64,000 nucleotides of DNA, taken from contig BPKI01000001.1 in NCBI GenBank assembly GCA_026005055.1, positions 1,668,566 to 1,732,565 on the forward strand, given 5' to 3'. The position numbers and the translations under genes are program-made. Below the pieces are notes generated by a model. It was not told the origin of the DNA, did not search any database, and saw only the letters and a program-made list of their open reading frames with translations. Shown piece after piece: positions 1 to 64,000 of this stretch; position 1 is the stretch's first letter; each line of letters begins with the position of its first letter. The DNA comes from Lysobacterales bacterium. GTDB lineage: Bacteria > Pseudomonadota > Gammaproteobacteria > Xanthomonadales > BPKI01.

Positions 1-892
<892 letters not shown>

Positions 893-961
893 ATGATTCT
901 TCGATCCGCACGCTGCCCTTGCCGGCGAGGGCTGCTCGCTCTGGCAGAATGAGCGGCATGC

Positions 962-1052
962 GGAGAGGTGGCCGAGCGGTTGAAGGCAGCGGTCTTGAAA
1001 ACCGCCAGGGGACTTGCGCCCCTCGTGGGTTCGAATCCCACCCTCTCCGCCA
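962..1052 (+). tRNA. tRNA-Ser (anticodon TGA)
   Basis: The acceptor stem GGAGAGG (962-968) pairs with CCTCTCC (1042-1048), followed by discriminator G and an encoded CCA. The anticodon stem GCGGT/ACCGC encloses the loop CTTGAAA, giving anticodon TGA, which reads UCA. The 91-nt length and long variable arm fit a class II serine tRNA. The T-arm GGGTTCGAATCCC is intact. Confidence 0.97.
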
Positions 1053-1076
1053 GCTTCTTCGCCCCTTGCTGATCTC

Positions 1077-1745
1077 ATGAATGCTCGGGCGAAGAAGTCG
1101 GCAGGCCGCGGCACGAGCGAAGAAGAGCGCCCGAGCGCGGCCGTGCTCGAACGGCGCTTCGCGGCGCTCCTGCGCCGCCGTTGTCTCGAAGCGGCAACTT
1201 CGGCCGCCTTGGAGGCTGCGGCGGAGGCGCTTCCCGCCTTGCGGGTTGCGGGTCGGCTCGTCTTCGGCAGCGAGCCGAAGCCCTCGCCGGCGGATCGGCG
1301 CCTCGCGCTCGCGCTCGAGGTGATGGCGCTTTACGGTCTGTCGCTGTCGGCGCGCGAGGAGCGGGCGATGCGACTCGTGCTCTCGCGCTTGACGGCGGCG
1401 AGCGTCGAGGCCGCCGAACGGGCAGCGCAAAGCGTCGCGGTGAAGATGGCGCGCGAACTGGGCGGTCCCTTCGCCGACTCGGCCTTGCCCTTGCTCAAAA
1501 TCTTCGCCTCCGCCGCGGCCGCGGTCTTCGCGAGTTTCGCCGTCGCCCGGCGCGCGCAGGCGCTGGCGCGTTTGGCCGATCCCGCGCTCGATGACTTGCC
1601 GAGCTTCCTGCGCGGTCTGAGCGGGGTGGATGAGGAGAAGCTGATCCAATGGACCCGCGAAGGTCTGATGCGGGTTCTCCGGCCCATCGAGGCCGGCGCT
1701 CGCGGTCTCGGTGCTTTGGCGCGCCTCGCGAGCCGCTTGGCCTAA
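1077..1745 (+). CDS. Uncharacterised helical protein, 222 aa
   Basis: I do not recognise this gene with certainty. It begins with ATG at 1077, shortly after the tRNA-Ser. The protein is almost entirely helical, rich in Ala, Arg and Leu, with a charged N-terminus (MNARAKKSAG) and a hydrophobic Ala-rich stretch around residues 140-165 (LPLLKIFASAAAAVFASF). The pattern of a long helical domain plus Ala-rich hydrophobic helices faintly recalls EcsC-like proteins, but that is only an impression. Its stop codon overlaps the stop of a possible small convergent gene at 1742. Confidence 0.6.
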   Translation: MNARAKKSAGRGTSEEERPSAAVLERRFAALLRRRCLEAATSAALEAAAEALPALRVAGRLVFGSEPKPSPADRRLALALEVMALYGLSLSAREERAMRLVLSRLTAASVEAAERAAQSVAVKMARELGGPFADSALPLLKIFASAAAAVFASFAVARRAQALARLADPALDDLPSFLRGLSGVDEEKLIQWTREGLMRVLRPIEAGARGLGALARLASRLA

Positions 1746-1945
1746 AACGGGCAGAAGTTGAGTCGCGCCCGAATCGGGCTCAGCGGCATGGAAACGCGTT
1801 GAACAAGCGCATCCAGCCTCGGCGAGAGCGCCCTCTCGCTGCGCGCGAAAGCGATGAAAAATTGCCCTTCCTTCCGGCAGGCAGCGATCGCGACGATCCT
1901 CGGCGATCGACTCGCGCCGCCAAAAAAGGCCTTCTCGCGGATCAT
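1742..1945 (-). CDS. Possible small protein, 67 aa (low confidence)
   Basis: A minus-strand frame from ATG at 1945 encodes MIREKAFFGG...RARLNFCPF. Its stop overlaps the stop of the convergent plus-strand gene, an arrangement common between real convergent genes. The C-terminal LNFCPF resembles the tail of small zinc-ribbon-like proteins (CPFCG) but ends before the second Cys. No convincing ribosome binding site was found, and the frame stays open upstream to 2086. The 416-base stretch 1746-2161 otherwise holds only the terminator at 2130-2162. Confidence 0.25.
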   Translation of the reverse strand: MIREKAFFGGASRSPRIVAIAACRKEGQFFIAFARSERALSPRLDALVQRVSMPLSPIRARLNFCPF

Positions 1946-2129
1946 GCAGGGGCGCGCCCTGCGGTTTCCTTGGCTCCGCGGGAACGGGCGTCGGCGCTGA
2001 TGTCGGAGTAGGCGAGGCTTGGGCCTTTTCTGCGGCTTCGTTCGCCGCCGTGGGCGTTGTGCCTGGCCTTTTTCCGCGAGCGGCAAGATCGGAAGAGGAA
2101 AACCATCGCCTCGCCGCCCTCGGCACTCG

Positions 2130-2162
2130 AAAAAGCCGCACGCACCCCCGCTTGCGGCGGCT
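2130..2162 (-). terminator. Probable terminator of the metalloprotease gene
   Basis: On the minus strand GCGGCT/AGCCGC arms (2157-2162 and 2134-2139) enclose a loop that contains a smaller CCGC/GCGG hairpin. They are followed by a run of five T. The element overlaps the stop codon of the upstream gene. Confidence 0.45.
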
Positions 2163-3712
2163 CACTCGAAGCCGTTGCGGAAGATCAAATCCGGCGGCGG
2201 CGGTGGCGGCGCGAAGTTCGCGGTGACGTTGCGGGCGCTGCTCATGATCAGGTTGCAGGCGCCGGTTCCGGAGCAGTCGCCGCTCCAACCGGTGAAGCTC
2301 GAGCCTTCGAGGGGCGTGGCCTGGAGGGTCACGCTGCTACCCGCGGGGAAGGACGAAGCGCACTGAATACCGCAGCTGATGCCGGCGGGCGAGGAACTCA
2401 CAAAGCCAAATCCCGCCCCGGCCTTGCTCACCGTGAGCGTCTGCGGTGGGCCGGCATTGAACTGCGCAGTGACCTGCCGCGGCGCATGCATGCTGAGCGT
2501 GCACACGCCGGTGCCGGTGCAATCCCCGCTCCAGCCGGCGAAGGAGGAGCCCGAGGCGGGGGTGGCGGTGAGCGTGACGTTGCTACCGAGCGCCAAGGTC
2601 GCGCTGCACGTGGGGCCGCAGTTGATCCCGCCGACGGAACTGCTCACCGTTCCGCTGCCAGAGCCGCTCTTGCTCACGGAAAGCGACATCGCCGAGGAAT
2701 CGGTCGGGTTGAACCACCAGTCCACGCCTGGCGGCGGCTCGAAGCTCGCGACGCCACTCAAGATGAAGCGATTGTTGCCACTGCCGCTGAAGGAGAACTG
2801 GCAGTAGGCGAAACCCGCCCCCGTTTGGTAGCGAATGCGAAGGGTGCAGGCATTGGATACGCCGACGTACCGCAGCAAGGGACGGTAGTTGTCCGAGGGT
2901 GCGAGCTCATCCCCATCCGCGCCGGCGCGCGCGACGCGCCAGGTGGCGACATCGCTCGGCGCGAGCTCGCGGTACACATTGTTGGTGCAGATCACCGGCA
3001 TCATGATGCTCTGCGTGGGAGGCTGCCCGCGCAGGAAGCTCGTGCTCGCCGCAGTGCCCGGAGAGCAGGGGTCGTGAGCGGTCGCGGCCTCGACGTAGAG
3101 GTGCCCTGCCGGCAGATCAGCGAGGAGCACGCCGTAGGTCGTGCGGTCGATGCGGCCGCTTGGGATCGCGAAAGGATTGTTCACCCCTTTGCGGAACCAA
3201 TGCAGGTTCACGTCGTCACCGCGCAGATCATCGCGGCTTGCGCGCACCCCATCGGCGCCCGCGCTGGCCTCGAAGTTGGCGTTCGCGCCAGCCGTGCTGA
3301 TCGTGTAGTAGAGCCTCGGATCGGAGAAGTTGCCATCGAGCTCGGAGGGTCCCAAGGTGTTGTGGCCGAGCCCCAAGCAATGCCCGAGTTCGTGGAGCAA
3401 AACCGACTCGAAGTCCGGGCGAAAGTTCGGGATGCCGACCGCGGAGGCGCTTTGCCGGTTGCCGAGGGTCGGGAGGAAGCGGTTGAAGGTGGCGATGGCG
3501 TTCTTGGTCGGCGTCTCGGCCGCGGCGGGCATGCTCGGATCGAGGCAGACATCGATCAGGATCTCGCCGCTCTGCGAGCCCGTGTAGCCCGGAGGATGGG
3601 TGACGATCTCGGGGTTGCTCCCCGAGGCACCGATGAAGGAAGTGGCCGAGGCGTCGGCGAAGGCGGCGAGGAGGGCGAGGACGAGGAGTCGCTCGCTCAA
3701 GCGCATGGTCAT
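2162..3712 (-). CDS. Secreted matrixin-like zinc metalloprotease with two InlB-B-type repeats and a GFE tail, 516 aa
   Basis: Predicted exported zinc endopeptidase. An N-terminal signal peptide (hydrophobic LLVLALLAAFADASA, about residues 9-23) is followed by a metzincin domain with the motif HELGHCLGLGH at residues 107-117, which supplies three zinc His ligands and the catalytic Glu. The C-terminal 150 residues hold two tandem repeats of about 75 residues, each with paired Cys and the signature GSSFxGWSGDC; these match the divergent InlB B-repeat type. The protein ends in a proline run and IFRNGFE, a tail shared with another secreted protein in this window. The ATG at 3712 overlaps the stop of the upstream gene (ATGA), which fixes the start. 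Substrate unknown. Confidence 0.8.
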   Translation of the reverse strand: MTMRLSERLLVLALLAAFADASATSFIGASGSNPEIVTHPPGYTGSQSGEILIDVCLDPSMPAAAETPTKNAIATFNRFLPTLGNRQSASAVGIPNFRPDFESVLLHELGHCLGLGHNTLGPSELDGNFSDPRLYYTISTAGANANFEASAGADGVRASRDDLRGDDVNLHWFRKGVNNPFAIPSGRIDRTTYGVLLADLPAGHLYVEAATAHDPCSPGTAASTSFLRGQPPTQSIMMPVICTNNVYRELAPSDVATWRVARAGADGDELAPSDNYRPLLRYVGVSNACTLRIRYQTGAGFAYCQFSFSGSGNNRFILSGVASFEPPPGVDWWFNPTDSSAMSLSVSKSGSGSGTVSSSVGGINCGPTCSATLALGSNVTLTATPASGSSFAGWSGDCTGTGVCTLSMHAPRQVTAQFNAGPPQTLTVSKAGAGFGFVSSSPAGISCGIQCASSFPAGSSVTLQATPLEGSSFTGWSGDCSGTGACNLIMSSARNVTANFAPPPPPPDLIFRNGFE

Positions 3713-4272
3713 GGCCGCAACTCCTCGACCCGCCGCGCGAGCGCCTCCAGCCTGTCGCGCAAATGCGCCATCAGACGCAGTTCGGGTTCCTCACCGTGGT
3801 TGAGCAAGTCCTGCTCGAGATTGGGCCAGACGAAGCTCAAGGGCTGGCGGCCGTCTCGGGCGAGATGAAAGCGCCTGATGGGCGCATCGAGCACGGCGAA
3901 GCCCTCGCTCCGTTCTCGGTCGATGTCCCGAAGCGCGCGCTTGGCGGCGCGCGGGTCGAAATCATCGGGGATGGAGGAAAGCTCCGCCCGGAGCATGGCG
4001 AGCTCGCTCTTGTCGAGCTTCAAGCGCGTCGCGCCTGGGTGCGCTGAAAGGGCGAAGCGGCGCACTTCCGCGCAGCCATGCCGGTCGATGCGCAAGGAGA
4101 GGGCGGGGCCGAGGTGTGCGACGAGGGGCGATGTGATTTCGTAAGCGAGGATGAGTTCCCCTTCGACCAAGTGGCAGGCGGGAACGGCAGGGGCGATGAA
4201 GGCCGAGGCGGCGAGGGACAGGACGAGGATCGCTCGCCTCGGGTTGACGCTCAGCGCGACTCGGTCTAGCAT
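3709..4272 (-). CDS. Exported hypothetical protein, 187 aa
   Basis: Not recognised. The N-terminus carries a signal-like hydrophobic segment (AILVLSLAASAFIAPAVPA) after a basic stretch, so the mature product is probably periplasmic. The rest is a mixed alpha/beta domain of about 115 residues and a charged, Arg-rich C-terminal helix (LRDRLEALARRVEELRP) that could form a coiled coil. Its stop overlaps the start of the metalloprotease gene by four bases (ATGA), so the two are translationally coupled. A role as partner of the protease is possible but is inference from position only. Confidence 0.6.
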   Translation of the reverse strand: MLDRVALSVNPRRAILVLSLAASAFIAPAVPACHLVEGELILAYEITSPLVAHLGPALSLRIDRHGCAEVRRFALSAHPGATRLKLDKSELAMLRAELSSIPDDFDPRAAKRALRDIDRERSEGFAVLDAPIRRFHLARDGRQPLSFVWPNLEQDLLNHGEEPELRLMAHLRDRLEALARRVEELRP

Positions 4273-4285
4273 GCGCCCTCCTCGT

Positions 4286-4360
4286 GGGCGGTTAGCTCAG
4301 CGGTAGAGCACTGCTTTCACACGGCAGGGGTCAGTGGTTCGATCCCACTACCGCCCACCA
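4286..4360 (+). tRNA. tRNA-Val (anticodon CAC)
   Basis: Acceptor arms GGGCGGT (4286-4292) and ACCGCCC (4350-4356), then A and encoded CCA. The anticodon stem CTGCT/GGCAG encloses the loop TTCACAC, giving anticodon CAC (reads GUG). The D-arm TAGCTCAGCGGTAGAGCA and T-arm GTGGTTCGATCCCAC are canonical. Confidence 0.97.
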
Positions 4361-4425
4361 CCTCCTCGAGAAGCCTAAGGCCGATCCCGCCTGTTGCATG
4401 GCCGCCGGTCGCCTCGCCGGTCCGG

Positions 4426-4920
4426 TCATCGGCTGCTCGCGGAGAGCGCCTCGAGCACGTTCTCGGCGGCCGAGACTCTGAATTCTCCCGGCGCTTCTAC
4501 GAACAAGTGGGTGACGACCCCGTCGTCGGCGACCAGGGCGAAGCGCTGCGAGCGAACGCCCATGCCGAAGGCGGAGGCGTCGAGCTCGAGGCCGAGCTTG
4601 CGGGTGAACTCGGCGTTGCCGTCCGAGAGCATGAGCAGCCCCTCGGGTACGTGCTGCTGCTTTGCCCACGCGTCCATGACGAAGGGGTCGTTGACCGCCA
4701 TGCAGGCCACCGTGTCGATGCCTTTGGCGCGAAGGGCCTCGAAATGCTCCACATAGCCGGGCAGGTGACGCGCAGAACAGGTGGGTGTGAAGGCACCCGG
4801 CACGGCGAAGAGGACGACCTTTTTGCCGGAGAAGATCTCGCTCGTGCGGATGTCTTGGATGCCATCACCGAGCCGTTTGAGGGTGGCTTCCGGAATGCGT
4901 TCGCCGATTTGGATGGGCAT
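4426..4920 (-). CDS. Peroxiredoxin of the Prx5 type, 164 aa
   Basis: Reduces hydrogen peroxide and organic hydroperoxides with a thiol donor in the cytoplasm. The peroxidatic cysteine is Cys48 in the Prx5 signature PGAFTPTCS. The conserved Arg is in the MGVRSQRFALV region, and the length is right for the one-domain Prx5/AhpC-TSA branch. There is no fused glutaredoxin domain. The gene stands alone, divergent from the DUF1800 gene across about 160 bases. I see no clear OxyR-type site in that gap, but I could not test this quantitatively. Confidence 0.9.
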   Translation of the reverse strand: MPIQIGERIPEATLKRLGDGIQDIRTSEIFSGKKVVLFAVPGAFTPTCSARHLPGYVEHFEALRAKGIDTVACMAVNDPFVMDAWAKQQHVPEGLLMLSDGNAEFTRKLGLELDASAFGMGVRSQRFALVADDGVVTHLFVEAPGEFRVSAAENVLEALSASSR

Positions 4921-5083
4921 GGGATGCTTCCTCTCTCGTCGGATTCGAGGGCGTCAAGCTTAGCCGAAGCGGGTGAAAGGCACGCGAAGTGAGCAAGTTC
5001 TCGTTTTTACCCGGGTGCGCGCTCTCGCCGAAACACTTGTTTCGCGGGAGAATGGACATCGAGCTTCGAGAGAGAGCCCGGCG

Positions 5084-6712
5084 ATGCGAGTTTCCTTTGC
5101 CTTCCTTCTCGCGTGGCTCATGCTCGCCGAACCGGGAGGGGCGAGTCCGATTTTTGCAAGCGGCTTCGAGCCACCGTTCAACATCCCGGCCAATGCCGCC
5201 GAAGCGGCTCGATTCCTCACCCAGGCGAGCTTCGGCCCGACCCCGCAGGACATCGCGAGGGTGCAGGCGATTGGCTACGTCGGTTGGCTGCACCAACAGT
5301 TCAATACCCCGCCCACGCGCGCCCGGCCCCACCTCGAGCAGATCGCCGCCGCAGGGGTCGCGGTCAGCCATCACCACCGAATGGATCGCTGGTTTCACAC
5401 GGTGGTCTATGCGCCCGACCAGTTGCGTCAGCGCATGGCCTATGCGCTGAGCCAGATCCTGGTCATCTCCGATCGCGATTCGTCCCTCGCCAGCGACTAC
5501 TTCGGGGTGGCCGAGTACTGGGACCTGCTTGCGACGCATGCCTTCGGCAACTACCGCGACCTCATGCGTGCGGTGAGTCTAAGCCCGCAGATGGCGCGTT
5601 ATCTCACGTTCCTGCGCAACCGCAAGGGCGATCCGGCGACCGGACGGCTGCCCGATGAGAACTACGCGCGCGAGCTGATGCAGCTTTTCACCATCGGGCT
5701 GGTCGAGCGCAACGACGACTTTTCGCCGGTGCTGGATGCCCAAGGTCGGCCGATTCCAACCTACGACCAGGCCACCATCATGGAGCTCGCGCGCGTCTTC
5801 ACCGGTTTTACCTACGCCGGTTCGACGAGCTTCTTCTCGGGCTCGCCCAATTACCTTCCGATGATGTGCTTCCAGAGCCAGCACGACGATCAGCCAAAGG
5901 AAATCTTCGGCATCCGGCTGCTCTCGGGGCAGTGCATGCAGGATCTCGAGGAGGCCCTCGACATCCTGTTTCTCCATCCCAACACGCCGCCTTTCGTGGC
6001 GCGGCAGCTGATCCAGCGTTTCGTCACCAGCAACCCCTCGCCGCAGTACATCGAGCGGGTGGTCAGGGTCTTCAAGAACAATGGCCAGGGCGTGCGCGGC
6101 GATTTGCGGGCGGTCCTGGAAGCGATCCTGCTCGATCCCGAGGCGCGCATCCGAGACCCCTCGCCTCGTTATGGCAAGCCTCGTGAGCCCTTGCTCAAGC
6201 TCACTGCGCTCTGGCGAGCCTTCGCGGCGCAGCCGCCGCCCGCCGATCCGAGCGGCTTCGTCCCCATGGGCGTGCGCAGCCCGCAGAACGACTACGCCCA
6301 GCGGCCTCTCGGGGCACCCACGGTTTTCAATTTCTACGAACCGGATTATCGGCCGGCGGGATCGATCGCCGATGCGGGCCTCTATGCCCCCGAGTTTCAG
6401 ATCATCGATGAGAACTACGTCATCCGCACCGCCAACCATCTCTACCAGCGGATCTGGTCGGGCTACATCGGGATGCCGAACCCGCCCCCCGATCGGCCGC
6501 TGCTCGATCTCGCGCCGGTCGCGGCGCTCGCCAACGACCCCGAAGGCATGGTCAACCTGCTCGATCTGCGCCTGACCTACGGCACCATGTCGCCAGGCCT
6601 GCGGGACATCCTGCGCCGGATGATCGCCGAGCTTCCCGCCGATGGCCTCACCAAGGCGCGAGCGGCCATTCAAGTGATCACGCTCTCCCCCGATTTCGCG
6701 GTGCAGCGCTGA
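5084..6712 (+). CDS. DUF1800 family exported protein, 542 aa
   Basis: Member of the DUF1800 family, almost always encoded next to a DUF1501 protein, as here (13 bases downstream). Function is not established. ATG 5084 gives a clean signal peptide (residues 1-21, VSFAFLLAWLMLAEPGGA). Directly after the probable cleavage site lies IFASGFE (residues 23-29), the same short motif that ends two other secreted proteins in this window. Family hallmarks follow: AARFLTQASFGPT, MAYALSQILVIS, ENYARELMQLFTIG and ARQLIQRFVTSNPS. The open frame extends upstream of 5084, but that part has no signal-peptide logic. Confidence 0.87.
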   Translation: MRVSFAFLLAWLMLAEPGGASPIFASGFEPPFNIPANAAEAARFLTQASFGPTPQDIARVQAIGYVGWLHQQFNTPPTRARPHLEQIAAAGVAVSHHHRMDRWFHTVVYAPDQLRQRMAYALSQILVISDRDSSLASDYFGVAEYWDLLATHAFGNYRDLMRAVSLSPQMARYLTFLRNRKGDPATGRLPDENYARELMQLFTIGLVERNDDFSPVLDAQGRPIPTYDQATIMELARVFTGFTYAGSTSFFSGSPNYLPMMCFQSQHDDQPKEIFGIRLLSGQCMQDLEEALDILFLHPNTPPFVARQLIQRFVTSNPSPQYIERVVRVFKNNGQGVRGDLRAVLEAILLDPEARIRDPSPRYGKPREPLLKLTALWRAFAAQPPPADPSGFVPMGVRSPQNDYAQRPLGAPTVFNFYEPDYRPAGSIADAGLYAPEFQIIDENYVIRTANHLYQRIWSGYIGMPNPPPDRPLLDLAPVAALANDPEGMVNLLDLRLTYGTMSPGLRDILRRMIAELPADGLTKARAAIQVITLSPDFAVQR

Positions 6713-6725
6713 CTGGGAGGACGCC

Positions 6726-8150
6726 ATGAGCAGGCGCAACGATCGTCGCGAGTTCCTCAAGCAGATGGGCCTCCTGCTCGCTGCGGGCGGGGTGAGTAGC
6801 TGGTGGCCACAGTTCCGGCTCTTGGGCCAGGCGCTCGCCCAAACCTCCAGCAGTGACTATCGGGCGCTGGTCTGCGTCTACCTTGCCGGCGGCAACGACG
6901 CCTTCAATTGGCTGGTTCCGCGCGAGATCAACGCATACAACGTCTACCGCACCACCCGCGGAGGAGTTTACGACCCGCAGAGCAACCCGACGGGGCTCGC
7001 CATCGCTCGCGATGCGCTCTTGCCGATCGCGCCGATCAATGGCGGCGATTACGGTCTCCATCCCTCCTGCCCGGAGCTCAAGCAGCTCTTTGACCAAGGA
7101 AAACTGGCCTTCATTGCCAACATCGGGGCGCTCATCGTGCCGACCACCAAGGCGCAGTACCTCAATCGGAGCGTGCCGCTGCCCCCGGAGCTCTTCTCGC
7201 ACAATAGCCAGACGACGTTCTGGCAGATCGGGCATGGAGACCTGCGCGATCCCTACGGTTGGGGCGGAGAGCTCGCGGCGAGGATCGCCACCGGCGCGGT
7301 GGCGGGTCGGCTTTCGCCCTGCATCTCGATCGCGGGCAGCACGCGCTACCTGATGGGTCCGGTGTGGACGCCCTATCAAATGGGCGCCAGCGGGGCGGTC
7401 GCGCTCACCACGAGCCTGCCCTCAGGCACCCCGAACGCGACCGCCGTGCGCAACCGTCGCGACCAGGCGGTCGCCGAGCTTTTGGCCCTCGAATACCACC
7501 ATCTCTTCGAACGGGAACACCAAAGCGTGCTCCGGCGTTCGCTCGAGATCTACCAAGAGGTGAGCAACGCCCTCAATGCCGATCCGCCGCTCAGCACCGC
7601 CTTTCCGAGCGAGAATCCGCTCGCCGACCAGCTCAAGATGGTGGCGCGGATGATCCGCGCCTCCCGTCGCCCGGAAATCGGCCACCGACGTCAGATCTAC
7701 TTCGTCTCCCTCGGCGGTTTCGACACCCACGACAACCAAATGGTGAGCACCGGGCAACCGCGGCTGCTGATGCGCGTGTCCCAAGCGCTTGCCGCCTTCC
7801 AGCAGGCGCTCGGCGAGATCGGCGCCGAGCAGCAGGTCGTGACCTTCACCCTGAGCGAGTTTGCTCGCACGCTCGCGACCAACGGCAATGGCACCGATCA
7901 TGCGTGGGGGACGGTGCAAGCCGTGATGGGTGCGCCGGTGATCGGAGGGCGGATCTACGGCACCTATCCGGTCCTCGACAACGACGGCGCGTGGACGCTC
8001 TCACGCGGACGGGTCATCCCCACTCTCGCCGTGGAACAGATGGCCTCCACCCTGGCGCGCTGGATGGGGCTCGCCACATCGGAGCTCGCGGCCGTGTTTC
8101 CCAATCTCGGCCACTTCGCGCCGCAAAGCCTCCCGTTCCTTTCCCTGTGA
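6726..8150 (+). CDS. DUF1501 family protein with Tat signal, 474 aa
   Basis: The N-terminus carries a twin-arginine motif (RRNDRREFLKQMG) and a hydrophobic segment ending near ALAQ, so it should be exported folded through Tat. The mature part shows DUF1501/sulfatase-like features: VCVYLAGGNDAFNWLVP, a SLGGFDTHDNQ segment with possible metal ligands, and TLSEFARTLATNGNGTDHAWG near the C-terminus. It forms the expected two-gene unit with the preceding DUF1800 gene. Enzymatic activity is suspected for the family because of the sulfatase-like fold, but no substrate is known. Confidence 0.87.
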   Translation: MSRRNDRREFLKQMGLLLAAGGVSSWWPQFRLLGQALAQTSSSDYRALVCVYLAGGNDAFNWLVPREINAYNVYRTTRGGVYDPQSNPTGLAIARDALLPIAPINGGDYGLHPSCPELKQLFDQGKLAFIANIGALIVPTTKAQYLNRSVPLPPELFSHNSQTTFWQIGHGDLRDPYGWGGELAARIATGAVAGRLSPCISIAGSTRYLMGPVWTPYQMGASGAVALTTSLPSGTPNATAVRNRRDQAVAELLALEYHHLFEREHQSVLRRSLEIYQEVSNALNADPPLSTAFPSENPLADQLKMVARMIRASRRPEIGHRRQIYFVSLGGFDTHDNQMVSTGQPRLLMRVSQALAAFQQALGEIGAEQQVVTFTLSEFARTLATNGNGTDHAWGTVQAVMGAPVIGGRIYGTYPVLDNDGAWTLSRGRVIPTLAVEQMASTLARWMGLATSELAAVFPNLGHFAPQSLPFLSL

Positions 8151-8155
8151 AGCCT

Positions 8156-8183
8156 CTTGAAGATCGCGCCGATGCGCCCATCT
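8156..8183 (+). promoter_or_regulatory. Sigma-32 (RpoH) type heat-shock promoter of hsp20
   Basis: CTTGAAG (8156-8162; consensus CTTGAAA), a 13-base spacer, then GCCCATCT (8176-8183; consensus CCCCATNT) and a following A. Both boxes differ from consensus at one position. The site starts five bases after the DUF1501 stop and 68 bases before the hsp20 start; a GGAGG ribosome binding site lies between. Confidence 0.75.
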
Positions 8184-8223
8184 AAAGGCCATCCGCTCAG
8201 CGATCCAATCGGAGGTTTCGAAG

Positions 8224-8673
8224 ATGAGCATCGTCCGTTACAACCCCTGGCCGAGCGCGAACCTGCTCCAGGAGGAAATCAAGAATCTGTTCGACCGCTT
8301 CTTCGGCGAGGAGCCGGGGGATCAGTCGAACGTGGTCACCAGCCAGTGGATGCCGCGCGTGGACATCCGTGAGGAGAAGGACCGCTTCGTGATCCTGGCC
8401 GACATTCCCGGCGTGGATCCGAAGGACATCGAGGTCAGCATGGACAAGGGCATCCTCTCCATCCGCGGCGAGCGCAAGGCCGAGCACACGGAAGAGAACG
8501 GTCGGTATACCCGCATCGAAAGGGCTCACGGGGTGTTCTATCGGCGCTTCGCCCTGCCGGACAGCGCCGATGCTGACGGCATCAAGGCGAGTGGTCGCCA
8601 TGGGGTCCTCGAAATCGTGATCCCCAAGCGGCCCGAGAGCACGCCGCGGCGCATCGAAGTGAGCCATTCCTGA
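8224..8673 (+). CDS. Small heat-shock protein, Hsp20/IbpA family, 149 aa
   Basis: ATP-independent holdase chaperone that binds unfolding proteins in the cytoplasm. The alpha-crystallin domain spans about residues 40-140, with the hallmark DIPGVDPKDIEVSMDKGILSIRGERK and the late motif GVLEIVIPK. A short C-terminal tail follows. ATG 8224 is preceded by GGAGG. The sigma-32-type promoter directly upstream indicates heat-shock induction, and a strong GC hairpin downstream suggests a single-gene transcript. The next gene encodes the co-chaperone CbpA. Confidence 0.95.
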   Translation: MSIVRYNPWPSANLLQEEIKNLFDRFFGEEPGDQSNVVTSQWMPRVDIREEKDRFVILADIPGVDPKDIEVSMDKGILSIRGERKAEHTEENGRYTRIERAHGVFYRRFALPDSADADGIKASGRHGVLEIVIPKRPESTPRRIEVSHS

Positions 8674-8700
8674 GGGGCCATCGCTCCTTGGGATCCCTGA

Positions 8701-8730
8701 GGCGCCCGGGCCCGTCCCGGGCGCCGTTCT
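8701..8730 (+). terminator. Hairpin terminator after hsp20
   Basis: Perfect 10-bp stem GGCGCCCGGG (8701-8710) / CCCGGGCGCC (8716-8725) with a 5-base loop, followed only by GTTCT. The very stable stem supports termination; the short T tract makes it a weak intrinsic terminator by the textbook rule. Confidence 0.6.
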
Positions 8731-8792
8731 ATGGGGCGCTTGTTTCACGCAGTCCGCTTTAGACTTGCCGCGTTCAAGGGCGAAAGACCTCC

Positions 8793-9659
8793 ATGCAATT
8801 CAAGGATTATTACGAGATCCTCGAGGTGAGCCCGCAGGCGAGCCAGGAGGAGATCAAGCGCGCCTACCGCAAGCTCGCGCATCGTTTCCATCCCGACCGG
8901 AACAAGTCGCCCGGTGCCGAGGAACGCTTCAAAGCGATCAACGAGGCCTATGAGGCCTTGCGCGATCCCGGTCGGCGGGCGGCCTACGACCGAATCCGCG
9001 CCGGCGGCTTCCGGCAAGGGGATCCCTTCCAGCCGCCCCCGGATTTCGACGTCGGCGGTTTCGATTTCGGCGAAATACGTGGTGAGGAGGGCTTCAGCGA
9101 TTTCTTCGAGGCGCTCTTCGGGAGGGCGCGCCGAAGCGCCGCTCGCGGTCCGCGCCGAGGCCGCGACTTGGAAGCGGTGATCACGGTGGACCTGGAGACG
9201 GTTTATCGCGGCGAGCCCGTGCGCCTCAATCTCGAAGGCCGAACGCTGGAGGTGCGAATCCCGCCTGGCACGATCGAAGGTCAGCGCATCCGCTTGAGCG
9301 GGCAGGGCGGGCCGGGAAGGGATGGGGGTCCCCCGGGCGATCTATTGCTCGAGCTTCGCTTTCGGCCCCACCCCCTGTTCCGGGTCGAGGGCCGGGACGT
9401 GCACCATCGCGCCGCGATTCCGCCTTGGCTCGCCGCGCTCGGAGGGGAGATCCGAGTCCCTACCCTCGGCGGTACGGTGGCTTTGCGGGTCCCTGCGGGC
9501 TCGGCGAACGGGAGCAAACTACGCCTGCGCGGCCGGGGGCTGCCTGGGGAACCACCTGGGGATCAGATCGTCGAGCTCTCCGTCGAGATACCACCCGTGA
9601 GGAACGGCGAGCAGCGTTCCGCCTGGGAAGCATTACGCCGCGCCTACGAGGGCACTTGA
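8793..9659 (+). CDS. cbpA: DnaJ-class co-chaperone, CbpA type, 288 aa
   Basis: Stimulates the ATPase of DnaK and may bind curved DNA. An N-terminal J domain (about residues 1-70) has the catalytic HPD tripeptide at 33-35. A Gly/Phe-rich linker follows, then the two-part C-terminal substrate-binding region (LEAVITVDLETVYRG..., then LAALGGEIRVPTLGGTVALRVPAGS). The Cys-rich zinc finger of DnaJ is absent, and the length of 288 residues fits CbpA rather than DnaJ. No CbpM modulator gene is adjacent. It lies directly after hsp20, giving a small chaperone island. Confidence 0.88.
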   Translation: MQFKDYYEILEVSPQASQEEIKRAYRKLAHRFHPDRNKSPGAEERFKAINEAYEALRDPGRRAAYDRIRAGGFRQGDPFQPPPDFDVGGFDFGEIRGEEGFSDFFEALFGRARRSAARGPRRGRDLEAVITVDLETVYRGEPVRLNLEGRTLEVRIPPGTIEGQRIRLSGQGGPGRDGGPPGDLLLELRFRPHPLFRVEGRDVHHRAAIPPWLAALGGEIRVPTLGGTVALRVPAGSANGSKLRLRGRGLPGEPPGDQIVELSVEIPPVRNGEQRSAWEALRRAYEGT

Positions 9660-9686
9660 GCCGGGAGGAGGTTTTCCCTCGCGCGG

Positions 9687-10049
9687 CTAGCCCAGGTGCT
9701 GTTGAATCGCCTTGACCAGCTCTTTCTCGTCGATCGGCTTGGTGATGTAGCCCTTGGCGCCCTGCCGAAGTCCCCAAACGCGGTCGGTCTCCTGGTCCTT
9801 GGTCGTGACCAAGATGATCGGGATGTGGCTCGTTTCCTGGTCACGGCTGATTTGACGGGTCGCCTGGAAGCCGTTGAGGTTGGGCATCACCACATCCATC
9901 AAGATGAGATCAGGCCTCTCGCGGCGGGCCAGATCCACGCCTGCCGCACCATCTTCGGCAGTGATGGCTTCATGCCCCAGGCGTTCGACGATGCGCTTGA
10001 GGCTCGCGAGCTGGGTGGGGGAATCGTCGACGATCAGCACCTTGGCCAT
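9687..10049 (-). CDS. pilH: Single-domain response regulator, PilH type
   Basis: A stand-alone receiver domain of 120 residues. The acidic pocket (VDDS, residues 7-10), phosphoacceptor Asp52 in LILMDVVMPNLNG, the T of VTTKDQET and K of YITKPIDE are all present. The GFQATRQ and TTKDQETDRVWG segments closely match PilH of the type IV pilus Pil-Chp pathway, where it modulates twitching motility by competing for phosphate from the ChpA kinase. No other pil/chp gene is in the window, so pathway membership rests on similarity recalled from known PilH proteins. Confidence 0.82.
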   Translation of the reverse strand: MAKVLIVDDSPTQLASLKRIVERLGHEAITAEDGAAGVDLARRERPDLILMDVVMPNLNGFQATRQISRDQETSHIPIILVTTKDQETDRVWGLRQGAKGYITKPIDEKELVKAIQQHLG

Positions 10050-10087
10050 GGGGAGGAAAGAGCCGGTTCTGGAAACGGTCAGGAAGT

Positions 10088-11116
10088 CTAGCGTGAGTCC
10101 TCATCCGACGTCACCTCCGCCACCCGCACGAGGGTGCGGCCGAAGGAGCCGCCGGCGAGCATCGTCGAGAAGACTTCGGGAAGCTGCTCCAGGGAAACCT
10201 CACGCGTGAGGATCCGCTCGAGATGACGCGGCTTCCAGGGCCCCGCCAGGCGACGCCACATCTCCTCGCGAATGCGCCGCTCGGTGCCGGCAGAGGCGAT
10301 GCCAAGGAGGCTCACGCCGCGAATGATGAAGGGCATCACCGTGGTTTTGAGGTCATGACCACCCGCGAGACCGCAGCAGGCGATGTTGCCGTAGGGTGCG
10401 ATCACTCGGGTGAGACCGCTCAGCATGTCGCCGCCGACGTTGTCGATCGCCCCGGCCCAGCTCGCGCTCTCGAGGGGGCGCTCGCCCCAGTAGAGACCGT
10501 GCCGCGAGATGCATTGCCGGGCGCCGAGCTCGATCAGGAAATCGAAATGTTCCGGTTTGCCCGAGATCGCGTGGACCTCGTAGCCGGCGCCGGCGAGGAT
10601 GTCGATGGCGAGCATCCCCACGCCGCCGGTGGCACCGGTGACGACGATCGGGCCCATCTCCGGCCGCTGACCGTTCTGCTCCATGCGGTAGAGCGCGAGC
10701 GCCGCGGTGAAGCCTGCCGTGCCCAGGATCATCGCCTCCCGCAGGCTGAGGCCCGGGGGGAGGGGAATGGCCGCGGCGGCCTCCAGACGTGCGTATTCGG
10801 CATAGCCGCCGTCCCGGGTTTCCGACAGTCCGCAGCCCGTGGCAAGGACGCGATCGCCCGGCTTGAAGCGCGGATCGACGCTCGCCACCACCACCCCGGC
10901 GAGATCGATCCCGCCCACCAAGGGCGAGCGCCTGAGGATCTTGCCCTTGCCGGTTCCGGCGAGGGCATCCTTGTAGTTCACGCTCGAATAGTGCACCCGC
11001 ACCACGAGCTCGCCGGGGCTGAGATCCTCGAGGGCGAGCGAGACCAGCTCGGCGCGGTGATGGTTGGCACCGGTATCGATGCGGAACGCGCGGAATCGCT
11101 CGGGGATGTCGCTCAT
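10088..11116 (-). CDS. acuI: YhdH/AcuI-type NADPH-dependent oxidoreductase (acrylyl-CoA reductase family), 342 aa
   Basis: Medium-chain dehydrogenase/reductase without structural zinc. Family features are the VHYSSVNYKDALAGTGKGKI segment, GGIDLAGVV, the nucleotide-binding VVTGATGGVGMLAIDILAGAGYEV and the C-terminal GRTLVRV. The YhdH/AcuI branch reduces acrylyl-CoA to propionyl-CoA with NADPH, which protects against a toxic intermediate; substrate here is inferred from family only. It starts nine bases downstream of lpdA in the same orientation, so it may be read with the 2-oxoglutarate dehydrogenase genes. Confidence 0.85.
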   Translation of the reverse strand: MSDIPERFRAFRIDTGANHHRAELVSLALEDLSPGELVVRVHYSSVNYKDALAGTGKGKILRRSPLVGGIDLAGVVVASVDPRFKPGDRVLATGCGLSETRDGGYAEYARLEAAAAIPLPPGLSLREAMILGTAGFTAALALYRMEQNGQRPEMGPIVVTGATGGVGMLAIDILAGAGYEVHAISGKPEHFDFLIELGARQCISRHGLYWGERPLESASWAGAIDNVGGDMLSGLTRVIAPYGNIACCGLAGGHDLKTTVMPFIIRGVSLLGIASAGTERRIREEMWRRLAGPWKPRHLERILTREVSLEQLPEVFSTMLAGGSFGRTLVRVAEVTSDEDSR

Positions 11117-11124
11117 CGTGCCTC

Positions 11125-12549
11125 CTAGCGCGCCTTGTGGATCGCTCTCCGGTCCACGGCCAGGGCCGCCTCGTGAATGGCCTCGGCGAGCGTGGGGTGG
11201 GCATGGCAGATGCGGGCGAGATCCTCGGAACTGCCGTGAAAGGCCATGGTGAGCACCGCCTCGTGGATCAGCTCGGAGGCCTGAGGGCCGATGATCTGCA
11301 TCCCAAGCAGGCGGTCGGTCTTTTCGTGGGCGATGAGCTTCACCGCGCCCGCGGTCTCACCGATGGCGAGCGCGCGTCCGCTCGCGGCGAAGGGGAAGCT
11401 GCCGCTGCGGGTCGGAATCCCGCGCTCGGCGGCTTGCTTTTCGGTGAGCCCGACCCAGGCGATCTCGGGGTCGGTGTAAATCACCCACGGAATCTGATCG
11501 AGCTCCACGTGTCCGGGAAGGCCGGCGATGCGCTCCGCGACGGCGATGCCCTCCTCGCTGGCCTTGTGCGCGAGCATGGGTCCGCGAACCAGGTCTCCGA
11601 TGGCCCAGACCCCATCGACACCGGTGAAGCAGTGCGCATCGACCTCGACGAAACCACGAGCGTCCACGCGCACGCCGCTGTCTTCTCCGAGCAATCCGGC
11701 GCTTGCGGGCTTGCGTCCGACCGCCACGAGCAGCCGGTCGCATTCGAGCGTCTCCTTCCGATCGCCGTGCTGATAGCGGATGCAGAGACCCGATGCCTCT
11801 TTCTCCACCGCTTCGACCCGGCAGCCGAGGCGGATGTCGAGCCCTTGCTTGCGGAACTCGCGCTCGGCCAGGCGGGCCATGTCGCGGTCGAGGGCGGGCA
11901 GGAGCTCGGGCAACGCCTCCAGGATCACGACCTCCGCGCCCAAGCGACGCCAGACGCTGCCCATTTCGAGTCCGATCACGCCGGCTCCGATCACGCCAAG
12001 ACGCCTCGGCACCTCTTCGAGATCGAGGATGCCGGCGTTGTCCAGGATGAGCTCGCCGTCGAAGGGTGCGAAGGGTAGCTCGACGGGTACCGAACCCGCG
12101 GCGAGGATCACGTGCGGGGCGCTGAGTTCGGTCTGACCGCCGTCGTGGAGGGCGATGCGAACCCGGCGATCGCCGTGCAACTTGGCGCGGCCATGCAGCG
12201 TCTCGATGCGGTGTGCCTTGAACAATTGGGCGATGCCGGCGTTGAGCTGGGCGACGATGCCGTCCTTGCGCGCGATCATGCGCTTGGGGTCGATGCGCGC
12301 GTTGTCCGCCTGGATGCCATGCTCGCCGAAGCCGTGCAGCAGGCGATGGAAGTGGTGCGAGGAATCGAGTAGGGCCTTGGAGGGGATACAGCCGACGTTG
12401 AGACAAGTGCCCCCGAGAGCGAGCCCGCCGTTCCGCTTGCCCCGGAAGGCATCGACGACCAACACTTTCATGCCGAGCTGAGCGGCGCGAATGGCGGCCA
12501 CGTAGCCACCCGGGCCGCCTCCAATGACGATCAGATCGAGCGCGCTCAT
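11125..12549 (-). CDS. lpdA: Dihydrolipoyl dehydrogenase (E3), 474 aa
   Basis: Flavoprotein that reoxidises dihydrolipoyl groups of 2-oxoacid dehydrogenase complexes, producing NADH. It has an FAD-binding GGGPGGYVAAIRAAQLG near the N-terminus, the redox-active disulfide in GGTCLNVGCIPSKALL, an NAD-binding GVIGAGVIGLEMGSVW segment, and the C-terminal His-Glu dyad region (CHAHPTLAEAIHEAAL). ATG 12549 is chosen because it lies just after the sucB stop and begins at the usual MSALDLIVIGGG. Being third in sucA-sucB-lpdA marks it as the E3 of the 2-oxoglutarate complex. Confidence 0.96.
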   Translation of the reverse strand: MSALDLIVIGGGPGGYVAAIRAAQLGMKVLVVDAFRGKRNGGLALGGTCLNVGCIPSKALLDSSHHFHRLLHGFGEHGIQADNARIDPKRMIARKDGIVAQLNAGIAQLFKAHRIETLHGRAKLHGDRRVRIALHDGGQTELSAPHVILAAGSVPVELPFAPFDGELILDNAGILDLEEVPRRLGVIGAGVIGLEMGSVWRRLGAEVVILEALPELLPALDRDMARLAEREFRKQGLDIRLGCRVEAVEKEASGLCIRYQHGDRKETLECDRLLVAVGRKPASAGLLGEDSGVRVDARGFVEVDAHCFTGVDGVWAIGDLVRGPMLAHKASEEGIAVAERIAGLPGHVELDQIPWVIYTDPEIAWVGLTEKQAAERGIPTRSGSFPFAASGRALAIGETAGAVKLIAHEKTDRLLGMQIIGPQASELIHEAVLTMAFHGSSEDLARICHAHPTLAEAIHEAALAVDRRAIHKAR

Positions 12550-12556
12550 CGGCACG

Positions 12557-13762
12557 TCACAGTCCAAGCAGCATGCGCTGCGGGTTCTCGAGCTGGGTCT
12601 TGATGTCCACGAGGAACAGCACCGCGTCCTTGCCGTCGATGATTCGATGATCGTAGGAAAGCGCGATGTACATCATCGGCGCGATCACGACCTGCCCGTT
12701 TTCGGCGATGGGGCGATCCTTGATCGCGTGCATCCCGAGAATCGCCGACTGCGGCGGATTGACGATCGGGGTGGACATGAGCGAACCGAAAGTCCCGCCG
12801 TTGGTGATGGTGAAGGTGCCGCCTTGCAGGTCTTCGAGGCCGAGCTTGCCTTCTCGCGCCCTCTTGGCGAAGTCGGCGATCGCTCGTTCGATCTCGGCGA
12901 AGCTCATGCTCTCGGCATTGCGCAAGACCGGCGTCACCAGCCCTCGTTCCGTGGCCACCGCGATCGAGATGTCGGCGTAGTCGTGGTAGAGGATGTCATT
13001 ACCGTCCACCGAGGCATTGATGATCGGATGACGGGCCAAGGCGTTGGCGGCGGCCTTCACGAAGAAGCTCATCAGGCCGAGGCGGACGCCATGCGTCTTC
13101 TCGAAGGCTTCGCCGAGGCTCTTGCGAATCTCGACCACCCGGCTCAGGTTCACCTCGTTGAAGGAGGTGAGCATCGCGATCGAGTTCTTCGATTCGAGCA
13201 TCCGCTCCGCGATCCTCGCCCGGATCCGCGTCATCGGCACCCGCCGCTCGCCGCGGGCATGAGCCGGCGGCGCGGATGGCACCGCGGCTTGAGCCGGTGC
13301 CGCTGTTTGCGGTTCCTTCTTCTCCTCCAAGGCAGCGAGAACGTCCTCCTTGGTAACGAGGCCACCGCGGCCGCTGCCGCTCAGGCGCGAAGGGTCCACC
13401 CCATGCTGTTCGGCCACTCGGCGAGCCGCAGGCGAGAGCGGCGCTTGCTGCGCCGCAGGGCTCTTCGTGGCGGGGGCGACGGTCTCGGGTTCAGTCGGCG
13501 CGGCTGGCGAGGGGCTCGCGACGGCCTCCTCCTCGATCACGGCGAGCACCTCCTGACTGGTGACGGTCTCACCGACCTGACGCAGCACCTGCTTGAGCAC
13601 CCCGTCGGCCGGCGCCGGCACCTCGAGGACCACTTTGTCGGTCTCGAGATCGACGAGATTCTCGTCGCGTCGGACCGCATCGCCCGGCTTCTTGTGCCAG
13701 GCGGCGATGGTGGCATCGGCGACGGACTCGGGAAGGACGGGAACCTTGACTTCGATGCTCAT
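12557..13762 (-). CDS. sucB: Dihydrolipoyllysine-residue succinyltransferase (E2 of 2-oxoglutarate dehydrogenase), 401 aa
   Basis: Core subunit of the complex; it transfers the succinyl group from lipoate to CoA. One lipoyl domain (residues 1-76) carries the lipoylated Lys43 in [10 protein letters not shown] Pro/Ala-rich linker leads to an E3/E1-binding domain ([18 protein letters not shown], around residue 130) and then to the catalytic trimer domain, with the active-site [11 protein letters not shown] near the C-terminus. ATG 13762 gives the standard [13 protein letters not shown] start. It sits between sucA and lpdA. Confidence 0.96.
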
Positions 13763-13790
13763 GGGCGGAATCGTCGATGGAGGTTGACGC

Positions 13791-16631
13791 TCATTCCGGG
13801 GCGTGCTCGCCATTGAGCGGGGAGGCGAGGGCGGCCTCGATCAGCGCCGCCTGCTCCTCGAGATGGACGTAGAGATACCCGCTCGCCGGAGCCGGAGAGC
13901 GCGGACGCCCGGCGTAATGCAGACGCTGGCCCGGGGCGAGGCAAGCGCTGAGATGGTGGCGGATCTGGAACCAGGCCCCCTGGTTCATCGGCTCTTCCTG
14001 ACACCACACGACATCGCTCACGTGCCCGAGGCGGCTCAGCTCGGCGGCGAGCAAGGCGCGCGGGAAGGGATAGAGCTGCTCGACACGGATCAAGGCCACT
14101 CGCTCGCTCAGACCGCGTCGCTCGCGTTCCTCGAAGATCTCGTAGTACACCTTGCCGGCGCATAGAACGATGCGTTCGAAGGCGTCGGCGGGTTGCGGGT
14201 CGGGGATCAACTCGCGGAAACAGCCCTCGGCGAGATCCTGAAGCGAGGATACCGAAAGACGATGCCTGAGCAGGCTCTTCGGGGTCATCACGATCAGAGG
14301 CTTGCGCGCACGCCGCAGCATTTGGCGCCGGAGCATATGGAACATCTGCGCCGGCGTGGTCGGGACGCACACCTGCACGTTTTCCAGCGCGCATAGCTGC
14401 AGGAAGCGCTCCAATCGAGCCGAGCTGTGTTCCGGGCCCTGCCCCTCGTAGCCGTGCGGCAGAAAAAGCACGATGCCGCACAGCCGCCCCCACTTGGCTT
14501 CTCCCGAGGTGATGAACTGATCGATGACCACCTGCGCGCCGTTGGCGAAATCGCCGAACTGGGCCTCCCAGATCACCAACGTCTTGGGATCGGCGGTGGC
14601 ATAGCCGTATTCATACCCGAGCACCGCCTCCTCGCTGAGGAGCGAATCGACGATGCAAACGGCTCCCGGCTCGGACCGGATCGCGGCGAGCGGCGCGTGC
14701 GTCCGGCCGGTCTTCTGGTCGTGCAGCACCGCATGGCGATGGAAAAAGGTTCCCCGCTGAGAGTCCTGGCCTACCAGTCGGAGCTTGAACCCTTCTTCGA
14801 GCAGCGTGGCGTAGGCCAGCAACTCGGCGAAGCCCCAGTCCAGCGGGATCTCGCCCTCGGTCATTCGACGACGCTCTTCCATGATCTTGGCCACGCGCGG
14901 GTGGAGCTCGAAATCCTCGGGCAGCTCGGAGAGCTTGGAACCGAGCCGAAGAAGGCGATCGCGCTCGACGCCACTCGCGACCTTCTCGCACAAATCCGCG
15001 CCCAGATGCGGCGACCAGTCCACCAGGAACGCATCGGAGGGTGCGGGCGCCTGCTCGACGAGGATACGCCCTTCCTCCAGTGCCTTGCGGTAGTCCTCGC
15101 TCATCGCCGCCGCTTCTTCAGCAGTCGCGATGCCCTCGGCAGCGAGCTTTTCGGCGTAGAGCTGGCGCGTGCTCTTGTGCGCGCGGATCTTGCGATACAT
15201 GAGCGGCTGCGTCGCCGCCGGCTCGTCGGCTTCGTTGTGACCATGCCGGCGATAGCACACGAGATCGATGACCACGTCGCGCTTGAAGGTCTTGCGATAC
15301 TCGAAGGCCAGCCGCGCGCAGAACACCACCGCCTCCGGATCGTCCCCATTCACGTGCAGCACCGGCGCATTGACGATCTTGGCGACGTCGGTGCAGTAGA
15401 GCGTGGAGCGGGCATCCTGGGGGTTCGCGACGGTGAAACCGATTTGGTTGTTCACCACGACGTGGATCGTGCCGCCCACGGTGAAGCCGCGCGCTTGCGA
15501 CATGTTGAAGAGTTCGGCCACGACCCCCTGACCCGAGAAAGCGGCATCACCGTGGATGAGCAGGGGGACGACCTGCTCGCGCGCCTGATCTCCGCGCCGG
15601 GTTTGGCGAGCGCGGACGGAACCCGCGATGACCGGGTCGATGATCTCAAGGTGCGAGGGATTGAAGCCGAGCGCCAGATGGACGGTTCCACCCGGGGTGC
15701 GGATGTCCGAGGAGTAGCCGAGGTGGTATTTCACATCGCCGCTGCGCGCGGGATCGCGAGGCTGGTCCTTCCGTCCTTCGAACTCGGCGAAGAGCTCGTG
15801 GGGCGGTTTGCCGAGGACATTCACCAGCACGTTGAGCCGCCCGCGGTGGGCCATCCCGATCACGAGCTCGCGCACACCGTGGGCACCCGCTTGCCGAACG
15901 AGCTCGTCGAGCAGCGGAATCAGGCTGTCGCCGCCCTCGAGGGAGAAGCGCTTCTGGCCGACGTACTTGGTGTGGAGATAGCGCTCGAGCCCTTCGGCGG
16001 CGGTGAGCCGGTCCAGGATACGGCGCCGCTCGCCGGGATCGAAACCGAAGCGACCCCCCGCGCGTTCGAGCCGTTCGTAGAACCAGCGCCGTTGCGCCGC
16101 GTCCGAGATGTGCATGAACTCGGCGCCGATGGTGCCGGTGTAGGTCCGGCGCAACCAGTCGCGGAAATCGCGCAGCTTCATGCGCGCAGGCCCAGCGAAG
16201 CTGCCGGTCTCGAACTCGGTCTCCAGATCGGCCTCGCTCAGTCCGTGGAAAGCGAGCTCGAGGTCGGGCGCCGGCGGCTTCTCCCACAGGCCGAGCGGAT
16301 CGATGTCGGCGTGGAGGTGGCCGCGCGAGCGGAAGGCGGTCAGCAGGCGAAGCACTCCAGCCTGCTTGTTCGCGAAGACGGTATCCTGCCCCGCCGGCAG
16401 GGCGATCCGGGTGGCGATGCGCTCGCGCCGATCGGCCAGCGCACGCAGCAGGGGGCCGTGCGGAAGGTCGTTGGGACGGGTGCCGGCGATCGACTCGAAA
16501 TACCGGCGCCACTCGGGAGCGACGCGCTCGGGTTCGGATAGCCAGAGTTCGTAAAGCCCCTCGACGAAGGCGGCATTGCCAGGAGCGATGTGCGAACTCG
16601 CGCGAAAGATGTCGATGAGGGACTGACTCAC
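13791..16631 (-). CDS. sucA: 2-oxoglutarate dehydrogenase E1 component, 946 aa
   Basis: Thiamine-diphosphate enzyme that decarboxylates 2-oxoglutarate and succinylates the E2 lipoyl group in the TCA cycle. The N-terminal E2-interaction segment ([19 protein letters not shown]) is present. The ThDP region includes [19 protein letters not shown] and [11 protein letters not shown], and the C-terminal transketolase-like part includes [23 protein letters not shown]. The length of 946 is normal. It is first in sucA-sucB-lpdA, 28 bases before sucB. The 120 bases upstream should hold the operon promoter; I see no site I would commit to. Confidence 0.97.
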
Positions 16632-16751
16632 TGCTGCGCTCCACGGCGGCGAGCGGCCGCCGCTTCCGGACTCGTCTACGGGAGTTGAAACGGCGCGGAA
16701 GTATAGCGCGCGGTGCGTTGTTGCGCCGCGGCAAGGATGCGCTAAAGCGGC

Positions 16752-17717
16752 TCAGATGGAGAGCCTACGGAATTCCACGGAAGGGATGCCCCGTTCCCAC
16801 ATGGCATCGAACCAGGCGCTGAGCTCACGATGGCGGAGCGGTGCCCCGAGATCGCCGTCACCTTCGTAGCGCACCGCGAGCGGACGGAAGTAGAAGCCGC
16901 CCCGGTCGTCGATCAGGAAGGCGCCGGCGAACTGACGATCCTGCTCGTCTCCGGGTTGGCGCAGTTCGAAGACCGAAGGAAGTCGCTGGATGAGTTCGAT
17001 CAGCCGGTGATTGCCGCTGACGGCCGGTTGCGGATCGTGGATCAGGATGCGCACGCGCCGTGAGCGCCCGCCGGTCGCGAAGCGGCGCATCGCATCGAGG
17101 ACGGGCGGCGCGTCGAGCAGCCCGGGATCGAGGTGGCGGGTCACCATCGCGATCTCGCGTCGAGCCTGCTCGAGGATCCTCAGGATCAGGCGCTCGGCAT
17201 CGGCCCGGTCGCTGATCGTCATCGGCTCGCGCCGGGGCGGGGCGACGGGCGGACGCTCCGGAGTTACGCGGGGTTCAAGGCTTCGCCGCATCCGTCGGTG
17301 CGGGATCCCCGCCTCCTCGAAGACTTCGCCTTCGGGCGCGAACCCATGAGCGGAGTAGAAACTCGAAGCCGCGAGCTGGGCATGGCACCAGACTTCGCGC
17401 AAGCCGGCCGCGCGGGCGTGATCGAGCAAAAGGGCGAGCATCTGCGAGCCGACGCCTCGTCGCCGCCACGGCGCGAGCACCGCCATCCGGCCGATCTTGC
17501 CGTCGGGGGCCAGCCTCGCGGTGCCGATGGGGCTGCCGTCGAGCGCACGCGCCAAGACGTGATGACAGATGGGATCCAAGCCATCGCGCTCCTCATCGCG
17601 CGGCACGCCCTGTTCCCGCTCGAAGACGGCCTCGCGGACCGAGAGCAGCGCGTCCTGTTCCCGCGACCAATCGGCGGGTTCGACGAAGAAATCCGGATCG
17701 ATTCGAGGGCTGCTCAC
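16752..17717 (-). CDS. GNAT N-acetyltransferase with a C-terminal extra domain, 321 aa
   Basis: Residues about 15-150 form a GNAT domain with acetyl-CoA motif A (KIGRMAVLAPWRRRGVGSQML). The remaining 170 residues are a separate domain linked by a Pro-rich stretch. It begins AERLILRILEQARREIAMVTRHLDP and contains VRILIHDPQPAVSGNHRLIELIQRLPS, a pattern that reminds me of phospholipase-D-like folds without a clear HKD motif. GTG 17717 is taken as start because it follows the roxA stop by seven bases. Acceptor substrate unknown. Its placement behind roxA suggests one transcript. Confidence 0.75.
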   Translation of the reverse strand: MSSPRIDPDFFVEPADWSREQDALLSVREAVFEREQGVPRDEERDGLDPICHHVLARALDGSPIGTARLAPDGKIGRMAVLAPWRRRGVGSQMLALLLDHARAAGLREVWCHAQLAASSFYSAHGFAPEGEVFEEAGIPHRRMRRSLEPRVTPERPPVAPPRREPMTISDRADAERLILRILEQARREIAMVTRHLDPGLLDAPPVLDAMRRFATGGRSRRVRILIHDPQPAVSGNHRLIELIQRLPSVFELRQPGDEQDRQFAGAFLIDDRGGFYFRPLAVRYEGDGDLGAPLRHRELSAWFDAMWERGIPSVEFRRLSI

Positions 17718-17724
17718 CTTCCGA

Positions 17725-18897
17725 TCATCGCACCGCGGAGCCGTTCGGCGCCAGCTCCAGGACGGCGTGCGCTGCGAGTTCGCGAAGCAGCCGCCGCTCC
17801 TCCGGGAGAGGGTCCGGAAGCTCGTCACGGCCGAAGCCGCTCGCGCCCGCCACCAGCTCGGCGAGACGCGGCGTGGCGGAGAACACCCGGCCCCCGACCG
17901 CGAGCCGCACCGCATCCGCCCGACGCCACCAGAGCGCACGCAACCAGGGATTGCGCCTGAGTCTCTGACCGGCAGCGAGCGCCGCTACGGGATCGAAGCG
18001 CGCTCGCCTGGGCGCAGCGGCGGGTTTTCCTCGCCAGGACGAGAGGAAGGAGGCGAGCAGCTCGGCGAAGTGATCGTTCCCGCGGAGCGGCGCACACAGC
18101 GCGGCGGCGACGCGCTCGAGATCCTCCTCGCGCAGTTCGCCCGCGTGGCGGCGCGGCGCGAGATCGGGATCGCTGAGCAGGAGCGGCGGGTCCCGCTCGA
18201 GGAACGCATCCGCCAGCGCTCCGAAGAGCTCGCCCAAGGCGGGAGCCCGCATCCCGAGCGAAAAGGTGAGGCATTCGCTCCGAGCGATGCCATGATGCGG
18301 CACCCCGGGCGGAAGATAGAGCAGATCGCCGGGCTCGAGCACAGCCCGCCAGGTCGCGCGGAAGCCGCTGACCAGGCGCAGCTCGGAGTGCGGTCGGAGG
18401 CGCCAGCCTTCCGGGCGCAGATCGAGTCGCCACTCGCGTCGGCCGATGCCTTGCACGAGGAAGACGTCGTACTGATCGACATGCGCCCCGACCGAGCCCC
18501 CTGGCACGGCGTAGCTCACCATGAGGTCGTCGATCCTCCATCTGGGCAGGAAACCAAAGGCGCTCAGAAGCTCGGCGAAACGCTCCGGGTGGTGCTTTTC
18601 GAGGTCGTTCACGAGCAGCGTCCACTGCGTGCCGGGAGGGCGTGCGAGTTCGCCGCGGGTGAAGGGGCCATGGCGCAGCCGAAGACGACCTCGCGGACTG
18701 TTCCGCCAGACCATGCGAGCCGTGGCCTCCTTCCGGCTCGCGGTGGCGAACAGGACAGGGCGATCCACGAGGGCCGCGAGCCTCGGGAAAGCCCCGCGCA
18801 CGAGCAGCGGCTTCTTCTGCCAGAAATCGCGCATGAAGGCGGCGGGCGTCAAGCCGAGCGGCTTGCCGGGACGCGCGGAGAGCTCGACCATCGCCAT
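17725..18897 (-). CDS. roxA: Ribosomal protein uL16 arginine hydroxylase, cupin JmjC type, 390 aa
   Basis: 2-oxoglutarate/Fe(II)-dependent oxygenase of the YcfD/RoxA family, which hydroxylates an arginine of ribosomal protein uL16. The JmjC core has the HxD iron motif in GGSVGAHVDQYDVFLVQG and the distal His in LPPGVPHHGIA. An N-terminal segment (FMRDFWQKKPLLVRGAFP) and a C-terminal winged-helix-like part complete the family layout. ATG 18897 shares one base with the stop of the upstream fadJ-like gene (TGATG), which supports this start. The GNAT gene follows. Confidence 0.9.
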   Translation of the reverse strand: MAMVELSARPGKPLGLTPAAFMRDFWQKKPLLVRGAFPRLAALVDRPVLFATASRKEATARMVWRNSPRGRLRLRHGPFTRGELARPPGTQWTLLVNDLEKHHPERFAELLSAFGFLPRWRIDDLMVSYAVPGGSVGAHVDQYDVFLVQGIGRREWRLDLRPEGWRLRPHSELRLVSGFRATWRAVLEPGDLLYLPPGVPHHGIARSECLTFSLGMRAPALGELFGALADAFLERDPPLLLSDPDLAPRRHAGELREEDLERVAAALCAPLRGNDHFAELLASFLSSWRGKPAAAPRRARFDPVAALAAGQRLRRNPWLRALWWRRADAVRLAVGGRVFSATPRLAELVAGASGFGRDELPDPLPEERRLLRELAAHAVLELAPNGSAVR

Positions 18898-20942
18898 CAC
18901 AGGAAGCGCTCCCACCCCCGTTTGGGCTGGAATCGCTCGCCGTGACGGGCGGCCAGCGCCTCGAGCCGACTTTTCAGGGCCGCTGCGCCGGCGCTCTGCA
19001 GGTGGGCGATGGGGCCGCCTCGGAAGGGGGCGAAGCCGGTACCGAAGATGATGCCGGCATCGGCGAGTTCCTCATCCTCCACCACCCCTTCGGCGAGGCA
19101 GGCCACCGTCTCGTTGATGAGCGGCAGGATCAGACGGTCCTCGAGATCTTCCGGCGCCCGGTAGGCACGGTCGACCGGCGGCTTGACCGGCTTGCCCTCG
19201 CGCCACTCATAGAAACCTCGGCCGGTCTTGCGGCCGAGCCGCCCCTGCTCCAAGAGCGCTTCCAGCCCAGCAGGAACGCGAATGCCTAGAAAATCGGCGA
19301 GGATCCGACCGACCGCGGCAGCGACATCCAGGCCGACCTGATCGGCGAGTTCGATCGGTCCCATCGGCATGCCGAATGCCTTGGCGGCCCGATCGATGAG
19401 CGGGGCCGGTACGCCCTCTTGGTAGAGGAGCATGGCTTCGAGGAGATAAGGGAAGAGAACGCGGTTCACCAGGAAGCCGGTGCTGGGTGCCACCGGCAGC
19501 GGCAGCTTGTCGAGCGACTTGACGAAGGCGGCGGCGCGTTCGAGCCGCTCTGCGGGAAGCGCATCGTGGCGCACGACCTCGACCAGGGGCATGAGCGGCA
19601 CCGGATTGAAGAAGTGCAGGCCGAGGAACCGCCCCGGGTCGCTTCGGCCCTCGAGTAGTGCCGCCAATGGGATGCTCGAGGTATTGGTGGCGAGCAGGGC
19701 GTCGGCCTTCATCCGCGGCTCGATCGCCTCGTAAAGTTGCCGTTTGGCCTCGAGATTCTCGTAGATCGCCTCGATCACCAGATCGGCATCCGGGATCCCC
19801 TCGCCGTCCACGTCGGGGCGAAGCCTCGCCGATGCCTTGCGCCGCTGGTCGGGATCGCGCACGCGCTTCTCGAAGAGCTGACCGGCGCGCGCGATCGCCG
19901 CCTCGACCAGGCGCGCTTCGCGATCCTGGAGGGTGACGGAGAATCCCCGCAATGCCGCCCAGGCGGCGATGTCACCCCCCATCACCCCGGCACCGACCAC
20001 GTGTACGCGGGTGATTCCATGCGCTCGCTTGCCGCCGAGCCCTTTCAGTCGCTCCTGAAGGAAGAACACCCGCACCAGGTTGCGGGCAGTGGGCGTTGCG
20101 GCGAGCTCGGCCACGGCGCGGCGCTCGGCGCGGGCCATGCGCGCCGGATCGCCCCCGTGGCGGCGCCAGGTGTCGATCAGTTTGTAGGGTGCCGGGTAAT
20201 GCTCGCGCCGGACTTTGCTGCGCAGTCGGCGGCGGATGGCGAGGGCGATCATCGGACGAAGCGGCCAGGCGTTGCTCAGCCGCGCCCACAGGCGTCGACC
20301 GAGGGGACGGCTCGCCCCCTTGTGCGCGAGCGCGCGGGCGGCCTCGATCAGCGTCTCCGGCGGTGCGAGTCGGTCGACGAGACCGAGGCGCAGCGCTTCC
20401 TTAGGCCGCAACGCCCGGCCGGTGAGCATGAGATCGAGGGCGGCCGGAGCCCCAATGAGTTGCGGAAGCCGGGTGCTGCCGCCCCAGCCCGGCAAGATGC
20501 CGAGCCGGATCTCGGGCAAGCCGATGCGGGTGCCCTCCTCGTCGGCGGCGATCCGGTAGCGGCAAGCCAGCGCAAGCTCGGTGCCGCCGCCCATGCAGAA
20601 ACCGCGGATGGCGGCGACGGTCGGGCAGGGCAGCGTGGCGAGCCGGTCGAAGACGCGATGGCCGCGCTCGAGCGCCTCCCGGACTTCCTCAAGGTCTCGG
20701 TAACGAGTGAATTCGCGGATGTCGGCGCCGGCGATGAATCCCGAAGTCTTGCCCGAGGCGATGATCAGAGCGGTGGGCGGTTCGATCCTGAGGCGCTCCA
20801 AGACCGCTTCGAGTTCCTCCAGGACCTCCCGTCCGAGGGTGTTCACGTTCTCGCCGTGTCGGTCGAGCAGGAGCAGCACAGCGCCGTCGGCTTCGAGATG
20901 CGGTTTGAGGTGGCGCAAACGCAGACCATCGAGAGCAGGCAT
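18897..20942 (-). CDS. fadJ: Fatty-acid oxidation multifunctional protein, FadJ/FadB alpha-subunit type, about 681 aa
   Basis: Fused enoyl-CoA hydratase and 3-hydroxyacyl-CoA dehydrogenase of beta-oxidation. The N-terminal crotonase domain has the oxyanion-hole region FIAGADIREF and the catalytic stretch FCMGGGTELALACRYRIA...GLPEIRLGILPGWGG. The NAD domain starts at VHVVGAGVMGGDIAAWAALRG, and the dehydrogenase active site is at LGLHFFNPVPLMPLVEVV. Starts at 20942 and 20957 are both possible; 20942 has a GGTGAG ribosome binding site six bases upstream. The thiolase partner is not in the window. Confidence 0.9.
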   Translation of the reverse strand: MPALDGLRLRHLKPHLEADGAVLLLLDRHGENVNTLGREVLEELEAVLERLRIEPPTALIIASGKTSGFIAGADIREFTRYRDLEEVREALERGHRVFDRLATLPCPTVAAIRGFCMGGGTELALACRYRIAADEEGTRIGLPEIRLGILPGWGGSTRLPQLIGAPAALDLMLTGRALRPKEALRLGLVDRLAPPETLIEAARALAHKGASRPLGRRLWARLSNAWPLRPMIALAIRRRLRSKVRREHYPAPYKLIDTWRRHGGDPARMARAERRAVAELAATPTARNLVRVFFLQERLKGLGGKRAHGITRVHVVGAGVMGGDIAAWAALRGFSVTLQDREARLVEAAIARAGQLFEKRVRDPDQRRKASARLRPDVDGEGIPDADLVIEAIYENLEAKRQLYEAIEPRMKADALLATNTSSIPLAALLEGRSDPGRFLGLHFFNPVPLMPLVEVVRHDALPAERLERAAAFVKSLDKLPLPVAPSTGFLVNRVLFPYLLEAMLLYQEGVPAPLIDRAAKAFGMPMGPIELADQVGLDVAAAVGRILADFLGIRVPAGLEALLEQGRLGRKTGRGFYEWREGKPVKPPVDRAYRAPEDLEDRLILPLINETVACLAEGVVEDEELADAGIIFGTGFAPFRGGPIAHLQSAGAAALKSRLEALAARHGERFQPKRGWERFL

Positions 20943-20963
20943 CGGAAACTCACCCATGCTTTG

Positions 20964-20992
20964 GGAACTTCGCGGCTTTCGCCGAGGTCCGA
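20964..20992 (+). promoter_or_regulatory. Sigma-E/AlgU-type promoter upstream of rpoE
   Basis: GGAACTT (20964-20970) matches the sigma-E -35 consensus exactly. After 17 bases, TCCGA (20988-20992) matches TCTGA at four of five positions. It lies about 78 bases before the rpoE start, in the gap divergent from fadJ, and points to autoregulation as known for rpoE and algU. Confidence 0.65.
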
Positions 20993-21069
20993 GCCCTCGT
21001 CGCAAGTCACGCAAGGGCGCTATGATCGAAGGGGTGCTTCTGCCGGGTCAATCGTTGGAGGTTTCGCCG

Positions 21070-21753
21070 GTGCGGGAGCGTGCTCGCTCGGCTAAGATCG
21101 CGCGGCCCGTCGAAGACGTGCCGGTCCGGCCCCTCGATCGGGCCGACATCGAGACTCCGGCGAAGGGCGTGGGCGAGAACGAAATCGACCGAATGCTGGT
21201 CGAGCGCGTTCGCAAGGGCGAGCGCGCCGCCTTTGACGTGCTGGTGCGCAAGTATCAGCACCGCATCCTCCACGCGATCATGCGCTACGTGGGCGATCCG
21301 CACGAAGCCGAGGACGTCGCCCAGGAAACCTTTCTCAGGGCCTACCGGGCCATCGACGGCTTCCGGGGCGAGAGCAGTTTCTACACTTGGCTGTTCCGGA
21401 TCGCGGTCAACGCAGCGAAAAACTGGCTGGTGGCGCAAGGGCGCCGACCGCCCGGGGAAGACCTCGCCGCGGAGGACGCCGTCAACGTCGATTCGGCCCA
21501 TCGTCTGCGCGACCACGCCACGCCCGAAGGCGAGCTGATGCGGCAAGAAATCGAGCGGCTGGTCTACGAAACCGTCCGTTCCCTTCCCGAAGAGATTCGT
21601 CGTGCCTTGACCCTCCGTGAGGTCGAGGGACTGAGCTATGAGGAGATCGCCAAGGCGATGAACTGTCCCATCGGAACCGTGCGCTCTCGCATCTTCCGGG
21701 CGAGAGAGGCGATCGAACAACGGCTTCGGAGCGTGATGAACGATGGCGAGTAA
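21070..21753 (+). CDS. rpoE: RNA polymerase sigma-E (AlgU) factor, 227 aa
   Basis: Envelope-stress ECF sigma factor. The sigma-2 region spans FDVLVRKYQHRILHAIMRYVG...AEDVAQETFLRAYRAIDGFRGES and the sigma-4 helix-turn-helix is EGLSYEEIAKAMNCPIGTVRSRIFRARE. I chose GTG 21070 because GGAGG sits eight bases upstream; this adds about 35 residues ahead of the usual RpoE start near GENEIDRMLVERV. ATG 21022 in the same frame is less likely. Its 3' end overlaps rseA. The predicted sigma-E promoter upstream implies positive autoregulation. Confidence 0.93.
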   Translation: MRERARSAKIARPVEDVPVRPLDRADIETPAKGVGENEIDRMLVERVRKGERAAFDVLVRKYQHRILHAIMRYVGDPHEAEDVAQETFLRAYRAIDGFRGESSFYTWLFRIAVNAAKNWLVAQGRRPPGEDLAAEDAVNVDSAHRLRDHATPEGELMRQEIERLVYETVRSLPEEIRRALTLREVEGLSYEEIAKAMNCPIGTVRSRIFRAREAIEQRLRSVMNDGE

Positions 21754-22405
21754 TGAGCACATGAGCGAGGCTCGGAACTCGGATTTCGCCGAATCCCTCT
21801 CGGTTTTCTTCGATGGAGAGATCGAGCGCGACGCGGCTCGCTTCGTGATCCGTCGGCTGGAGAGCGATGCGGAAGCCCGTGCCAAGTTGGAGCGCATGGC
21901 CCTGATCGGCGCCTGTCTGCGTGGCGAGCTGGTGTCGGGCCGTCGGCCCTCCCTCGCCGATCGAGTCGCAGCCGGTCTGGCGGCCGAGGAGCGTGAATGG
22001 CGCCGTCGGCGGAATCTCTGGTGGCGTTGGCCCATCGGCATCGCCGCCGCCGCCTCCGTGGCGGCCGTGGTCCTGCTCGGGGGGGGACCGGCTCCGATGC
22101 CGCAATCGCCGGTGACCGGGCTGGCCGCGTCCCCGCCCGCGGTCGCCGCTGGCTCGCGCTCGGATGCGCGGCTGCCCGGCGCCGTACCCCCGCCGCTCGT
22201 CGAGCTGCGCACGGCGAGCTGGATGCCCGATGGGCACCGCTCCCCGATGCAGAATCGCTGGCTCCTCGCGACCGAGCCTCCGGCCTACCTGCGTCTCCTC
22301 AGAACCGATCCGCTCGCGCCGTCGCTGGGGCAGGGCGCCGTGCCGGCGAGCTTCTCGCGTCCGCTCCAGGCGGAATCCGCGCGCGAGCAGGATCCTCGGC
22401 GTTGA
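21743..22405 (+). CDS. rseA: Anti-sigma-E factor, RseA/MucA type, 220 aa
   Basis: Inner-membrane protein that holds sigma-E inactive until it is proteolysed after envelope stress. The N-terminal cytoplasmic RseA domain (ESLSVFFDGEIERDAARFVIRRLESD) is followed by a basic stretch (REWRRRRNLWWRW), a single membrane span at about residues 95-113 and a Pro/Ala-rich periplasmic part. ATG 21743 lies within the last codons of rpoE, so the two are coupled and made in matched amounts. No RseB/MucB gene follows, which is unusual for this operon. Confidence 0.87.
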   Translation: MASNEHMSEARNSDFAESLSVFFDGEIERDAARFVIRRLESDAEARAKLERMALIGACLRGELVSGRRPSLADRVAAGLAAEEREWRRRRNLWWRWPIGIAAAASVAAVVLLGGGPAPMPQSPVTGLAASPPAVAAGSRSDARLPGAVPPPLVELRTASWMPDGHRSPMQNRWLLATEPPAYLRLLRTDPLAPSLGQGAVPASFSRPLQAESAREQDPRR

Positions 22406-22424
22406 CCCTTTCTCGCGGCCTTGA

Positions 22425-22715
22425 ATGAAGGAGTTCTGCGCCCCACCGAATGAGGGTCGGTGCGTCGGGCGATGCCTGCCGAGGGCTCGGCCGCTTCAGG
22501 GCTTGCCGTGGTCGGCTTGTGCTTTGCTCCTCGCGCTACCACTCGCTGCGGTGGCCGGAAGCCTCTTGGCCGCGGAGCTCGGGGCGCACGCCGATGCGGG
22601 CGCTCTGCTGGGCGTACTGCTCGCCGCGGTGATCGTCCGAAGTGTCCGCCGGAATCCCGATTCTCCTCAGGTGTCCCGTTTCCGAACCGAGAACTCGAAT
22701 CCATGTCCACGATGA
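22425..22715 (+). CDS. Small two-span membrane protein, possibly RseC/MucC-like, 96 aa
   Basis: Two hydrophobic helices (ACALLLALPLAAVAGSLLAA and AGALLGVLLAAVIVRSV) end in an Arg-rich cytoplasmic tail. This resembles the membrane half of RseC/MucC, which occupies the same operon in relatives. The N-terminus has three Cys (FCAPP, RCVGRC) but is much shorter than the Cys-rich domain of RseC. Its stop overlaps the mucD start by four bases (ATGA), evidence that it is translated. Alternatives are a degenerate RseC or a chance frame. Confidence 0.5.
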   Translation: MKEFCAPPNEGRCVGRCLPRARPLQGLPWSACALLLALPLAAVAGSLLAAELGAHADAGALLGVLLAAVIVRSVRRNPDSPQVSRFRTENSNPCPR

Positions 22716-24112
22716 TCCGCCTGAAAACCTTCCTCGCTCTTCTGCTCCTGTTTCAAGGCCTGGCCGGTGCGGCGCTCATCGCTCCGGATTTCACCGCCAT
22801 CGTCGAGCGCACGGCGCCGGCGGTGGTCAACATCGAGGCGATCCGCACTGCCGGGCGTGAGCCGCAAGGCTTCGGTCCTTCCGGGGAAATGGAGGAATTG
22901 TTCCGCCGTTTCTTCGGCGAGCCGGGTCTGCCGCAGATGCCGATTCCGCGCGACCAAGTCTCCTCCGGCTCGGGTTTCATCATCACGCCCGATGGTTTCG
23001 TCCTCACCAATCATCACGTGGTGGACGGTGCCGACCGGGTGGTGGTCAAGATGGCCGACCGACGTGAGTTCGACGCCCGCATCGTCGGTACCGATCCCGC
23101 CAGCGACGTCGCGCTGCTCAAGATCGAGGCGAGCGATCTGCCGACCCTCAAGCTCGGCGATTCGAGCAAGCTGAAGCCGGGCGAGTGGGTGATCGCGATC
23201 GGCTCTCCCTTCGGCTTCGAGCACTCGGTGACGGCGGGGGTGGTGAGCGGAACGGGTCGCAGCGTGGGTTCCGGGCAGCAGTACGTGCCCTTCATCCAGA
23301 CCGACGTGCCGATCAACCGCGGCAACTCCGGAGGGCCTCTCATCAACATGGCCGGCGAGGCGGTGGGGATCAACTCGCAGATCTTCTCCAACACCGGTGG
23401 TTTCATGGGGCTGAGCTTCGCGGTGCCGATCGAGGTGGCGCGCAACGTCGCTGACCAGATCCGTGAGAAAGGTCGGGTCATCCGCGGGCGCCTCGGCGTC
23501 AACATCCAGGAAGTTACCCGCGAGTTCGCCAAGACCCTCGGTCTCGAGCGGCCGCGCGGTGCACTCGTGAGCGGGATCGTTCCGGGCAGCGCGGCCGAAA
23601 AGGCAGGGATTCGGGTCCAGGACGTGATCCTCTCGTTCAATGGGCGCGAGATCCTTCGTTCCTCCGAGCTTCCGCCGCTGGTGGGGGCCACGCCGCCGGG
23701 GACGCGCGCCGAAGTCGAGGTTTTCCGCGATGGTCGGGTGCGCAAGCTCACCGTGGTGGTGGACGAGCTTCCTGCCGAGGGCGCTCTGGCCGCTTCGGGC
23801 TCGCGCTCCGGCGGCGGTGCTGCCGCCGGTCGTCTCGGAATCGTGGTCGAGGCGCTCACGGCCGAGCAACGCGAGCGCTTGGGCCTCAAGCAGGACGAGG
23901 GCGTCCTGATCGCCGGCGTCTCGGGGGCTGCGGCTCGCGCCGGGCTTCGCCCGGGCGACATCGTGCTGATGGTCGGACGGGATAAGGTCGGCTCCCCAGC
24001 CGAGTTCGAGCGCCGCACCCGGGGCGTGAAGCCGGGCGATACGGTGATGCTGCTCGTGCGTCGCGGCGATCAGACGGTGTTCTTCGCGGTCACACCGCGA
24101 GAGCAGGACTGA
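22712..24112 (+). CDS. mucD: Periplasmic serine protease, DegQ/MucD (HtrA) family, 466 aa
   Basis: Quality-control protease and chaperone of the periplasm. A signal peptide ([21 protein letters not shown]) is followed by a trypsin-like domain with His in [11 protein letters not shown], Asp in [11 protein letters not shown] and Ser in [10 protein letters not shown]. Two PDZ domains complete the protein ([11 protein letters not shown] onward, and [10 protein letters not shown] onward). ATG 22712 forms an ATGA overlap with the preceding small gene; ATG 22703 is also possible. Its place at the end of the rpoE-rseA operon makes it MucD-like and a sigma-E target. Confidence 0.93.
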
Positions 24113-24148
24113 AGCCGACCGACGCCTTCCTGCATAATGGCGTGTTGA

Positions 24149-24177
24149 AGCGCCCGCCGGTGACCCCGGCGGGCGCT
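24149..24177 (+). promoter_or_regulatory. Strong hairpin between mucD and lepA
   Basis: A perfect 12-bp stem AGCGCCCGCCGG (24149-24160) / CCGGCGGGCGCT (24166-24177) with a 5-base loop, 37 bases after the mucD stop and 22 bases before the lepA start. There is no T tract. It may be a weak terminator of the sigma-E operon or a structure in the lepA leader; CATAAT at 24133-24138 could be a -10 box for the latter. Confidence 0.4.
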
Positions 24178-24198
24178 GCCTTGACCGTTTTCCTCGAC

Positions 24199-25995
24199 AT
24201 GGACCACATCCGCAATTTCTCGATCATCGCCCACGTCGACCACGGCAAATCGACGCTGGCCGACCGTTTCATCGAGATCTGCGGAGGGCTGAGCGAGCGG
24301 GAGATGGAGGATCAGGTCCTCGATTCGAACCCGATCGAGCGGGAACGCGGGATCACGATCAAGGCGCAGGCGGTGTCGCTTCCCTACCGCGCCGAGGATG
24401 GGCGGGAATACTTGCTCAACTTCATCGACACCCCCGGACACGTGGACTTTTCCTACGAGGTCAGCCGCTCCCTGGCGGCCTGCGAGGGTGCTTTGCTGAT
24501 CGTGGACGCCGCTCAGGGGGTCGAGGCGCAGAGCGTGGCCAACTGCTACACGGCGATCGAACAGGGGCTCGAGATCATCCCGGTGCTCAACAAGATCGAC
24601 TTGCCCACCGCCGATCCCGACCGCGTGCGGCGCGAGATCGAGGAGGTGATCGGACTGGATGCCTCCGGGGCCATCGAGGTCAGCGCCAAGACCGGTCAGA
24701 ACGTGCGTGTGGTCCTCGAGGCGATCGTCTCGCGTATCCCCCCGCCGCGCCCACGCGATTGCGAGGCGCTCCAGGCCCTCATCATCGATTCGTGGTTCGA
24801 CAACTATCTCGGCGTCGTCTCCTTGGTGCGGGTCATGCAAGGGGAGATTCGGCGCGGCGACCGCATCCTCGTGATGTCCACCGGCAGGAGCTACGAAGTG
24901 GACCAGGTCGGGGTTTTCACGCCCAAGCGCCAGCCGCGCGAACGGCTTGGTCCGGGAGAGGTCGGTTTCGTCTGCGCCTCGATCAAAGACATCCACGGTG
25001 CGCCGGTCGGCGATACCCTGACCGAGGCGGCTCGGCCGGCACCCAAGCCGCTGCCCGGCTTCCGCCGGATCCAGCCACGGGTCTTCGCCGGTCTGTTTCC
25101 CAGCGAGGCGGACGGTTTTCCGGCTCTGCGCGACGCCTTGGAGAAGCTCGCCCTCAACGACGCATCGCTTCAGTTCGAGCCGGAGAGCTCGGAAGCGATG
25201 GGCTTCGGCTTTCGCTGCGGTTTCCTTGGTCTGCTGCACATGGAGATCGTGCAAGAGCGGCTGGAGCGGGAGTACGACATCGATCTCGTCACCACTGCGC
25301 CGACGGTGGTTTACGAGGTGGCGCTCACCGACGGCACGGTGCTCACTCTGGACAATCCCGCCAAGCTCCCGCCGCCGAACAAGATCGCCGAGATCCGCGA
25401 GCCGATCATCCTCGCGCAGATCCTGACGCCGCCGGAACACGTGGGAGCGGTGATCACCCTGTGCGAGGAGAAGCGCGGTGCACAGAAGGACATCCGCTAC
25501 TACGGCACCCAGGTGCAGATCGCCTACGAATTGCCGCTCGCGGAGGTGGTGCTCGATTTCTTCGACCGCCTGAAGTCGGTCTCGCGTGGTTATGCCTCCT
25601 TGGACTATCACTTTCTGCGCTACCAAGCGGGTCCCTTCGTTCGACTGGACATCCTGATCAACGGCGAGCGCGTGGACGCGCTCAGCCTGATCGTCCACCG
25701 TTCGCTGGCCGAGCGGCGCGGACGGGAGCTGGTCGAACGCATGCGTGAGTTGATCCCGCGGCAGCTCTTCGACGTGGCCATCCAGGCCGCGATCGGTTCG
25801 CAGATCATCGCCCGCTCCACGGTCAAGGCGCTGCGCAAGAACGTGCTCGCCAAGTGCTACGGCGGTGACGTGACCCGCAAGCGCAAGCTGCTCGAGAAAC
25901 AAAAGGCCGGCAAAAAGCGCATGAAGCAGGTGGGGAAGGTCGACATCCCGCAAGAGGCATTCCTCGCCTTGCTCAGCGTCGAACCCCGTCAATGA
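24199..25995 (+). CDS. lepA: Elongation factor 4 (LepA), 598 aa
   Basis: Ribosome-associated translational GTPase. P-loop [14 protein letters not shown], the switch region [25 protein letters not shown] and [10 protein letters not shown] are all intact. The C-terminal EF4-specific domain includes [38 protein letters not shown]. The start at ATG 24199 gives [19 protein letters not shown] and 598 residues, as in E. coli (599). It heads lepA-lepB-DUF4845-rnc-era-recO. Confidence 0.98.
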
Positions 25996-26026
25996 GTCTT
26001 CGGGAAGTTTCCCGTCCACCTCGACG

Positions 26027-26827
26027 ATGCATCTCGATTTCGCGCTGATCCTCGTCCTGTTGACGTTCGTCTCGGGCGCCATCTGGGCGCTCGATCGCCT
26101 TTTCTTCGCGCCGCGGCGTGCGCGTCTGGCTCAGTCGGGCACCAAGCAAAGGGTGCGCGAGCCGACGATCGTGGAGTACTCGCGCTCGCTCTTTCCGGTC
26201 TTCCTCATCGTTTTGCTGCTACGCTCCTTTCTCGCGGAGCCCTTCCGCATTCCCTCGAGTTCGATGCTGCCCACCCTCGAGGTCGGGGATTTCATCCTGG
26301 TCAACAAGTTCGCCTACGGGCTCAGGCTTCCTGTGCTGGAATGGGAGTTCCTGCGCATCGGCCGTCCTCGACGCGGCGACGTGGTGGTCTTCCGCTATCC
26401 GCTCAATCCCCGCGAGGACTACATCAAGCGCGTGGTGGGTATCCCCGGGGACGTGGTCGAATACCGCGGCAAGCGGCTCTGGGTGAACGGCGAAGAGCTC
26501 CGCTATGAACCGGTGGGCATCTACACGGCGAGCGGCGATCCCGGCAACGATGGGGCCGAAAGGCTCTTGGAAGATCTCGGAGGCGTTCGGCACGAGATCC
26601 TGGTGAATCCGCGGGTTCCCCCAGGTGCGGTTCGTGAGGGTCGCTGGACGCTCGGCGAAGGCGAGTATTTCGTGTTGGGCGACAACCGTGACAACAGTCA
26701 GGACAGCCGCGTCTGGGGGCCGGTGCCCGAGACCCATCTCAAGGGACGCGCCTTCCTGATCTGGATGCATTGGAACGGTCGCCGCGGTGGCATCGATTTC
26801 GAGCGAATCGGTAAAGTGATCCGATGA
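26027..26827 (+). CDS. lepB: Signal peptidase I, 266 aa
   Basis: Cleaves signal peptides of exported proteins at the outer face of the inner membrane. Two N-terminal membrane spans (ALILVLLTFVSGAIW and FPVFLIVLLLRSFLA) precede the catalytic Ser in IPSSSMLPTLEVGD and Lys in EDYIKRVVGIPGD. The late motif YFVLGDNRDNSQDSRVWG is complete. Its stop overlaps ATG 26824, just ahead of the DUF4845 gene. Confidence 0.96.
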   Translation: MHLDFALILVLLTFVSGAIWALDRLFFAPRRARLAQSGTKQRVREPTIVEYSRSLFPVFLIVLLLRSFLAEPFRIPSSSMLPTLEVGDFILVNKFAYGLRLPVLEWEFLRIGRPRRGDVVVFRYPLNPREDYIKRVVGIPGDVVEYRGKRLWVNGEELRYEPVGIYTASGDPGNDGAERLLEDLGGVRHEILVNPRVPPGAVREGRWTLGEGEYFVLGDNRDNSQDSRVWGPVPETHLKGRAFLIWMHWNGRRGGIDFERIGKVIR

Positions 26828-26850
26828 ATCCTCTCAAGAACGGAGCCCTC

Positions 26851-27240
26851 ATGAAAACCCCGCAGCACAAGAATCGAGGCCTCACCCTCCTCGGTTTCCT
26901 GATCCTCCTCGGCGTGCTCGGCTTCTTCGCCTACCTGGCGATGCGGCTGATCCCGATTTACCTCGAGTTCTATACCGTCTCGGCGGCGATGGACAAGGTC
27001 CGCTCGGAAGTCGGCATGCAGAACGCCTCCCCGCTCGAAGTGCGCAAGGCTTTCATGAAATACCTCGAGGTCGATTACGTCTCCTCGATCGAGGAGCAGC
27101 ACGTCGTGGTCTCCCGCGAGCGGGGACGGCCCGTGCTGCGGGTCCGGTATCAGATCGAAAGACCCTTCATCGACAAGATCTATCTGGTCGGCAAGTTCGA
27201 TCGCTCGGTCGAGATCACCGGTCGGCCGGGCGGCGATTGA
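26851..27240 (+). CDS. DUF4845 membrane protein, about 129 aa
   Basis: Conserved gene of unknown function found between lepB and rnc in many gammaproteobacteria, as here. One N-terminal membrane helix (LTLLGFLILLGVLGFFAYLAM) is followed by a small periplasmic domain ending in YQIERPFIDKIYLVGKFDRSVEI. ATG 26851 is preceded by GGAG at five bases; the alternative ATG 26824 overlaps the lepB stop (ATGA) and would add nine residues. Confidence 0.85.
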   Translation: MKTPQHKNRGLTLLGFLILLGVLGFFAYLAMRLIPIYLEFYTVSAAMDKVRSEVGMQNASPLEVRKAFMKYLEVDYVSSIEEQHVVVSRERGRPVLRVRYQIERPFIDKIYLVGKFDRSVEITGRPGGD

Positions 27241-27250
27241 TCGAGGAGGC

Positions 27251-27958
27251 ATGAGCATCAGGGCTCGGGCCGACGCCGTGCGGGATTCCTTGCCGGGGAT
27301 TCCCCATCGCTTCCGCGAGCCTCGACTGCTCTCGCAGGCGCTGCGGCACCGGAGCGCGGGTTCTCCTCACAATGAGAGACTGGAGTTCCTGGGCGACGGC
27401 TTGCTCGCCGCCATCACCGCCGAGCTGCTCTACCAACGCTACCCGAGTGCCGACGAAGGACGTCTCAGCCGTCTGCGCAGCCGCCTGGTCCGAGGAGAGA
27501 CCCTGTCTCGGGTAGCGCGGAGGATCGGACTCGGCGATCACCTCGAACTCGGTGCCGGGGAGCTCGCGAGCGGCGGCTTTCGGCGCGATTCGATCCTCGC
27601 CGATGCGCTCGAGGCGGTGATTGCCGCGGTATACCTCGATGCCGGCTGGAGGGCATGCGCCGCGACGGTGGGCGTACTGCTCGAGCCCGAACTCGATTCT
27701 CTCGCCTCCGAGGGGGATGAGAAGGACGCGAAATCGCGGCTGCAGGAGTGGCTGCAGGGTCGGCGTCTGGCGCTTCCGCGATATCGCTTGATCAGCGAGG
27801 AAGGCCCCGACCATGCACGTTGCTACACCGTCGAATGCGAGGCCGGGGAGCCGCCGCTTCGCGCAAGCGGACGCGGTCGCTCGCGCCGCGAGGCGGAACA
27901 GGCTGCGGCGGAGGCCCTGCTCGCGCGGCTTCTTCAGGCCGATGAGCGCCGTGACTGA
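27251..27958 (+). CDS. rnc: Ribonuclease III, 235 aa
   Basis: Double-strand-specific endoribonuclease for rRNA processing and mRNA turnover. The catalytic signature NERLEFLGDGLLAA and the second acidic segment DSILADALEAVIAAVYLDAG are present. The C-terminal double-stranded-RNA-binding domain starts at DAKSRLQEWLQG. It overlaps era by 17 bases, the usual coupling of these two genes. Confidence 0.96.
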   Translation: MSIRARADAVRDSLPGIPHRFREPRLLSQALRHRSAGSPHNERLEFLGDGLLAAITAELLYQRYPSADEGRLSRLRSRLVRGETLSRVARRIGLGDHLELGAGELASGGFRRDSILADALEAVIAAVYLDAGWRACAATVGVLLEPELDSLASEGDEKDAKSRLQEWLQGRRLALPRYRLISEEGPDHARCYTVECEAGEPPLRASGRGRSRREAEQAAAEALLARLLQADERRD

Positions 27959-28853
27959 CGCCGAGCCGGGCCATCGCGCCGGGCTGATCGCCGTGATCGG
28001 CCGCCCCAACGTGGGCAAGTCGAGCCTGGTGAACGCCCTCGTCGGGGAGGCCGTGAGCATCGTCGCACCCCGGCCCCAGACGACGCGCCACCGCATCCTC
28101 GCAATCCACTCCACGCCGCGCGCCCAGTTCGTCTATGTGGACACGCCGGGGCTTCATGATCGCAGGACGCGCGCCCTCGACCGGCAGCTCCTCCGGGTCG
28201 CCCGCGGGGCGCTCGAGGGCGTACAGGCGGTGCTGTTCGTGGTCGAGGCTCTGCGCTTCGGGCCGGACGACGAGCGCGCGCTCGCAGTGGCGGCCTCCGC
28301 GGGCGTACCGATTCTGGCCGTGATCAACAAGATCGATCGGGTCCCTGATCGGAAGCGGCTGTTGCCCTTTATCGCGGAGCTCGCGAAGCGCCACCCTTTC
28401 GCTGCCCTGATCCCGGTCTCGGCGCGTCGAGCCGAGGGCCTTCGCTTCATCGAGGAGGAACTGTTGAAGTTGCTGCCCGAGTGCGAAGCGCTCTACCCGC
28501 AGGATTGGTTCACCGATCGCAGCGAGCGTTTCCTGGTCGCCGAACGGATCCGGGAGCAGCTGATGATCCGACTGCGCGACGAGCTTCCCTACGGCTGTGC
28601 GGTCGAAATCGAAAGCTTCGAAGAAGGGGACGAGGCCGTGCGCATCGCGGCGGTGATCTGGGTCGAACGCGAGCGTCACAAGGGCATGGTGATCGGCGCA
28701 GGAGGTCGGATGCTCAAGGAGATCGGCATCGCCGCGCGCCGCTCGATCGAGCGACTGCTCGGCCGGCGGACGCATCTCAGCCTGTGGTGCAAAGTGCGGG
28801 AGGACTGGGCCGACGACGAGCGTGCGCTGCGCATGCTCGGCTACGCGGAGTAG
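27942..28853 (+). CDS. era: GTPase Era, 303 aa
   Basis: Ribosome-assembly GTPase that binds 16S rRNA. G-motifs GRPNVGKSSLVNAL, the TTR(H) switch, DTPGLHD and NKIDRVPD are visible, and the C-terminal KH domain shows HKGMVIGAGGRMLKEIG. The start at ATG 27942 lies inside the end of rnc; GTG 27951 is an alternative. recO follows nine bases later. Confidence 0.96.
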   Translation: MSAVTDAEPGHRAGLIAVIGRPNVGKSSLVNALVGEAVSIVAPRPQTTRHRILAIHSTPRAQFVYVDTPGLHDRRTRALDRQLLRVARGALEGVQAVLFVVEALRFGPDDERALAVAASAGVPILAVINKIDRVPDRKRLLPFIAELAKRHPFAALIPVSARRAEGLRFIEEELLKLLPECEALYPQDWFTDRSERFLVAERIREQLMIRLRDELPYGCAVEIESFEEGDEAVRIAAVIWVERERHKGMVIGAGGRMLKEIGIAARRSIERLLGRRTHLSLWCKVREDWADDERALRMLGYAE

Positions 28854-28861
28854 AGGCGGCC

Positions 28862-29965
28862 TTGGCTCTGCTCGGCTTCGTCATCGCCGCTCGGCCCTAC
28901 CGCGAGACCAGCCTTCTGCTCGAACTGTTCACTCGCGAAGAAGGACGCACTCCCGTGCTCGCTCGCGGCGTGCGCACGCCGCGCCGCTCCTCGCCGCGGG
29001 CGGTGCTCGAGCCCTTTCGATTGCTCGCCTTGGACTGCCGCGGGCGCGGCGAACTGAAGACCCTGGTGCGAGCGGAGACTCTGGAGGAGCCTTTGCCGCT
29101 CGCCGGCGGGCGGCTCTTTGCAGGGCTGTGTCTCAACGAGCTGATATACCGGCTCTTGCCTCGGCACGATCCGCACCCGCAGCTGTTCGCGCGCTATGCG
29201 GCGACTCTCGCCGAGCTCGCGGCGACGGACCGTCCGAGCTGGACGCTGCTGCGATTCGAGCGTGACCTGCTGGCCGCCCTCGGCTACGCCCTCGAACTTG
29301 AGCGCGATGCGTTTGGAAAGCCGATCGAGGCGGGGCGGCGCTACCGCTTCGATCCTCACGGCGCCCCGCAGCCCTCGGCGGGCATGCCCGACTTCGACGG
29401 CGAGGCCTTTCTCGCGCTCGCCGAAGACCGTCTGCCGCCCCCCGCGATCGAACGCGAGTGCCGCGGATTGCTCGCGGCGGCGCGGGCGGCGCATCTTCCC
29501 GCGCGCCTGCGCGGCCCGGGATGGTTCGCCCTTCTCGCCGCGATGCGCCGCTCAAGGCCAGTCGAGGCGCCCGTCGATGATGGTCGCGGTGCGGCCGCCG
29601 ACCCATACGCCGTCGCTTTCGATCAGCAGCTCGATCAGCGCATCGTGGCCGATCTCCCGTCCTTGGCTGACGCGCAGGTGGCGAGTGCACAGGCGGCCGC
29701 TGGCCGCGAGATAGGCGGCGATGAGGCCGTTGGCGGCCCCGGAGGCCGGATCCTCGGCGATGCCAACGCCGGCGGGGAAGGCCCGCACGACCAGATCGAA
29801 GGCGGGGTCGGCGCTCGTGGCGAAGAGGGCCAGGCCGAGGCTGTCGGTGGCATGGGCGAGGGCCGCGATCGCCGGGTGATCGGCGTGCCAGCCCCGCAGC
29901 GCGCGCTCCTCGGCGATTTCGGCGAGCCACCAGCGTCTGCCGCCCTCGACCAGAGCCGGGGGTAA
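28862..29965 (+). CDS. recO: DNA repair protein RecO, with an unusual antisense 3' extension
   Basis: Loads RecA with RecF and RecR in gap repair. The N-terminal OB fold begins MALLGFVIAARPYRETSLLLELFTREEG (TTG start, GAGG five bases upstream) and the helical middle part (LCLNELIYRLLPRHDPHPQLFARY) is typical. Normal RecO would end near base 29,550 (LRGPGWFALLAAMRRSR), giving about 230 residues. Instead the frame runs about 135 codons further, entirely opposite phzF. The extension is low-complexity and Gly/Ala/Asp-rich, as expected of an antisense shadow. The true stop may be lost to a frameshift or base error. The gene is certain; its 3' end is not. Confidence 0.8.
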   Translation: MALLGFVIAARPYRETSLLLELFTREEGRTPVLARGVRTPRRSSPRAVLEPFRLLALDCRGRGELKTLVRAETLEEPLPLAGGRLFAGLCLNELIYRLLPRHDPHPQLFARYAATLAELAATDRPSWTLLRFERDLLAALGYALELERDAFGKPIEAGRRYRFDPHGAPQPSAGMPDFDGEAFLALAEDRLPPPAIERECRGLLAAARAAHLPARLRGPGWFALLAAMRRSRPVEAPVDDGRGAAADPYAVAFDQQLDQRIVADLPSLADAQVASAQAAAGREIGGDEAVGGPGGRILGDANAGGEGPHDQIEGGVGARGEEGQAEAVGGMGEGRDRRVIGVPAPQRALLGDFGEPPASAALDQSRG

Positions 29966-30415
29966 CGGGCCAGCCGGCAACCCGGCCAGGAGGGCCCGGA
30001 GCCCCGGCTCGGCATCGTGGCCGGTCGTAAGGATGCGGGCCGCGGGTGCCCGCACGAAGATCCGGCGGGAGACCCCGTGACCGACGACCCGCAGGGGCAG
30101 GAGTCCGGCCAGGCATTCCTGGACGATGGTCTCCCCTTCGCGGACCAGGCCAAGCTCGAGGGCGGCGTGTGCACTGCCGATGCTCGGATGTCCGGCGAAG
30201 GCGATTTCACGCTGCGGGGTGAAGATCCGCAGGCGGTAGCTGGCATCGGGTTCGGTAGGCGGCAGCAGGAAGGTGGTCTCGACCAGGTCCAGCCAGCGCG
30301 CGAGGCTTTGCATGTCGCTCGAGTCCCAGGTCTCGGCACCATGGACCACGGCGAGGGGATTGCCGCCACCCTTGCGGGCGGGGAAGACATCGAGCTGGAG
30401 GAAGCGCAGCCTCAC
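29552..30415 (-). CDS. PhzF family epimerase/isomerase, 287 aa
   Basis: Two-lobed isomerase fold of the PhzF family. Family markers are LRFLQLDVFPARKGGGNPLAVV at the N-terminus, the catalytic-Glu neighbourhood LVETTFLLPP, FTPQREIAFAGHPSIGSAHAAL and, in the second lobe, AEDPASGAANGLIAAYL. GTG 30415 overlaps the tyrA stop (GTGA), so the two genes are coupled. No phenazine genes are nearby; the substrate is unknown. Its 3' half lies opposite the extended recO frame. Confidence 0.9.
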   Translation of the reverse strand: MRLRFLQLDVFPARKGGGNPLAVVHGAETWDSSDMQSLARWLDLVETTFLLPPTEPDASYRLRIFTPQREIAFAGHPSIGSAHAALELGLVREGETIVQECLAGLLPLRVVGHGVSRRIFVRAPAARILTTGHDAEPGLRALLAGLPAGPLPPALVEGGRRWWLAEIAEERALRGWHADHPAIAALAHATDSLGLALFATSADPAFDLVVRAFPAGVGIAEDPASGAANGLIAAYLAASGRLCTRHLRVSQGREIGHDALIELLIESDGVWVGGRTATIIDGRLDWP

Positions 30416-31515
30416 GCGCCGGCTTCCTCCCGCCGGTCGAACCAACGGCGACCCTCCTCCATGAGCGCCGCGAAGGCATCGCCATCGGCGTCCTCGACGG
30501 CTCGCTCGAGCCGCTCGAGCTGCCGGCGAAACGCACGTCGCGCCTGCGCGGCATGCGGATCCAGGCGTTGGATCTCGAAGTAGAGGGCGGGATTCTCTGC
30601 GACCACCTCGCGCGCGACGGCCAACTGACGCTCGAAGGTGGTGCTCGAGATCGAAAGCAGTCTCGCGTGGCTGTCGCTCGCTGCGGCCAAGGCGGCGGCG
30701 AAGCCGATGTTGAGAGCGTGAGAGAGCACGAGCACCTCCGCCATCAACCGGTCGTGCTCCTCAAGGCTCATCTCGACGAGCTCGGCCGCAGTCGAAGCGA
30801 ACAGGGATCGGGCGAGCTCAGCGGCTTCCGGCGAGCCGCCCTCGATCAGAACCACGTGTCTTCCGGCGAGGGTGGTCACGCCCGGGCCGAAGAGCGGGTG
30901 GATCGATGCGAGACGAAGTCCCGCTCGCCGCGCCTCGGCGATCGCCGAAAGGAGCGGGGTCTTGACCGAGGCGATCTCGAGGATCGCAGCCGCAGGGGCG
31001 ATCGCCGCGAGCTCCATGATTCGCTCGGCCGTGACCTGGATCGGCGTGGCAAGCAGGATGAGCGCCGAGGAAGCCGCGGCCTCGCGCCAGTCCGCGACCA
31101 AGGGAAAATCATCCGGACTACCGGCCGGATCCGCGATTCGCACCCGCCATTCGAGGTCGTGCAGGAAGCGCGCGAACCACCGGCCCATCCGTCCGCCGCC
31201 GCCGATCACCAGGGCTTCGCGGCCGCCGCCGGCGCCGTCCTGGCGCATCCGGATCCGCTCCTGGCGGGCCAGTGAATGCTCGATCAGGCTGAGCAGAAGC
31301 GATCGGGCCAAGCGCGGATCGAGGCCGAGGCGGTTGGCCGTGGCCTCGGCCTTCGCCAAGACCTCGCGCTCGCGCCGGAAGTCGCGCAGCTCCCGTCCGC
31401 GGGCCTGCTTGACGGCGGCGATGGCCTCGACCAGTCGCAGCCGCTCGGCGGCCTTGGCGAGGAGCTCGGCATCGAGGGCGTCGAGCCGGTCGCGAAGAAT
31501 CTTGAGTTCATCCAT
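30412..31515 (-). CDS. tyrA: Bifunctional chorismate mutase / prephenate dehydrogenase (T-protein), 367 aa
   Basis: Makes 4-hydroxyphenylpyruvate for tyrosine. An AroQ-type mutase fills residues 1-90 (LKILRDRLDALDAELLAKAAERLRLVEAI). The dehydrogenase follows, with the NAD motif VIGGGGRMGRWFARFL and ASIHPLFGPGV. The layout matches the enteric T-protein in domain order and length. ATG 31515 gives the typical start MDELKILRDRLD. Feedback inhibition by tyrosine is expected from the family, not visible here. It is divergent from proB. Confidence 0.94.
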   Translation of the reverse strand: MDELKILRDRLDALDAELLAKAAERLRLVEAIAAVKQARGRELRDFRREREVLAKAEATANRLGLDPRLARSLLLSLIEHSLARQERIRMRQDGAGGGREALVIGGGGRMGRWFARFLHDLEWRVRIADPAGSPDDFPLVADWREAAASSALILLATPIQVTAERIMELAAIAPAAAILEIASVKTPLLSAIAEARRAGLRLASIHPLFGPGVTTLAGRHVVLIEGGSPEAAELARSLFASTAAELVEMSLEEHDRLMAEVLVLSHALNIGFAAALAAASDSHARLLSISSTTFERQLAVAREVVAENPALYFEIQRLDPHAAQARRAFRRQLERLERAVEDADGDAFAALMEEGRRWFDRREEAGA

Positions 31516-31657
31516 GGCGGTGATCGGCGGTTGACGCAACGCAGCATCCCACAGCCGCCGCCTTCCGTGGAAGAGGGGCGGCATTCCAGAACGAGGCTGG
31601 ACTCCCCACGCTCGCCTTTCGCGGGCTATCGTGTTGCAACGCAAAAGAGGCCTTGCG

Positions 31658-32746
31658 ATGCGTGTGATCCTCAAACTCGGCACCTCGACGTTGAGCGGAA
31701 GCGACGGGCTGCCGTGCCGCGAGCGCTTGCGCGGCTATGCCGCCGCGCTCGCCGAGCTGAGGGCAGGGGGTCATCAGCCCCTCATCGTGAGCTCCGGTGC
31801 CGTCGCCTGCGGACGGGCGCGCCTGGGCTGGGCGGGTGGCAGCGTGATCGAGAAGCAGCAACTCGCTGCGGTCGGCCAGCCGCTGCTGATGCGCTTCTGG
31901 GAGGAGGCTTTGGCCACGCAGGATCTGGTCTGTGCCCAAATCCTGCTCACCCGCGCCGATCTCGAGCGGCGACGCGGCTACCTCAATGCGCGCTCGACGC
32001 TGCTCGGACTGCTCGCTCGCGGTGTCGTACCGGTGGTGAACGAGAACGACACGGTCGCGACCGAGGAAATACGGCTCGGGGACAACGATACGCTCTCGGC
32101 CAGGGTGGCGGCGCTCACGGAGGCCGACCTGCTCATTCTGCTCACCGATCGAGAGGCGCTCTACGAACGCGACCCCGCGGTCGATCCCAAGGCCCAGCCG
32201 ATCCGCGAGGTCGGCCCCGGGCCGATCCCCGAGGCGGTCAGGCGTGCGGCATCGGCCGCGGGTGGCCGGTTCGGAACGGGCGGGATGGCGACCAAACTCG
32301 AAGCCGCGCTCCTCGCCAGACGGGCAGGGGTGAGGGTGGTGATCGCCTCGGGAGGGGATCCGAGGACGGTGCTGCGCATCGCGGAAGGGGAGGCGATCGG
32401 CACCTGCTTCCATCCCGAGGAGGAGACCCTCGCCGCCCGCAAGCGCTATCTGCTGGCCCTGACGCCGGCTGGCCGGCTCCACGTCGATCCCGGAGCGGCG
32501 CGTGCCCTGTCCGAGGGCCGAAGCCTGCTCACGGTGGGGCTGATGCGCGTCGAGGGCGCTTTCGAAAGGGGCGATGCGGTGAGCATCCTCGCTCCCGGGG
32601 GGGCGGAGCTCGCCCGTGGTCTGGTGAACTACGATGCCGAGGACCTTGCCCGGCTCTGCGGTCGGCGTTCTCAGGAGATCGCTCGGCTCCTGGGCTACCA
32701 CTACGGCGACGAAGCCGTGCACCGCGATCATTTGGTAATGCTATGA
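31658..32746 (+). CDS. proB: Glutamate 5-kinase, 362 aa
   Basis: First step of proline synthesis from glutamate. The amino-acid-kinase domain starts VILKLGTSTLSG and contains VSSGAVACGRARLG, NENDTVATEEIRLGDNDTLSARVA and GRFGTGGMATKLEAA. A C-terminal PUA domain follows (about residues 275-355). ATG 31658 follows a GAGG ribosome binding site. Its stop overlaps the proA start (ATGA), coupling the two enzymes that share an unstable intermediate. Confidence 0.96.
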   Translation: MRVILKLGTSTLSGSDGLPCRERLRGYAAALAELRAGGHQPLIVSSGAVACGRARLGWAGGSVIEKQQLAAVGQPLLMRFWEEALATQDLVCAQILLTRADLERRRGYLNARSTLLGLLARGVVPVVNENDTVATEEIRLGDNDTLSARVAALTEADLLILLTDREALYERDPAVDPKAQPIREVGPGPIPEAVRRAASAAGGRFGTGGMATKLEAALLARRAGVRVVIASGGDPRTVLRIAEGEAIGTCFHPEEETLAARKRYLLALTPAGRLHVDPGAARALSEGRSLLTVGLMRVEGAFERGDAVSILAPGGAELARGLVNYDAEDLARLCGRRSQEIARLLGYHYGDEAVHRDHLVML

Positions 32747-34005
32747 ACCTTCCCTCCGTCCGTTCGCTCGCCGAACAGGCTCGTCGAGCCAGAACCAAGC
32801 TTGCACTCAGCTCGGATGCGGCCCGCCGCCGCCTTCTCGAGGCCATCGCCGAGGCGCTTTGCGCCTCTGCGCCGACGATCCTCGCGGCGAACGAGGATGA
32901 TCTGATCGCAGCTTCCTCGCGAGGCATGAGCGAGGCGATGCTGGATCGGTCCCGGCTCGATCGCCGCCGCCTGGACGGGGTCGTGGAGGATCTCAGGCGC
33001 GTGGCGAAACTGCCCGACCCCCTCGCGGCTCAGGAGGCCGTGCGCGTCCTCCCCAACGGCCTGAGGATCCATCGGCGACGCGTCCCGCTGGGCGTGATCG
33101 GCGTGATCTACGAGGCGCGTCCGAACGTCACCGTGGACGTGGCGGGGCTCGCGCTGCGCTCGGGCAATGCCGTCATCCTGCGCGGTGGAAGCGAGACGCT
33201 GGCCACCAACCGCGCCTTGATCGCCGCCATTCATGAGGGGCTTCGCGGCGAGGGCTTCGAGGCGGCGCTCGTCGCCTTCGTCGATCGTTCCGACCGCGAA
33301 TCGGTGGAGGAACTCATCTCGCTCGAGGGGCTGGTGGACCTGCTGATTCCTCGCGGTGGGGAAAGCCTGCAGCGGCTTTGCCGGGAGCGAAGCCGGATCC
33401 CGGTGCTCACCGGAGGGATCGGCATTTGCCACCTCTACGTCCACCCTTCCGCCGACCTCGAACGGGCCCTCGCCGTGATCGAGAACGCCAAGACCCAGCG
33501 ACCGACCGTCTGTAATGCACTCGATACGCTGCTCGTGGATCGGATGGTGAGCGCGGGTTTCCTACCGCGGGTGGTGGAGCGCCTCGGCGCCCTCGGGGTT
33601 CGCTTCCGCGCCGATCCTCAGGCGCAGGAGCTGCTCGGCGGGATACCTGGGGTGGAGCCAGCGGGGCCGGGGGACTTCGATCGCGAATGGCTGTCGCTGG
33701 TCCTCGGTCTCAAGGTCGTGGACGGGATCGATGAGGCGCTTGCCCACATCGCTCGTCATGGCTCCGGGCACTCCGATGGGATCCTCGCCGAGGATCGCGA
33801 GGCGATCGCCCGGTTTCTGGCCGAGGTGGACTCGGCGGCGGTTTACGCCAATGCGAGCACCCGTTTCACCGACGGCGGAGAGTTCGGGCTCGGCGCCGAA
33901 GTGGCCGTTTCCACCGAACGCATCCACGCTCGCGGACCCGTGGGCCTCGAGGGTTTGACGACTTACAAGTGGGTGGTGGAGGGGGAGTACCACTGCCGCC
34001 GCTGA
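32743..34005 (+). CDS. proA: Glutamate-5-semialdehyde dehydrogenase, 420 aa
   Basis: Reduces gamma-glutamyl phosphate to glutamate semialdehyde with NADPH in proline synthesis. The catalytic Cys lies in TQRPTVCNALDTLLV. PLGVIGVIYEARPNVTVDVAGLALRSGNAVILRGG and the C-terminal DGGEFGLGAEVAVSTERIHARGPVGLEGLTTYKW are family signatures. The start at ATG 32743 overlaps proB. Confidence 0.97.
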   Translation: MNLPSVRSLAEQARRARTKLALSSDAARRRLLEAIAEALCASAPTILAANEDDLIAASSRGMSEAMLDRSRLDRRRLDGVVEDLRRVAKLPDPLAAQEAVRVLPNGLRIHRRRVPLGVIGVIYEARPNVTVDVAGLALRSGNAVILRGGSETLATNRALIAAIHEGLRGEGFEAALVAFVDRSDRESVEELISLEGLVDLLIPRGGESLQRLCRERSRIPVLTGGIGICHLYVHPSADLERALAVIENAKTQRPTVCNALDTLLVDRMVSAGFLPRVVERLGALGVRFRADPQAQELLGGIPGVEPAGPGDFDREWLSLVLGLKVVDGIDEALAHIARHGSGHSDGILAEDREAIARFLAEVDSAAVYANASTRFTDGGEFGLGAEVAVSTERIHARGPVGLEGLTTYKWVVEGEYHCRR

Positions 34006-34019
34006 GGCGAGATATGGGC

Positions 34020-34167
34020 GGGGGCGTCCCTGCCCCCGGAACCCTCCACTGGTTCTTCGCCTTCCCTGGCCAGCGGTGGCTGCCGCTGGTCCATTTCCCA
34101 CCGGAGCAAGCGTGGGAAGCGATCCGAGGACGGGAAAGGAGGCATCCTTGCCTCCTGGAGCTTCCCA
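34020..34167. other. Chain of four perfect short hairpins between convergent genes
   Basis: The 223-base gap between proA and the GGTG-repeat gene holds successive inverted repeats: GGGGGC/GCCCCC (34020-34037), CCAGCGG/CCGCTGG (34070-34089), TTCCCAC/GTGGGAA (34095-34118) and GGAGGCA/TGCCTCC (34138-34155). The last is enclosed by TGGGAAGC/GCTTCCCA (34113-34167). The third and outer fourth stems use the same bases and exclude each other. No T tract follows on either strand, so these are not plain terminators. Confidence 0.5.
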
Positions 34168-34228
34168 TCTCCTCGCCATCCAGGGCCGGCGCATGCGCGC
34201 CGCGTCCTCGTTCCTTCCGGAGAAAGCA

Positions 34229-35023
34229 TCAGGGCGTTCGCGCCGCCAGCGCCGTGCCGCAGGCCGGATCGGGCGTCGCCAGGGCGAACACGAGCTCGAG
34301 GAGCTGCCCCTGTTTACCGCCGGGCGGCGGGGGGTTCCCTGTGCCGCCGTGCTCAGCCTTGACGAGCGGCGTCGCACAGTCCGCATCGGGGTCGTCGTCG
34401 CCGCCTCCCGGCTTGCCGGTTCCGCCGTGTTCGGCCTTGGCGAGTGCCGGGACGCAGACCCCGTCCAGGGCCTCGGGATCCTCCTCCTCGCCCGGCTTGC
34501 CGGTTCCGCCGTGTTCGGCCTTGATCAATGCGTCGAGGTCGATCGACAGCATCCCGTCGGCGGCGCAACCGGCGAAAAGGAGGCGCATCTCGCCGACCCG
34601 GGCGGCGCCGCGGGCATGGGGGCGGCTGACCTCGAGCCAGGCGTCTTCCCCGTCGCGCATGCCGCGGGCGACGAGGAGGATGTCCTCGTGCGGGCCGGTC
34701 GCAAGCAGGAAGCTCATCTCGATCGCCCCGTCGGCGCGCTGGTTGAGCAGAGCCGCCCCCGAGAGTTCGCCTGCGACCCGGGAATGCTCGCGAGCCTCCA
34801 CGCCGGCCGCGCCCAGGGCAGTGAGGAGGAGCAGGAAACGCGAGGCGCGGTGATGCCGGAAGAGACCCGTGCCGCCGCGTTCGGGAGCGATGCCGGTACC
34901 TCCCTTCTCCGGGACGAGCGAGGGGCGAAACGCCCAGGTGGAGGCGGAACGATGCGGCATGGGCTCGGGGCATCTGAACATGTCGGCTGCCTCGCGAGTT
35001 CGAGAGCGACGCATTCCCCGCAT
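34229..35023 (-). CDS. Unrecognised protein with five GGTG motifs, 264 aa
   Basis: I cannot assign a function. The tetrapeptide GGTG occurs at residues 41-44, 50-53, 172-175, 200-203 and 227-230. The last three lie in near-identical blocks KAEHGGTG(K/N)P separated by acidic Pro/Gly-rich linkers each holding one Cys. A hydrophobic segment at 63-74 (FLLLLTALGAAG) could be a late signal or anchor, so two motifs lie before it and three after. A compact domain (about 85-165) carries MSFLLATGPHEDILLVARGM. ATG 35023 shares a base with the upstream stop (TGATG). ATGs at residues 15 and 22 are alternatives, but the first two GGTG motifs would remain. Confidence 0.65.
   Translation of the reverse strand: MRGMRRSRTREAADMFRCPEPMPHRSASTWAFRPSLVPEKGGTGIAPERGGTGLFRHHRASRFLLLLTALGAAGVEAREHSRVAGELSGAALLNQRADGAIEMSFLLATGPHEDILLVARGMRDGEDAWLEVSRPHARGAARVGEMRLLFAGCAADGMLSIDLDALIKAEHGGTGKPGEEEDPEALDGVCVPALAKAEHGGTGKPGGGDDDPDADCATPLVKAEHGGTGNPPPPGGKQGQLLELVFALATPDPACGTALAARTP
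34407..34439. repeat. 33-bp direct repeat, copy 1 (copy 2 at 34491-34523)
   Basis: Identical 33-base segments at 34407-34439 and 34491-34523, offset by 84 bases (28 codons), encode the KAEHGGTGKPG blocks of the overlapping gene. A third, diverged copy lies near 34330-34355. Identity at silent positions points to recent duplication or conversion. Confidence 0.8.
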
Positions 35024-35841
35024 CAGGACTCGAAGTAGTAATAGCCAACGCCCACCGTCCGATGGTCCGGGCGTGCCGGTAGGCGCTCCTCGCGGTCCAG
35101 CAGCGCCAGGGAATCGTCGATCTGGGCGGCGAGCAGCTCGCGCAGCTGCTGGCGGAGGAGGGCGACCCGTTCGGGCGGGATGGCGCGCGACCAGACCTCG
35201 CGCTGTAGGAAGGGCTCGCCCTCGCGGAGCAGGTTGCGGACGATGGTGTCGCCGAAGCGGCGCGTGGCGTCGCCGAAGTAGCGCAGCGGGTCCACTCCGC
35301 TCGAGGAGCGGTAGCGGCGGTCGAGCAGGACCAGCCGTCCATGGCGGCGTTCGACGCAGCCGCTCAAGAGCAGCTCTTCGAGAACCGTCGCGCGTGGAAT
35401 GTCGGCGCCGAAGCGCCGGATCAGCGTTTCGAAGCTGCGGCCGCTCCCCGTCTCGGGTAGGGCGATCGGACGGCCCTCCTCGTCGAGGAACAGCGGATCC
35501 GTCGCCCAACCCGCGATGATCGCGGGAATGCGGGCGGTGTGAGCGGCGTGGGGGAGCTCCTCGCCGGTCTCGAGGATTCGGCGAACCTCGGGGCGGGTGA
35601 GGCCGGTGAGTAACGCCGTCCGCGCCTTGGTGGTGCGAAAAGGGCCATGGACGTCGGGTGCCATTGCTGCTTCCACGAAGGCGCGCTTGGCCATCTCGGC
35701 GAAGGCTGGATAGCCGATGCCGTTGCGCATCAGCAGGCGCGCGATCGGCACCAGCAGACGATGGAGACTGCGCAGCAGGATCTCCTGGCTCTCGGCCCAG
35801 CCACTGGCGAGCGCGGTCTTGATCGCCGCGGAGACTTTCAT
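35023..35841 (-). CDS. DUF6502 family protein, 272 aa
   Basis: Uncharacterised family recognised by the N-terminal pattern LHRLLVPIARLLMRNGIGYPAFAEMAKRAFVEAA followed by a helix-turn-helix-like segment (ALLTGLTRPEVRRILE), then IPAIIAGWATDPLFLDEEGRPIALP. The middle part suggests a DNA-binding or regulatory protein, but this is inference. ATG 35841 is chosen because it overlaps the EAL-gene stop (ATGA) and has GGAGG nine bases upstream; ATG 35847 is too close to that site. The next gene (GGTG repeats) starts on its stop codon. Confidence 0.8.
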   Translation of the reverse strand: MKVSAAIKTALASGWAESQEILLRSLHRLLVPIARLLMRNGIGYPAFAEMAKRAFVEAAMAPDVHGPFRTTKARTALLTGLTRPEVRRILETGEELPHAAHTARIPAIIAGWATDPLFLDEEGRPIALPETGSGRSFETLIRRFGADIPRATVLEELLLSGCVERRHGRLVLLDRRYRSSSGVDPLRYFGDATRRFGDTIVRNLLREGEPFLQREVWSRAIPPERVALLRQQLRELLAAQIDDSLALLDREERLPARPDHRTVGVGYYYFES

Positions 35842-36641
35842 GGGCATGCGCCTCCGGCGACCGTGACCGCGGGCAGCACGACCTCGCCGCGATGCGTGGC
35901 GCCTGCGCCCATCGTCAGTCGGGGCTCGCCGCCGTCGTGGAATCCCTGGACGTAGTCGATGCCGAGGCCGAGCAGAAGCTGGCGCTGCTCCGCGGTTTCC
36001 ACGCCCTCGGCGACGGTGACCAAAGCGAGCTCGCGGCCAAAAGCGGTGAGGCCGCGGAACAGCTTTTCCGTATCGGCGCCGGGAAGGCGCTCGACGAAGC
36101 TGCGATCAATCTTGATGAAGTCGATCGAGAGCGGCGCGAGCAAGGCCATGTGCGAGGCGCCACTGCCGAAGTCGTCGATCCCGACCCAAAGCCCCCGGGA
36201 ACGGAGGAGGGCCGTCAGGGTGCGAGCGCGGGGGAGGTCACGGATGGGCGCGCTCTCCGTGATCTCCACCGCCAGGCGGGCTGGGTCGACATCGGCCCCT
36301 TCGATCAGGGACAGGAGACGGCGAGGGGCATCCGGGGAGGCGACCGTCTCGGGCGCGAGGTTGAAACCGAGCAGGCCGACCTCGGGGTGTTGCTCGAGCC
36401 AAGCCAAGCCAAGGCGCATCACCGCGAGGTCGAAGTCGAGCGCACGTCCGCTCGAAGCCGCCCATTGCACGACGGGAAGCGGGGAGCCGAAGCCGTGCGG
36501 GCGAGCGAGCACCTCGAACCACCCCTCTCGGAGAACGCGAGGCGCGCCGAGCGGCCGCACCGGCTGCAGGGCGATCTCGAGCCCAACGCCGCGCAGGATT
36601 TCCGCGCACCGGCCGTCTTCGCTGACCGAGGGGATAGACAC
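35838..36641 (-). CDS. EAL-domain protein (probable cyclic-di-GMP phosphodiesterase), 267 aa
   Basis: A stand-alone EAL domain without GGDEF or sensor parts. Metal and substrate residues are recognisable: E-x-L-x-R as EVLAR, the Asn in GFNLAPETV, Glu in AVEITES, the DDFGSG pair, Lys in FIKIDRSF, Glu in AEGVETAEQ and Gln in YVQGF. It is therefore probably an active phosphodiesterase. The predicted start is GTG 36641, with no strong ribosome binding site, in an AT-rich spot. It is first in a three-gene coupled unit with DUF6502 and the GGTG-repeat protein. The 264 bases upstream (36642-36905) hold no gene; an imperfect ATCCCA/TGGGAAT dyad lies near 36650. Confidence 0.88.
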   Translation of the reverse strand: MSIPSVSEDGRCAEILRGVGLEIALQPVRPLGAPRVLREGWFEVLARPHGFGSPLPVVQWAASSGRALDFDLAVMRLGLAWLEQHPEVGLLGFNLAPETVASPDAPRRLLSLIEGADVDPARLAVEITESAPIRDLPRARTLTALLRSRGLWVGIDDFGSGASHMALLAPLSIDFIKIDRSFVERLPGADTEKLFRGLTAFGRELALVTVAEGVETAEQRQLLLGLGIDYVQGFHDGGEPRLTMGAGATHRGEVVLPAVTVAGGACP

Positions 36642-36905
36642 GAGAAAAAAATCCCAAACGGATGGGAATAAATTAGCACGCTTTCGCCCAGTGCGAAGGC
36701 CACGCGGTGTGTCCGATGGTCACAACGCGATGGGGATCACGCCGAAGATGGGTCTTCGCTGAGCCAGGGGGGTGCCGTCCTCGCCGGCGATCGCGACGAG
36801 GGACGGCATCGCGCGGCTGACCGTTCATCGTCCGGAGACGACCGCCTGTCTGCCCCCTTTCCGGCCGCCTGGGTTCGGTGCGTAGGCGACCTCAGGCTTT
36901 GATGA

Positions 36906-39811
36906 ATGCCTCGTTCGATGCGCTCCGAAACGAGAAGCTTCCGATCCTCCTTGGCCTTCTGGATGTTGCTGATCGCCGGCTCGGCATCCGCGCAGACCAC
37001 CAACCAGTGGCCGGCCGGTATCGGTTTCCCCAACGTCTCGCGCACGCCCGGGCAGCGCCTGGCCGGACCCTTCGCCACCAGCGACGGGCGGATCGCGCTG
37101 CTCGCCTGGCACAACGGGGTGCTGTTCTCGATCCCCGAAACCCCTTCGAGCATGCCCGGCTCGAACCTCCAGGTCCGGATCTGGAACATCACCGACCCGA
37201 CGAATCCGCGGCGGATCGCGCTGCCACCAGCGGGAAGCCAAGGCGAACTCGGACAGACCCGCGATCCGATCAATGCCCACGGGTATTTCCACCTCGGACA
37301 GCGCATGGACAACGGCGCTCCCGGGCACTACCTGGTCATCGGCGAGGATTACCAGTGGCCCTCGGGGCCGATCTGGTCCTTCCACGCCGCAAGCGGCAAC
37401 CCGGGCGTCACGAGGCAGCGGTCCTATCACTTGGGTGCCGTCACCCGCGGGGACCAGTTCCAGCCCTGGTTCGTGGGCCCGACTTTCACCGAGTACCTCG
37501 CCAATCCCGGCAACGTCGAGCTGCGCTTCGGCGGCAATCAGTGGAACCCGGGCAGCCAGCTCCTCGCCCAATGGGACCATCTCGCGCAGACCGGGGTCTT
37601 CGGGCATCCGTTCATCCTCGGCAACCTGCTCATCTACGCTGCCGATCAGGGGCGCAGCGGGGTGGCGACCTACGACATCAGCAATCCGAACGTGCCGGTG
37701 CTGCTCGACGTGCTCCGAATCGGCGGCCCCGGCGGCTATTGGCCGGAACTGTGGGCGCACGATGGCGAGCTCTACGTCGTCTTTCCCTACAACAACAACG
37801 GCAACGGCTTCCGCATGGTGGACGCCACCGACCCGAGCGCCCTGCGCTTCGTCGCCGACGTCCCGCTGTTCCAGCCGCCGGATTCCTCTGGCGCGATGTA
37901 CGCCCAGTTCCAGGACGAGTTCGGCTTCATCGGCGATCACAAGATCGACATGCGCACCCGCCAGAGCGTGCTGCGCTTTCAGACCACGGATGCCTCGCTG
38001 CCGACCGGCCAGCGGGTGGACATGAGCCAGTTCGCGCTGCCGCTCGGCAATCTGATCGTCACCGGCGGGCAGGGCATCTACCAAGGGATGGCGATCTTCG
38101 CTCACCAAGCCGATCCGGACACCCGTCCGCCCAGCGTGGGCTTCCACATTCCGCGCGCCGGCCAGACGAACTACCCGCGCCGCGCCCCGATCAGCCTGAT
38201 CATCCACGAGACCCTGGACACGCTCTCGATCGTCAACGGCAGCAGCTTCATGCTCAGGCGCGTGCTGGGGCCGGGCAGCTATGGCCCGGCTCTGCCCGGT
38301 AAATGGGTCTTCGGCTTCAACGACATTCTCACCTTCACGCCCGACGCCGAGCTCGACGTGAATGCCACCTACGAGGTGCGGGTCTCCGGCATCCGCGACG
38401 CCGCCGGCAACGCGATGCCGACTTACGCCTTCACCTTTTCGACGGGCAGCGCCGGCAGCGGCAACCGGCCGCCTTCCGTCACCGCTTTCTCGGCCAGCCC
38501 GTATCCGGTCGCACCCGGGGGAACGACCAGTTTCGCCGCCTCGGCCAGCGACCCCGACGGCGATGCGCTCCAATACCGCTTCGACTTCGGCGATGGGACG
38601 CCGAAGACCGCCTGGTCGGCCTCGGCGAGCGCGACGCACGTCTACGCCCAGCAGGGGCACTATCGGGCGGTGGTGCAGGTCCGCGATCCCTCCGGCGTGA
38701 TCGCCAGCCGCAGCACCGTGGTCAGCGTCCTCGCCCCGCTCTCGGGACCGCGGCCCACGGCGAGCGGCCAGATGCATTGCGAGGCGAGCAACCGCCGCGT
38801 CTACACGGTCCACCCCGATCACGACCGGGTGAGCGTGTTCAACGCCGACACCCTCGCCAAGATCGCCGAGTGGCCGGTCTGCGACCACCCCTCGGCCGTG
38901 GCCTTCCGTGCCGGATCGCCGGGCGAGCTGTGGATCGCCTGCCGCGACGATGATCGCGTCCAGATCCGCCGCGCCGACGACGGCAGTCTGCTCCACACCA
39001 TCGACCTCGGTTACGGCGCCGCGCCCGAGGCGGTGGCGTTGTCGCCGGACGGCAATCGGGCCTTCGTGGCGCTGGCGGGCTCCGCGGAGCTGCGCCGCTT
39101 CGCCACCTCCACCCGCGCCGAGACGGGGCGGCTGGCCTTGCCGGCCCCGCCCCGGGGGCTGGGGGTCTCGGCCGATGGCCAAACCGTGTTCGCCACGCGC
39201 TTCCTCTCCGCTCGCAACCATGCCGAGGTCTATCGAATCGAGGGCGCCGGCGGCACGCTCAGCCTCGGCGAGCGACGACGGGTGGCCAAGTTCGGAGGCG
39301 AGCGTCATCGCGACACCCCCTCGAGCGGCCGCGGCGTGGCCAATCAGCTCGCCGCCGCCGTGCTCTCGCCGCGCGATGGGCGCATCTTCGTGCCGGCGAC
39401 CAAACCCAACGCCGAGCGCGGGCCTTTGATCCACTCGAGCGTCGATCTCACCCAGGACAACACCGTGCGCGCCGTTCTTCTCGCGCTCAATGGCAGCGGC
39501 TCGCCGGTGCTGGTGCGCGACGTGGACATCGACAACAGCGATTCGCCCTCCGCCGTCGCCTTTTCGCCGCTCGGCGATTACCTGCTGGTCGCCCTCCAGG
39601 GCACCAACGAGGTGGCGATTTTCGATGCGCTGGCGCTCGCCGATCAGACCGGCTTCGGGGCCAACGTGGTGCGCCTCGACGTCGGGCTGGCGCCGCAGGG
39701 GCTCTGTGTGGATCCGACGACCGGACGCACCTTCGTCCACAACTTCATGGGCCGCAGCCTCTCGGTGCTCGAGACCGGAAGCCTCTGGCAGACCGGAAAC
39801 ACCCAGGTGGC
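36906..39811 (+). pseudogene. N-terminal part of a giant secreted multidomain cytochrome, interrupted by an IS element
   Basis: About 968 codons remain before the insertion. A signal peptide (FRSSLAFWMLLIAGSASAQ) leads to an LVIVD-like propeller (VRIWNITDPTNPRRIAL), an SbsA-type Ig-like domain (ILTFTPDAELDVNATYEVRVSG), a PKD domain (FDFGDGTPKTAW, near residues 520-600) and a YVTN-type beta-propeller (VALSPDGNRAFVALAG). The insertion falls after the propeller. The frame continues by chance through the element, antisense to the transposase, to 41243, which would give an aberrant 1445-residue fusion. The cytochrome part lies beyond the element (41276-42592). Confidence 0.85.
39804..39811. repeat. 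Target-site duplication, left copy (CAGGTGGC)
   Basis: The 8 bases CAGGTGGC directly precede the left end of the IS element and recur directly after its right end at 41276-41283. An 8-bp duplication is normal for the ISL3 family and shows simple transposition into the cytochrome gene. Confidence 0.95.
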
Positions 39812-41275
39812 GGCTCCATGTCGTTTCGTGTGGAAAGCAACACTGTCACTGGGGCATCGCCGGCGCGAACGGACTGGCCGGCAGGTGCTTGAGCTTGGAC
39901 ATGCGCAGGTAGGCGATGGCGATGAAGTTCTGGCTCGTCCTGAAGCCGCGCGCGGCGCGCTTGGCCTGCTGCAGCAGCCCGTTCATCGCCTCGACGAAGG
40001 CGTTGCTGCGGTGATCGACCATGCCGCGCACCACCGCGTCGAACCGCTCCTTGAGCGTGGCGGCCAGCTTCTTGAACGGCTCGAGCCGACAGCGCCGCGC
40101 CCAGCTCAGCCAGGCCCTGAGGTCGGATGCGGCCTGTTCGATGCTGTTGTGCGCTGTGGCCCGCGCGTACACCTCGCGCAGCGCCATCTTCAGCCGCCAC
40201 GCCCGCGCGCTTTTGAGCGTCGAGCGCTGCAGCCAGTGCATCGCCTGGATCTGGCGGGCGCTCCAGGTGCTGGGGTTGCGCCGCATGCCCCACAGCAGCT
40301 GCCTGAGCGTCTTACGCTGGCCAGTGCCCAGCGCGGCTCGCACCGCCTGCGCGTCGGTGGCCATCTCCGCGCGGCGCACCTGGTCCATCGCCTCGATGGC
40401 CATCGAGACGACGTGGAAGCGGTCGTAGCTGATCTGCGCCTGGGGCAGCGCCAGCGCCACGCCCTTGGCGTAGGCCGCGCTCATGTCCATGCACACGTGC
40501 CGCACCTGGGCGGGATCGCCGCCATGGGCCTTCAGATCCTCGGCGAACTCCACCACCGTGCGGTGCTCGCGCCCCTCGGTGGCGAACAGCAGCCGCTTGC
40601 GATCCAGGTCGTGCACGACGGTGATGTAGTGCTGCCCGCGCCGCAGGCTGGTCTCGTCGATGCCCACCGTGCGCACGCCGGCGAAGTCTTCCAGCGCACG
40701 CGCCTGCGCGACGTAGAACTCGATGCGCCGCCACAGCCGCTTGTCCTTGCAGCGCAGCAACTCGGCGGCCTGGCGCACCGGCAGGTCCAGGCACAAGGTC
40801 AGCGCCAGCGCTTCGAACGCCGCGGTGAAGCCCGAGCCCGGACGCGCCCAGGGCACGGCCACCTGCGTGGTCTTGCCGCAGGCACCGCAGGCCACGCGCG
40901 GCACGTCGCAATGCAGCCAGGCCTCGAACTGGAAGAAGTCCAGGTGCCGCCAGGATCGGCGCAGCCGGTCGTGCACCGGTTGCGTGGCCGCACCGCATGC
41001 CGGGCAGGCGAGCCTGCTGGTGTGGCAGCCGATCTCGAAGTCGATACGCCGCTTGGCGGTGTCGAGCCTGACGTCATCGACGACCCACGGCGGCTGCAAG
41101 CCCAGCGCGCTGGTGAACAGAGCTTCTACGGCAATGCCCATGGACTCATCCTCCTGATCAAACACGCCTCGTGGACATGTGCACAGGCCGGCCAGCGGCC
41201 TGCACACATGCCCACCGGGCTCGACGACCAGGAGTCATTGTGACTGTTGGGTTCCACACGAAATGACGAAGAGCC
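39812..41275 (-). mobile_element. ISL3-family insertion sequence, copy 1, 1464 bp
   Basis: Complete element. Its ends read GGCTCCATGTCGTTTCGTG (left) and, reverse-complemented, GGCTCTTCGTCATTTCGTG (right), an imperfect terminal inverted repeat. It is flanked by the perfect 8-bp duplication CAGGTGGC and holds one minus-strand transposase gene. Deleting the element plus one duplication copy fuses the flanking gene in frame. It differs from copy 2 at two positions I could find in the transposase gene. Confidence 0.95.
39846..41141 (-). CDS. ISL3-family transposase, 431 aa
   Basis: The N-terminal zinc-ribbon-like Cys pairs (CPACG and CGACG, about 28 residues apart) suit DNA binding to the IS ends. 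The catalytic core has IDETSLRRGQHYITVVHD and DMSAAYAKGVALALPQAQISYDRFHVV, characteristic of ISL3 DDE transposases. ATG 41141 has AGGAGG eight bases upstream. Intact and probably active; a second nearly identical copy is in the window. Confidence 0.95.
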   Translation of the reverse strand: MGIAVEALFTSALGLQPPWVVDDVRLDTAKRRIDFEIGCHTSRLACPACGAATQPVHDRLRRSWRHLDFFQFEAWLHCDVPRVACGACGKTTQVAVPWARPGSGFTAAFEALALTLCLDLPVRQAAELLRCKDKRLWRRIEFYVAQARALEDFAGVRTVGIDETSLRRGQHYITVVHDLDRKRLLFATEGREHRTVVEFAEDLKAHGGDPAQVRHVCMDMSAAYAKGVALALPQAQISYDRFHVVSMAIEAMDQVRRAEMATDAQAVRAALGTGQRKTLRQLLWGMRRNPSTWSARQIQAMHWLQRSTLKSARAWRLKMALREVYARATAHNSIEQAASDLRAWLSWARRCRLEPFKKLAATLKERFDAVVRGMVDHRSNAFVEAMNGLLQQAKRAARGFRTSQNFIAIAYLRMSKLKHLPASPFAPAMPQ

Positions 41276-42592
41276 CAGGTGGCCCGGCAGGAGCTTCCGG
41301 CCTTGGCCAGCGAACCGCTCAGCGCGCAAGTGCTCGCCGGCAAACGCATCTTCTACAACGCCCGCGACCCGCGGATGAGCGCCGAGGGCTATCTCTCCTG
41401 CGCCACCTGCCATCTCGACGGGGATCACGACGGCCGTACCTTCGATTTCACCGGCCGCGGCGAGGGCTTGCGCAACACCACCAGCCTGCGCGGCCGCGGC
41501 GGCATGGCGCACGGCCTGGTGCACTGGAGCGCGAACTTCGACGAGATCCAGGATTTCGAGAACGACATCCGCCAGTTCTTCGGCGGACGGGGCTTTCTCA
41601 CCGACGCCCAGTTCGCCTCCACCCAGAATCCGCTGGGCCCGCCCAAGGCGGGGCTCAATGCAGCGCTCGACGCGCTCGCGGCCTACGTCGCCTCCCTCGG
41701 GCCTTCGAGTCTCCCGCGGAGCCCCTATCGCAATCCCGATGGCAGCCTGAGCGCGGCGGCCGTGCGCGGGCAGACCGTGTTCCAGAACGAAGGCTGCGCG
41801 AGCTGCCATACGCCCCCGCGCTACACGGAAAGCGGTATGGGCCTGCCGCCGCTCCTGCGTGATGTGGGTACCCTCAGGCCCACCTCCGGCGGCCGCTTGG
41901 GTGGCACGCTGTCGGGCATCGACACTCCGACCCTGCTCGGCCTCTTCGCCACCGCGCCCTACTTCCACGATGGCAGCGCAGCCACCCTGGAGGACGTTTT
42001 CCGAGTGACCGGCGGCGTTCTGGTTCCGGCCGAGAACGGTACGCCTTACGGCGGCGCCTGGATCGTGAACCAGTTCACCGAGCAGAACTACGATGACACC
42101 CCGCGCGGGCGCGCCTTCGTCAATCTGGAAGGCAATGGCCAAGGTCTGCGCCTGACCGGCGTGAACGGCGGCAGCGGCGGCACCGCCGCTCTGGAGATTC
42201 GCTTCTCGAACTCGCGGCCGCTCGGCGGCAGCATCGGACTCCGCGTGCGGGTCAACGGCAGCCTCTGGCAGACGGTCTCGCTCCCCGGCGTGGGCAACGA
42301 CCCCAACTGGCGCATGACGAACTGGGAGAGCCTGTGGATCGAAGGCTTCACCCTGAACGCGGGCAGCGGGAACACGATCGAGCTCGAGGCCACCGACTGG
42401 GCCATCGCCATCGACGAGGTGCTGATCGCCAACCACAACCGTCTGCAACAAGCGCAGCCCCACCGCCGGGTGCTCGCGCTCTCGCCTTCGGATCGCGCGG
42501 ATCTGATCGCTTTCTTGCGCAGTCTCGACCGGCAGACGGCCGCGGGCAGCGCGCCGCCGCCATCGGCCATCTTCGCCGACGGCTTCGAGTGA
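41276..42592 (+). pseudogene. C-terminal part of the interrupted multidomain cytochrome: dihaem domain and GFE tail
   Basis: Continues the gene at 36906 after the IS. Joined at the duplication, the product would be about 1404 residues. This part holds two haem c sites, CATCH (after GYLS) and CASCH (after NEG), in a cytochrome-c-peroxidase/MauG-like layout with TPTLLGLFATAPYFHDGSAATLEDV. An extra beta-rich domain follows (residues about 280-380 of the fragment) and the protein ends PPPSAIFADGFE. GTG 41279 in the duplicated bases could start a 437-residue product, but it would lack a signal peptide and could not be exported for haem attachment. Confidence 0.85.
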
Positions 42593-42599
42593 GGAACGC

Positions 42600-44192
42600 T
42601 CAAGGTCCTTCCCCGAGGCGTGCGGCTTCGAGCAAGCGGCGGCTCGCAGGATGATGGGGGGCGGAGAGCAGCGCGGCGGCTTCGCCCCGCTCGACGATGC
42701 GGCCTGCCTCCATCACGGCGATCGCGTCGCAAAGCCGCGCGACGGCGGGGATGTCGTGCGAGATGAAAAGCAAGCTCAAGCGGAAGCGCTCCCGGAGCGC
42801 GGCGAGGAGATCGAGGATCTCGAGCTTGAGCGCGGCATCGAGCGCCGAGACTGCCTCATCGAGGATCAGGAGCGCGGGTTTCAGCGCGAGGGCGCGGGCG
42901 ATCGCCACCCGCTGGCGCTGCCCGCCGGAGAGCTCGTGCGGATAGCGGCCGAGGAAGCGCTCATCCAAGCCCACCGTGGCGAGCGCTTCAGCCGCGAGCT
43001 TCCATCGCGCCTTCTTGCTCGGGGCCTCGCCCTGGAGTCGCAGACCCTCGGCGACGATCTCGGCGATGGGCATCCTCGGATCGAGGCTGGCGCCTGGGTC
43101 CTGAAAGACGATTTGCAGGTGCCGCCGCAATGGCCGCCAGGCCGAGGCGGACAGCCCCGTGAGCTCTCGACCCTGGAAGCGGATGCGGCCGGCCCGGATC
43201 GGCATCAGCCCGAGAATGGCGCGAGCCAGCGTCGATTTGCCGCTGCCTGAGGAGCCGATCAAGCCGAGGGCGGCACCGCGAGGCAACGAGAGCTCCACGT
43301 CATCGAGGATTCGGCGTGCGCCGCCAAAACCGCGCGCGGGAGCCTCCACCACCAGGCCCTGCACCGACAGCAGGGTTTCCTCCTTGCGAGTGGGCTCGTC
43401 GCCTCGGTGCGCCAACACGGGCATGGTCGCTGCCGCCACCATCGTTTCCGTGGCTTTCTGCGTTGGTGCGACGAGCAGGGACTGCGGATTTCCGCTCTCG
43501 ACGATCCGCCCACGGTCGAGGACGTAAATGCGATCGGCATGGCGGGCCAGGAGCGGGAGATCATGCGAAATCAGCAGCAAACCGCCGCTCCGCGCGCGCA
43601 TCTCGCGCGTGAGCAGGCGCACGAGCTCCTCGGCGAGCGGAGGATCGAGTGCGCTGGTCGGCTCATCGGCGATGACCAGCTCCGGAGCCGGTGCGAGCGC
43701 TTGCGCGATCGCCACGCGCTGCCTCTGGCCGCCGGAGAGCTCGTGGGGATAGCGCCTCGCCGCGCGTTCTGGCTCCGGAATGCCCACCCGCGCCAGCCAC
43801 TCGACCACCTGCTCCCAGGCGGCCTTTCGCGGTAGGCGGCGGTGATGGATGAGCCCCTCTGCGATCTGCGTGCCCACGGGGAGGAGAGGATGGAGGGCGG
43901 CCAACGGTTCCTGGAAGATCAGCGCGATCCTGCGACCACGAAGGCTCCGAAGCGCCCTGGGCTCGGCAGGGAATGCCTCTCCGGCGAGCGCCATCCGCGT
44001 CCAGCTCGCGGCGAAGAGGCGCTCTGGCAAAAGGCCCAGGATCGCGCGCGCGGTCAGGGACTTGCCCGCACCCGAGGCCCCGATCAGCGCGATGACTTCG
44101 CCGCGAGCGATGCGAAGGGACACCCGATCGAGCAGAGGCCCCGAAAACGCGCGCACGCGGAGCGCCTCGACTTCGAAAAGAGCGGTGCTCAC
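42600..44192 (-). CDS. yejF: Peptide ABC transporter ATPase with two fused nucleotide-binding domains (YejF type), 530 aa
   Basis: Energises uptake of peptides through the YejBE permease. Two complete ATPase halves each have a Walker A (GASGAGKSLTAR; GSSGSGKSTLAR), the signature LSGGQRQRVAIA and Walker B followed by DE. Fusion of two halves in one chain is the YejF arrangement rather than separate OppD/OppF. GTG 44192 overlaps the yejE stop (GTGA). It ends seven bases from the convergent cytochrome pseudogene. Confidence 0.92.
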   Translation of the reverse strand: MSTALFEVEALRVRAFSGPLLDRVSLRIARGEVIALIGASGAGKSLTARAILGLLPERLFAASWTRMALAGEAFPAEPRALRSLRGRRIALIFQEPLAALHPLLPVGTQIAEGLIHHRRLPRKAAWEQVVEWLARVGIPEPERAARRYPHELSGGQRQRVAIAQALAPAPELVIADEPTSALDPPLAEELVRLLTREMRARSGGLLLISHDLPLLARHADRIYVLDRGRIVESGNPQSLLVAPTQKATETMVAAATMPVLAHRGDEPTRKEETLLSVQGLVVEAPARGFGGARRILDDVELSLPRGAALGLIGSSGSGKSTLARAILGLMPIRAGRIRFQGRELTGLSASAWRPLRRHLQIVFQDPGASLDPRMPIAEIVAEGLRLQGEAPSKKARWKLAAEALATVGLDERFLGRYPHELSGGQRQRVAIARALALKPALLILDEAVSALDAALKLEILDLLAALRERFRLSLLFISHDIPAVARLCDAIAVMEAGRIVERGEAAALLSAPHHPASRRLLEAARLGEGP

Positions 44193-45046
44193 CGCCCGTC
44201 TCGTGGGTCGAGGGCATCGCGCAGGCCCTCGGCGAGGAAGTGGAATATCAAAAGCAGCGCGATGAGGAAAAGAGCCGGAAAGATCAGAGCCCAGGGCACG
44301 AAGCCCATGTCCTGTGCGCCTTCGTTGACGAGCCCCCCCAGTGAGACCAGCGGCTCCTGCAGGCCAAGGCCGAGATAGCTCAGGAAACTTTCGATGAGCA
44401 CGATCTTGGGCACGATGACGGCGAGGGCGGCGAGGGCGGTACCTGCCAGCTGCGGCAGGATGTGGCGGCCGAGGATCCAAAGGGGGCCGGCACCGAGGGC
44501 GCGAGCGGCGAGCACGAACTCGCGCTCGCGCAGAGAGAGGGTCTCGGCGCGGGTGATGCGTGCGAGATCGAGCCAGACGTAGGCACCGATCGCGATGAAG
44601 ATGAGCTCGCTCCTCCTGCCGAACACGACCACGAGGACGATGGCCAGGAACAGGAACGGCAGAGCGTAGAGGACATCCACGGTGCGCATGAGCAGGGCGT
44701 CCAGCCAGCCACCGAAGTAACCGGCCAGCATGCCGTAAGGCAGGCCGATGAGCAGCGCGAGGAGCGCTGCGCTTCCCGCCACGGCGAGGGTCATGCGGAG
44801 CCCGATGGCGGTGCGCGTGAGCAAATCCCGTCCGATGGCATCGGTGCCGAAGGGATGCAGGCGATCGGGTGGCGTCGCGATCCGCTCCCAGTCCGGCTTG
44901 AGTGCGTCGTGAGGGCTCAACCAGGGCGCGAGGACGGCGAAGGCGACGAAGAGCACGAGCAGCGCGAGGCAGGCCAGCGCCGCTCGGTGGCGGCGAAAGC
45001 GTCGCCAGGCGAGGCTCCAAGGTCGGTTCGAGGAAGCGGGGATCAT
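44189..45046 (-). CDS. yejE: Peptide ABC transporter permease, YejE/OppC type, 285 aa
   Basis: Inner-membrane permease with an N-terminal span (ALACLALLVLFVAFAVLAPWL) and the OppC-type N domain, several further spans and the coupling EAA loop REFVLAARALGAGPLWILGRHILPQ. ATG 45046 overlaps the yejB stop (ATGA). Pairs with YejB. Confidence 0.92.
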   Translation of the reverse strand: MIPASSNRPWSLAWRRFRRHRAALACLALLVLFVAFAVLAPWLSPHDALKPDWERIATPPDRLHPFGTDAIGRDLLTRTAIGLRMTLAVAGSAALLALLIGLPYGMLAGYFGGWLDALLMRTVDVLYALPFLFLAIVLVVVFGRRSELIFIAIGAYVWLDLARITRAETLSLREREFVLAARALGAGPLWILGRHILPQLAGTALAALAVIVPKIVLIESFLSYLGLGLQEPLVSLGGLVNEGAQDMGFVPWALIFPALFLIALLLIFHFLAEGLRDALDPRDGR

Positions 45047-45966
45047 CGCAGCCGGATGCGGGGGTCGAGCCAGGCGGCGATCAGATCGGCGAGGAAGTTG
45101 AAGAAGACGACGAAACCGCCGACCACGACGATCACGCCGAGGACCAGGGTGTAATCGCGATTGAGCGCGCCTTGCACGAAATGGCGGCCGATGCCCGGCA
45201 GGGAGAATGTCTGTTCGATGACCACCGATCCCGTGAGGATGGCGGCCGCTGCCGGGCCGAGGTAGGCGACCACCGGCACGAGCGCCGGCCTGAGGGCGTG
45301 GACCCAAAGGACTCGGATTTCTGGAAGCCCCCTGCTGCGCGCGGCCAGGATGTATTCGCTCGCCAGCACCTCGACCAGGGCCATGCGGCTGAGTCGGGCG
45401 ACCGCCGCCACGTAGGGCAGGGCGAGCGCGACGACCGGAAGCAGCAGATGGCGAAGCGACCCATCGCCGTAACCGCCCGCCGGCAGCCAGCCGAGGCCCA
45501 CCGCGAAGACGAGCACGAGGAGCGGCGCGAGCACGAAGTTGGGGATCGCTTGTGCCAGTACCGCAAAGCCCATGAGGAGCCGGTCGAGTAGGCGATCGCG
45601 CCGCCAGGCGGCAAGGATGCCGATGGCGAGTCCGAGGAAGACGGCGAGGGCGAGGGCGGCAGCGCCGATCTTCATGCTCACCGGCAGGCCGGAGGCGATC
45701 AGCTCGCCCACTCGGTGATCACGATACTGAAAGCTCGGCCCGAAATCGCCGCGGAGCAAGCCGCCGAGGTAAGCGAGGTACTGGTGCCAGAGCGGGCGGT
45801 CGAGTCCGTAATGCGCCTCCAGGCGAAGGCGGATCTCGGGTTCGAGCGCGCGCTCGGCGTCGAAGGGCCCGCCGGGGGCCAGCCGGATCAGCGCAAAACT
45901 CACACTGACCAGGACGAAGAGCGTCAGTACCCCGAGCAGTAGCCGGTTGAGCGCGAAACGGATCAT
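45043..45966 (-). CDS. yejB: Peptide ABC transporter permease, YejB/OppB type, 307 aa
   Basis: Inner-membrane permease with an N-terminal span (LLLGVLTLFVLVSVSFALIRLAPGGPF), the typical OppB periplasmic part (LRLEAHYGLDRPLWHQYLAYL) and the EAA loop SEYILAARSRGLPEIRVLWVHALRPAL. ATG 45966 overlaps the stop of the binding-protein gene (ATGA). Confidence 0.92.
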   Translation of the reverse strand: MIRFALNRLLLGVLTLFVLVSVSFALIRLAPGGPFDAERALEPEIRLRLEAHYGLDRPLWHQYLAYLGGLLRGDFGPSFQYRDHRVGELIASGLPVSMKIGAAALALAVFLGLAIGILAAWRRDRLLDRLLMGFAVLAQAIPNFVLAPLLVLVFAVGLGWLPAGGYGDGSLRHLLLPVVALALPYVAAVARLSRMALVEVLASEYILAARSRGLPEIRVLWVHALRPALVPVVAYLGPAAAAILTGSVVIEQTFSLPGIGRHFVQGALNRDYTLVLGVIVVVGGFVVFFNFLADLIAAWLDPRIRLR

Positions 45967-47687
45967 CGGGCCGGGCTCGGATGCGCGCTGATCCAGAGCC
46001 ATCGGCTCGGGTGTCGGTCCAGCGGATTGGGCTGCCAGCCGCGCACCCAGGGGCGGATCAGGCGGCGGCTTGCGTAGTGGAACAGGGGGATGACCACCGC
46101 TTCCTCGAGGAGGATGGACTCGGCCTCGGCGAGCAGCGCGAGGCGTCGCGTCTCGTCGGATTCCGTCGCGGCCTCCTCGAGAAGCCGGTCGAAGCGCGGA
46201 TCGGAGAAAGCGGTATCGTTGCGAGGGCTGTCGCTGCGGAAGTTCTCCAGGAAATCGGCAGGGTCCGGAAGGTCTGCCACCCATCCGGCGCGGAACATTT
46301 CGGTCGCGCGGCGTCTTCGGTTTTCGAGAAAGACTCGGAATTCCTCGTGGTGAAGCTCGACTTGGACCGGCAAATGCTCTCGCCAGAGGGCGGAAGCGGC
46401 GAGGGCGATGCGCCGATGATCCTCGCCGGTGTTGAAGCGAAGCTCGAAGCGAAGAGGCCGCTGCTCGCCATAGCCGGCTTCGGCGAGCAGGCGGCGGGCG
46501 AGGGCGAGGCGTTCCTCGTCGGAAAGTCCGGCCCAGGAGGGCCGCGGAGAGGAATAAGCCTCGAGAGTCGGCGGCACGAAGGAATACGCCGCCTGCCGAG
46601 GTGTGAAGAGCGCCGCAGAGCTGAGGCGACGGCTGTCGAGGCTCATCGCCAAGGCGCGTCGCACTCGCGGGTCGGAAAAAGGGGGGCGCGAGGCGTTGAG
46701 CCCGAAGTAATACGTCCCGAGGTAGGGCAGGACGAGGAGCTCGCCGGGAAATTCGGCCGCGAGCGCGGCAGCCTCGGTCACTGGAATCTCATCTGCCCAG
46801 TCGATCTCATTGGTGCGATAGCGCGCGAGCGTCGCTTGCGAGCGTTCGATCGGGAGATAAAGCACCTCCTGCAGGCGGACCTCCTCGGCGGCGTGGTAGT
46901 GAGGATTCTTGAGCAGGCGAAGATGCGAATTGAGCACCCGCTCGACGAGCATGAAAGGGCCGTTGCCCACCGGAATCCGGAGCGGCTCGCCGTGCTCATC
47001 GCGCTTGAGCCGGACCGGGAAGGCGATCGGATGGGTGAGACGGGCGAGGAAGGAAGGCGTGGGTCGCTCGAGCTCGATGCGCAGGAGGTCCTCGCTCGAT
47101 GCATGAACGCCGAGGGCCTCGGGAGGAAGGCGGCCTGCGATGATCGCCTCGGCATGAAGGATCGGTCTGAGCAAGGCGGCGTAGCGAGCTCCGGTTTCCG
47201 GAGCCACCGCCCGTCGGAAGCTCCGCACCCAGTCGGCGGCGCGCAGCGGTGTGCCGTCAGACCAGCGCGCTCCAGGGCGCAGGCGGGACACGTAGGCGCG
47301 GCCGCCATCCTCCACCTCCCAGCTCGATGCCGCGCCGGGGATGAGCTTGCCCGCGGGATCCTCGGCGACGAGACCCTCGAAAAGGTCCCGCAACACGTGT
47401 CCGGCCTGTAGGCTTTCCGCGCGATGCGGATCCAACGATTCCGGTTCGATGCTCAGGGATCGTCTGAGTACTTGCTCTGCGGCCAGGACAATCGGTTCCG
47501 CACGCTCAGGAGGAGCGTTGACCGAATCCAGGGCTGGGGGCGGCTGAGCGCGCTCGCAGGCGATCAGAAGGAGCGCGAAGGCACCGAGGGCGAAGAATCG
47601 GCGCGAGACCGCGGTCGGAGGAGGAGCGGGGTCACGCGATGCGATGGGGGAGACCACCGCTATTTCAGCCGCGCCCGAGATACTCAC
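45963..47687 (-). CDS. yejA: Peptide-binding lipoprotein of the ABC transporter, YejA/OppA type, about 574 aa
   Basis: Periplasmic solute-binding protein of family 5. A lipobox LLIAC follows a hydrophobic signal (FFALGAFALLLIAC), so it is probably lipid-anchored. Family features are LSIEPESLDPHRAES, the WEVEDGGRAYVSRLRPGARWSDGTPLRAADWVRSFRRAV segment and DPRVRRALAMSLD. The start is uncertain: GTG 47687 overlaps the end of efpL, and GTG 47657 gives a shorter signal. It is coupled to yejB, yejE and yejF. Confidence 0.88.
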   Translation of the reverse strand: MSISGAAEIAVVSPIASRDPAPPPTAVSRRFFALGAFALLLIACERAQPPPALDSVNAPPERAEPIVLAAEQVLRRSLSIEPESLDPHRAESLQAGHVLRDLFEGLVAEDPAGKLIPGAASSWEVEDGGRAYVSRLRPGARWSDGTPLRAADWVRSFRRAVAPETGARYAALLRPILHAEAIIAGRLPPEALGVHASSEDLLRIELERPTPSFLARLTHPIAFPVRLKRDEHGEPLRIPVGNGPFMLVERVLNSHLRLLKNPHYHAAEEVRLQEVLYLPIERSQATLARYRTNEIDWADEIPVTEAAALAAEFPGELLVLPYLGTYYFGLNASRPPFSDPRVRRALAMSLDSRRLSSAALFTPRQAAYSFVPPTLEAYSSPRPSWAGLSDEERLALARRLLAEAGYGEQRPLRFELRFNTGEDHRRIALAASALWREHLPVQVELHHEEFRVFLENRRRRATEMFRAGWVADLPDPADFLENFRSDSPRNDTAFSDPRFDRLLEEAATESDETRRLALLAEAESILLEEAVVIPLFHYASRRLIRPWVRGWQPNPLDRHPSRWLWISAHPSPAR

Positions 47688-48228
47688 CCGTAGCCGTGTT
47701 GATTCGAACCCGATCCCCTACGGCGAGGTAATCGGGCACTTGCACCTCGAGCCCGGTCGAGAGGCGGGCGGGCTTGCTGCGCTTGGTGGCGGTCGCCCCC
47801 TTCAGTTCCGGCGCGGTATCGACGATCTCCAGGACCACCGACGGCGGCAGTTCCAGTCCGATCGGCCGCTCGTCGAGGAGGCGGAGGAAGCAGCCCTCGA
47901 GGCCCTCGCTGAGGTAGGCGGCCTGTTCGCCCACGATCTCCCCATCGAGCGTGTAAGGGGTGAAGTCCTGAGCGTCGAGAAAGACGAAGTCGGCGCCGTC
48001 GCGGTAGGAAAACTGCACGGCGCGACGCTCGAGCTCGACTTCCCGAACCTCATCGTCGGCGCGAAGGCTGAGGTCGAGTTTGCTGCCGCCCGGGATCGCA
48101 TAGAGGGTGAAGCGGAAGGTGACGTTGCTGTTCCGGGCGGTGGGGGCCGAGCGCTCGACCTCCCGCACTTGAAAGATCCGCCCCTCGTGCTCGATGACCA
48201 TCCCTCGCTTGAGATCGGCAGCCCGCAT
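47665..48228 (-). CDS. yeiP: Elongation factor P-like protein YeiP (EfpL), 187 aa
   Basis: EF-P paralog of the YeiP/EfpL branch, which helps ribosomes through stalling sequences. The three-domain EF-P fold is complete. The loop at the position of the modified Lys in EF-P reads SAPTARNSN, the YeiP form with Arg. The middle shows YRDGADFVFLDAQDFTPYTLD, and the C-terminal domain has KGATATKRSKPARLSTGLEVQVPDYLAVGDRVRI, as in YeiP. No modification is expected with Arg at the tip. The 3' end may overlap the start of yejA. Confidence 0.9.
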   Translation of the reverse strand: MRAADLKRGMVIEHEGRIFQVREVERSAPTARNSNVTFRFTLYAIPGGSKLDLSLRADDEVREVELERRAVQFSYRDGADFVFLDAQDFTPYTLDGEIVGEQAAYLSEGLEGCFLRLLDERPIGLELPPSVVLEIVDTAPELKGATATKRSKPARLSTGLEVQVPDYLAVGDRVRINTATGEYLGRG

Positions 48229-48232
48229 CGTG

Positions 48233-49000
48233 TCACCTCGGAGGAAGACGCAGCGCGCCGTCGAGCCGGAGCACGGCGCCGTTGAAATACCGATTGCCGA
48301 TTGCGAAGAGCACCGCGTCGGCGAACTCGTCGACCGTCCCGAGGCGAGAGGGGAAGGGCACTTGGGCGCAGAGGGCGCGATAAACCTCCTCCGGGACCCC
48401 CTCGATCATCGGCGTGTGGAAGACGCCGGGAGCGATGGCCGCCACCCGAATACCGAAACGGGCGAGCTCCCGCGCGATCGGCAGAGTCATCCCGATCACC
48501 CCCGCCTTCGAGGCGCTGTAGGCGGCTTGGCCGATCTGCCCCTCGAAGGCCGCGATCGAGGCGGTGAAGAGGATCAAGCCTCGCTCTCCGTCCTCCCCCG
48601 GGGGATTGTGCTGCATGCGTTCCGCAGCGGCCTTGGCGAGGTTGAAGCTCCCCACGAGGTTCACCCGCACGGTCTTTTCGAAGAACGAGAGCGGCATCGG
48701 CCCCTCCTTGCCCAGGACGCGACCCGGGCCGAGCACGCCCGCGCAGGCCACGGCGCAGTCGAGCCCCCCGAAGCGCCCGCAAACCTCGGCGATCGCGGTG
48801 GCGACGGCGGCCTCCTCGCATACGTCGGCCGGCAGGAAGAAGACCCCGAGCTCGCTCGCGATCGCCTGCCCGCGGACCTCGTCGCGATCGAGCACGGCCA
48901 CGGAAGCGCCCTCTCGCACTAGACGGCGCACCACCCCGAGGCCGAGCCCCGAGGCCCCACCACTCACCACGACGCGCAAACCCGCCACTCGCATCGCCAT
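48233..49000 (-). CDS. Short-chain dehydrogenase/reductase, 3-hydroxyacyl-CoA dehydrogenase type II-like, about 255 aa
   Basis: Rossmann-fold NAD(P)-dependent oxidoreductase: VVVSGGASGLGLGVVRRL at the N-terminus, catalytic Ser in LILFTASIAAFEGQ and the YSASKAG Tyr-Lys pair, then the ending YFNGAVLRLDGALRLPPR. The set PGVFHTPMIEGVPEEVYRALCAQVPFPSRLG resembles HSD17B10-type 3-hydroxyacyl-CoA dehydrogenases, which would suit amino-acid or fatty-acid breakdown. Starts at 49000 or 48994 are both possible. Confidence 0.83.
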   Translation of the reverse strand: MAMRVAGLRVVVSGGASGLGLGVVRRLVREGASVAVLDRDEVRGQAIASELGVFFLPADVCEEAAVATAIAEVCGRFGGLDCAVACAGVLGPGRVLGKEGPMPLSFFEKTVRVNLVGSFNLAKAAAERMQHNPPGEDGERGLILFTASIAAFEGQIGQAAYSASKAGVIGMTLPIARELARFGIRVAAIAPGVFHTPMIEGVPEEVYRALCAQVPFPSRLGTVDEFADAVLFAIGNRYFNGAVLRLDGALRLPPR

Positions 49001-49029
49001 TCCCGCATTGCCGATGAGAGTGCCAGATT

Positions 49030-49560
49030 CTACCCGGCACCGGCGGCCGGATCCCGGGGGTCTTCCGCGCAGGGCGTGGCCCATTCGAGCAAATAGAACC
49101 GATCGCAGCCGAAATGCCCGGTCTCACCGAGGCGCTGATCGATCGGGCGGAACCCGAAACGCCGATAGAGTCCTTGTGCCGCTTGCATGCTGTGGAGGGT
49201 TTCGAGATAGCAGGCAATAAAGCCGAAAGAACGAGCCGCCTCCAAGCAATGGGCCAGGAGTCTCGCGCCGATGCCGCGGCCACGTGCAATCGGCAACAGG
49301 TACATCTTTCGCAGCTCGCAGATCCAGGCTTCGCCTCCCTGGAGCGGCCCGATGCCGGCGCCCCCGAGGATGCGACCTCCCTCTTCGGCGACAAAATAAC
49401 GGGATCGCGGGGCGGAGTAGGCGAGGCTCATGGCGTCGACCTCGGGATCGTGGATGGCGAAGCCCGGGCCGCTCGCACCGCATTCGGTCATCACCGTGCG
49501 GATGATCCTGGCGAGCTCGGGATCATCGGACGCTCGGACGGGCCGAATCAAGGGATCCAC
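49030..49560 (-). CDS. GNAT family N-acetyltransferase, 176 aa
   Basis: Single GNAT domain: LIRPVRASDDPELARIIRTVMTECG at the start, acetyl-CoA motif A in LRKMYLLPIARGRGIGARLLAHCLEAA, then YLETLHSMQAAQGLYRRFGFRPI. GTG 49560 follows the stop of the PAS-GGDEF-EAL gene by eight bases and gives the natural length; the frame stays open far upstream only as antisense noise. Substrate unknown. Confidence 0.85.
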   Translation of the reverse strand: MDPLIRPVRASDDPELARIIRTVMTECGASGPGFAIHDPEVDAMSLAYSAPRSRYFVAEEGGRILGGAGIGPLQGGEAWICELRKMYLLPIARGRGIGARLLAHCLEAARSFGFIACYLETLHSMQAAQGLYRRFGFRPIDQRLGETGHFGCDRFYLLEWATPCAEDPRDPAAGAG

Positions 49561-49568
49561 GGCGATGC

Positions 49569-52160
49569 TCAGGCGAGGCTGCGTCGCTCGCGGTAGAACT
49601 GGACGAACTGCTGGGCCGGGAGCGGCCGGGAAAAGAGGTAGCCCTGGACGATCCGCACCCCATTGCGCTGCATGAAGCTGCGTTGGGCCTCGGTTTCCAC
49701 GCCTTCCGCGATGACCTCCAGTCCCAAACCGCGCGCCACACCGATGATCGCCTGACAGATCGCGACGTCCCCCGCCACGTGGGGGACGCCGGCGGTGAAG
49801 CGGTGACTGATCTTGAGCGTCTGGATCGGGAGGCGGCGCAGACGGTCGAGGGCGCTGTAGCCCTCGCCGAAGTCGTCGATCACGATCCCGACGCCCGCGG
49901 CGCGCAGAGCCTGCAGGATCGGGCGCACGTCGCTCACTTCCTCGGCGAGGATGCGTTCGGTGATCTCGACCTCGAGCATCTCTCCGGAGAGCTCGTACTC
50001 GAATAGGGCGCGCAGCACGTCGTCCGCCACCCGCGTACTCACCAGCTGACGGTACGAAAGGTTGATCGACAGGCGTTCGAGGGCGAGGCCACTGCGTCGC
50101 CACGAGGCGAGTCGGCGACACGCCTCCTCGATGATCCAGCGGCCGATGCGCACGATATCGCCGCTCGCTTCGGCCTGCGGGATGAAGCGCTCCGGCGATA
50201 CCATCCCGAGCTTGGGCGAGTGCCAGCGGAGCAGCGCCTCGGCTCCGACGATCCTTCCATCGCGCAGATCGATCTGCGGCTGGAAGACGAGCTCGAATTC
50301 CTCGTGCTCCAGCGCGAGCCGGAGATTGGACTCGATCGCGATGCGCTCCCCGAGGTCGCGGACCAGAACGCCGCTCGAGCCCACCCATCCCTTGCGACCG
50401 CGACGCTTGGCTTCCTCGAGGGCCGCCTCGGCCTGCATCAGCAACTGATGCATGTCGGAGGCGTCCTCCGGTGCGCGAGCGAGGCCGATCGAAATGCCGA
50501 GGGGGAACTCCTGTTCGCCGATCCGGAACGGTCGTTCGAAAGCGCGGACCAGGACTTCGGCCACCGTTTCCGCGCGGGACGCGAATGATGCGGGCAAGAT
50601 CATCAGGAACTCATCGCCGGTCAGGCGTCCCAGCGGTACCCCGGCGCTCACCGCGGCCCGCAGGCGGGCGGCCGCGGCAGCGAGGAGACGATCGCCCGTC
50701 TCGTGCCCCAGGAGATCGTTCGCGAGTTTGAAGCGATCGAGGTCGATGTGCAGCAAGGCGACTCGCCCCCCCGCATGCGCGGTGTGCGCGGCGAGCGAGC
50801 GAAGGATGGCGTCGCGGTTGAGCAGGCCGGTGAGCGGATCGGTGTCCGCGCGCATCTGGAGCTCTTCCTCGCGCCGTTTCTCTTCGGTGATGTCCTGGAT
50901 GATGCCGCTCAAGCGAACGGACTTCGCGCCGATATGGTCCGCCTGGCCTCGGATCCTCACCCAGCGGCGGTGCCCATCCGGCCTTCGCACTCGACACTCC
51001 AAGGCGAGTTCGCCGTGATCTCGAACGCTCTCTTCGAAAGCGCTGACCAGTCGGGCTCGATCCTCCTCGACGAAGTGCTGCACGAAATCCTCCCAGCGCA
51101 GCTCGGGCCCACTCGCTCCGCAACCGAGTTCGCCCCATTGCGGAGTGCAGAACACGACGCCCGTGCCCGGCCACCACTCGAAACCCGCGATGCATCCTAG
51201 GCGCTGCACGCGCGCGAAGAGCTCCAGGTCACGTTGCAGCTCGGTCACGTCTTGGATCACCGAGATGACCCGCTCGGGCCTCAGCGCGCCCTCCGGCCAC
51301 TGCGGTATGGCGGTCACCTCGAGCCAGCGGTATCGAGTACCGTCGCGGTCGGGGATGCCGAGCAGACGGCGATGGACCGTCTCACCCGTTTCGATGGCGA
51401 TGCGCGAGGGGATTGCCTTTTCGCGCAATCGCATGCCGTCGCCATCGACGATGTGCCACTCCGAGGCGAGCGCGGACAGGGGCGGAAGATCGCCGTCCGG
51501 AAAGCCCAGTAGGCGCCGGGCGGCGGGGTTGGCCTCCAGGATCCGACCCTCGGCGTCTTCGACCAGGATGCCCTGCTCGATGCTCCGGAGGAGCTCGGCA
51601 AGGCGATGCTCGGCACGGCGCAGTTCGGCGCGCAGGGTCTCCGCCTTCTGCTCACGGCGAAACAAGACGAAAAGGGCTTGTCCTTCGAGCTCGATCAGGC
51701 TTCGGGACCAAGCCCCCGCGGAGGACTCGTTTCCCTGATCATCATCGGCCTCGCTTGCGGAATCGCCCTGGCGACCCGCTTCGGAGATGAGCCGCGCCAC
51801 GCCTCTCGTCCACCAATCCGGCGCGATTTCCGCGAGGGATCGGCCGATCATCCGCGAGCGTGATCGGGAGAGCAGGGCGGCTGCGGCCTCGTTGGCATCA
51901 AGGATCCGGCCTTCGCGGTCGAGCGCGAGGATGGGGTCGGGGATTGCGTCGAGCAAGGCTTGGCGCCGAACCGAGTCGGAGCGCAGGGCTGCGATCGTCG
52001 CCTGAATCGCCGAGAGCTTTTCGCGCAGTGTTTCCGCATCGATGGCGCCGCCCGAAGCCTCCGTGTCGAGAGCGCCAAGGAGCGTTCCCAGGAATTCGGC
52101 AATGTCCTCGCTCTGGGCACGACCATTCGGGAGCGCTCGCGGCGCCGCTGGTTCTTTCAT
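49569..52160 (-). CDS. PAS-GGDEF-EAL signalling protein with a degenerate GGDEF motif, 863 aa
   Basis: Cytosolic cyclic-di-GMP signalling protein without membrane spans. Three PAS-like sensor parts (starting near AIPDPILALDREGRILDANEAA, SIEQGILVEDAEGRILEANPAA and FEWWPGTGVVF) precede GGDEF (about 440-600) and EAL (about 610-860). The active-site loop reads LTGDEF, so the first Gly of GGDEF is Thr and cyclase activity is doubtful. In EAL the EALLRW and DDFGEGYSAL motifs are intact, but the usual LKIDRSF reads LKISHRF. ATG 52160 has GAGG six bases upstream. Confidence 0.9.
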   Translation of the reverse strand: MKEPAAPRALPNGRAQSEDIAEFLGTLLGALDTEASGGAIDAETLREKLSAIQATIAALRSDSVRRQALLDAIPDPILALDREGRILDANEAAAALLSRSRSRMIGRSLAEIAPDWWTRGVARLISEAGRQGDSASEADDDQGNESSAGAWSRSLIELEGQALFVLFRREQKAETLRAELRRAEHRLAELLRSIEQGILVEDAEGRILEANPAARRLLGFPDGDLPPLSALASEWHIVDGDGMRLREKAIPSRIAIETGETVHRRLLGIPDRDGTRYRWLEVTAIPQWPEGALRPERVISVIQDVTELQRDLELFARVQRLGCIAGFEWWPGTGVVFCTPQWGELGCGASGPELRWEDFVQHFVEEDRARLVSAFEESVRDHGELALECRVRRPDGHRRWVRIRGQADHIGAKSVRLSGIIQDITEEKRREEELQMRADTDPLTGLLNRDAILRSLAAHTAHAGGRVALLHIDLDRFKLANDLLGHETGDRLLAAAAARLRAAVSAGVPLGRLTGDEFLMILPASFASRAETVAEVLVRAFERPFRIGEQEFPLGISIGLARAPEDASDMHQLLMQAEAALEEAKRRGRKGWVGSSGVLVRDLGERIAIESNLRLALEHEEFELVFQPQIDLRDGRIVGAEALLRWHSPKLGMVSPERFIPQAEASGDIVRIGRWIIEEACRRLASWRRSGLALERLSINLSYRQLVSTRVADDVLRALFEYELSGEMLEVEITERILAEEVSDVRPILQALRAAGVGIVIDDFGEGYSALDRLRRLPIQTLKISHRFTAGVPHVAGDVAICQAIIGVARGLGLEVIAEGVETEAQRSFMQRNGVRIVQGYLFSRPLPAQQFVQFYRERRSLA

Positions 52161-52270
52161 CGAGGTCCTCAGAAGCCTTGGGGCGCTTGCGCCTGACGGA
52201 TCATCGAGGAGAAGGCCCCGAGCCGAACACTGGGTACTTTCAAGATAGCACCTCGCGTGCGACGCCCATT

Positions 52271-53163
52271 TCAATTTGAAGTACGGAAGGCGCGCGCCAC
52301 TCGGCTGGCCGGTTCGCGACCCAGCGCAGCCGCGATCCAGCGCGCGGTTTCGACCAGTCGGGCGAGATCGACGCTGGGCGCACGGCCAAGGCCCCGCAGC
52401 ATGTAAAGCAAGTCCTCGGTGGCGAGATTGCCGCTCGCGCCTTGTGCGTAAGGGCAGCCGCCCAAGCCCGCCACGGCGCTGTCCACGACGCGAACGCCTT
52501 CCTCGAGGCAGGCGTACACGTTCGCGAGGGCTTGGCCATAGGTGTCGTGAAAATGCACGGCGAGGCGCTCGATGGGGACTTCGCCGGCGACCGCGCGGAG
52601 CATCGCTCGCGCCTTGTGGGGCGTGCCGACGCCGATGGTGTCGCCGAGCGAAATCTCATCGCAGCCCATCTCGTGGAGACGGCGCGCGACGCGGACCACG
52701 TCCCCGACCGGAACCTCCCCTTGGTAGGGGCAGCCGAGCACGGTGGAGATGTAGCCGCGGACCCACACGCCATCGGCCCGCGCCCGCTCGAGGACCGGGC
52801 GGAAGCGCTCGAGCGACTCCTCGATGCCGGCGTTGATGTTTTTCCGATTGAAGGCCTCGCTGGCGGCGGTGAAGACCGCCACGGCGCCGATGCCCACGGC
52901 GCGGGCGCGCTCGTAACCTTTCTCATTGGGCACGAGCGCGATCCAGCGAAGGCCCTGGCGGGTCGGGAGCTGGGAGGCCACGGCTTCAGCATCGGCGAGC
53001 TGTGGCACCCACTTGGGGCTGACGAAGCTCGTCGCCTCGATGTCGGTGAGCCCGGTTTCAGCCAGCCGGGCCAAAAGCTTGAGCTTGCGCTCGGTCGGCA
53101 CGATCAGCGCCTCGTTCTGAAGCCCATCGCGTGGGCCCACCTCGACGATGCGGACGGTCTCGC

Positions 53164-53167
<4 letters not shown>
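52271..53167 (-). CDS. Hydroxymethylglutaryl-CoA lyase, 298 aa
   Basis: Last step of leucine breakdown: splits HMG-CoA into acetoacetate and acetyl-CoA. TIM-barrel motifs are EVGPRDGLQNE (catalytic Arg/Asp), the metal-binding HFHDTYGQALANV and GLGGCPYAQGASGNLATEDL with the active-site Cys. ATG 53167 overlaps the stop of the carboxylase gene (ATGA), so the two form one unit. Family names include mvaB and liuE. Confidence 0.94.
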
Positions 53168-55140
<1,973 letters not shown>

Positions 55141-55182
55141 AGCCCCTCTCCCGTGACCTCCCGCGGCTCGCGTCGATCGCCG

Positions 55183-55401
55183 CTATTTCAGCCGGTAGGT
55201 GATGCGGCCTTTGCTCAAGTCGTAGGGGGTGAGCTCCACCTTGACCCGGTCGCCGGTGAGAATTCGGATGTAGTTCTTGCGCATGCGGCCCGAGATGTGG
55301 GCCGTAAGGACGTGCCCGTTGTCAAGTTTGACTCGGAACATGGTATTGGGCAGCGCCTCGATGACGGTGCCTTCCATCTCGATGGCGTCGTCTTTGGGCA
55401 T
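55183..55401 (-). CDS. infA: Translation initiation factor IF-1, 72 aa
   Basis: Small OB-fold protein that binds the ribosomal A site during initiation. It matches the family along its whole length ([60 protein letters not shown]). ATG 55401 gives 72 residues. It is divergent from the decahaem cytochrome operon across 141 bases. Confidence 0.98.
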
Positions 55402-55476
55402 CGGCCTTGTGATTCCGCTACGCGAAGGCGCGCGATTTTGCCACGAAGCGCGGCGGCATGCAGCGGTCCAGGGCGC

Positions 55477-55490
55477 TTGACCTGGATCAA
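55477..55490 (+). promoter_or_regulatory. FNR-type binding site upstream of the decahaem cytochrome operon
   Basis: TTGACCTGGATCAA matches TTGAT-N4-ATCAA at nine of ten informative bases, and the outer bases C and G extend the dyad. A weak -10 candidate (GATAAC at 55510-55515, or TAACCT at 55512-55517) would put the site centre near -39 to -41, suiting class II activation. The site is 53 bases before the start codon. It could also serve infA, but the spacing favours the cytochrome operon. Confidence 0.65.
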
Positions 55491-55542
55491 GAATCGTTTC
55501 CCGATAGCCGATAACCTCTGATTCGACCGCTCGGAGGATGGC

Positions 55543-56424
55543 ATGGCGATCCGGCGATGCGCCTTTTCCTTGGCGCTCATGCTCCTCATCCCGGATGGTG
55601 CTCCGGGCGTCGAGGAACCCTGCCTGCTGTGCCATCGCGCCGAGGAGCCCGCGCAGCAAGCGCTTCTCGCAAGCCCTCACGGTAGCCTCGCTCACCCGCG
55701 CAGCCCGATGGCGGTGGGCGGTTGCGGGGGCTGTCATGGCGAGAGCCTGGCCCACCTGCGTCGGCCGACGGAATCGCCCGATCTTGCGTTCTCGGCAACG
55801 GAAGCGCTCGCTCGCCGCAACGAGCGCTGCCTCGAATGCCACCGCGACGCGGCCCTGCACTGGCCGGCTTCGGCCCACGCACGCGCCGAGCTCGCTTGCC
55901 ACGACTGCCATAGCGCCCACGAACCGAGCTTTCCCCGGCCGAGCGCCGATATCCGGGTCGAGGCTTGTCTTGGTTGCCATGTGGAGCTTCGCGGCGCGCT
56001 CGCGCGTCCCTTCAACCATCCTCTGGGTACCGGCGATTTCGACTGCAGCGCCTGTCACGATCCGCATGGCGCATTCGAGCGCGCGGCGCTACGCGAAGTC
56101 GGACGCAACGAGACCTGTTACCGCTGTCACGCCGATCTCCGCGGGCCTTTCCTCTGGGAGCACCGCCCGGTGCGCGAGAACTGTGGCGATTGCCATGCCG
56201 CCCATGGCTCCATCCACCCAGGAATGCTCACGGCGCGAGCGCCGTTCCTCTGCCAGTTTTGCCACCTGGCCCAGTTCCATCCGAGCACGCTTTACTCGGG
56301 CACGGGGCTGCCCGGGGAGAGCCGCCCCTCCGGGTCCGCCTTCCTGCTCGGCCAGAACTGCATGAATTGCCATCCGGCGGTGCATGGCAGCAATCACCCT
56401 TCCGGCGCGAGGCTGACGCGATGA
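55543..56424 (+). CDS. mtrA: Periplasmic decahaem c-type cytochrome, MtrA/DmsE/PioA type, 293 aa
   Basis: Carries electrons through an outer-membrane porin. After a signal peptide (residues 1-23) there are exactly ten CxxCH haem sites (CLLCH, CGGCH, CLECH, CHDCH, CLGCH, CSACH, CYRCH, CGDCH, CQFCH, CMNCH). The C-terminal [20 protein letters not shown] is the family ending. GGAGG lies five bases before ATG 55543. The next gene, overlapping by ATGA, is the matching barrel. An FNR-type site upstream suggests anaerobic control. Direction of electron flow (iron reduction, iron oxidation or another external partner) cannot be read from sequence. Confidence 0.92.
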
Positions 56425-58589
56425 GACACCGTTGGCTGCTCCTCCTGCTCGTCGTTCCCGGATGGGCCTGGGCCTTCGAGCGCGGTTTTTGGCTCGCCGG
56501 CTTGGCATGGCTCGAGCGGCCTTCGGAATGGTCCGCCCGCCGTTGGGGACTGAAGGAGCAGGGCGGTTACGGGGTACTTCGTCTCGAGGTGGCCTCGCAG
56601 GATCCCTGGCGAGAGCCGGTCCGCAACCGGATCGAGGCCGAGATTCGAGACCTCGGGCTGCCAGTGGCGGGCGCCTCGCTTCGCTTGGGCCGAGACGGGC
56701 AGGGCGAGGTGCTCTTCCGCTGGGAGCGCCGGGCGAGCGCCGAGGGCAGGGCAGCGACGCCTTTTCAGGGTGTCGGCGGCAACGCGCTTCGGCTTCCTCC
56801 TGACTGGCAGGCAGGTCCGAGCACCGCTGCCTTCCGCCTCGAGAGGGTGCCCCTCGAGCGCTTCGAATACGGCAAGCAGAGGGACCGCCATGGCGTGGCT
56901 TGGCGCTGGCTGCCGACGGCCGACACCCGCCTGGAACTCATGGCGGAACGGGAAAGGCGGCAGGGACTGAAGCCCTTCGGCGCCATGGTCGGCACCACCG
57001 GCGGCAACGCCCGTGCGGCGATTGTGCCCATGCCGATCGACGAGACCACCCAGGACATGCGCCTTGCTCTGAGCCGAGGCGGCAGCGAGCAGGCCTGGCG
57101 CATGGAGACGAAGCTTTCGCAATACCGCGATCGGGTCAATACCCTGATCTGGCAGCACCCTTTCGCGAATGTGCCCGGCCTGCCCGCGGAGGCGGGCTGG
57201 CCGCGGGCGATCGGACAGGCCGCGGCCCCGCCCAGCAATCGCGCCCTGATGCTTTCGGCTTCCGGTTGGCGCCGGCTGAGACCCACGCTCGCCGTGCACG
57301 GCGAGCTCATGCTCGGGCGACATTGGCAGGATCGCCCGTTCTTGCCTTACACCGCGCATCCCGACTGGCTGGCCAGGCCGCTCGTCCCGCCGCCGCGCAG
57401 GTCGCTCGATGGCGAGATTCGCCTCGAGCGCGCGGCGGGGCGCGTGGAATGGCGGCTTTCGGAATCGACGGAGCTTGCCGTCCTCGCTCGCCACGAGCGG
57501 CGCGAGGATCGAAGCCCGATCGCCCTGTTCCGACAGGTGCCGAGCGATGCCGCGCCGCAGGCAGCCGCGCCCGATGCGCGCTGGCGCTTCCGCCTCCCGC
57601 TCGACTGGCGGGAGTGCGCCCTCGAAAGCGGCCTCACCTGGCGTTTCGCCCACAGCGGGCGCCTCGGGCTGCGGCTTGGCCTTGAAGAGACCGCGCGTCG
57701 TTTCGCCGAACGGGATCGCACGCGCGATCGCTTTCTCGCGGCTGAGGCGATGGCGAAGGGACCCTTCGACACGCGGCTTTCCCTGCAGGCCGAATACCGC
57801 GAGCGGAGGGGCGATGCCTACATCGGCGAGCGTCCCTTCCTCGCGGCCTTTTTGCCGGAGTACGTGGCCACCGTGCCGGGGGGCTTCGAGAACGCGCCGT
57901 TGCTGCGCCGTCCTCATTTGGCCGACCGCGATCGCCTGGTGCTCGCCGGGCAACTGTTCCGGGCGCTCGGTGAGCGCACCGAGCTCGTGCTGCGCTGGAA
58001 TCACCTCGAGGATTCCTTCGATCGCTCGGTTCTGGGGCTTCTCGCCGCGCGCCGGCATGCGCTCGCCCTGGAGCTGGTGCGCCCTCTGGGACCAGAGGGG
58101 AGCCTCTCGGCATTCCTGGTCGGGGAGCGGGCGGAGAGCGTGCAGGCGGGCCATAGCTTCCGCGGCGGCGCCAACCGGCTTCCCGACCTTGCCGATCCCG
58201 GCCGCCGCTGGCGGGTGGAACAGGAAGACGAGATCGACGGCTTGGGTATCGCTGCGCGTCGCGGAACGGGGCTGAGGACACTCGAACTTTCGCTCGCGGC
58301 TTTGCGTTACCGCACGCGTTTCGGGATCGAGGCCGGGTCGGCGCTGAGCGCGGCGCCTTTGCCGAGCCTCTCCGGCCGCATGCTGCTTGGCAGTCTGCGT
58401 GCGATGCAGCCGCTGCGCGAGGGGGTGGCGCTCGTGGGCGAATGGCGGGGCGAACGGCTGTGGTTTCGCGATCCCTTGGCCCGTGGGCTCGCGGCGGATC
58501 AGCTCGCCGGCGTGCTGCTTGCGACCCCTGAGGATCGGCCGGGGCCGGCGCATGTGTTCCTGATCGCTCTGCGCGTGGATTTGCCGTGA
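56421..58589 (+). CDS. mtrB: Outer-membrane beta-barrel, MtrB/PioB family, 722 aa
   Basis: Barrel that sheathes the decahaem cytochrome and lets it span the outer membrane. A signal peptide (LLLLLVVPGWAWA) is followed by family markers: RWGLKEQGGYGVLRLEV, IRDLGLPVAGASLRLGRDGQGEVLFRWE, ATPFQGVGGNALRLPPDW and PMPIDETTQDMRLAL. Alternating beta-strand patterns run to the C-terminus, which ends in LRVDLP rather than a terminal aromatic. The N-terminal CxxC of Shewanella MtrB is not present. It is coupled to the cytochrome gene by ATGA and to the next gene by GTGA. Confidence 0.87.
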   Translation: MRHRWLLLLLVVPGWAWAFERGFWLAGLAWLERPSEWSARRWGLKEQGGYGVLRLEVASQDPWREPVRNRIEAEIRDLGLPVAGASLRLGRDGQGEVLFRWERRASAEGRAATPFQGVGGNALRLPPDWQAGPSTAAFRLERVPLERFEYGKQRDRHGVAWRWLPTADTRLELMAERERRQGLKPFGAMVGTTGGNARAAIVPMPIDETTQDMRLALSRGGSEQAWRMETKLSQYRDRVNTLIWQHPFANVPGLPAEAGWPRAIGQAAAPPSNRALMLSASGWRRLRPTLAVHGELMLGRHWQDRPFLPYTAHPDWLARPLVPPPRRSLDGEIRLERAAGRVEWRLSESTELAVLARHERREDRSPIALFRQVPSDAAPQAAAPDARWRFRLPLDWRECALESGLTWRFAHSGRLGLRLGLEETARRFAERDRTRDRFLAAEAMAKGPFDTRLSLQAEYRERRGDAYIGERPFLAAFLPEYVATVPGGFENAPLLRRPHLADRDRLVLAGQLFRALGERTELVLRWNHLEDSFDRSVLGLLAARRHALALELVRPLGPEGSLSAFLVGERAESVQAGHSFRGGANRLPDLADPGRRWRVEQEDEIDGLGIAARRGTGLRTLELSLAALRYRTRFGIEAGSALSAAPLPSLSGRMLLGSLRAMQPLREGVALVGEWRGERLWFRDPLARGLAADQLAGVLLATPEDRPGPAHVFLIALRVDLP

Positions 58590-59896
58590 TCCGCGCTGCC
58601 CTCTGGTTGGCCCTCTATCTCGGGCTCGTACTGCTGCCGCCGGCCCTTCTGGTCCTGCTCGAGCCGCCGCGCTCAGGCGGCTTCGCCTGGGATTTCGCCA
58701 TGATCCTGGGTTACTCGGCGCTTGCGATGTTCGGGCTTCAGTTCGTGCTCACCGCCCGTTTCAAGCGCGCCACCGCGCCTTTCGGCATCGATCTGATCTA
58801 CGCGCTTCATCGTTGGCTGGCGATCGCGGCGCTTCTCTTCGTCATGGTGCACGTGATCCTCCTCGCTTGGCGTTACCCCGCTGCGTTGGGTAGCGCCGAT
58901 CCGCTGCGGGCGCCTTGGCACATGAGCGCGGGAAGGCTCGCGCTCATCCTCTTCGCGTTCATCGTCTTGAGTTCGCTTTTGCGCAAGCGATTGCGCTGGG
59001 CGTATGAAAGCTGGCGTTTTTGGCATGGACTCGCCGCCACCGCAGCGCTCTTGTTGGCCATCGTCCATGCCGAAGGGGCAGGGCATTTCCTCAATGCAGC
59101 GTGGAAGCAGTGGGCTTGGGGTGCGCTTGCCGCCTTCTGGATCTTTGCGATCATCCACGTTCGCTTGCTCAGGCCCTGGTGGGTCGCGCGACGACCGTGG
59201 CGGATCGCGAGCCGCGAGCGTTTGGCGGGTCGGATGTGGCGCTTGCGCCTGCGTCCAGTCGGGCATGAGGGTCTCAGGCGTTTCGAACCTGGGCAGTTCG
59301 CTTGGCTGAGCTTCGGTCAGCATCCGATCCGCCTGGCGGAGCACCCCTTTTCCATCGCCTCAGCGCCGGGATCGGAAGAGCTTGAGTTCGCGATCAAGGA
59401 ACTGGGGGATTTCACCTCGACGATCGGTGAGCTTTCGCCCGATACCCACGTCTATGTCGATGGTCCCTATGGGGCTTTCAGCCTCGACCGGGAGCCGCAA
59501 GCTCGAGGCTTCGTTTTCATCGCCGGCGGGGCAGGGATCGCGCCGATCCTCAGCATGATCCGGGCGATGGCTGCGCGGGGCGATCTGCGGCCTGCGGTTC
59601 TGTTCTACGGCAACCGAAACCTCCAACGCACGGCTTACCGCGCGGAGCTTGCAGCCCTTGCCGAGCAATGTCGGCTGAAGGTCGTTTTGCTGCTCCATGA
59701 ACCCGAGACCGACTGGGAGGGAGAACGGGGCTACATCAGCGAGGGGATCCTTCGTCGTCATCTGCCGGAAAAGCACGATGGTTGGCATGCTTTTCTCTGC
59801 GGTCCGAAGCCGATGCTCGCGCTCGCCGAGAAGAGCCTGCGCCGTCTCGGTTTTCCGTTGGCTGCGATCCACTCCGAAATCTTCGATCTGGCTTGA
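58586..59896 (+). CDS. Ferric-reductase-like transmembrane flavocytochrome b, 436 aa
   Basis: Moves electrons from cytosolic NAD(P)H through FAD and two haem b across the inner membrane. The membrane half (about residues 1-205) has His in LHRWLAIAALLFVMVHVIL and FWHGLAATAALLLAIVHAEG, four ligands on two helices, as in ferric-reductase/NOX domains. The cytosolic half has the FAD motif EHPFSIASAP, the NAD(P) motif GGAGIAPILSMI and CGPKPML, ending SEIFDLA. GTG 58586 overlaps the mtrB stop. Its position makes it the likely electron donor, or acceptor, for the periplasmic cytochromes of the operon. Confidence 0.88.
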   Translation: MIRAALWLALYLGLVLLPPALLVLLEPPRSGGFAWDFAMILGYSALAMFGLQFVLTARFKRATAPFGIDLIYALHRWLAIAALLFVMVHVILLAWRYPAALGSADPLRAPWHMSAGRLALILFAFIVLSSLLRKRLRWAYESWRFWHGLAATAALLLAIVHAEGAGHFLNAAWKQWAWGALAAFWIFAIIHVRLLRPWWVARRPWRIASRERLAGRMWRLRLRPVGHEGLRRFEPGQFAWLSFGQHPIRLAEHPFSIASAPGSEELEFAIKELGDFTSTIGELSPDTHVYVDGPYGAFSLDREPQARGFVFIAGGAGIAPILSMIRAMAARGDLRPAVLFYGNRNLQRTAYRAELAALAEQCRLKVVLLLHEPETDWEGERGYISEGILRRHLPEKHDGWHAFLCGPKPMLALAEKSLRRLGFPLAAIHSEIFDLA

Positions 59897-59909
59897 AGGA
59901 GGAGAGCGA

Positions 59910-60317
59910 ATGCGCGAACGTCTGGCTTTCTTGAGCGCGGTCATCACCTCGGTGCTGGTCCTGGCGATGAGCGGGCTGCTCGCCGTCAAGCTTCAGTCGG
60001 ATGCCCAGGCGGGTGCGAGCTCGGGCGCTCAAAACCTCGACCGGGAGGAGGAAGCGCGTTTTGCCCGGGGGCGGGCGCTTTTCTTCAGCGAGGGCTGTGC
60101 CGGCTGCCACAGTGTGGGCGGCGAGGGCAATCCGCGAGGTCCGCTCGATGGGGTCGCGGCCCGCCGCTCGCGGGAGCAGCTTCGCGACTTCGCGTTCGGC
60201 ACGGGCACCGCGGCCCAGGAGCTTCCGCGGCGCATCGCGGTCGCCAAATCGGTCTACGCGGAACTCAGCGACGCGGATCGGGAAGCAATCCTCGCGTTTC
60301 TCGAAAGCCTGCATTGA
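59910..60317 (+). CDS. Small membrane-anchored c-type cytochrome, 135 aa
   Basis: An N-terminal hydrophobic helix (FLSAVITSVLVLAMSGLLAV) anchors or exports a monohaem domain with one CAGCH site at about residue 63. AAGGAGG precedes ATG 59910, and the gene closes the four-gene operon. No Met occurs after the haem site: where class I cytochromes have the distal Met-Pro the sequence reads ELPRR. So the sixth ligand is missing or atypical. A role as shuttle between the flavocytochrome b and the decahaem cytochrome is inferred from position. Confidence 0.85.
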   Translation: MRERLAFLSAVITSVLVLAMSGLLAVKLQSDAQAGASSGAQNLDREEEARFARGRALFFSEGCAGCHSVGGEGNPRGPLDGVAARRSREQLRDFAFGTGTAAQELPRRIAVAKSVYAELSDADREAILAFLESLH

Positions 60318-60398
60318 AACCGACGCTGGCCAGCGCCTGCGCAAGTCCCCATCGAAGCCGGCGCTCGTCGGCGCTCGCGATAGCCCGCATTCAAGCCG
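60313..60398. repeat. Degenerate 38-bp tandem repeat after the cytochrome operon
   Basis: Two adjacent 38-base units (60313-60350 and 60351-60388) match at 26 of 38 positions, and the first ten bases of a third unit follow. The first unit overlaps the stop codon of the cytochrome gene and contains the 12-base palindrome CGCTGGCCAGCG. It may be a degenerate member of a dispersed intergenic repeat family. Confidence 0.55.
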
Positions 60399-60411
60399 CC
60401 GTTGGAGGAGC

Positions 60412-61061
60412 TTGGCTTGATCTCCGTGGCGGTGAGGAGGCTTGAGGCCCCCGCGGCCCATAGGCGGAGCGTTCTTTTCCCTTGCGCGCGCTCGCGAGCC
60501 CGATCAGCGGAAGGGAGCCTCGCGCAATGGCGGGGTCGCCCACGCCGACCGAGCGCGAGAAACGCGTTGGACAAGGCGGGTTGCGCTTGACTCCAGCGCA
60601 GACACGATGAACTTGCGGGAGACGGCCGTTCATGGGACGAGGTTTGGCCGGTCGGCTTGCGCGGGATGGTCGGAGAGTGGTGCTGGGGTTGCGCTCTGTG
60701 AAGCATCCCAATCGTGCTTCGGCCGCCCCTGCAAATACGCATAATGTCGATTATGTCGATAATGTCCTTACCGTAGAAAAGCGGCGAGCGCGAGCACGCC
60801 CGAGGTTTCCCGCGCGCCACCCCCTATTGCACTGCGCGCAGCGCCTGAAGAGATCTCTGATTTTCGATTTTCAATCAATGCGATGTCTCTTCATCATGAG
60901 GATCGTTCTCGATCCGTGGAACACTCTCGCGATCCCCGCGCGCACGAAGTGGTGCTCGTCGCATCCACCCGCTTTCGGTCCTCGCGTCCTCGATGCGATC
61001 GAGGCTCTGCCGCTCGCTTGCCACCACCCAAGCCCTCTCCGTACGGGCCGAGGACAGCCCC
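60412..61061. other. 650 bases without a convincing gene
   Basis: Open frames exist on both strands, but none has a ribosome binding site, domain pattern or plausible composition. The stretch holds the palindrome GCTCGCGAGC near 60490 and a 27-base run of three near-identical 9-mers at 60741-60767. It is somewhat AT-richer around 60730-60900 than the rest of the window. It ends at the ssrA promoter. Confidence 0.6.
60741..60767. repeat. Three tandem 9-mers ATAATGTCG / ATTATGTCG / ATAATGTCC
   Basis: Consecutive 9-base iterations whose halves also form dyads (CATAAT-GTCG-ATTATG and ATTAT-GTCG-ATAAT). They resemble a short operator or iteron array. No gene start lies close downstream, so the function is unknown. 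Confidence 0.5.
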
Positions 61062-61089
61062 TTGCACTCTGCGGCGTTGGCCTCATAAT
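61062..61089 (+). promoter_or_regulatory. Sigma-70 promoter of ssrA
   Basis: TTGCAC (61062-61067), a 16-base spacer and CATAAT (61084-61089), located 26 bases before the mature tmRNA 5' end, as expected for a primary transcript trimmed by RNase P. Confidence 0.6.
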
Positions 61090-61114
61090 GGCGGGTGGCG
61101 AATCCACTCCGTTC

Positions 61115-61466
61115 GGGGGCGACCGGCTTCGACGGGGGTTGCGAAATCGCCCGATGCATGCCGAGGGGGCCGCTTTCCTCGCGAATCCAGCGGCGAAAAG
61201 TAGTTGCGAACGACGACAACTACGCTCTGGCCGCCTAATCCGGCCGGACCGAGACCGCACCGGCGCCCGTGACGGGCGGAATCTCGGTCATCTCCACGGG
61301 CTCGCCTGCCCGCCCCGCCCGCGGCGGCAGGTTAAATCCCAGGGCTGGCTCCGGATGAGGCTGGCGCGTCGGCCGAGTTCGGAGCGAGAGTCAAGGACGC
61401 GCTAAGCATGTAGAGTCGGGGATGGAGGACTTCCGGACGCGGGTTCGATTCCCGCCGCCTCCACCA
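61115..61466 (+). ncRNA. ssrA: Transfer-messenger RNA (tmRNA)
   Basis: Rescues stalled ribosomes and tags the unfinished protein. The 5' end GGGGGCGACCGGCTTCGACG pairs with CGCCTCC at the 3' end (seven pairs, one G-U), followed by ACCA. The T-arm GGGTTCGATTCCC is intact. The tag frame GCG...GCC at 61206-61235 encodes ANDDNYALAA and stops at TAA 61236-61238. An upstream promoter and a strong terminator bracket it. Confidence 0.97.
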
Positions 61467-61470
61467 CTTC

Positions 61471-61510
61471 GAAGAAAAAGCCGAACCTTTCGGGTTCGGC
61501 TTTTTCTTCT
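61471..61510. terminator. Bidirectional terminator between ssrA and the truncated membrane-protein gene
   Basis: GAAGAAAAAGCCGAACC and its complement form a long stem with the core GCCGAACC/GGTTCGGC and a 5-base loop. A-rich and T-rich flanks give a T tract on both strands. It serves ssrA on the plus strand and the small minus-strand gene ending at 61532. Confidence 0.85.
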
Positions 61511-61531
61511 CCCGAAGGCAGTGGATCGGGG

Positions 61532-61765
61532 TTACCTTTTCGCGAGCAGGCTCCGAATCTGCTCGAGCTCGTGGCGGATCTGCTGGATCTGAACGAACAA
61601 GCCAAGGAAGACGACCAAAAGCACGAATGCGGCAATCAAGCCCTCGATCGCGAATAAGATGCTCTGGACGAAACCGTCTCCCATCGTGAACCCGATAATG
61701 AAACCGGCGATGAGCACCAACCAACTGAAAATCTCGATGAGCAGATGAAAGGTCTTGGCGATCGC
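61532..61765 (-). pseudogene. Small membrane-protein gene truncated at its 5' end by IS copy 2
   Basis: The surviving 77 codons read AIAKTFHLLIEIFSWLVLIAGFIIGFT and continue with a second hydrophobic helix (IEGLIAAFVLLVVFLGLFV) and a charged coiled tail (RHELEQIRSLLAKR). The frame stays open into the left end of the IS without a natural start, so the insertion probably removed the first codons. Family not recognised. In-frame TTG/GTG codons near 61720 could still start a 62-residue product. Confidence 0.55.
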
Positions 61766-63229
61766 GGCTCCATGTCGTTTCGTGTGGAAAGCAACACTGT
61801 CACTGGGGCATCGCCGGCGCGAACGGACTGGCCGGCAGGTGCTTGAGCTTGGACATGCGCAGGTAGGCGATGGCGATGAAGTTCTGGCTCGTCCTGAAGC
61901 CGCGCGCGGCGCGCTTGGCCTGCTGCAGCAGCCCGTTCATCGCCTCGACGAAGGCGTTGCTGCGGTGATCGACCATGCCGCGCACCACCGCGTCGAACCG
62001 CTCCTTGAGCGTGGCGGCCAGCTTCTTGAACGGCTCGAGCCGACAGCGCCGCGCCCAGCTCAGCCAGGCCCTGAGGTCGGATGCGGCCTGTTCGATGCTG
62101 TTGTGCGCTGTGGCCCGCGCGTACACCTCGCGCAGCGCCATCTTCAGCCGCCACGCCCGCGCGCTTTTGAGCGTCGAGCGCTGCAGCCAGTGCATCGCCT
62201 GGATCTGGCGGGCGCTCCAGCTGCTGGGGTTGCGCCGCATGCCCCACAGCAGCTGCCTGAGCGTCTTACGCTGGCCAGTGCCCAGCGCGGCTCGCACCGC
62301 CTGCGCGTCGGTGGCCATCTCCGCGCGGCGCACCTGGTCCATCGCCTCGATGGCCATCGAGACGACGTGGAAGCGGTCGTAGCTGATCTGCGCCTGGGGC
62401 AGCGCCAGCGCCACGCCCTTGGCGTAGGCCGCGCTCATGTCCATGCACACGTGCCGCACCTGGGCGGGATCGCCGCCATGGGCCCTCAGATCCTCGGCGA
62501 ACTCCACCACCGTGCGGTGCTCGCGCCCCTCGGTGGCGAACAGCAGCCGCTTGCGATCCAGGTCGTGCACGACGGTGATGTAGTGCTGCCCGCGCCGCAG
62601 GCTGGTCTCGTCGATGCCCACCGTGCGCACGCCGGCGAAGTCTTCCAGCGCACGCGCCTGCGCGACGTAGAACTCGATGCGCCGCCACAGCCGCTTGTCC
62701 TTGCAGCGCAGCAACTCGGCGGCCTGGCGCACCGGCAGGTCCAGGCACAAGGTCAGCGCCAGCGCTTCGAACGCCGCGGTGAAGCCCGAGCCCGGACGCG
62801 CCCAGGGCACGGCCACCTGCGTGGTCTTGCCGCAGGCACCGCAGGCCACGCGCGGCACGTCGCAATGCAGCCAGGCCTCGAACTGGAAGAAGTCCAGGTG
62901 CCGCCAGGATCGGCGCAGCCGGTCGTGCACCGGTTGCGTGGCCGCACCGCATGCCGGGCAGGCGAGCCTGCTGGTGTGGCAGCCGATCTCGAAGTCGATA
63001 CGCCGCTTGGCGGTGTCGAGCCTGACGTCATCGACGACCCACGGCGGCTGCAAGCCCAGCGCGCTGGTGAACAGAGCTTCTACGGCAATGCCCATGGACT
63101 CATCCTCCTGATCAAACACGCCTCGTGGACATGTGCACAGGCCGGCCAGCGGCCTGCACACATGCCCACCGGGCTCGACGACCAGGAGTCATTGTGACTG
63201 TTGGGTTCCACACGAAATGACGAAGAGCC
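61766..63229 (-). mobile_element. ISL3-family insertion sequence, copy 2, 1464 bp
   Basis: Same length and ends as copy 1 (GGCTCC... to ...GAAGAGCC). I found two base differences from copy 1, both changing the transposase (Thr to Ser and Lys to Arg). No target duplication can be checked, because the right end abuts copy 3 directly. Confidence 0.94.
61800..63095 (-). CDS. ISL3-family transposase, copy 2, 431 aa
   Basis: Identical to the transposase of copy 1 except for EDLRAHGG in place of EDLKAHGG and NPSSWS in place of NPSTWS. The ATG and AGGAGG ribosome binding site are conserved, so it is intact and probably functional. It can supply transposase for all three copies in the window. Confidence 0.95.
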   Translation of the reverse strand: MGIAVEALFTSALGLQPPWVVDDVRLDTAKRRIDFEIGCHTSRLACPACGAATQPVHDRLRRSWRHLDFFQFEAWLHCDVPRVACGACGKTTQVAVPWARPGSGFTAAFEALALTLCLDLPVRQAAELLRCKDKRLWRRIEFYVAQARALEDFAGVRTVGIDETSLRRGQHYITVVHDLDRKRLLFATEGREHRTVVEFAEDLRAHGGDPAQVRHVCMDMSAAYAKGVALALPQAQISYDRFHVVSMAIEAMDQVRRAEMATDAQAVRAALGTGQRKTLRQLLWGMRRNPSSWSARQIQAMHWLQRSTLKSARAWRLKMALREVYARATAHNSIEQAASDLRAWLSWARRCRLEPFKKLAATLKERFDAVVRGMVDHRSNAFVEAMNGLLQQAKRAARGFRTSQNFIAIAYLRMSKLKHLPASPFAPAMPQ

Positions 63230-64000
63230 TCCATGTCGTTTCGTGTGGAAAGCAACACTGTCACTGGGGCATCGCCGGCGCGAACGGACTGGCCGGCAGG
63301 TGCTTGAGCTTGGACATGCGCAGGTAGGCGATGGCGATGAAGTTCTGGCTCGTCCTGAAGCCGCGCGCGGCGCGCTTGGCCTGCTGCAGCAGCCCGTTCA
63401 TCGCCTCGACGAAGGCGTTGCTGCGGTGATCGACCATGCCGCGCACCACCGCGTCGAACCGCTCCTTGAGCGTGGCGGCCAGCTTCTTGAACGGCTCGAG
63501 CCGACAGCGCCGCGCCCAGCTCAGCCAGGCCCCGAGATCGGAAGCGGCCTGTTCGATGCTGTTGTGCGCTGTGGCCCGCGCGTACACCGCGCGCAGCGCC
63601 ATCTTCAGCCGCCACGCCCGCGCGCTCTTGAGCGTCGAGCGCTGCAGCCAGTGCATCGCCTGGAGCTGGCGGGCGCTCCAGGTGCTGGGGTTGCGCCGCA
63701 TGCCCCACAGCAGCTGCCTGAGCGTCTTACGCTGGCCAGTGCCCAGCGCGGCTCGCACCGCCTGCGCGTCGGTGGCCATCTCCGCGCGGCGCACCTGGTC
63801 CATCGCCTCGATGGCCATCGAGACGACGTGGAAGCGGTCGTAGCTGATCTGCGCCTGGGGCAGCGCCAGCGCCACGCCCTTGGCGTAGGCCGCGCTCATG
63901 TCCATGCACACGTGCCGCACCTGGGCGGGATCGCCGCCATGGGCCTTCAGATCCTCGGCGAACTCCACCACCGTGCGGTGCTCGCGCCCCTCGGTGGCGA
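63230..64000 (-). mobile_element. ISL3-family insertion sequence, copy 3, partial (runs off the window)
   Basis: Begins TCCATGTCGTTTCG immediately after the right end of copy 2, so three terminal bases (GGC) are absent or shared. Orientation is the same as copy 2, giving a head-to-tail tandem. Six differences from copies 1 and 2 are confined to a stretch of about 135 bases (63530-63670). Confidence 0.9.
63261..64000 (-). CDS. ISL3-family transposase, copy 3, C-terminal part (5' end outside window)
   Basis: The last 246 codons are visible and the frame is open to the window edge. Compared with the other copies it has MALRAVYARA for MALREVYARA, DLGAWLSW for DLRAWLSW and ARQLQAMHW for ARQIQAMHW. 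No stop or frameshift is seen in the visible part. Confidence 0.92.
   Translation of the reverse strand, partial: ATEGREHRTVVEFAEDLKAHGGDPAQVRHVCMDMSAAYAKGVALALPQAQISYDRFHVVSMAIEAMDQVRRAEMATDAQAVRAALGTGQRKTLRQLLWGMRRNPSTWSARQLQAMHWLQRSTLKSARAWRLKMALRAVYARATAHNSIEQAASDLGAWLSWARRCRLEPFKKLAATLKERFDAVVRGMVDHRSNAFVEAMNGLLQQAKRAARGFRTSQNFIAIAYLRMSKLKHLPASPFAPAMPQ

Follow-up and report, generated by a model that had tools for sequence, protein, structure and literature searches.

The four genes at 55543-60317 of the window (the whole 64 kb stretch of DNA that was analyzed) probably encode a self-contained conduit across the cell envelope, an outward NAD(P)H-to-exterior valve that bypasses the quinones and is induced at low oxygen. 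The operon is a new variant among the porin-cytochrome conduits. Sequence comparisons support its anatomy and the swap of its inner-membrane partner, and electron-flow activity is predicted. We infer the direction of the electrons, NAD(P)H as their donor, the hand-over from the flavocytochrome (FLV) to the mono-haem cytochrome (CYC) and on to MtrA, the acceptor, and the physiological role.

Table 1. Genes of the operon and its putative operator (positions in the window).
Feature	Position	Strand	Description
mtrA (MtrA/DmsE-family decahaem c-type cytochrome)	55543..56424	+	293 aa, N-terminal signal peptide, ten CxxCH
mtrB/pioB-like outer-membrane beta-barrel	56421..58589	+	722 aa, signal peptide ...AWA|FE
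flv (NOX/FRE-type transmembrane flavocytochrome b)	58586..59896	+	436 aa, GTG start
cyc (mono-haem class I-like cytochrome c)	59910..60317	+	135 aa, CAGCH
FNR/ANR-type putative operator TTGACCTGGATCAA	55477..55490	+	infA-mtrA intergenic region, 52 bp before mtrA ATG

All four genes are real and conserved. The mtrA and mtrB genes overlap by ATGA and mtrB and flv by GTGA, and three of the genes are translationally coupled. The cyc gene follows after a gap of 13 bases and has a good Shine-Dalgarno sequence. The gene positions found here, including these junctions, match those given in an earlier note on this DNA, and the 293-residue decahaem protein that it described has exactly ten CxxCH motifs. 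Statements below on presence or absence in the genome are based on family searches of the complete genome.

By sequence and predicted structure, MtrA and MtrB fit the MtrAB/MtoAB/PioAB type of porin-cytochrome conduit, and a complex with MtrA inside MtrB is predicted. In profile searches, MtrA matches the DmsE-type decahaem family (TIGR03508) above the cut-off, with an E value of 1.4e-71, and its hit to the MtrA chain in the structure of the MTR complex (6r2q_A) has an E value of 1.3e-63. All ten CxxCH motifs, as well as most of the distal His residues, are invariant among 11 homologs. Membership of the barrel in the MtrB/PioB family had been set beforehand as a test, and the profile and the fold agree on it. 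The match to PF11854 (MtrB_PioB) is above the cut-off (E 3.2e-59), and the top fold match of the predicted structure is 6r2q_B (E 1.1e-26), which is also found by sequence (E 1.4e-7). The match to TIGR03509 stays under the cut-off (150 vs 240 bits). The model of MtrB is of moderate quality (pLDDT 70.6) and consists almost entirely of beta strands. The C-terminus of MtrB is RVDLP, while most of its relatives end in the usual aromatic residue. No match to the OmcA/MtrC family of surface decahaem cytochromes (TIGR03507) is present in the complete genome, nor was a terminal extracellular reductase identified. The genome encodes further multi-haem cytochromes.

The product of the third gene, FLV, belongs to the ferric reductase/NOX (FRD) superfamily. 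It has matches above the cut-off to PF01794, PF08022 and PF00175, and consists of a six-helix bis-b-haem domain, an FAD domain, and an NAD(P)-binding domain. Two HX13H pairs (H75/H89 and H147/H161) are invariant in 23 homologs. The top fold match of the predicted structure is SpNOX (8qt6), with TM scores of 0.76/0.82 across the full length. The profiles and the fold confirm the ferric-reductase-like FAD/NAD(P)H membrane protein recognized earlier. A second PF01794 protein was not found in the complete genome, and FLV is its sole ferric-reductase-domain protein. FLV was ruled out as a direct member of the MsrPQ system, as it contains its own FAD and NAD domains.

The fourth protein, CYC, matches PF00034 (cytochrome c) above the cut-off (E 2.1e-11) and has an N-terminal transmembrane segment (residues 8-26), as expected for the membrane-anchored cytochrome c of the earlier description. 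An alignment of 15 homologs shows no conserved Met as the sixth ligand. Instead, Lys113 is invariant at the position of the Met ligand, and lines up with the Met of NorC (3o0r_C). By sequence, CYC does not fit a class I cytochrome c with His/Met ligation. His/Lys ligation, if present, would predict a low potential. A Marinosulfonomonas assembly encodes CYC as a fusion with a multi-haem c7/c3 domain, which is consistent with CYC passing electrons to multi-haem cytochromes.

The pairing of the flavocytochrome with mtrAB, a second test set beforehand, is conserved in relatives. FLV-CYC adjoins mtrAB in about ten more Xanthomonadales loci, and the four-gene set is found in Aquimonas (A. voraii), Luteimonas (L. 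salinisoli) and Alkalisalibacterium. FLV and MtrA are less than 10 kb apart in 19 of the 37 genomes of the order that have both (mostly less than 700 bp), with about 0.2 expected. MtrB is present in all 14 Gamma- and Betaproteobacterial genomes with class-A FLV, unlinked in 10 of them, against a background of 28 of the 369 genomes of the class (7.6%); the FLV tree is clustered, and as a result the tiny P values from such genome counts overstate the independent evidence. A second, distant FLV clade (class B) also adjoins mtrAB, but there a tethered cytochrome b5 (PF00173) takes the place of CYC. Non-homologous carriers are thus found beside FLV and mtrAB, which indicates that the architecture holds. 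The unlinked co-occurrence in Beta- and Gammaproteobacteria, together with the two FLV clades beside mtrAB, makes one ancestral locus an insufficient explanation. An apparent FLV near one further mtrAB locus proved to be a soluble reductase domain and was discarded. No relatives turned up among viral contigs.

To our knowledge, the Mtr, Mto and Pio conduits with a worked-out inner-membrane partner exchange electrons with the quinone pool or the photosynthetic reaction center. The earlier note had proposed that the flavocytochrome stands in place of CymA, and the distribution of tetrahaem cytochromes agrees with this. No match to the NapC/NirT family (CymA-type tetrahaems, PF03264) is present in the complete genome, while such proteins are often found at sister mtrAB loci that lack FLV. 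A tetrahaem is located near mtrAB in none of 11 class-A FLV loci, compared to 9 of 22 loci without FLV (P 0.015), and those tested among the latter are NapC/CymA. A counterpoint comes from Rehaibacterium and UBA5700, where a NapC/CymA gene is part of the mtrAB locus and FLV-CYC is located elsewhere.

FLV-CYC is not exclusive to MtrAB, however, which refines the reading given in the earlier note. The pair is found without adjacent mtrAB in Betaproteobacteria, Gemmatimonadota, Planctomycetota, Acidobacteriota and others, and in genomes without any MtrB in Gemmatimonadota, Planctomycetota, Acidobacteriota and Alphaproteobacteria. MtrAB is thus not required by the pair, and its presence without MtrAB in other phyla suggests a portable module that was recruited to MtrAB. 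We see about an even chance that a quinone-independent NAD(P)H-to-exterior valve is such a module, and that NOX-type flavocytochromes were coupled to MtrAB at least two times, with a tethered, possibly Lys-ligated cytochrome c (FNR-switched at low oxygen) and with a tethered periplasmic cytochrome b5.

The autonomy of FLV-CYC in other phyla, often unlinked to mtrAB, would also fit two independent systems at one FNR-controlled locus. FLV-CYC would then reduce periplasmic acceptors or oxygen (as an NADPH oxidase), and MtrAB would be fed otherwise, for example by another periplasmic cytochrome. The nearest solved fold of FLV, SpNOX, is a genuine NADPH oxidase, and other multi-haem cytochromes are available in the genome. 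On the other hand, the genes overlap, the same arrangement is found with two non-homologous carrier types, FLV co-occurs with MtrB even where the two are unlinked, and the NapC/CymA that could feed MtrA is missing from the genome. An FNR-type box also speaks against deliberate superoxide production, and two separate systems are unlikely.

This FNR-type box, located ahead of the operon, is perfect, and its pattern TTGAYNNNNRTCAA is matched once in the 64 kb, with 0.07 matches expected. FNR-like sites with at most two mismatches are found in 8 of 9 class-A flv/mtrA intergenic regions (Poisson P 4e-8, with the remainder of those loci as the background). The enrichment at class-B loci is not significant (P 0.11). 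The genome encodes an FNR with the Cys motif and an ETVSR recognition helix. With its predicted box and a Cys-cluster FNR in the genome, the operon is a putative member of the FNR regulon. FNR co-regulation could also explain the clustering of the genes without direct electron transfer.

The box bears on the purpose of the conduit as well. The same outward wire might serve iron assimilation instead of redox balancing, by reducing Fe(III) that is extracellular or chelated so that it can be taken up. FLV is in the ferric reductase/NOX superfamily, and clusters in which an MsrQ-like PF01794 protein accompanies the VIT1 iron transporter have been proposed as assimilatory iron reductases (PMC8238504). 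However, the FNR-type box argues against this purpose, as does the fact that no iron transporter gene was recognized within or beside the operon, and we consider it distinctly improbable.

In the valve that we favor, cytosolic NAD(P)H would be oxidized on the FAD of the inner-membrane FLV, and single electrons would reach the periplasmic side over its two b haems. CYC, the tethered mono-haem carrier, would ferry them on to MtrA, and the ten haems of MtrA, within the sheath formed by MtrB, would conduct them across the outer membrane. The path would skip the quinone pool. As MtrC is missing, the exposed end of MtrA would itself donate to the external acceptor, directly to a soluble shuttle, a metal ion or a mineral. 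FNR would turn the valve on as oxygen falls, and excess NAD(P)H would be dumped on an acceptor outside the cell, for example Fe(III) or Mn(IV). Outward electron flow via a NOX-type protein dissipates the membrane potential, and therefore energy-conserving respiration is not a likely job for this system.

The reverse direction would take electrons from extracellular Fe(II) or another donor through MtrA and CYC to FLV, for the reduction of NAD(P)+. MtrAB-type conduits are thought to be bidirectional, and MtoAB and PioAB serve electron uptake (PMC10734462, PMC5566968). By established bioenergetics, however, electrons on their way in to NAD(P)+ have to climb in redox potential and also work against the membrane potential, and RuBisCO was not found in the genome, which makes inward flow much less likely than outward flow. 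Moreover, NOX/FRE enzymes run outward, and FNR-type control fits a low-oxygen electron sink. We regard the inward wire as very improbable.

The outward valve resembles several known systems in part. As in Shewanella MtrCAB with CymA, a decahaem MtrA is predicted in an MtrB barrel, and an inner-membrane donor and a periplasmic carrier would feed it. There are clear differences, however. MtrC is missing here from both the locus and the genome, the donor would be an NAD(P)H flavocytochrome instead of a quinol-oxidizing tetrahaem, and the carrier would be a tethered mono-haem cytochrome. The MtoAB(D)-CymA/MtoC and PioABC systems also have a two-part MtrAB-type conduit without MtrC and a small mono-center periplasmic carrier (MtoD, PioC). 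In comparison, their electrons go inward, to quinone or the reaction center, and an FAD/NAD flavocytochrome has not been described in their clusters.

FLV has the same fold as SpNOX and shares with it and the ferric reductase/NOX superfamily a bis-b-haem domain of six TM helices that is joined to FAD and NAD(P) domains. The electrons of SpNOX go to oxygen, whereas FLV comes together with a tethered cytochrome c and a conduit in the outer membrane. MsrQ-like flavinylated systems also have an inner-membrane protein with PF01794 and PF00175 that moves electrons from NAD(P)H to a carrier outside the cytosol, but this carrier is an ApbE-flavinylated FMN protein, and an Mtr conduit is not mentioned (PMC8238504). 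In the PCC3/PCC4 clusters, an inner-membrane protein with two HX13H motifs is likewise located beside a porin-cytochrome pair, but it is interpreted as a quinone-type cytochrome b, and neither the porins nor the cytochromes are homologs of MtrAB (PMC5566968). No description of mtrAB with a NOX/FRE flavocytochrome was found in the open-access literature searched.

If the valve operates as proposed, a conduit fed directly by NAD(P)H would place the driving force at about -320 mV, and would uncouple extracellular electron transfer from the quinone redox state and proton pumping. Lysobacteraceae that can be cultivated (Aquimonas, Luteimonas, Alkalisalibacterium) would then offer a redox valve open to manipulation, and bioelectrochemistry would gain a compact cassette of four genes that takes electrons from NAD(P)H to an electrode. 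With cytochrome c and cytochrome b5 used in parallel as carriers, the logic of the pathway is open to direct testing by carrier swaps.

The four-gene system is real and conserved. It consists of mtrA (decahaem cytochrome), mtrB (outer-membrane barrel), flv (NOX/ferric-reductase-type flavocytochrome, FLV) and cyc (membrane-anchored mono-haem cytochrome c, CYC), and the genes and junctions listed in the earlier note are exact, including both overlaps and the gap. The chromosome is complete (2.44 Mb). Leucine-catabolism-type genes lie past infA on the minus strand. Two adjacent, nearly identical ISL3-family transposase genes (61800-63161 and 63261-64000 (-)) are located immediately downstream of the tmRNA.

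Operon genes, their flanks, and cytochrome b5-like partners at two compared loci (L077, L090)
Feature	Location	Strand	Remark
mtrA	55543-56424		
mtrB	56421-58589		ATGA overlap with mtrA
flv	58586-59896		GTGA overlap with mtrB
cyc	59910-60317		13-base gap after flv
infA	55183-55401	-	read from sequence; one flank of operon
tmRNA	61115-61466		other flank of operon
Tethered exported cytochrome b5-like protein	L077:7755-8117	-	paired with NOX-type flavocytochrome
Tethered exported cytochrome b5-like protein	L090:7644-8003	+	paired with NOX-type flavocytochrome

MtrA is a DmsE/MtrA-family decahaem cytochrome by profile search and matches MtrA of the solved MTR complex. The ten haem sites (CxxCH) noted earlier in this exported protein are all invariant among 11 homologs, as are most of the distal histidines. 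The barrel had been called MtrB-type, in agreement with its membership in PF11854 (profile search) and with 6r2q_B as by far the best structural match of its AlphaFold model (pLDDT 70.6). The C-terminus of MtrB (58560-58589) ends in RVDLP, where the gene overlaps the flv start; in most relatives the last residue, or one close to it, is aromatic.

The assignment of FLV as a ferric-reductase-like FAD/NAD(P)H membrane protein is borne out by its ferric-reductase, FAD and NAD-binding domains (profile search), two HX13H haem-b pairs invariant among homologs, and a model (pLDDT 80.7) with the SpNOX fold over its full length (TM 0.76/0.82). A family search of the genome found no second ferric-reductase-domain protein. 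CYC, a small cytochrome c by family match, does carry the proposed membrane anchor, at its N-terminus. No Met is conserved across 15 aligned CYC homologs; Lys113 is invariant in them and aligns with the Met of RAMPQF in NorC, the haem ligand of that protein. From this alignment, the CYC haem may have His/Lys ligation and a lowered potential.

The earlier note placed the flavocytochrome in the position of CymA, the tetrahaem quinol dehydrogenase feeding known Mtr conduits, and this placement holds. Family searches of the complete genome found no NapC/NirT protein and no MtrC/OmcA. A tetrahaem gene is present within 6.5 kb of mtrA at none of the 11 loci with the window type of FLV, paired with CYC (class A; the window's own neighbourhood was taken from its gene reading), compared to 9 of 22 loci without FLV. 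The tetrahaems tested, four at non-FLV loci and one at L080, are all NapC/CymA. L079 and L080, which carry a distant FLV clade (class B), adjoin mtrCAB-like clusters that include a gene for a protein with three or four haems. Elsewhere in the window's genome, a cluster at 1.946-1.960 Mb (L128), possibly another redox system, encodes a fusion of FAD/NAD, cNMP-binding and 4Fe-4S domains, an FHA-domain decahaem cytochrome, and a protein of more than 1000 residues with at least 10 haems. An octahaem cytochrome of 664 residues with a weak cytochrome c552 match is found near 1.892 Mb (L127:4488-6482 (-)).

The flavocytochrome is kept next to mtrAB in relatives, as the earlier note required of a genuine linkage. 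Of the FLV homologs in 398 genomes of the order, the six most similar (51-52%) all adjoin mtrAB, in divergent pairs (cyc-flv and mtrA-mtrB), while the four genes of the window are colinear. FLV lies within 10 kb of MtrA in 19 of the 37 genomes of the order having both, several of the others being fragmented assemblies. A scan of named genomes gave 27 FLV loci, all but 3 with a CYC neighbor, and complete quartets in Aquimonas, Luteimonas, Alkalisalibacterium and uncultured Xanthomonadales. FLV-CYC without adjacent mtrAB occurs in Betaproteobacteria, Gemmatimonadota, Planctomycetota, Acidobacteriota and Alphaproteobacteria. MtrB is encoded in all 14 Gamma/Betaproteobacterial genomes of the scanned set (10 unlinked); in the class at large it is present in 28 of 369. 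It is encoded in none of the 8 FLV-bearing genomes from the other four groups; among Desulfuromonadales it is found in one of two. FLV-CYC is therefore a portable module, one that accompanies MtrAB in Gamma/Betaproteobacteria. Two quartet-bearing genomes (G013/G023) have an extra, more distant FLV copy (39-40%; L083/L084), which in L084 shares its stretch with a tetrahaem ORF.

Class-B FLVs (family f9, same order), about 30% identical to the window FLV, likewise adjoin mtrAB, next to at least two MtrA lineages in the MtrA tree. Where class A has a cytochrome c, these FLVs are paired with a small tethered cytochrome b5 (PF00173, E 1.5e-19), and the two classes form separate starred clades in the FLV tree, each with its own carrier. 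The combination of flavocytochrome, tethered one-haem carrier and MtrAB thus appears a second time with a carrier that is not homologous, and nothing else points as strongly to the three acting in series. Equivalent cytochrome b5-like proteins, often beside mtrAB, are present in L076, L078-L080, L086 and L129-L133; pairing with a NOX-type flavocytochrome looks an unusual setting for a periplasmic cytochrome b5.

The family architecture of all four proteins is established from sequence or fold. On this basis, electrons would pass from NAD(P)H to FAD, the two b haems, CYC, and MtrA in MtrB to the outside; we infer the direction and each hand-over. FLV-CYC may feed MtrA directly. In a Marinosulfonomonas assembly without MtrB, the CYC domain behind FLV carries a fused multi-haem c7/c3 domain (L104:7312-8946, 12 CxxCH in total). 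The fusion, possibly an artefact of assembly, fits CYC as a donor to multi-haem cytochromes; a sister genome (L112) has an unfused mono-haem CYC. Inward flow would run against both the redox and the electrical gradients, and RuBisCO was not found in the window's genome by family search. NOX/FRE proteins carry electrons outward, which dissipates the membrane potential; with outward flow, redox balancing or metal reduction is therefore likelier than energy-conserving respiration.

The survey of mtrCAB neighbors by Baker et al. 2022 lists CymA, NetBCD, PdsA, MtoC and MtoD, and its main text does not contain the terms ferric reductase, flavo-, NADH or FAD (PMC8805035). He et al. 2017 interpreted HX13H motifs in PCC3/PCC4 membrane proteins as quinone-type (PMC5566968). 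The closest concept is that of the MsrQ-like flavinylated systems (PMC8238504), where, in contrast, the carriers are flavoproteins and Mtr is not involved. No report combining mtrAB with a NOX/FRE flavocytochrome was found in a search of the open-access literature. What is new is the front end of the MtrAB conduit, an NAD(P)H flavocytochrome.

The only FNR-type match within the 64-kb window is TTGACCTGGATCAA (55477-55490). Such sites (up to 2 mismatches) are present in 8 of 9 class-A intergenic regions (Poisson P 4e-8), and the same count found no enrichment at class-B loci. The window's genome also encodes an FNR (L142), recognized as such by its N-terminal cysteines and ETVSR helix, which are known motifs of that protein.
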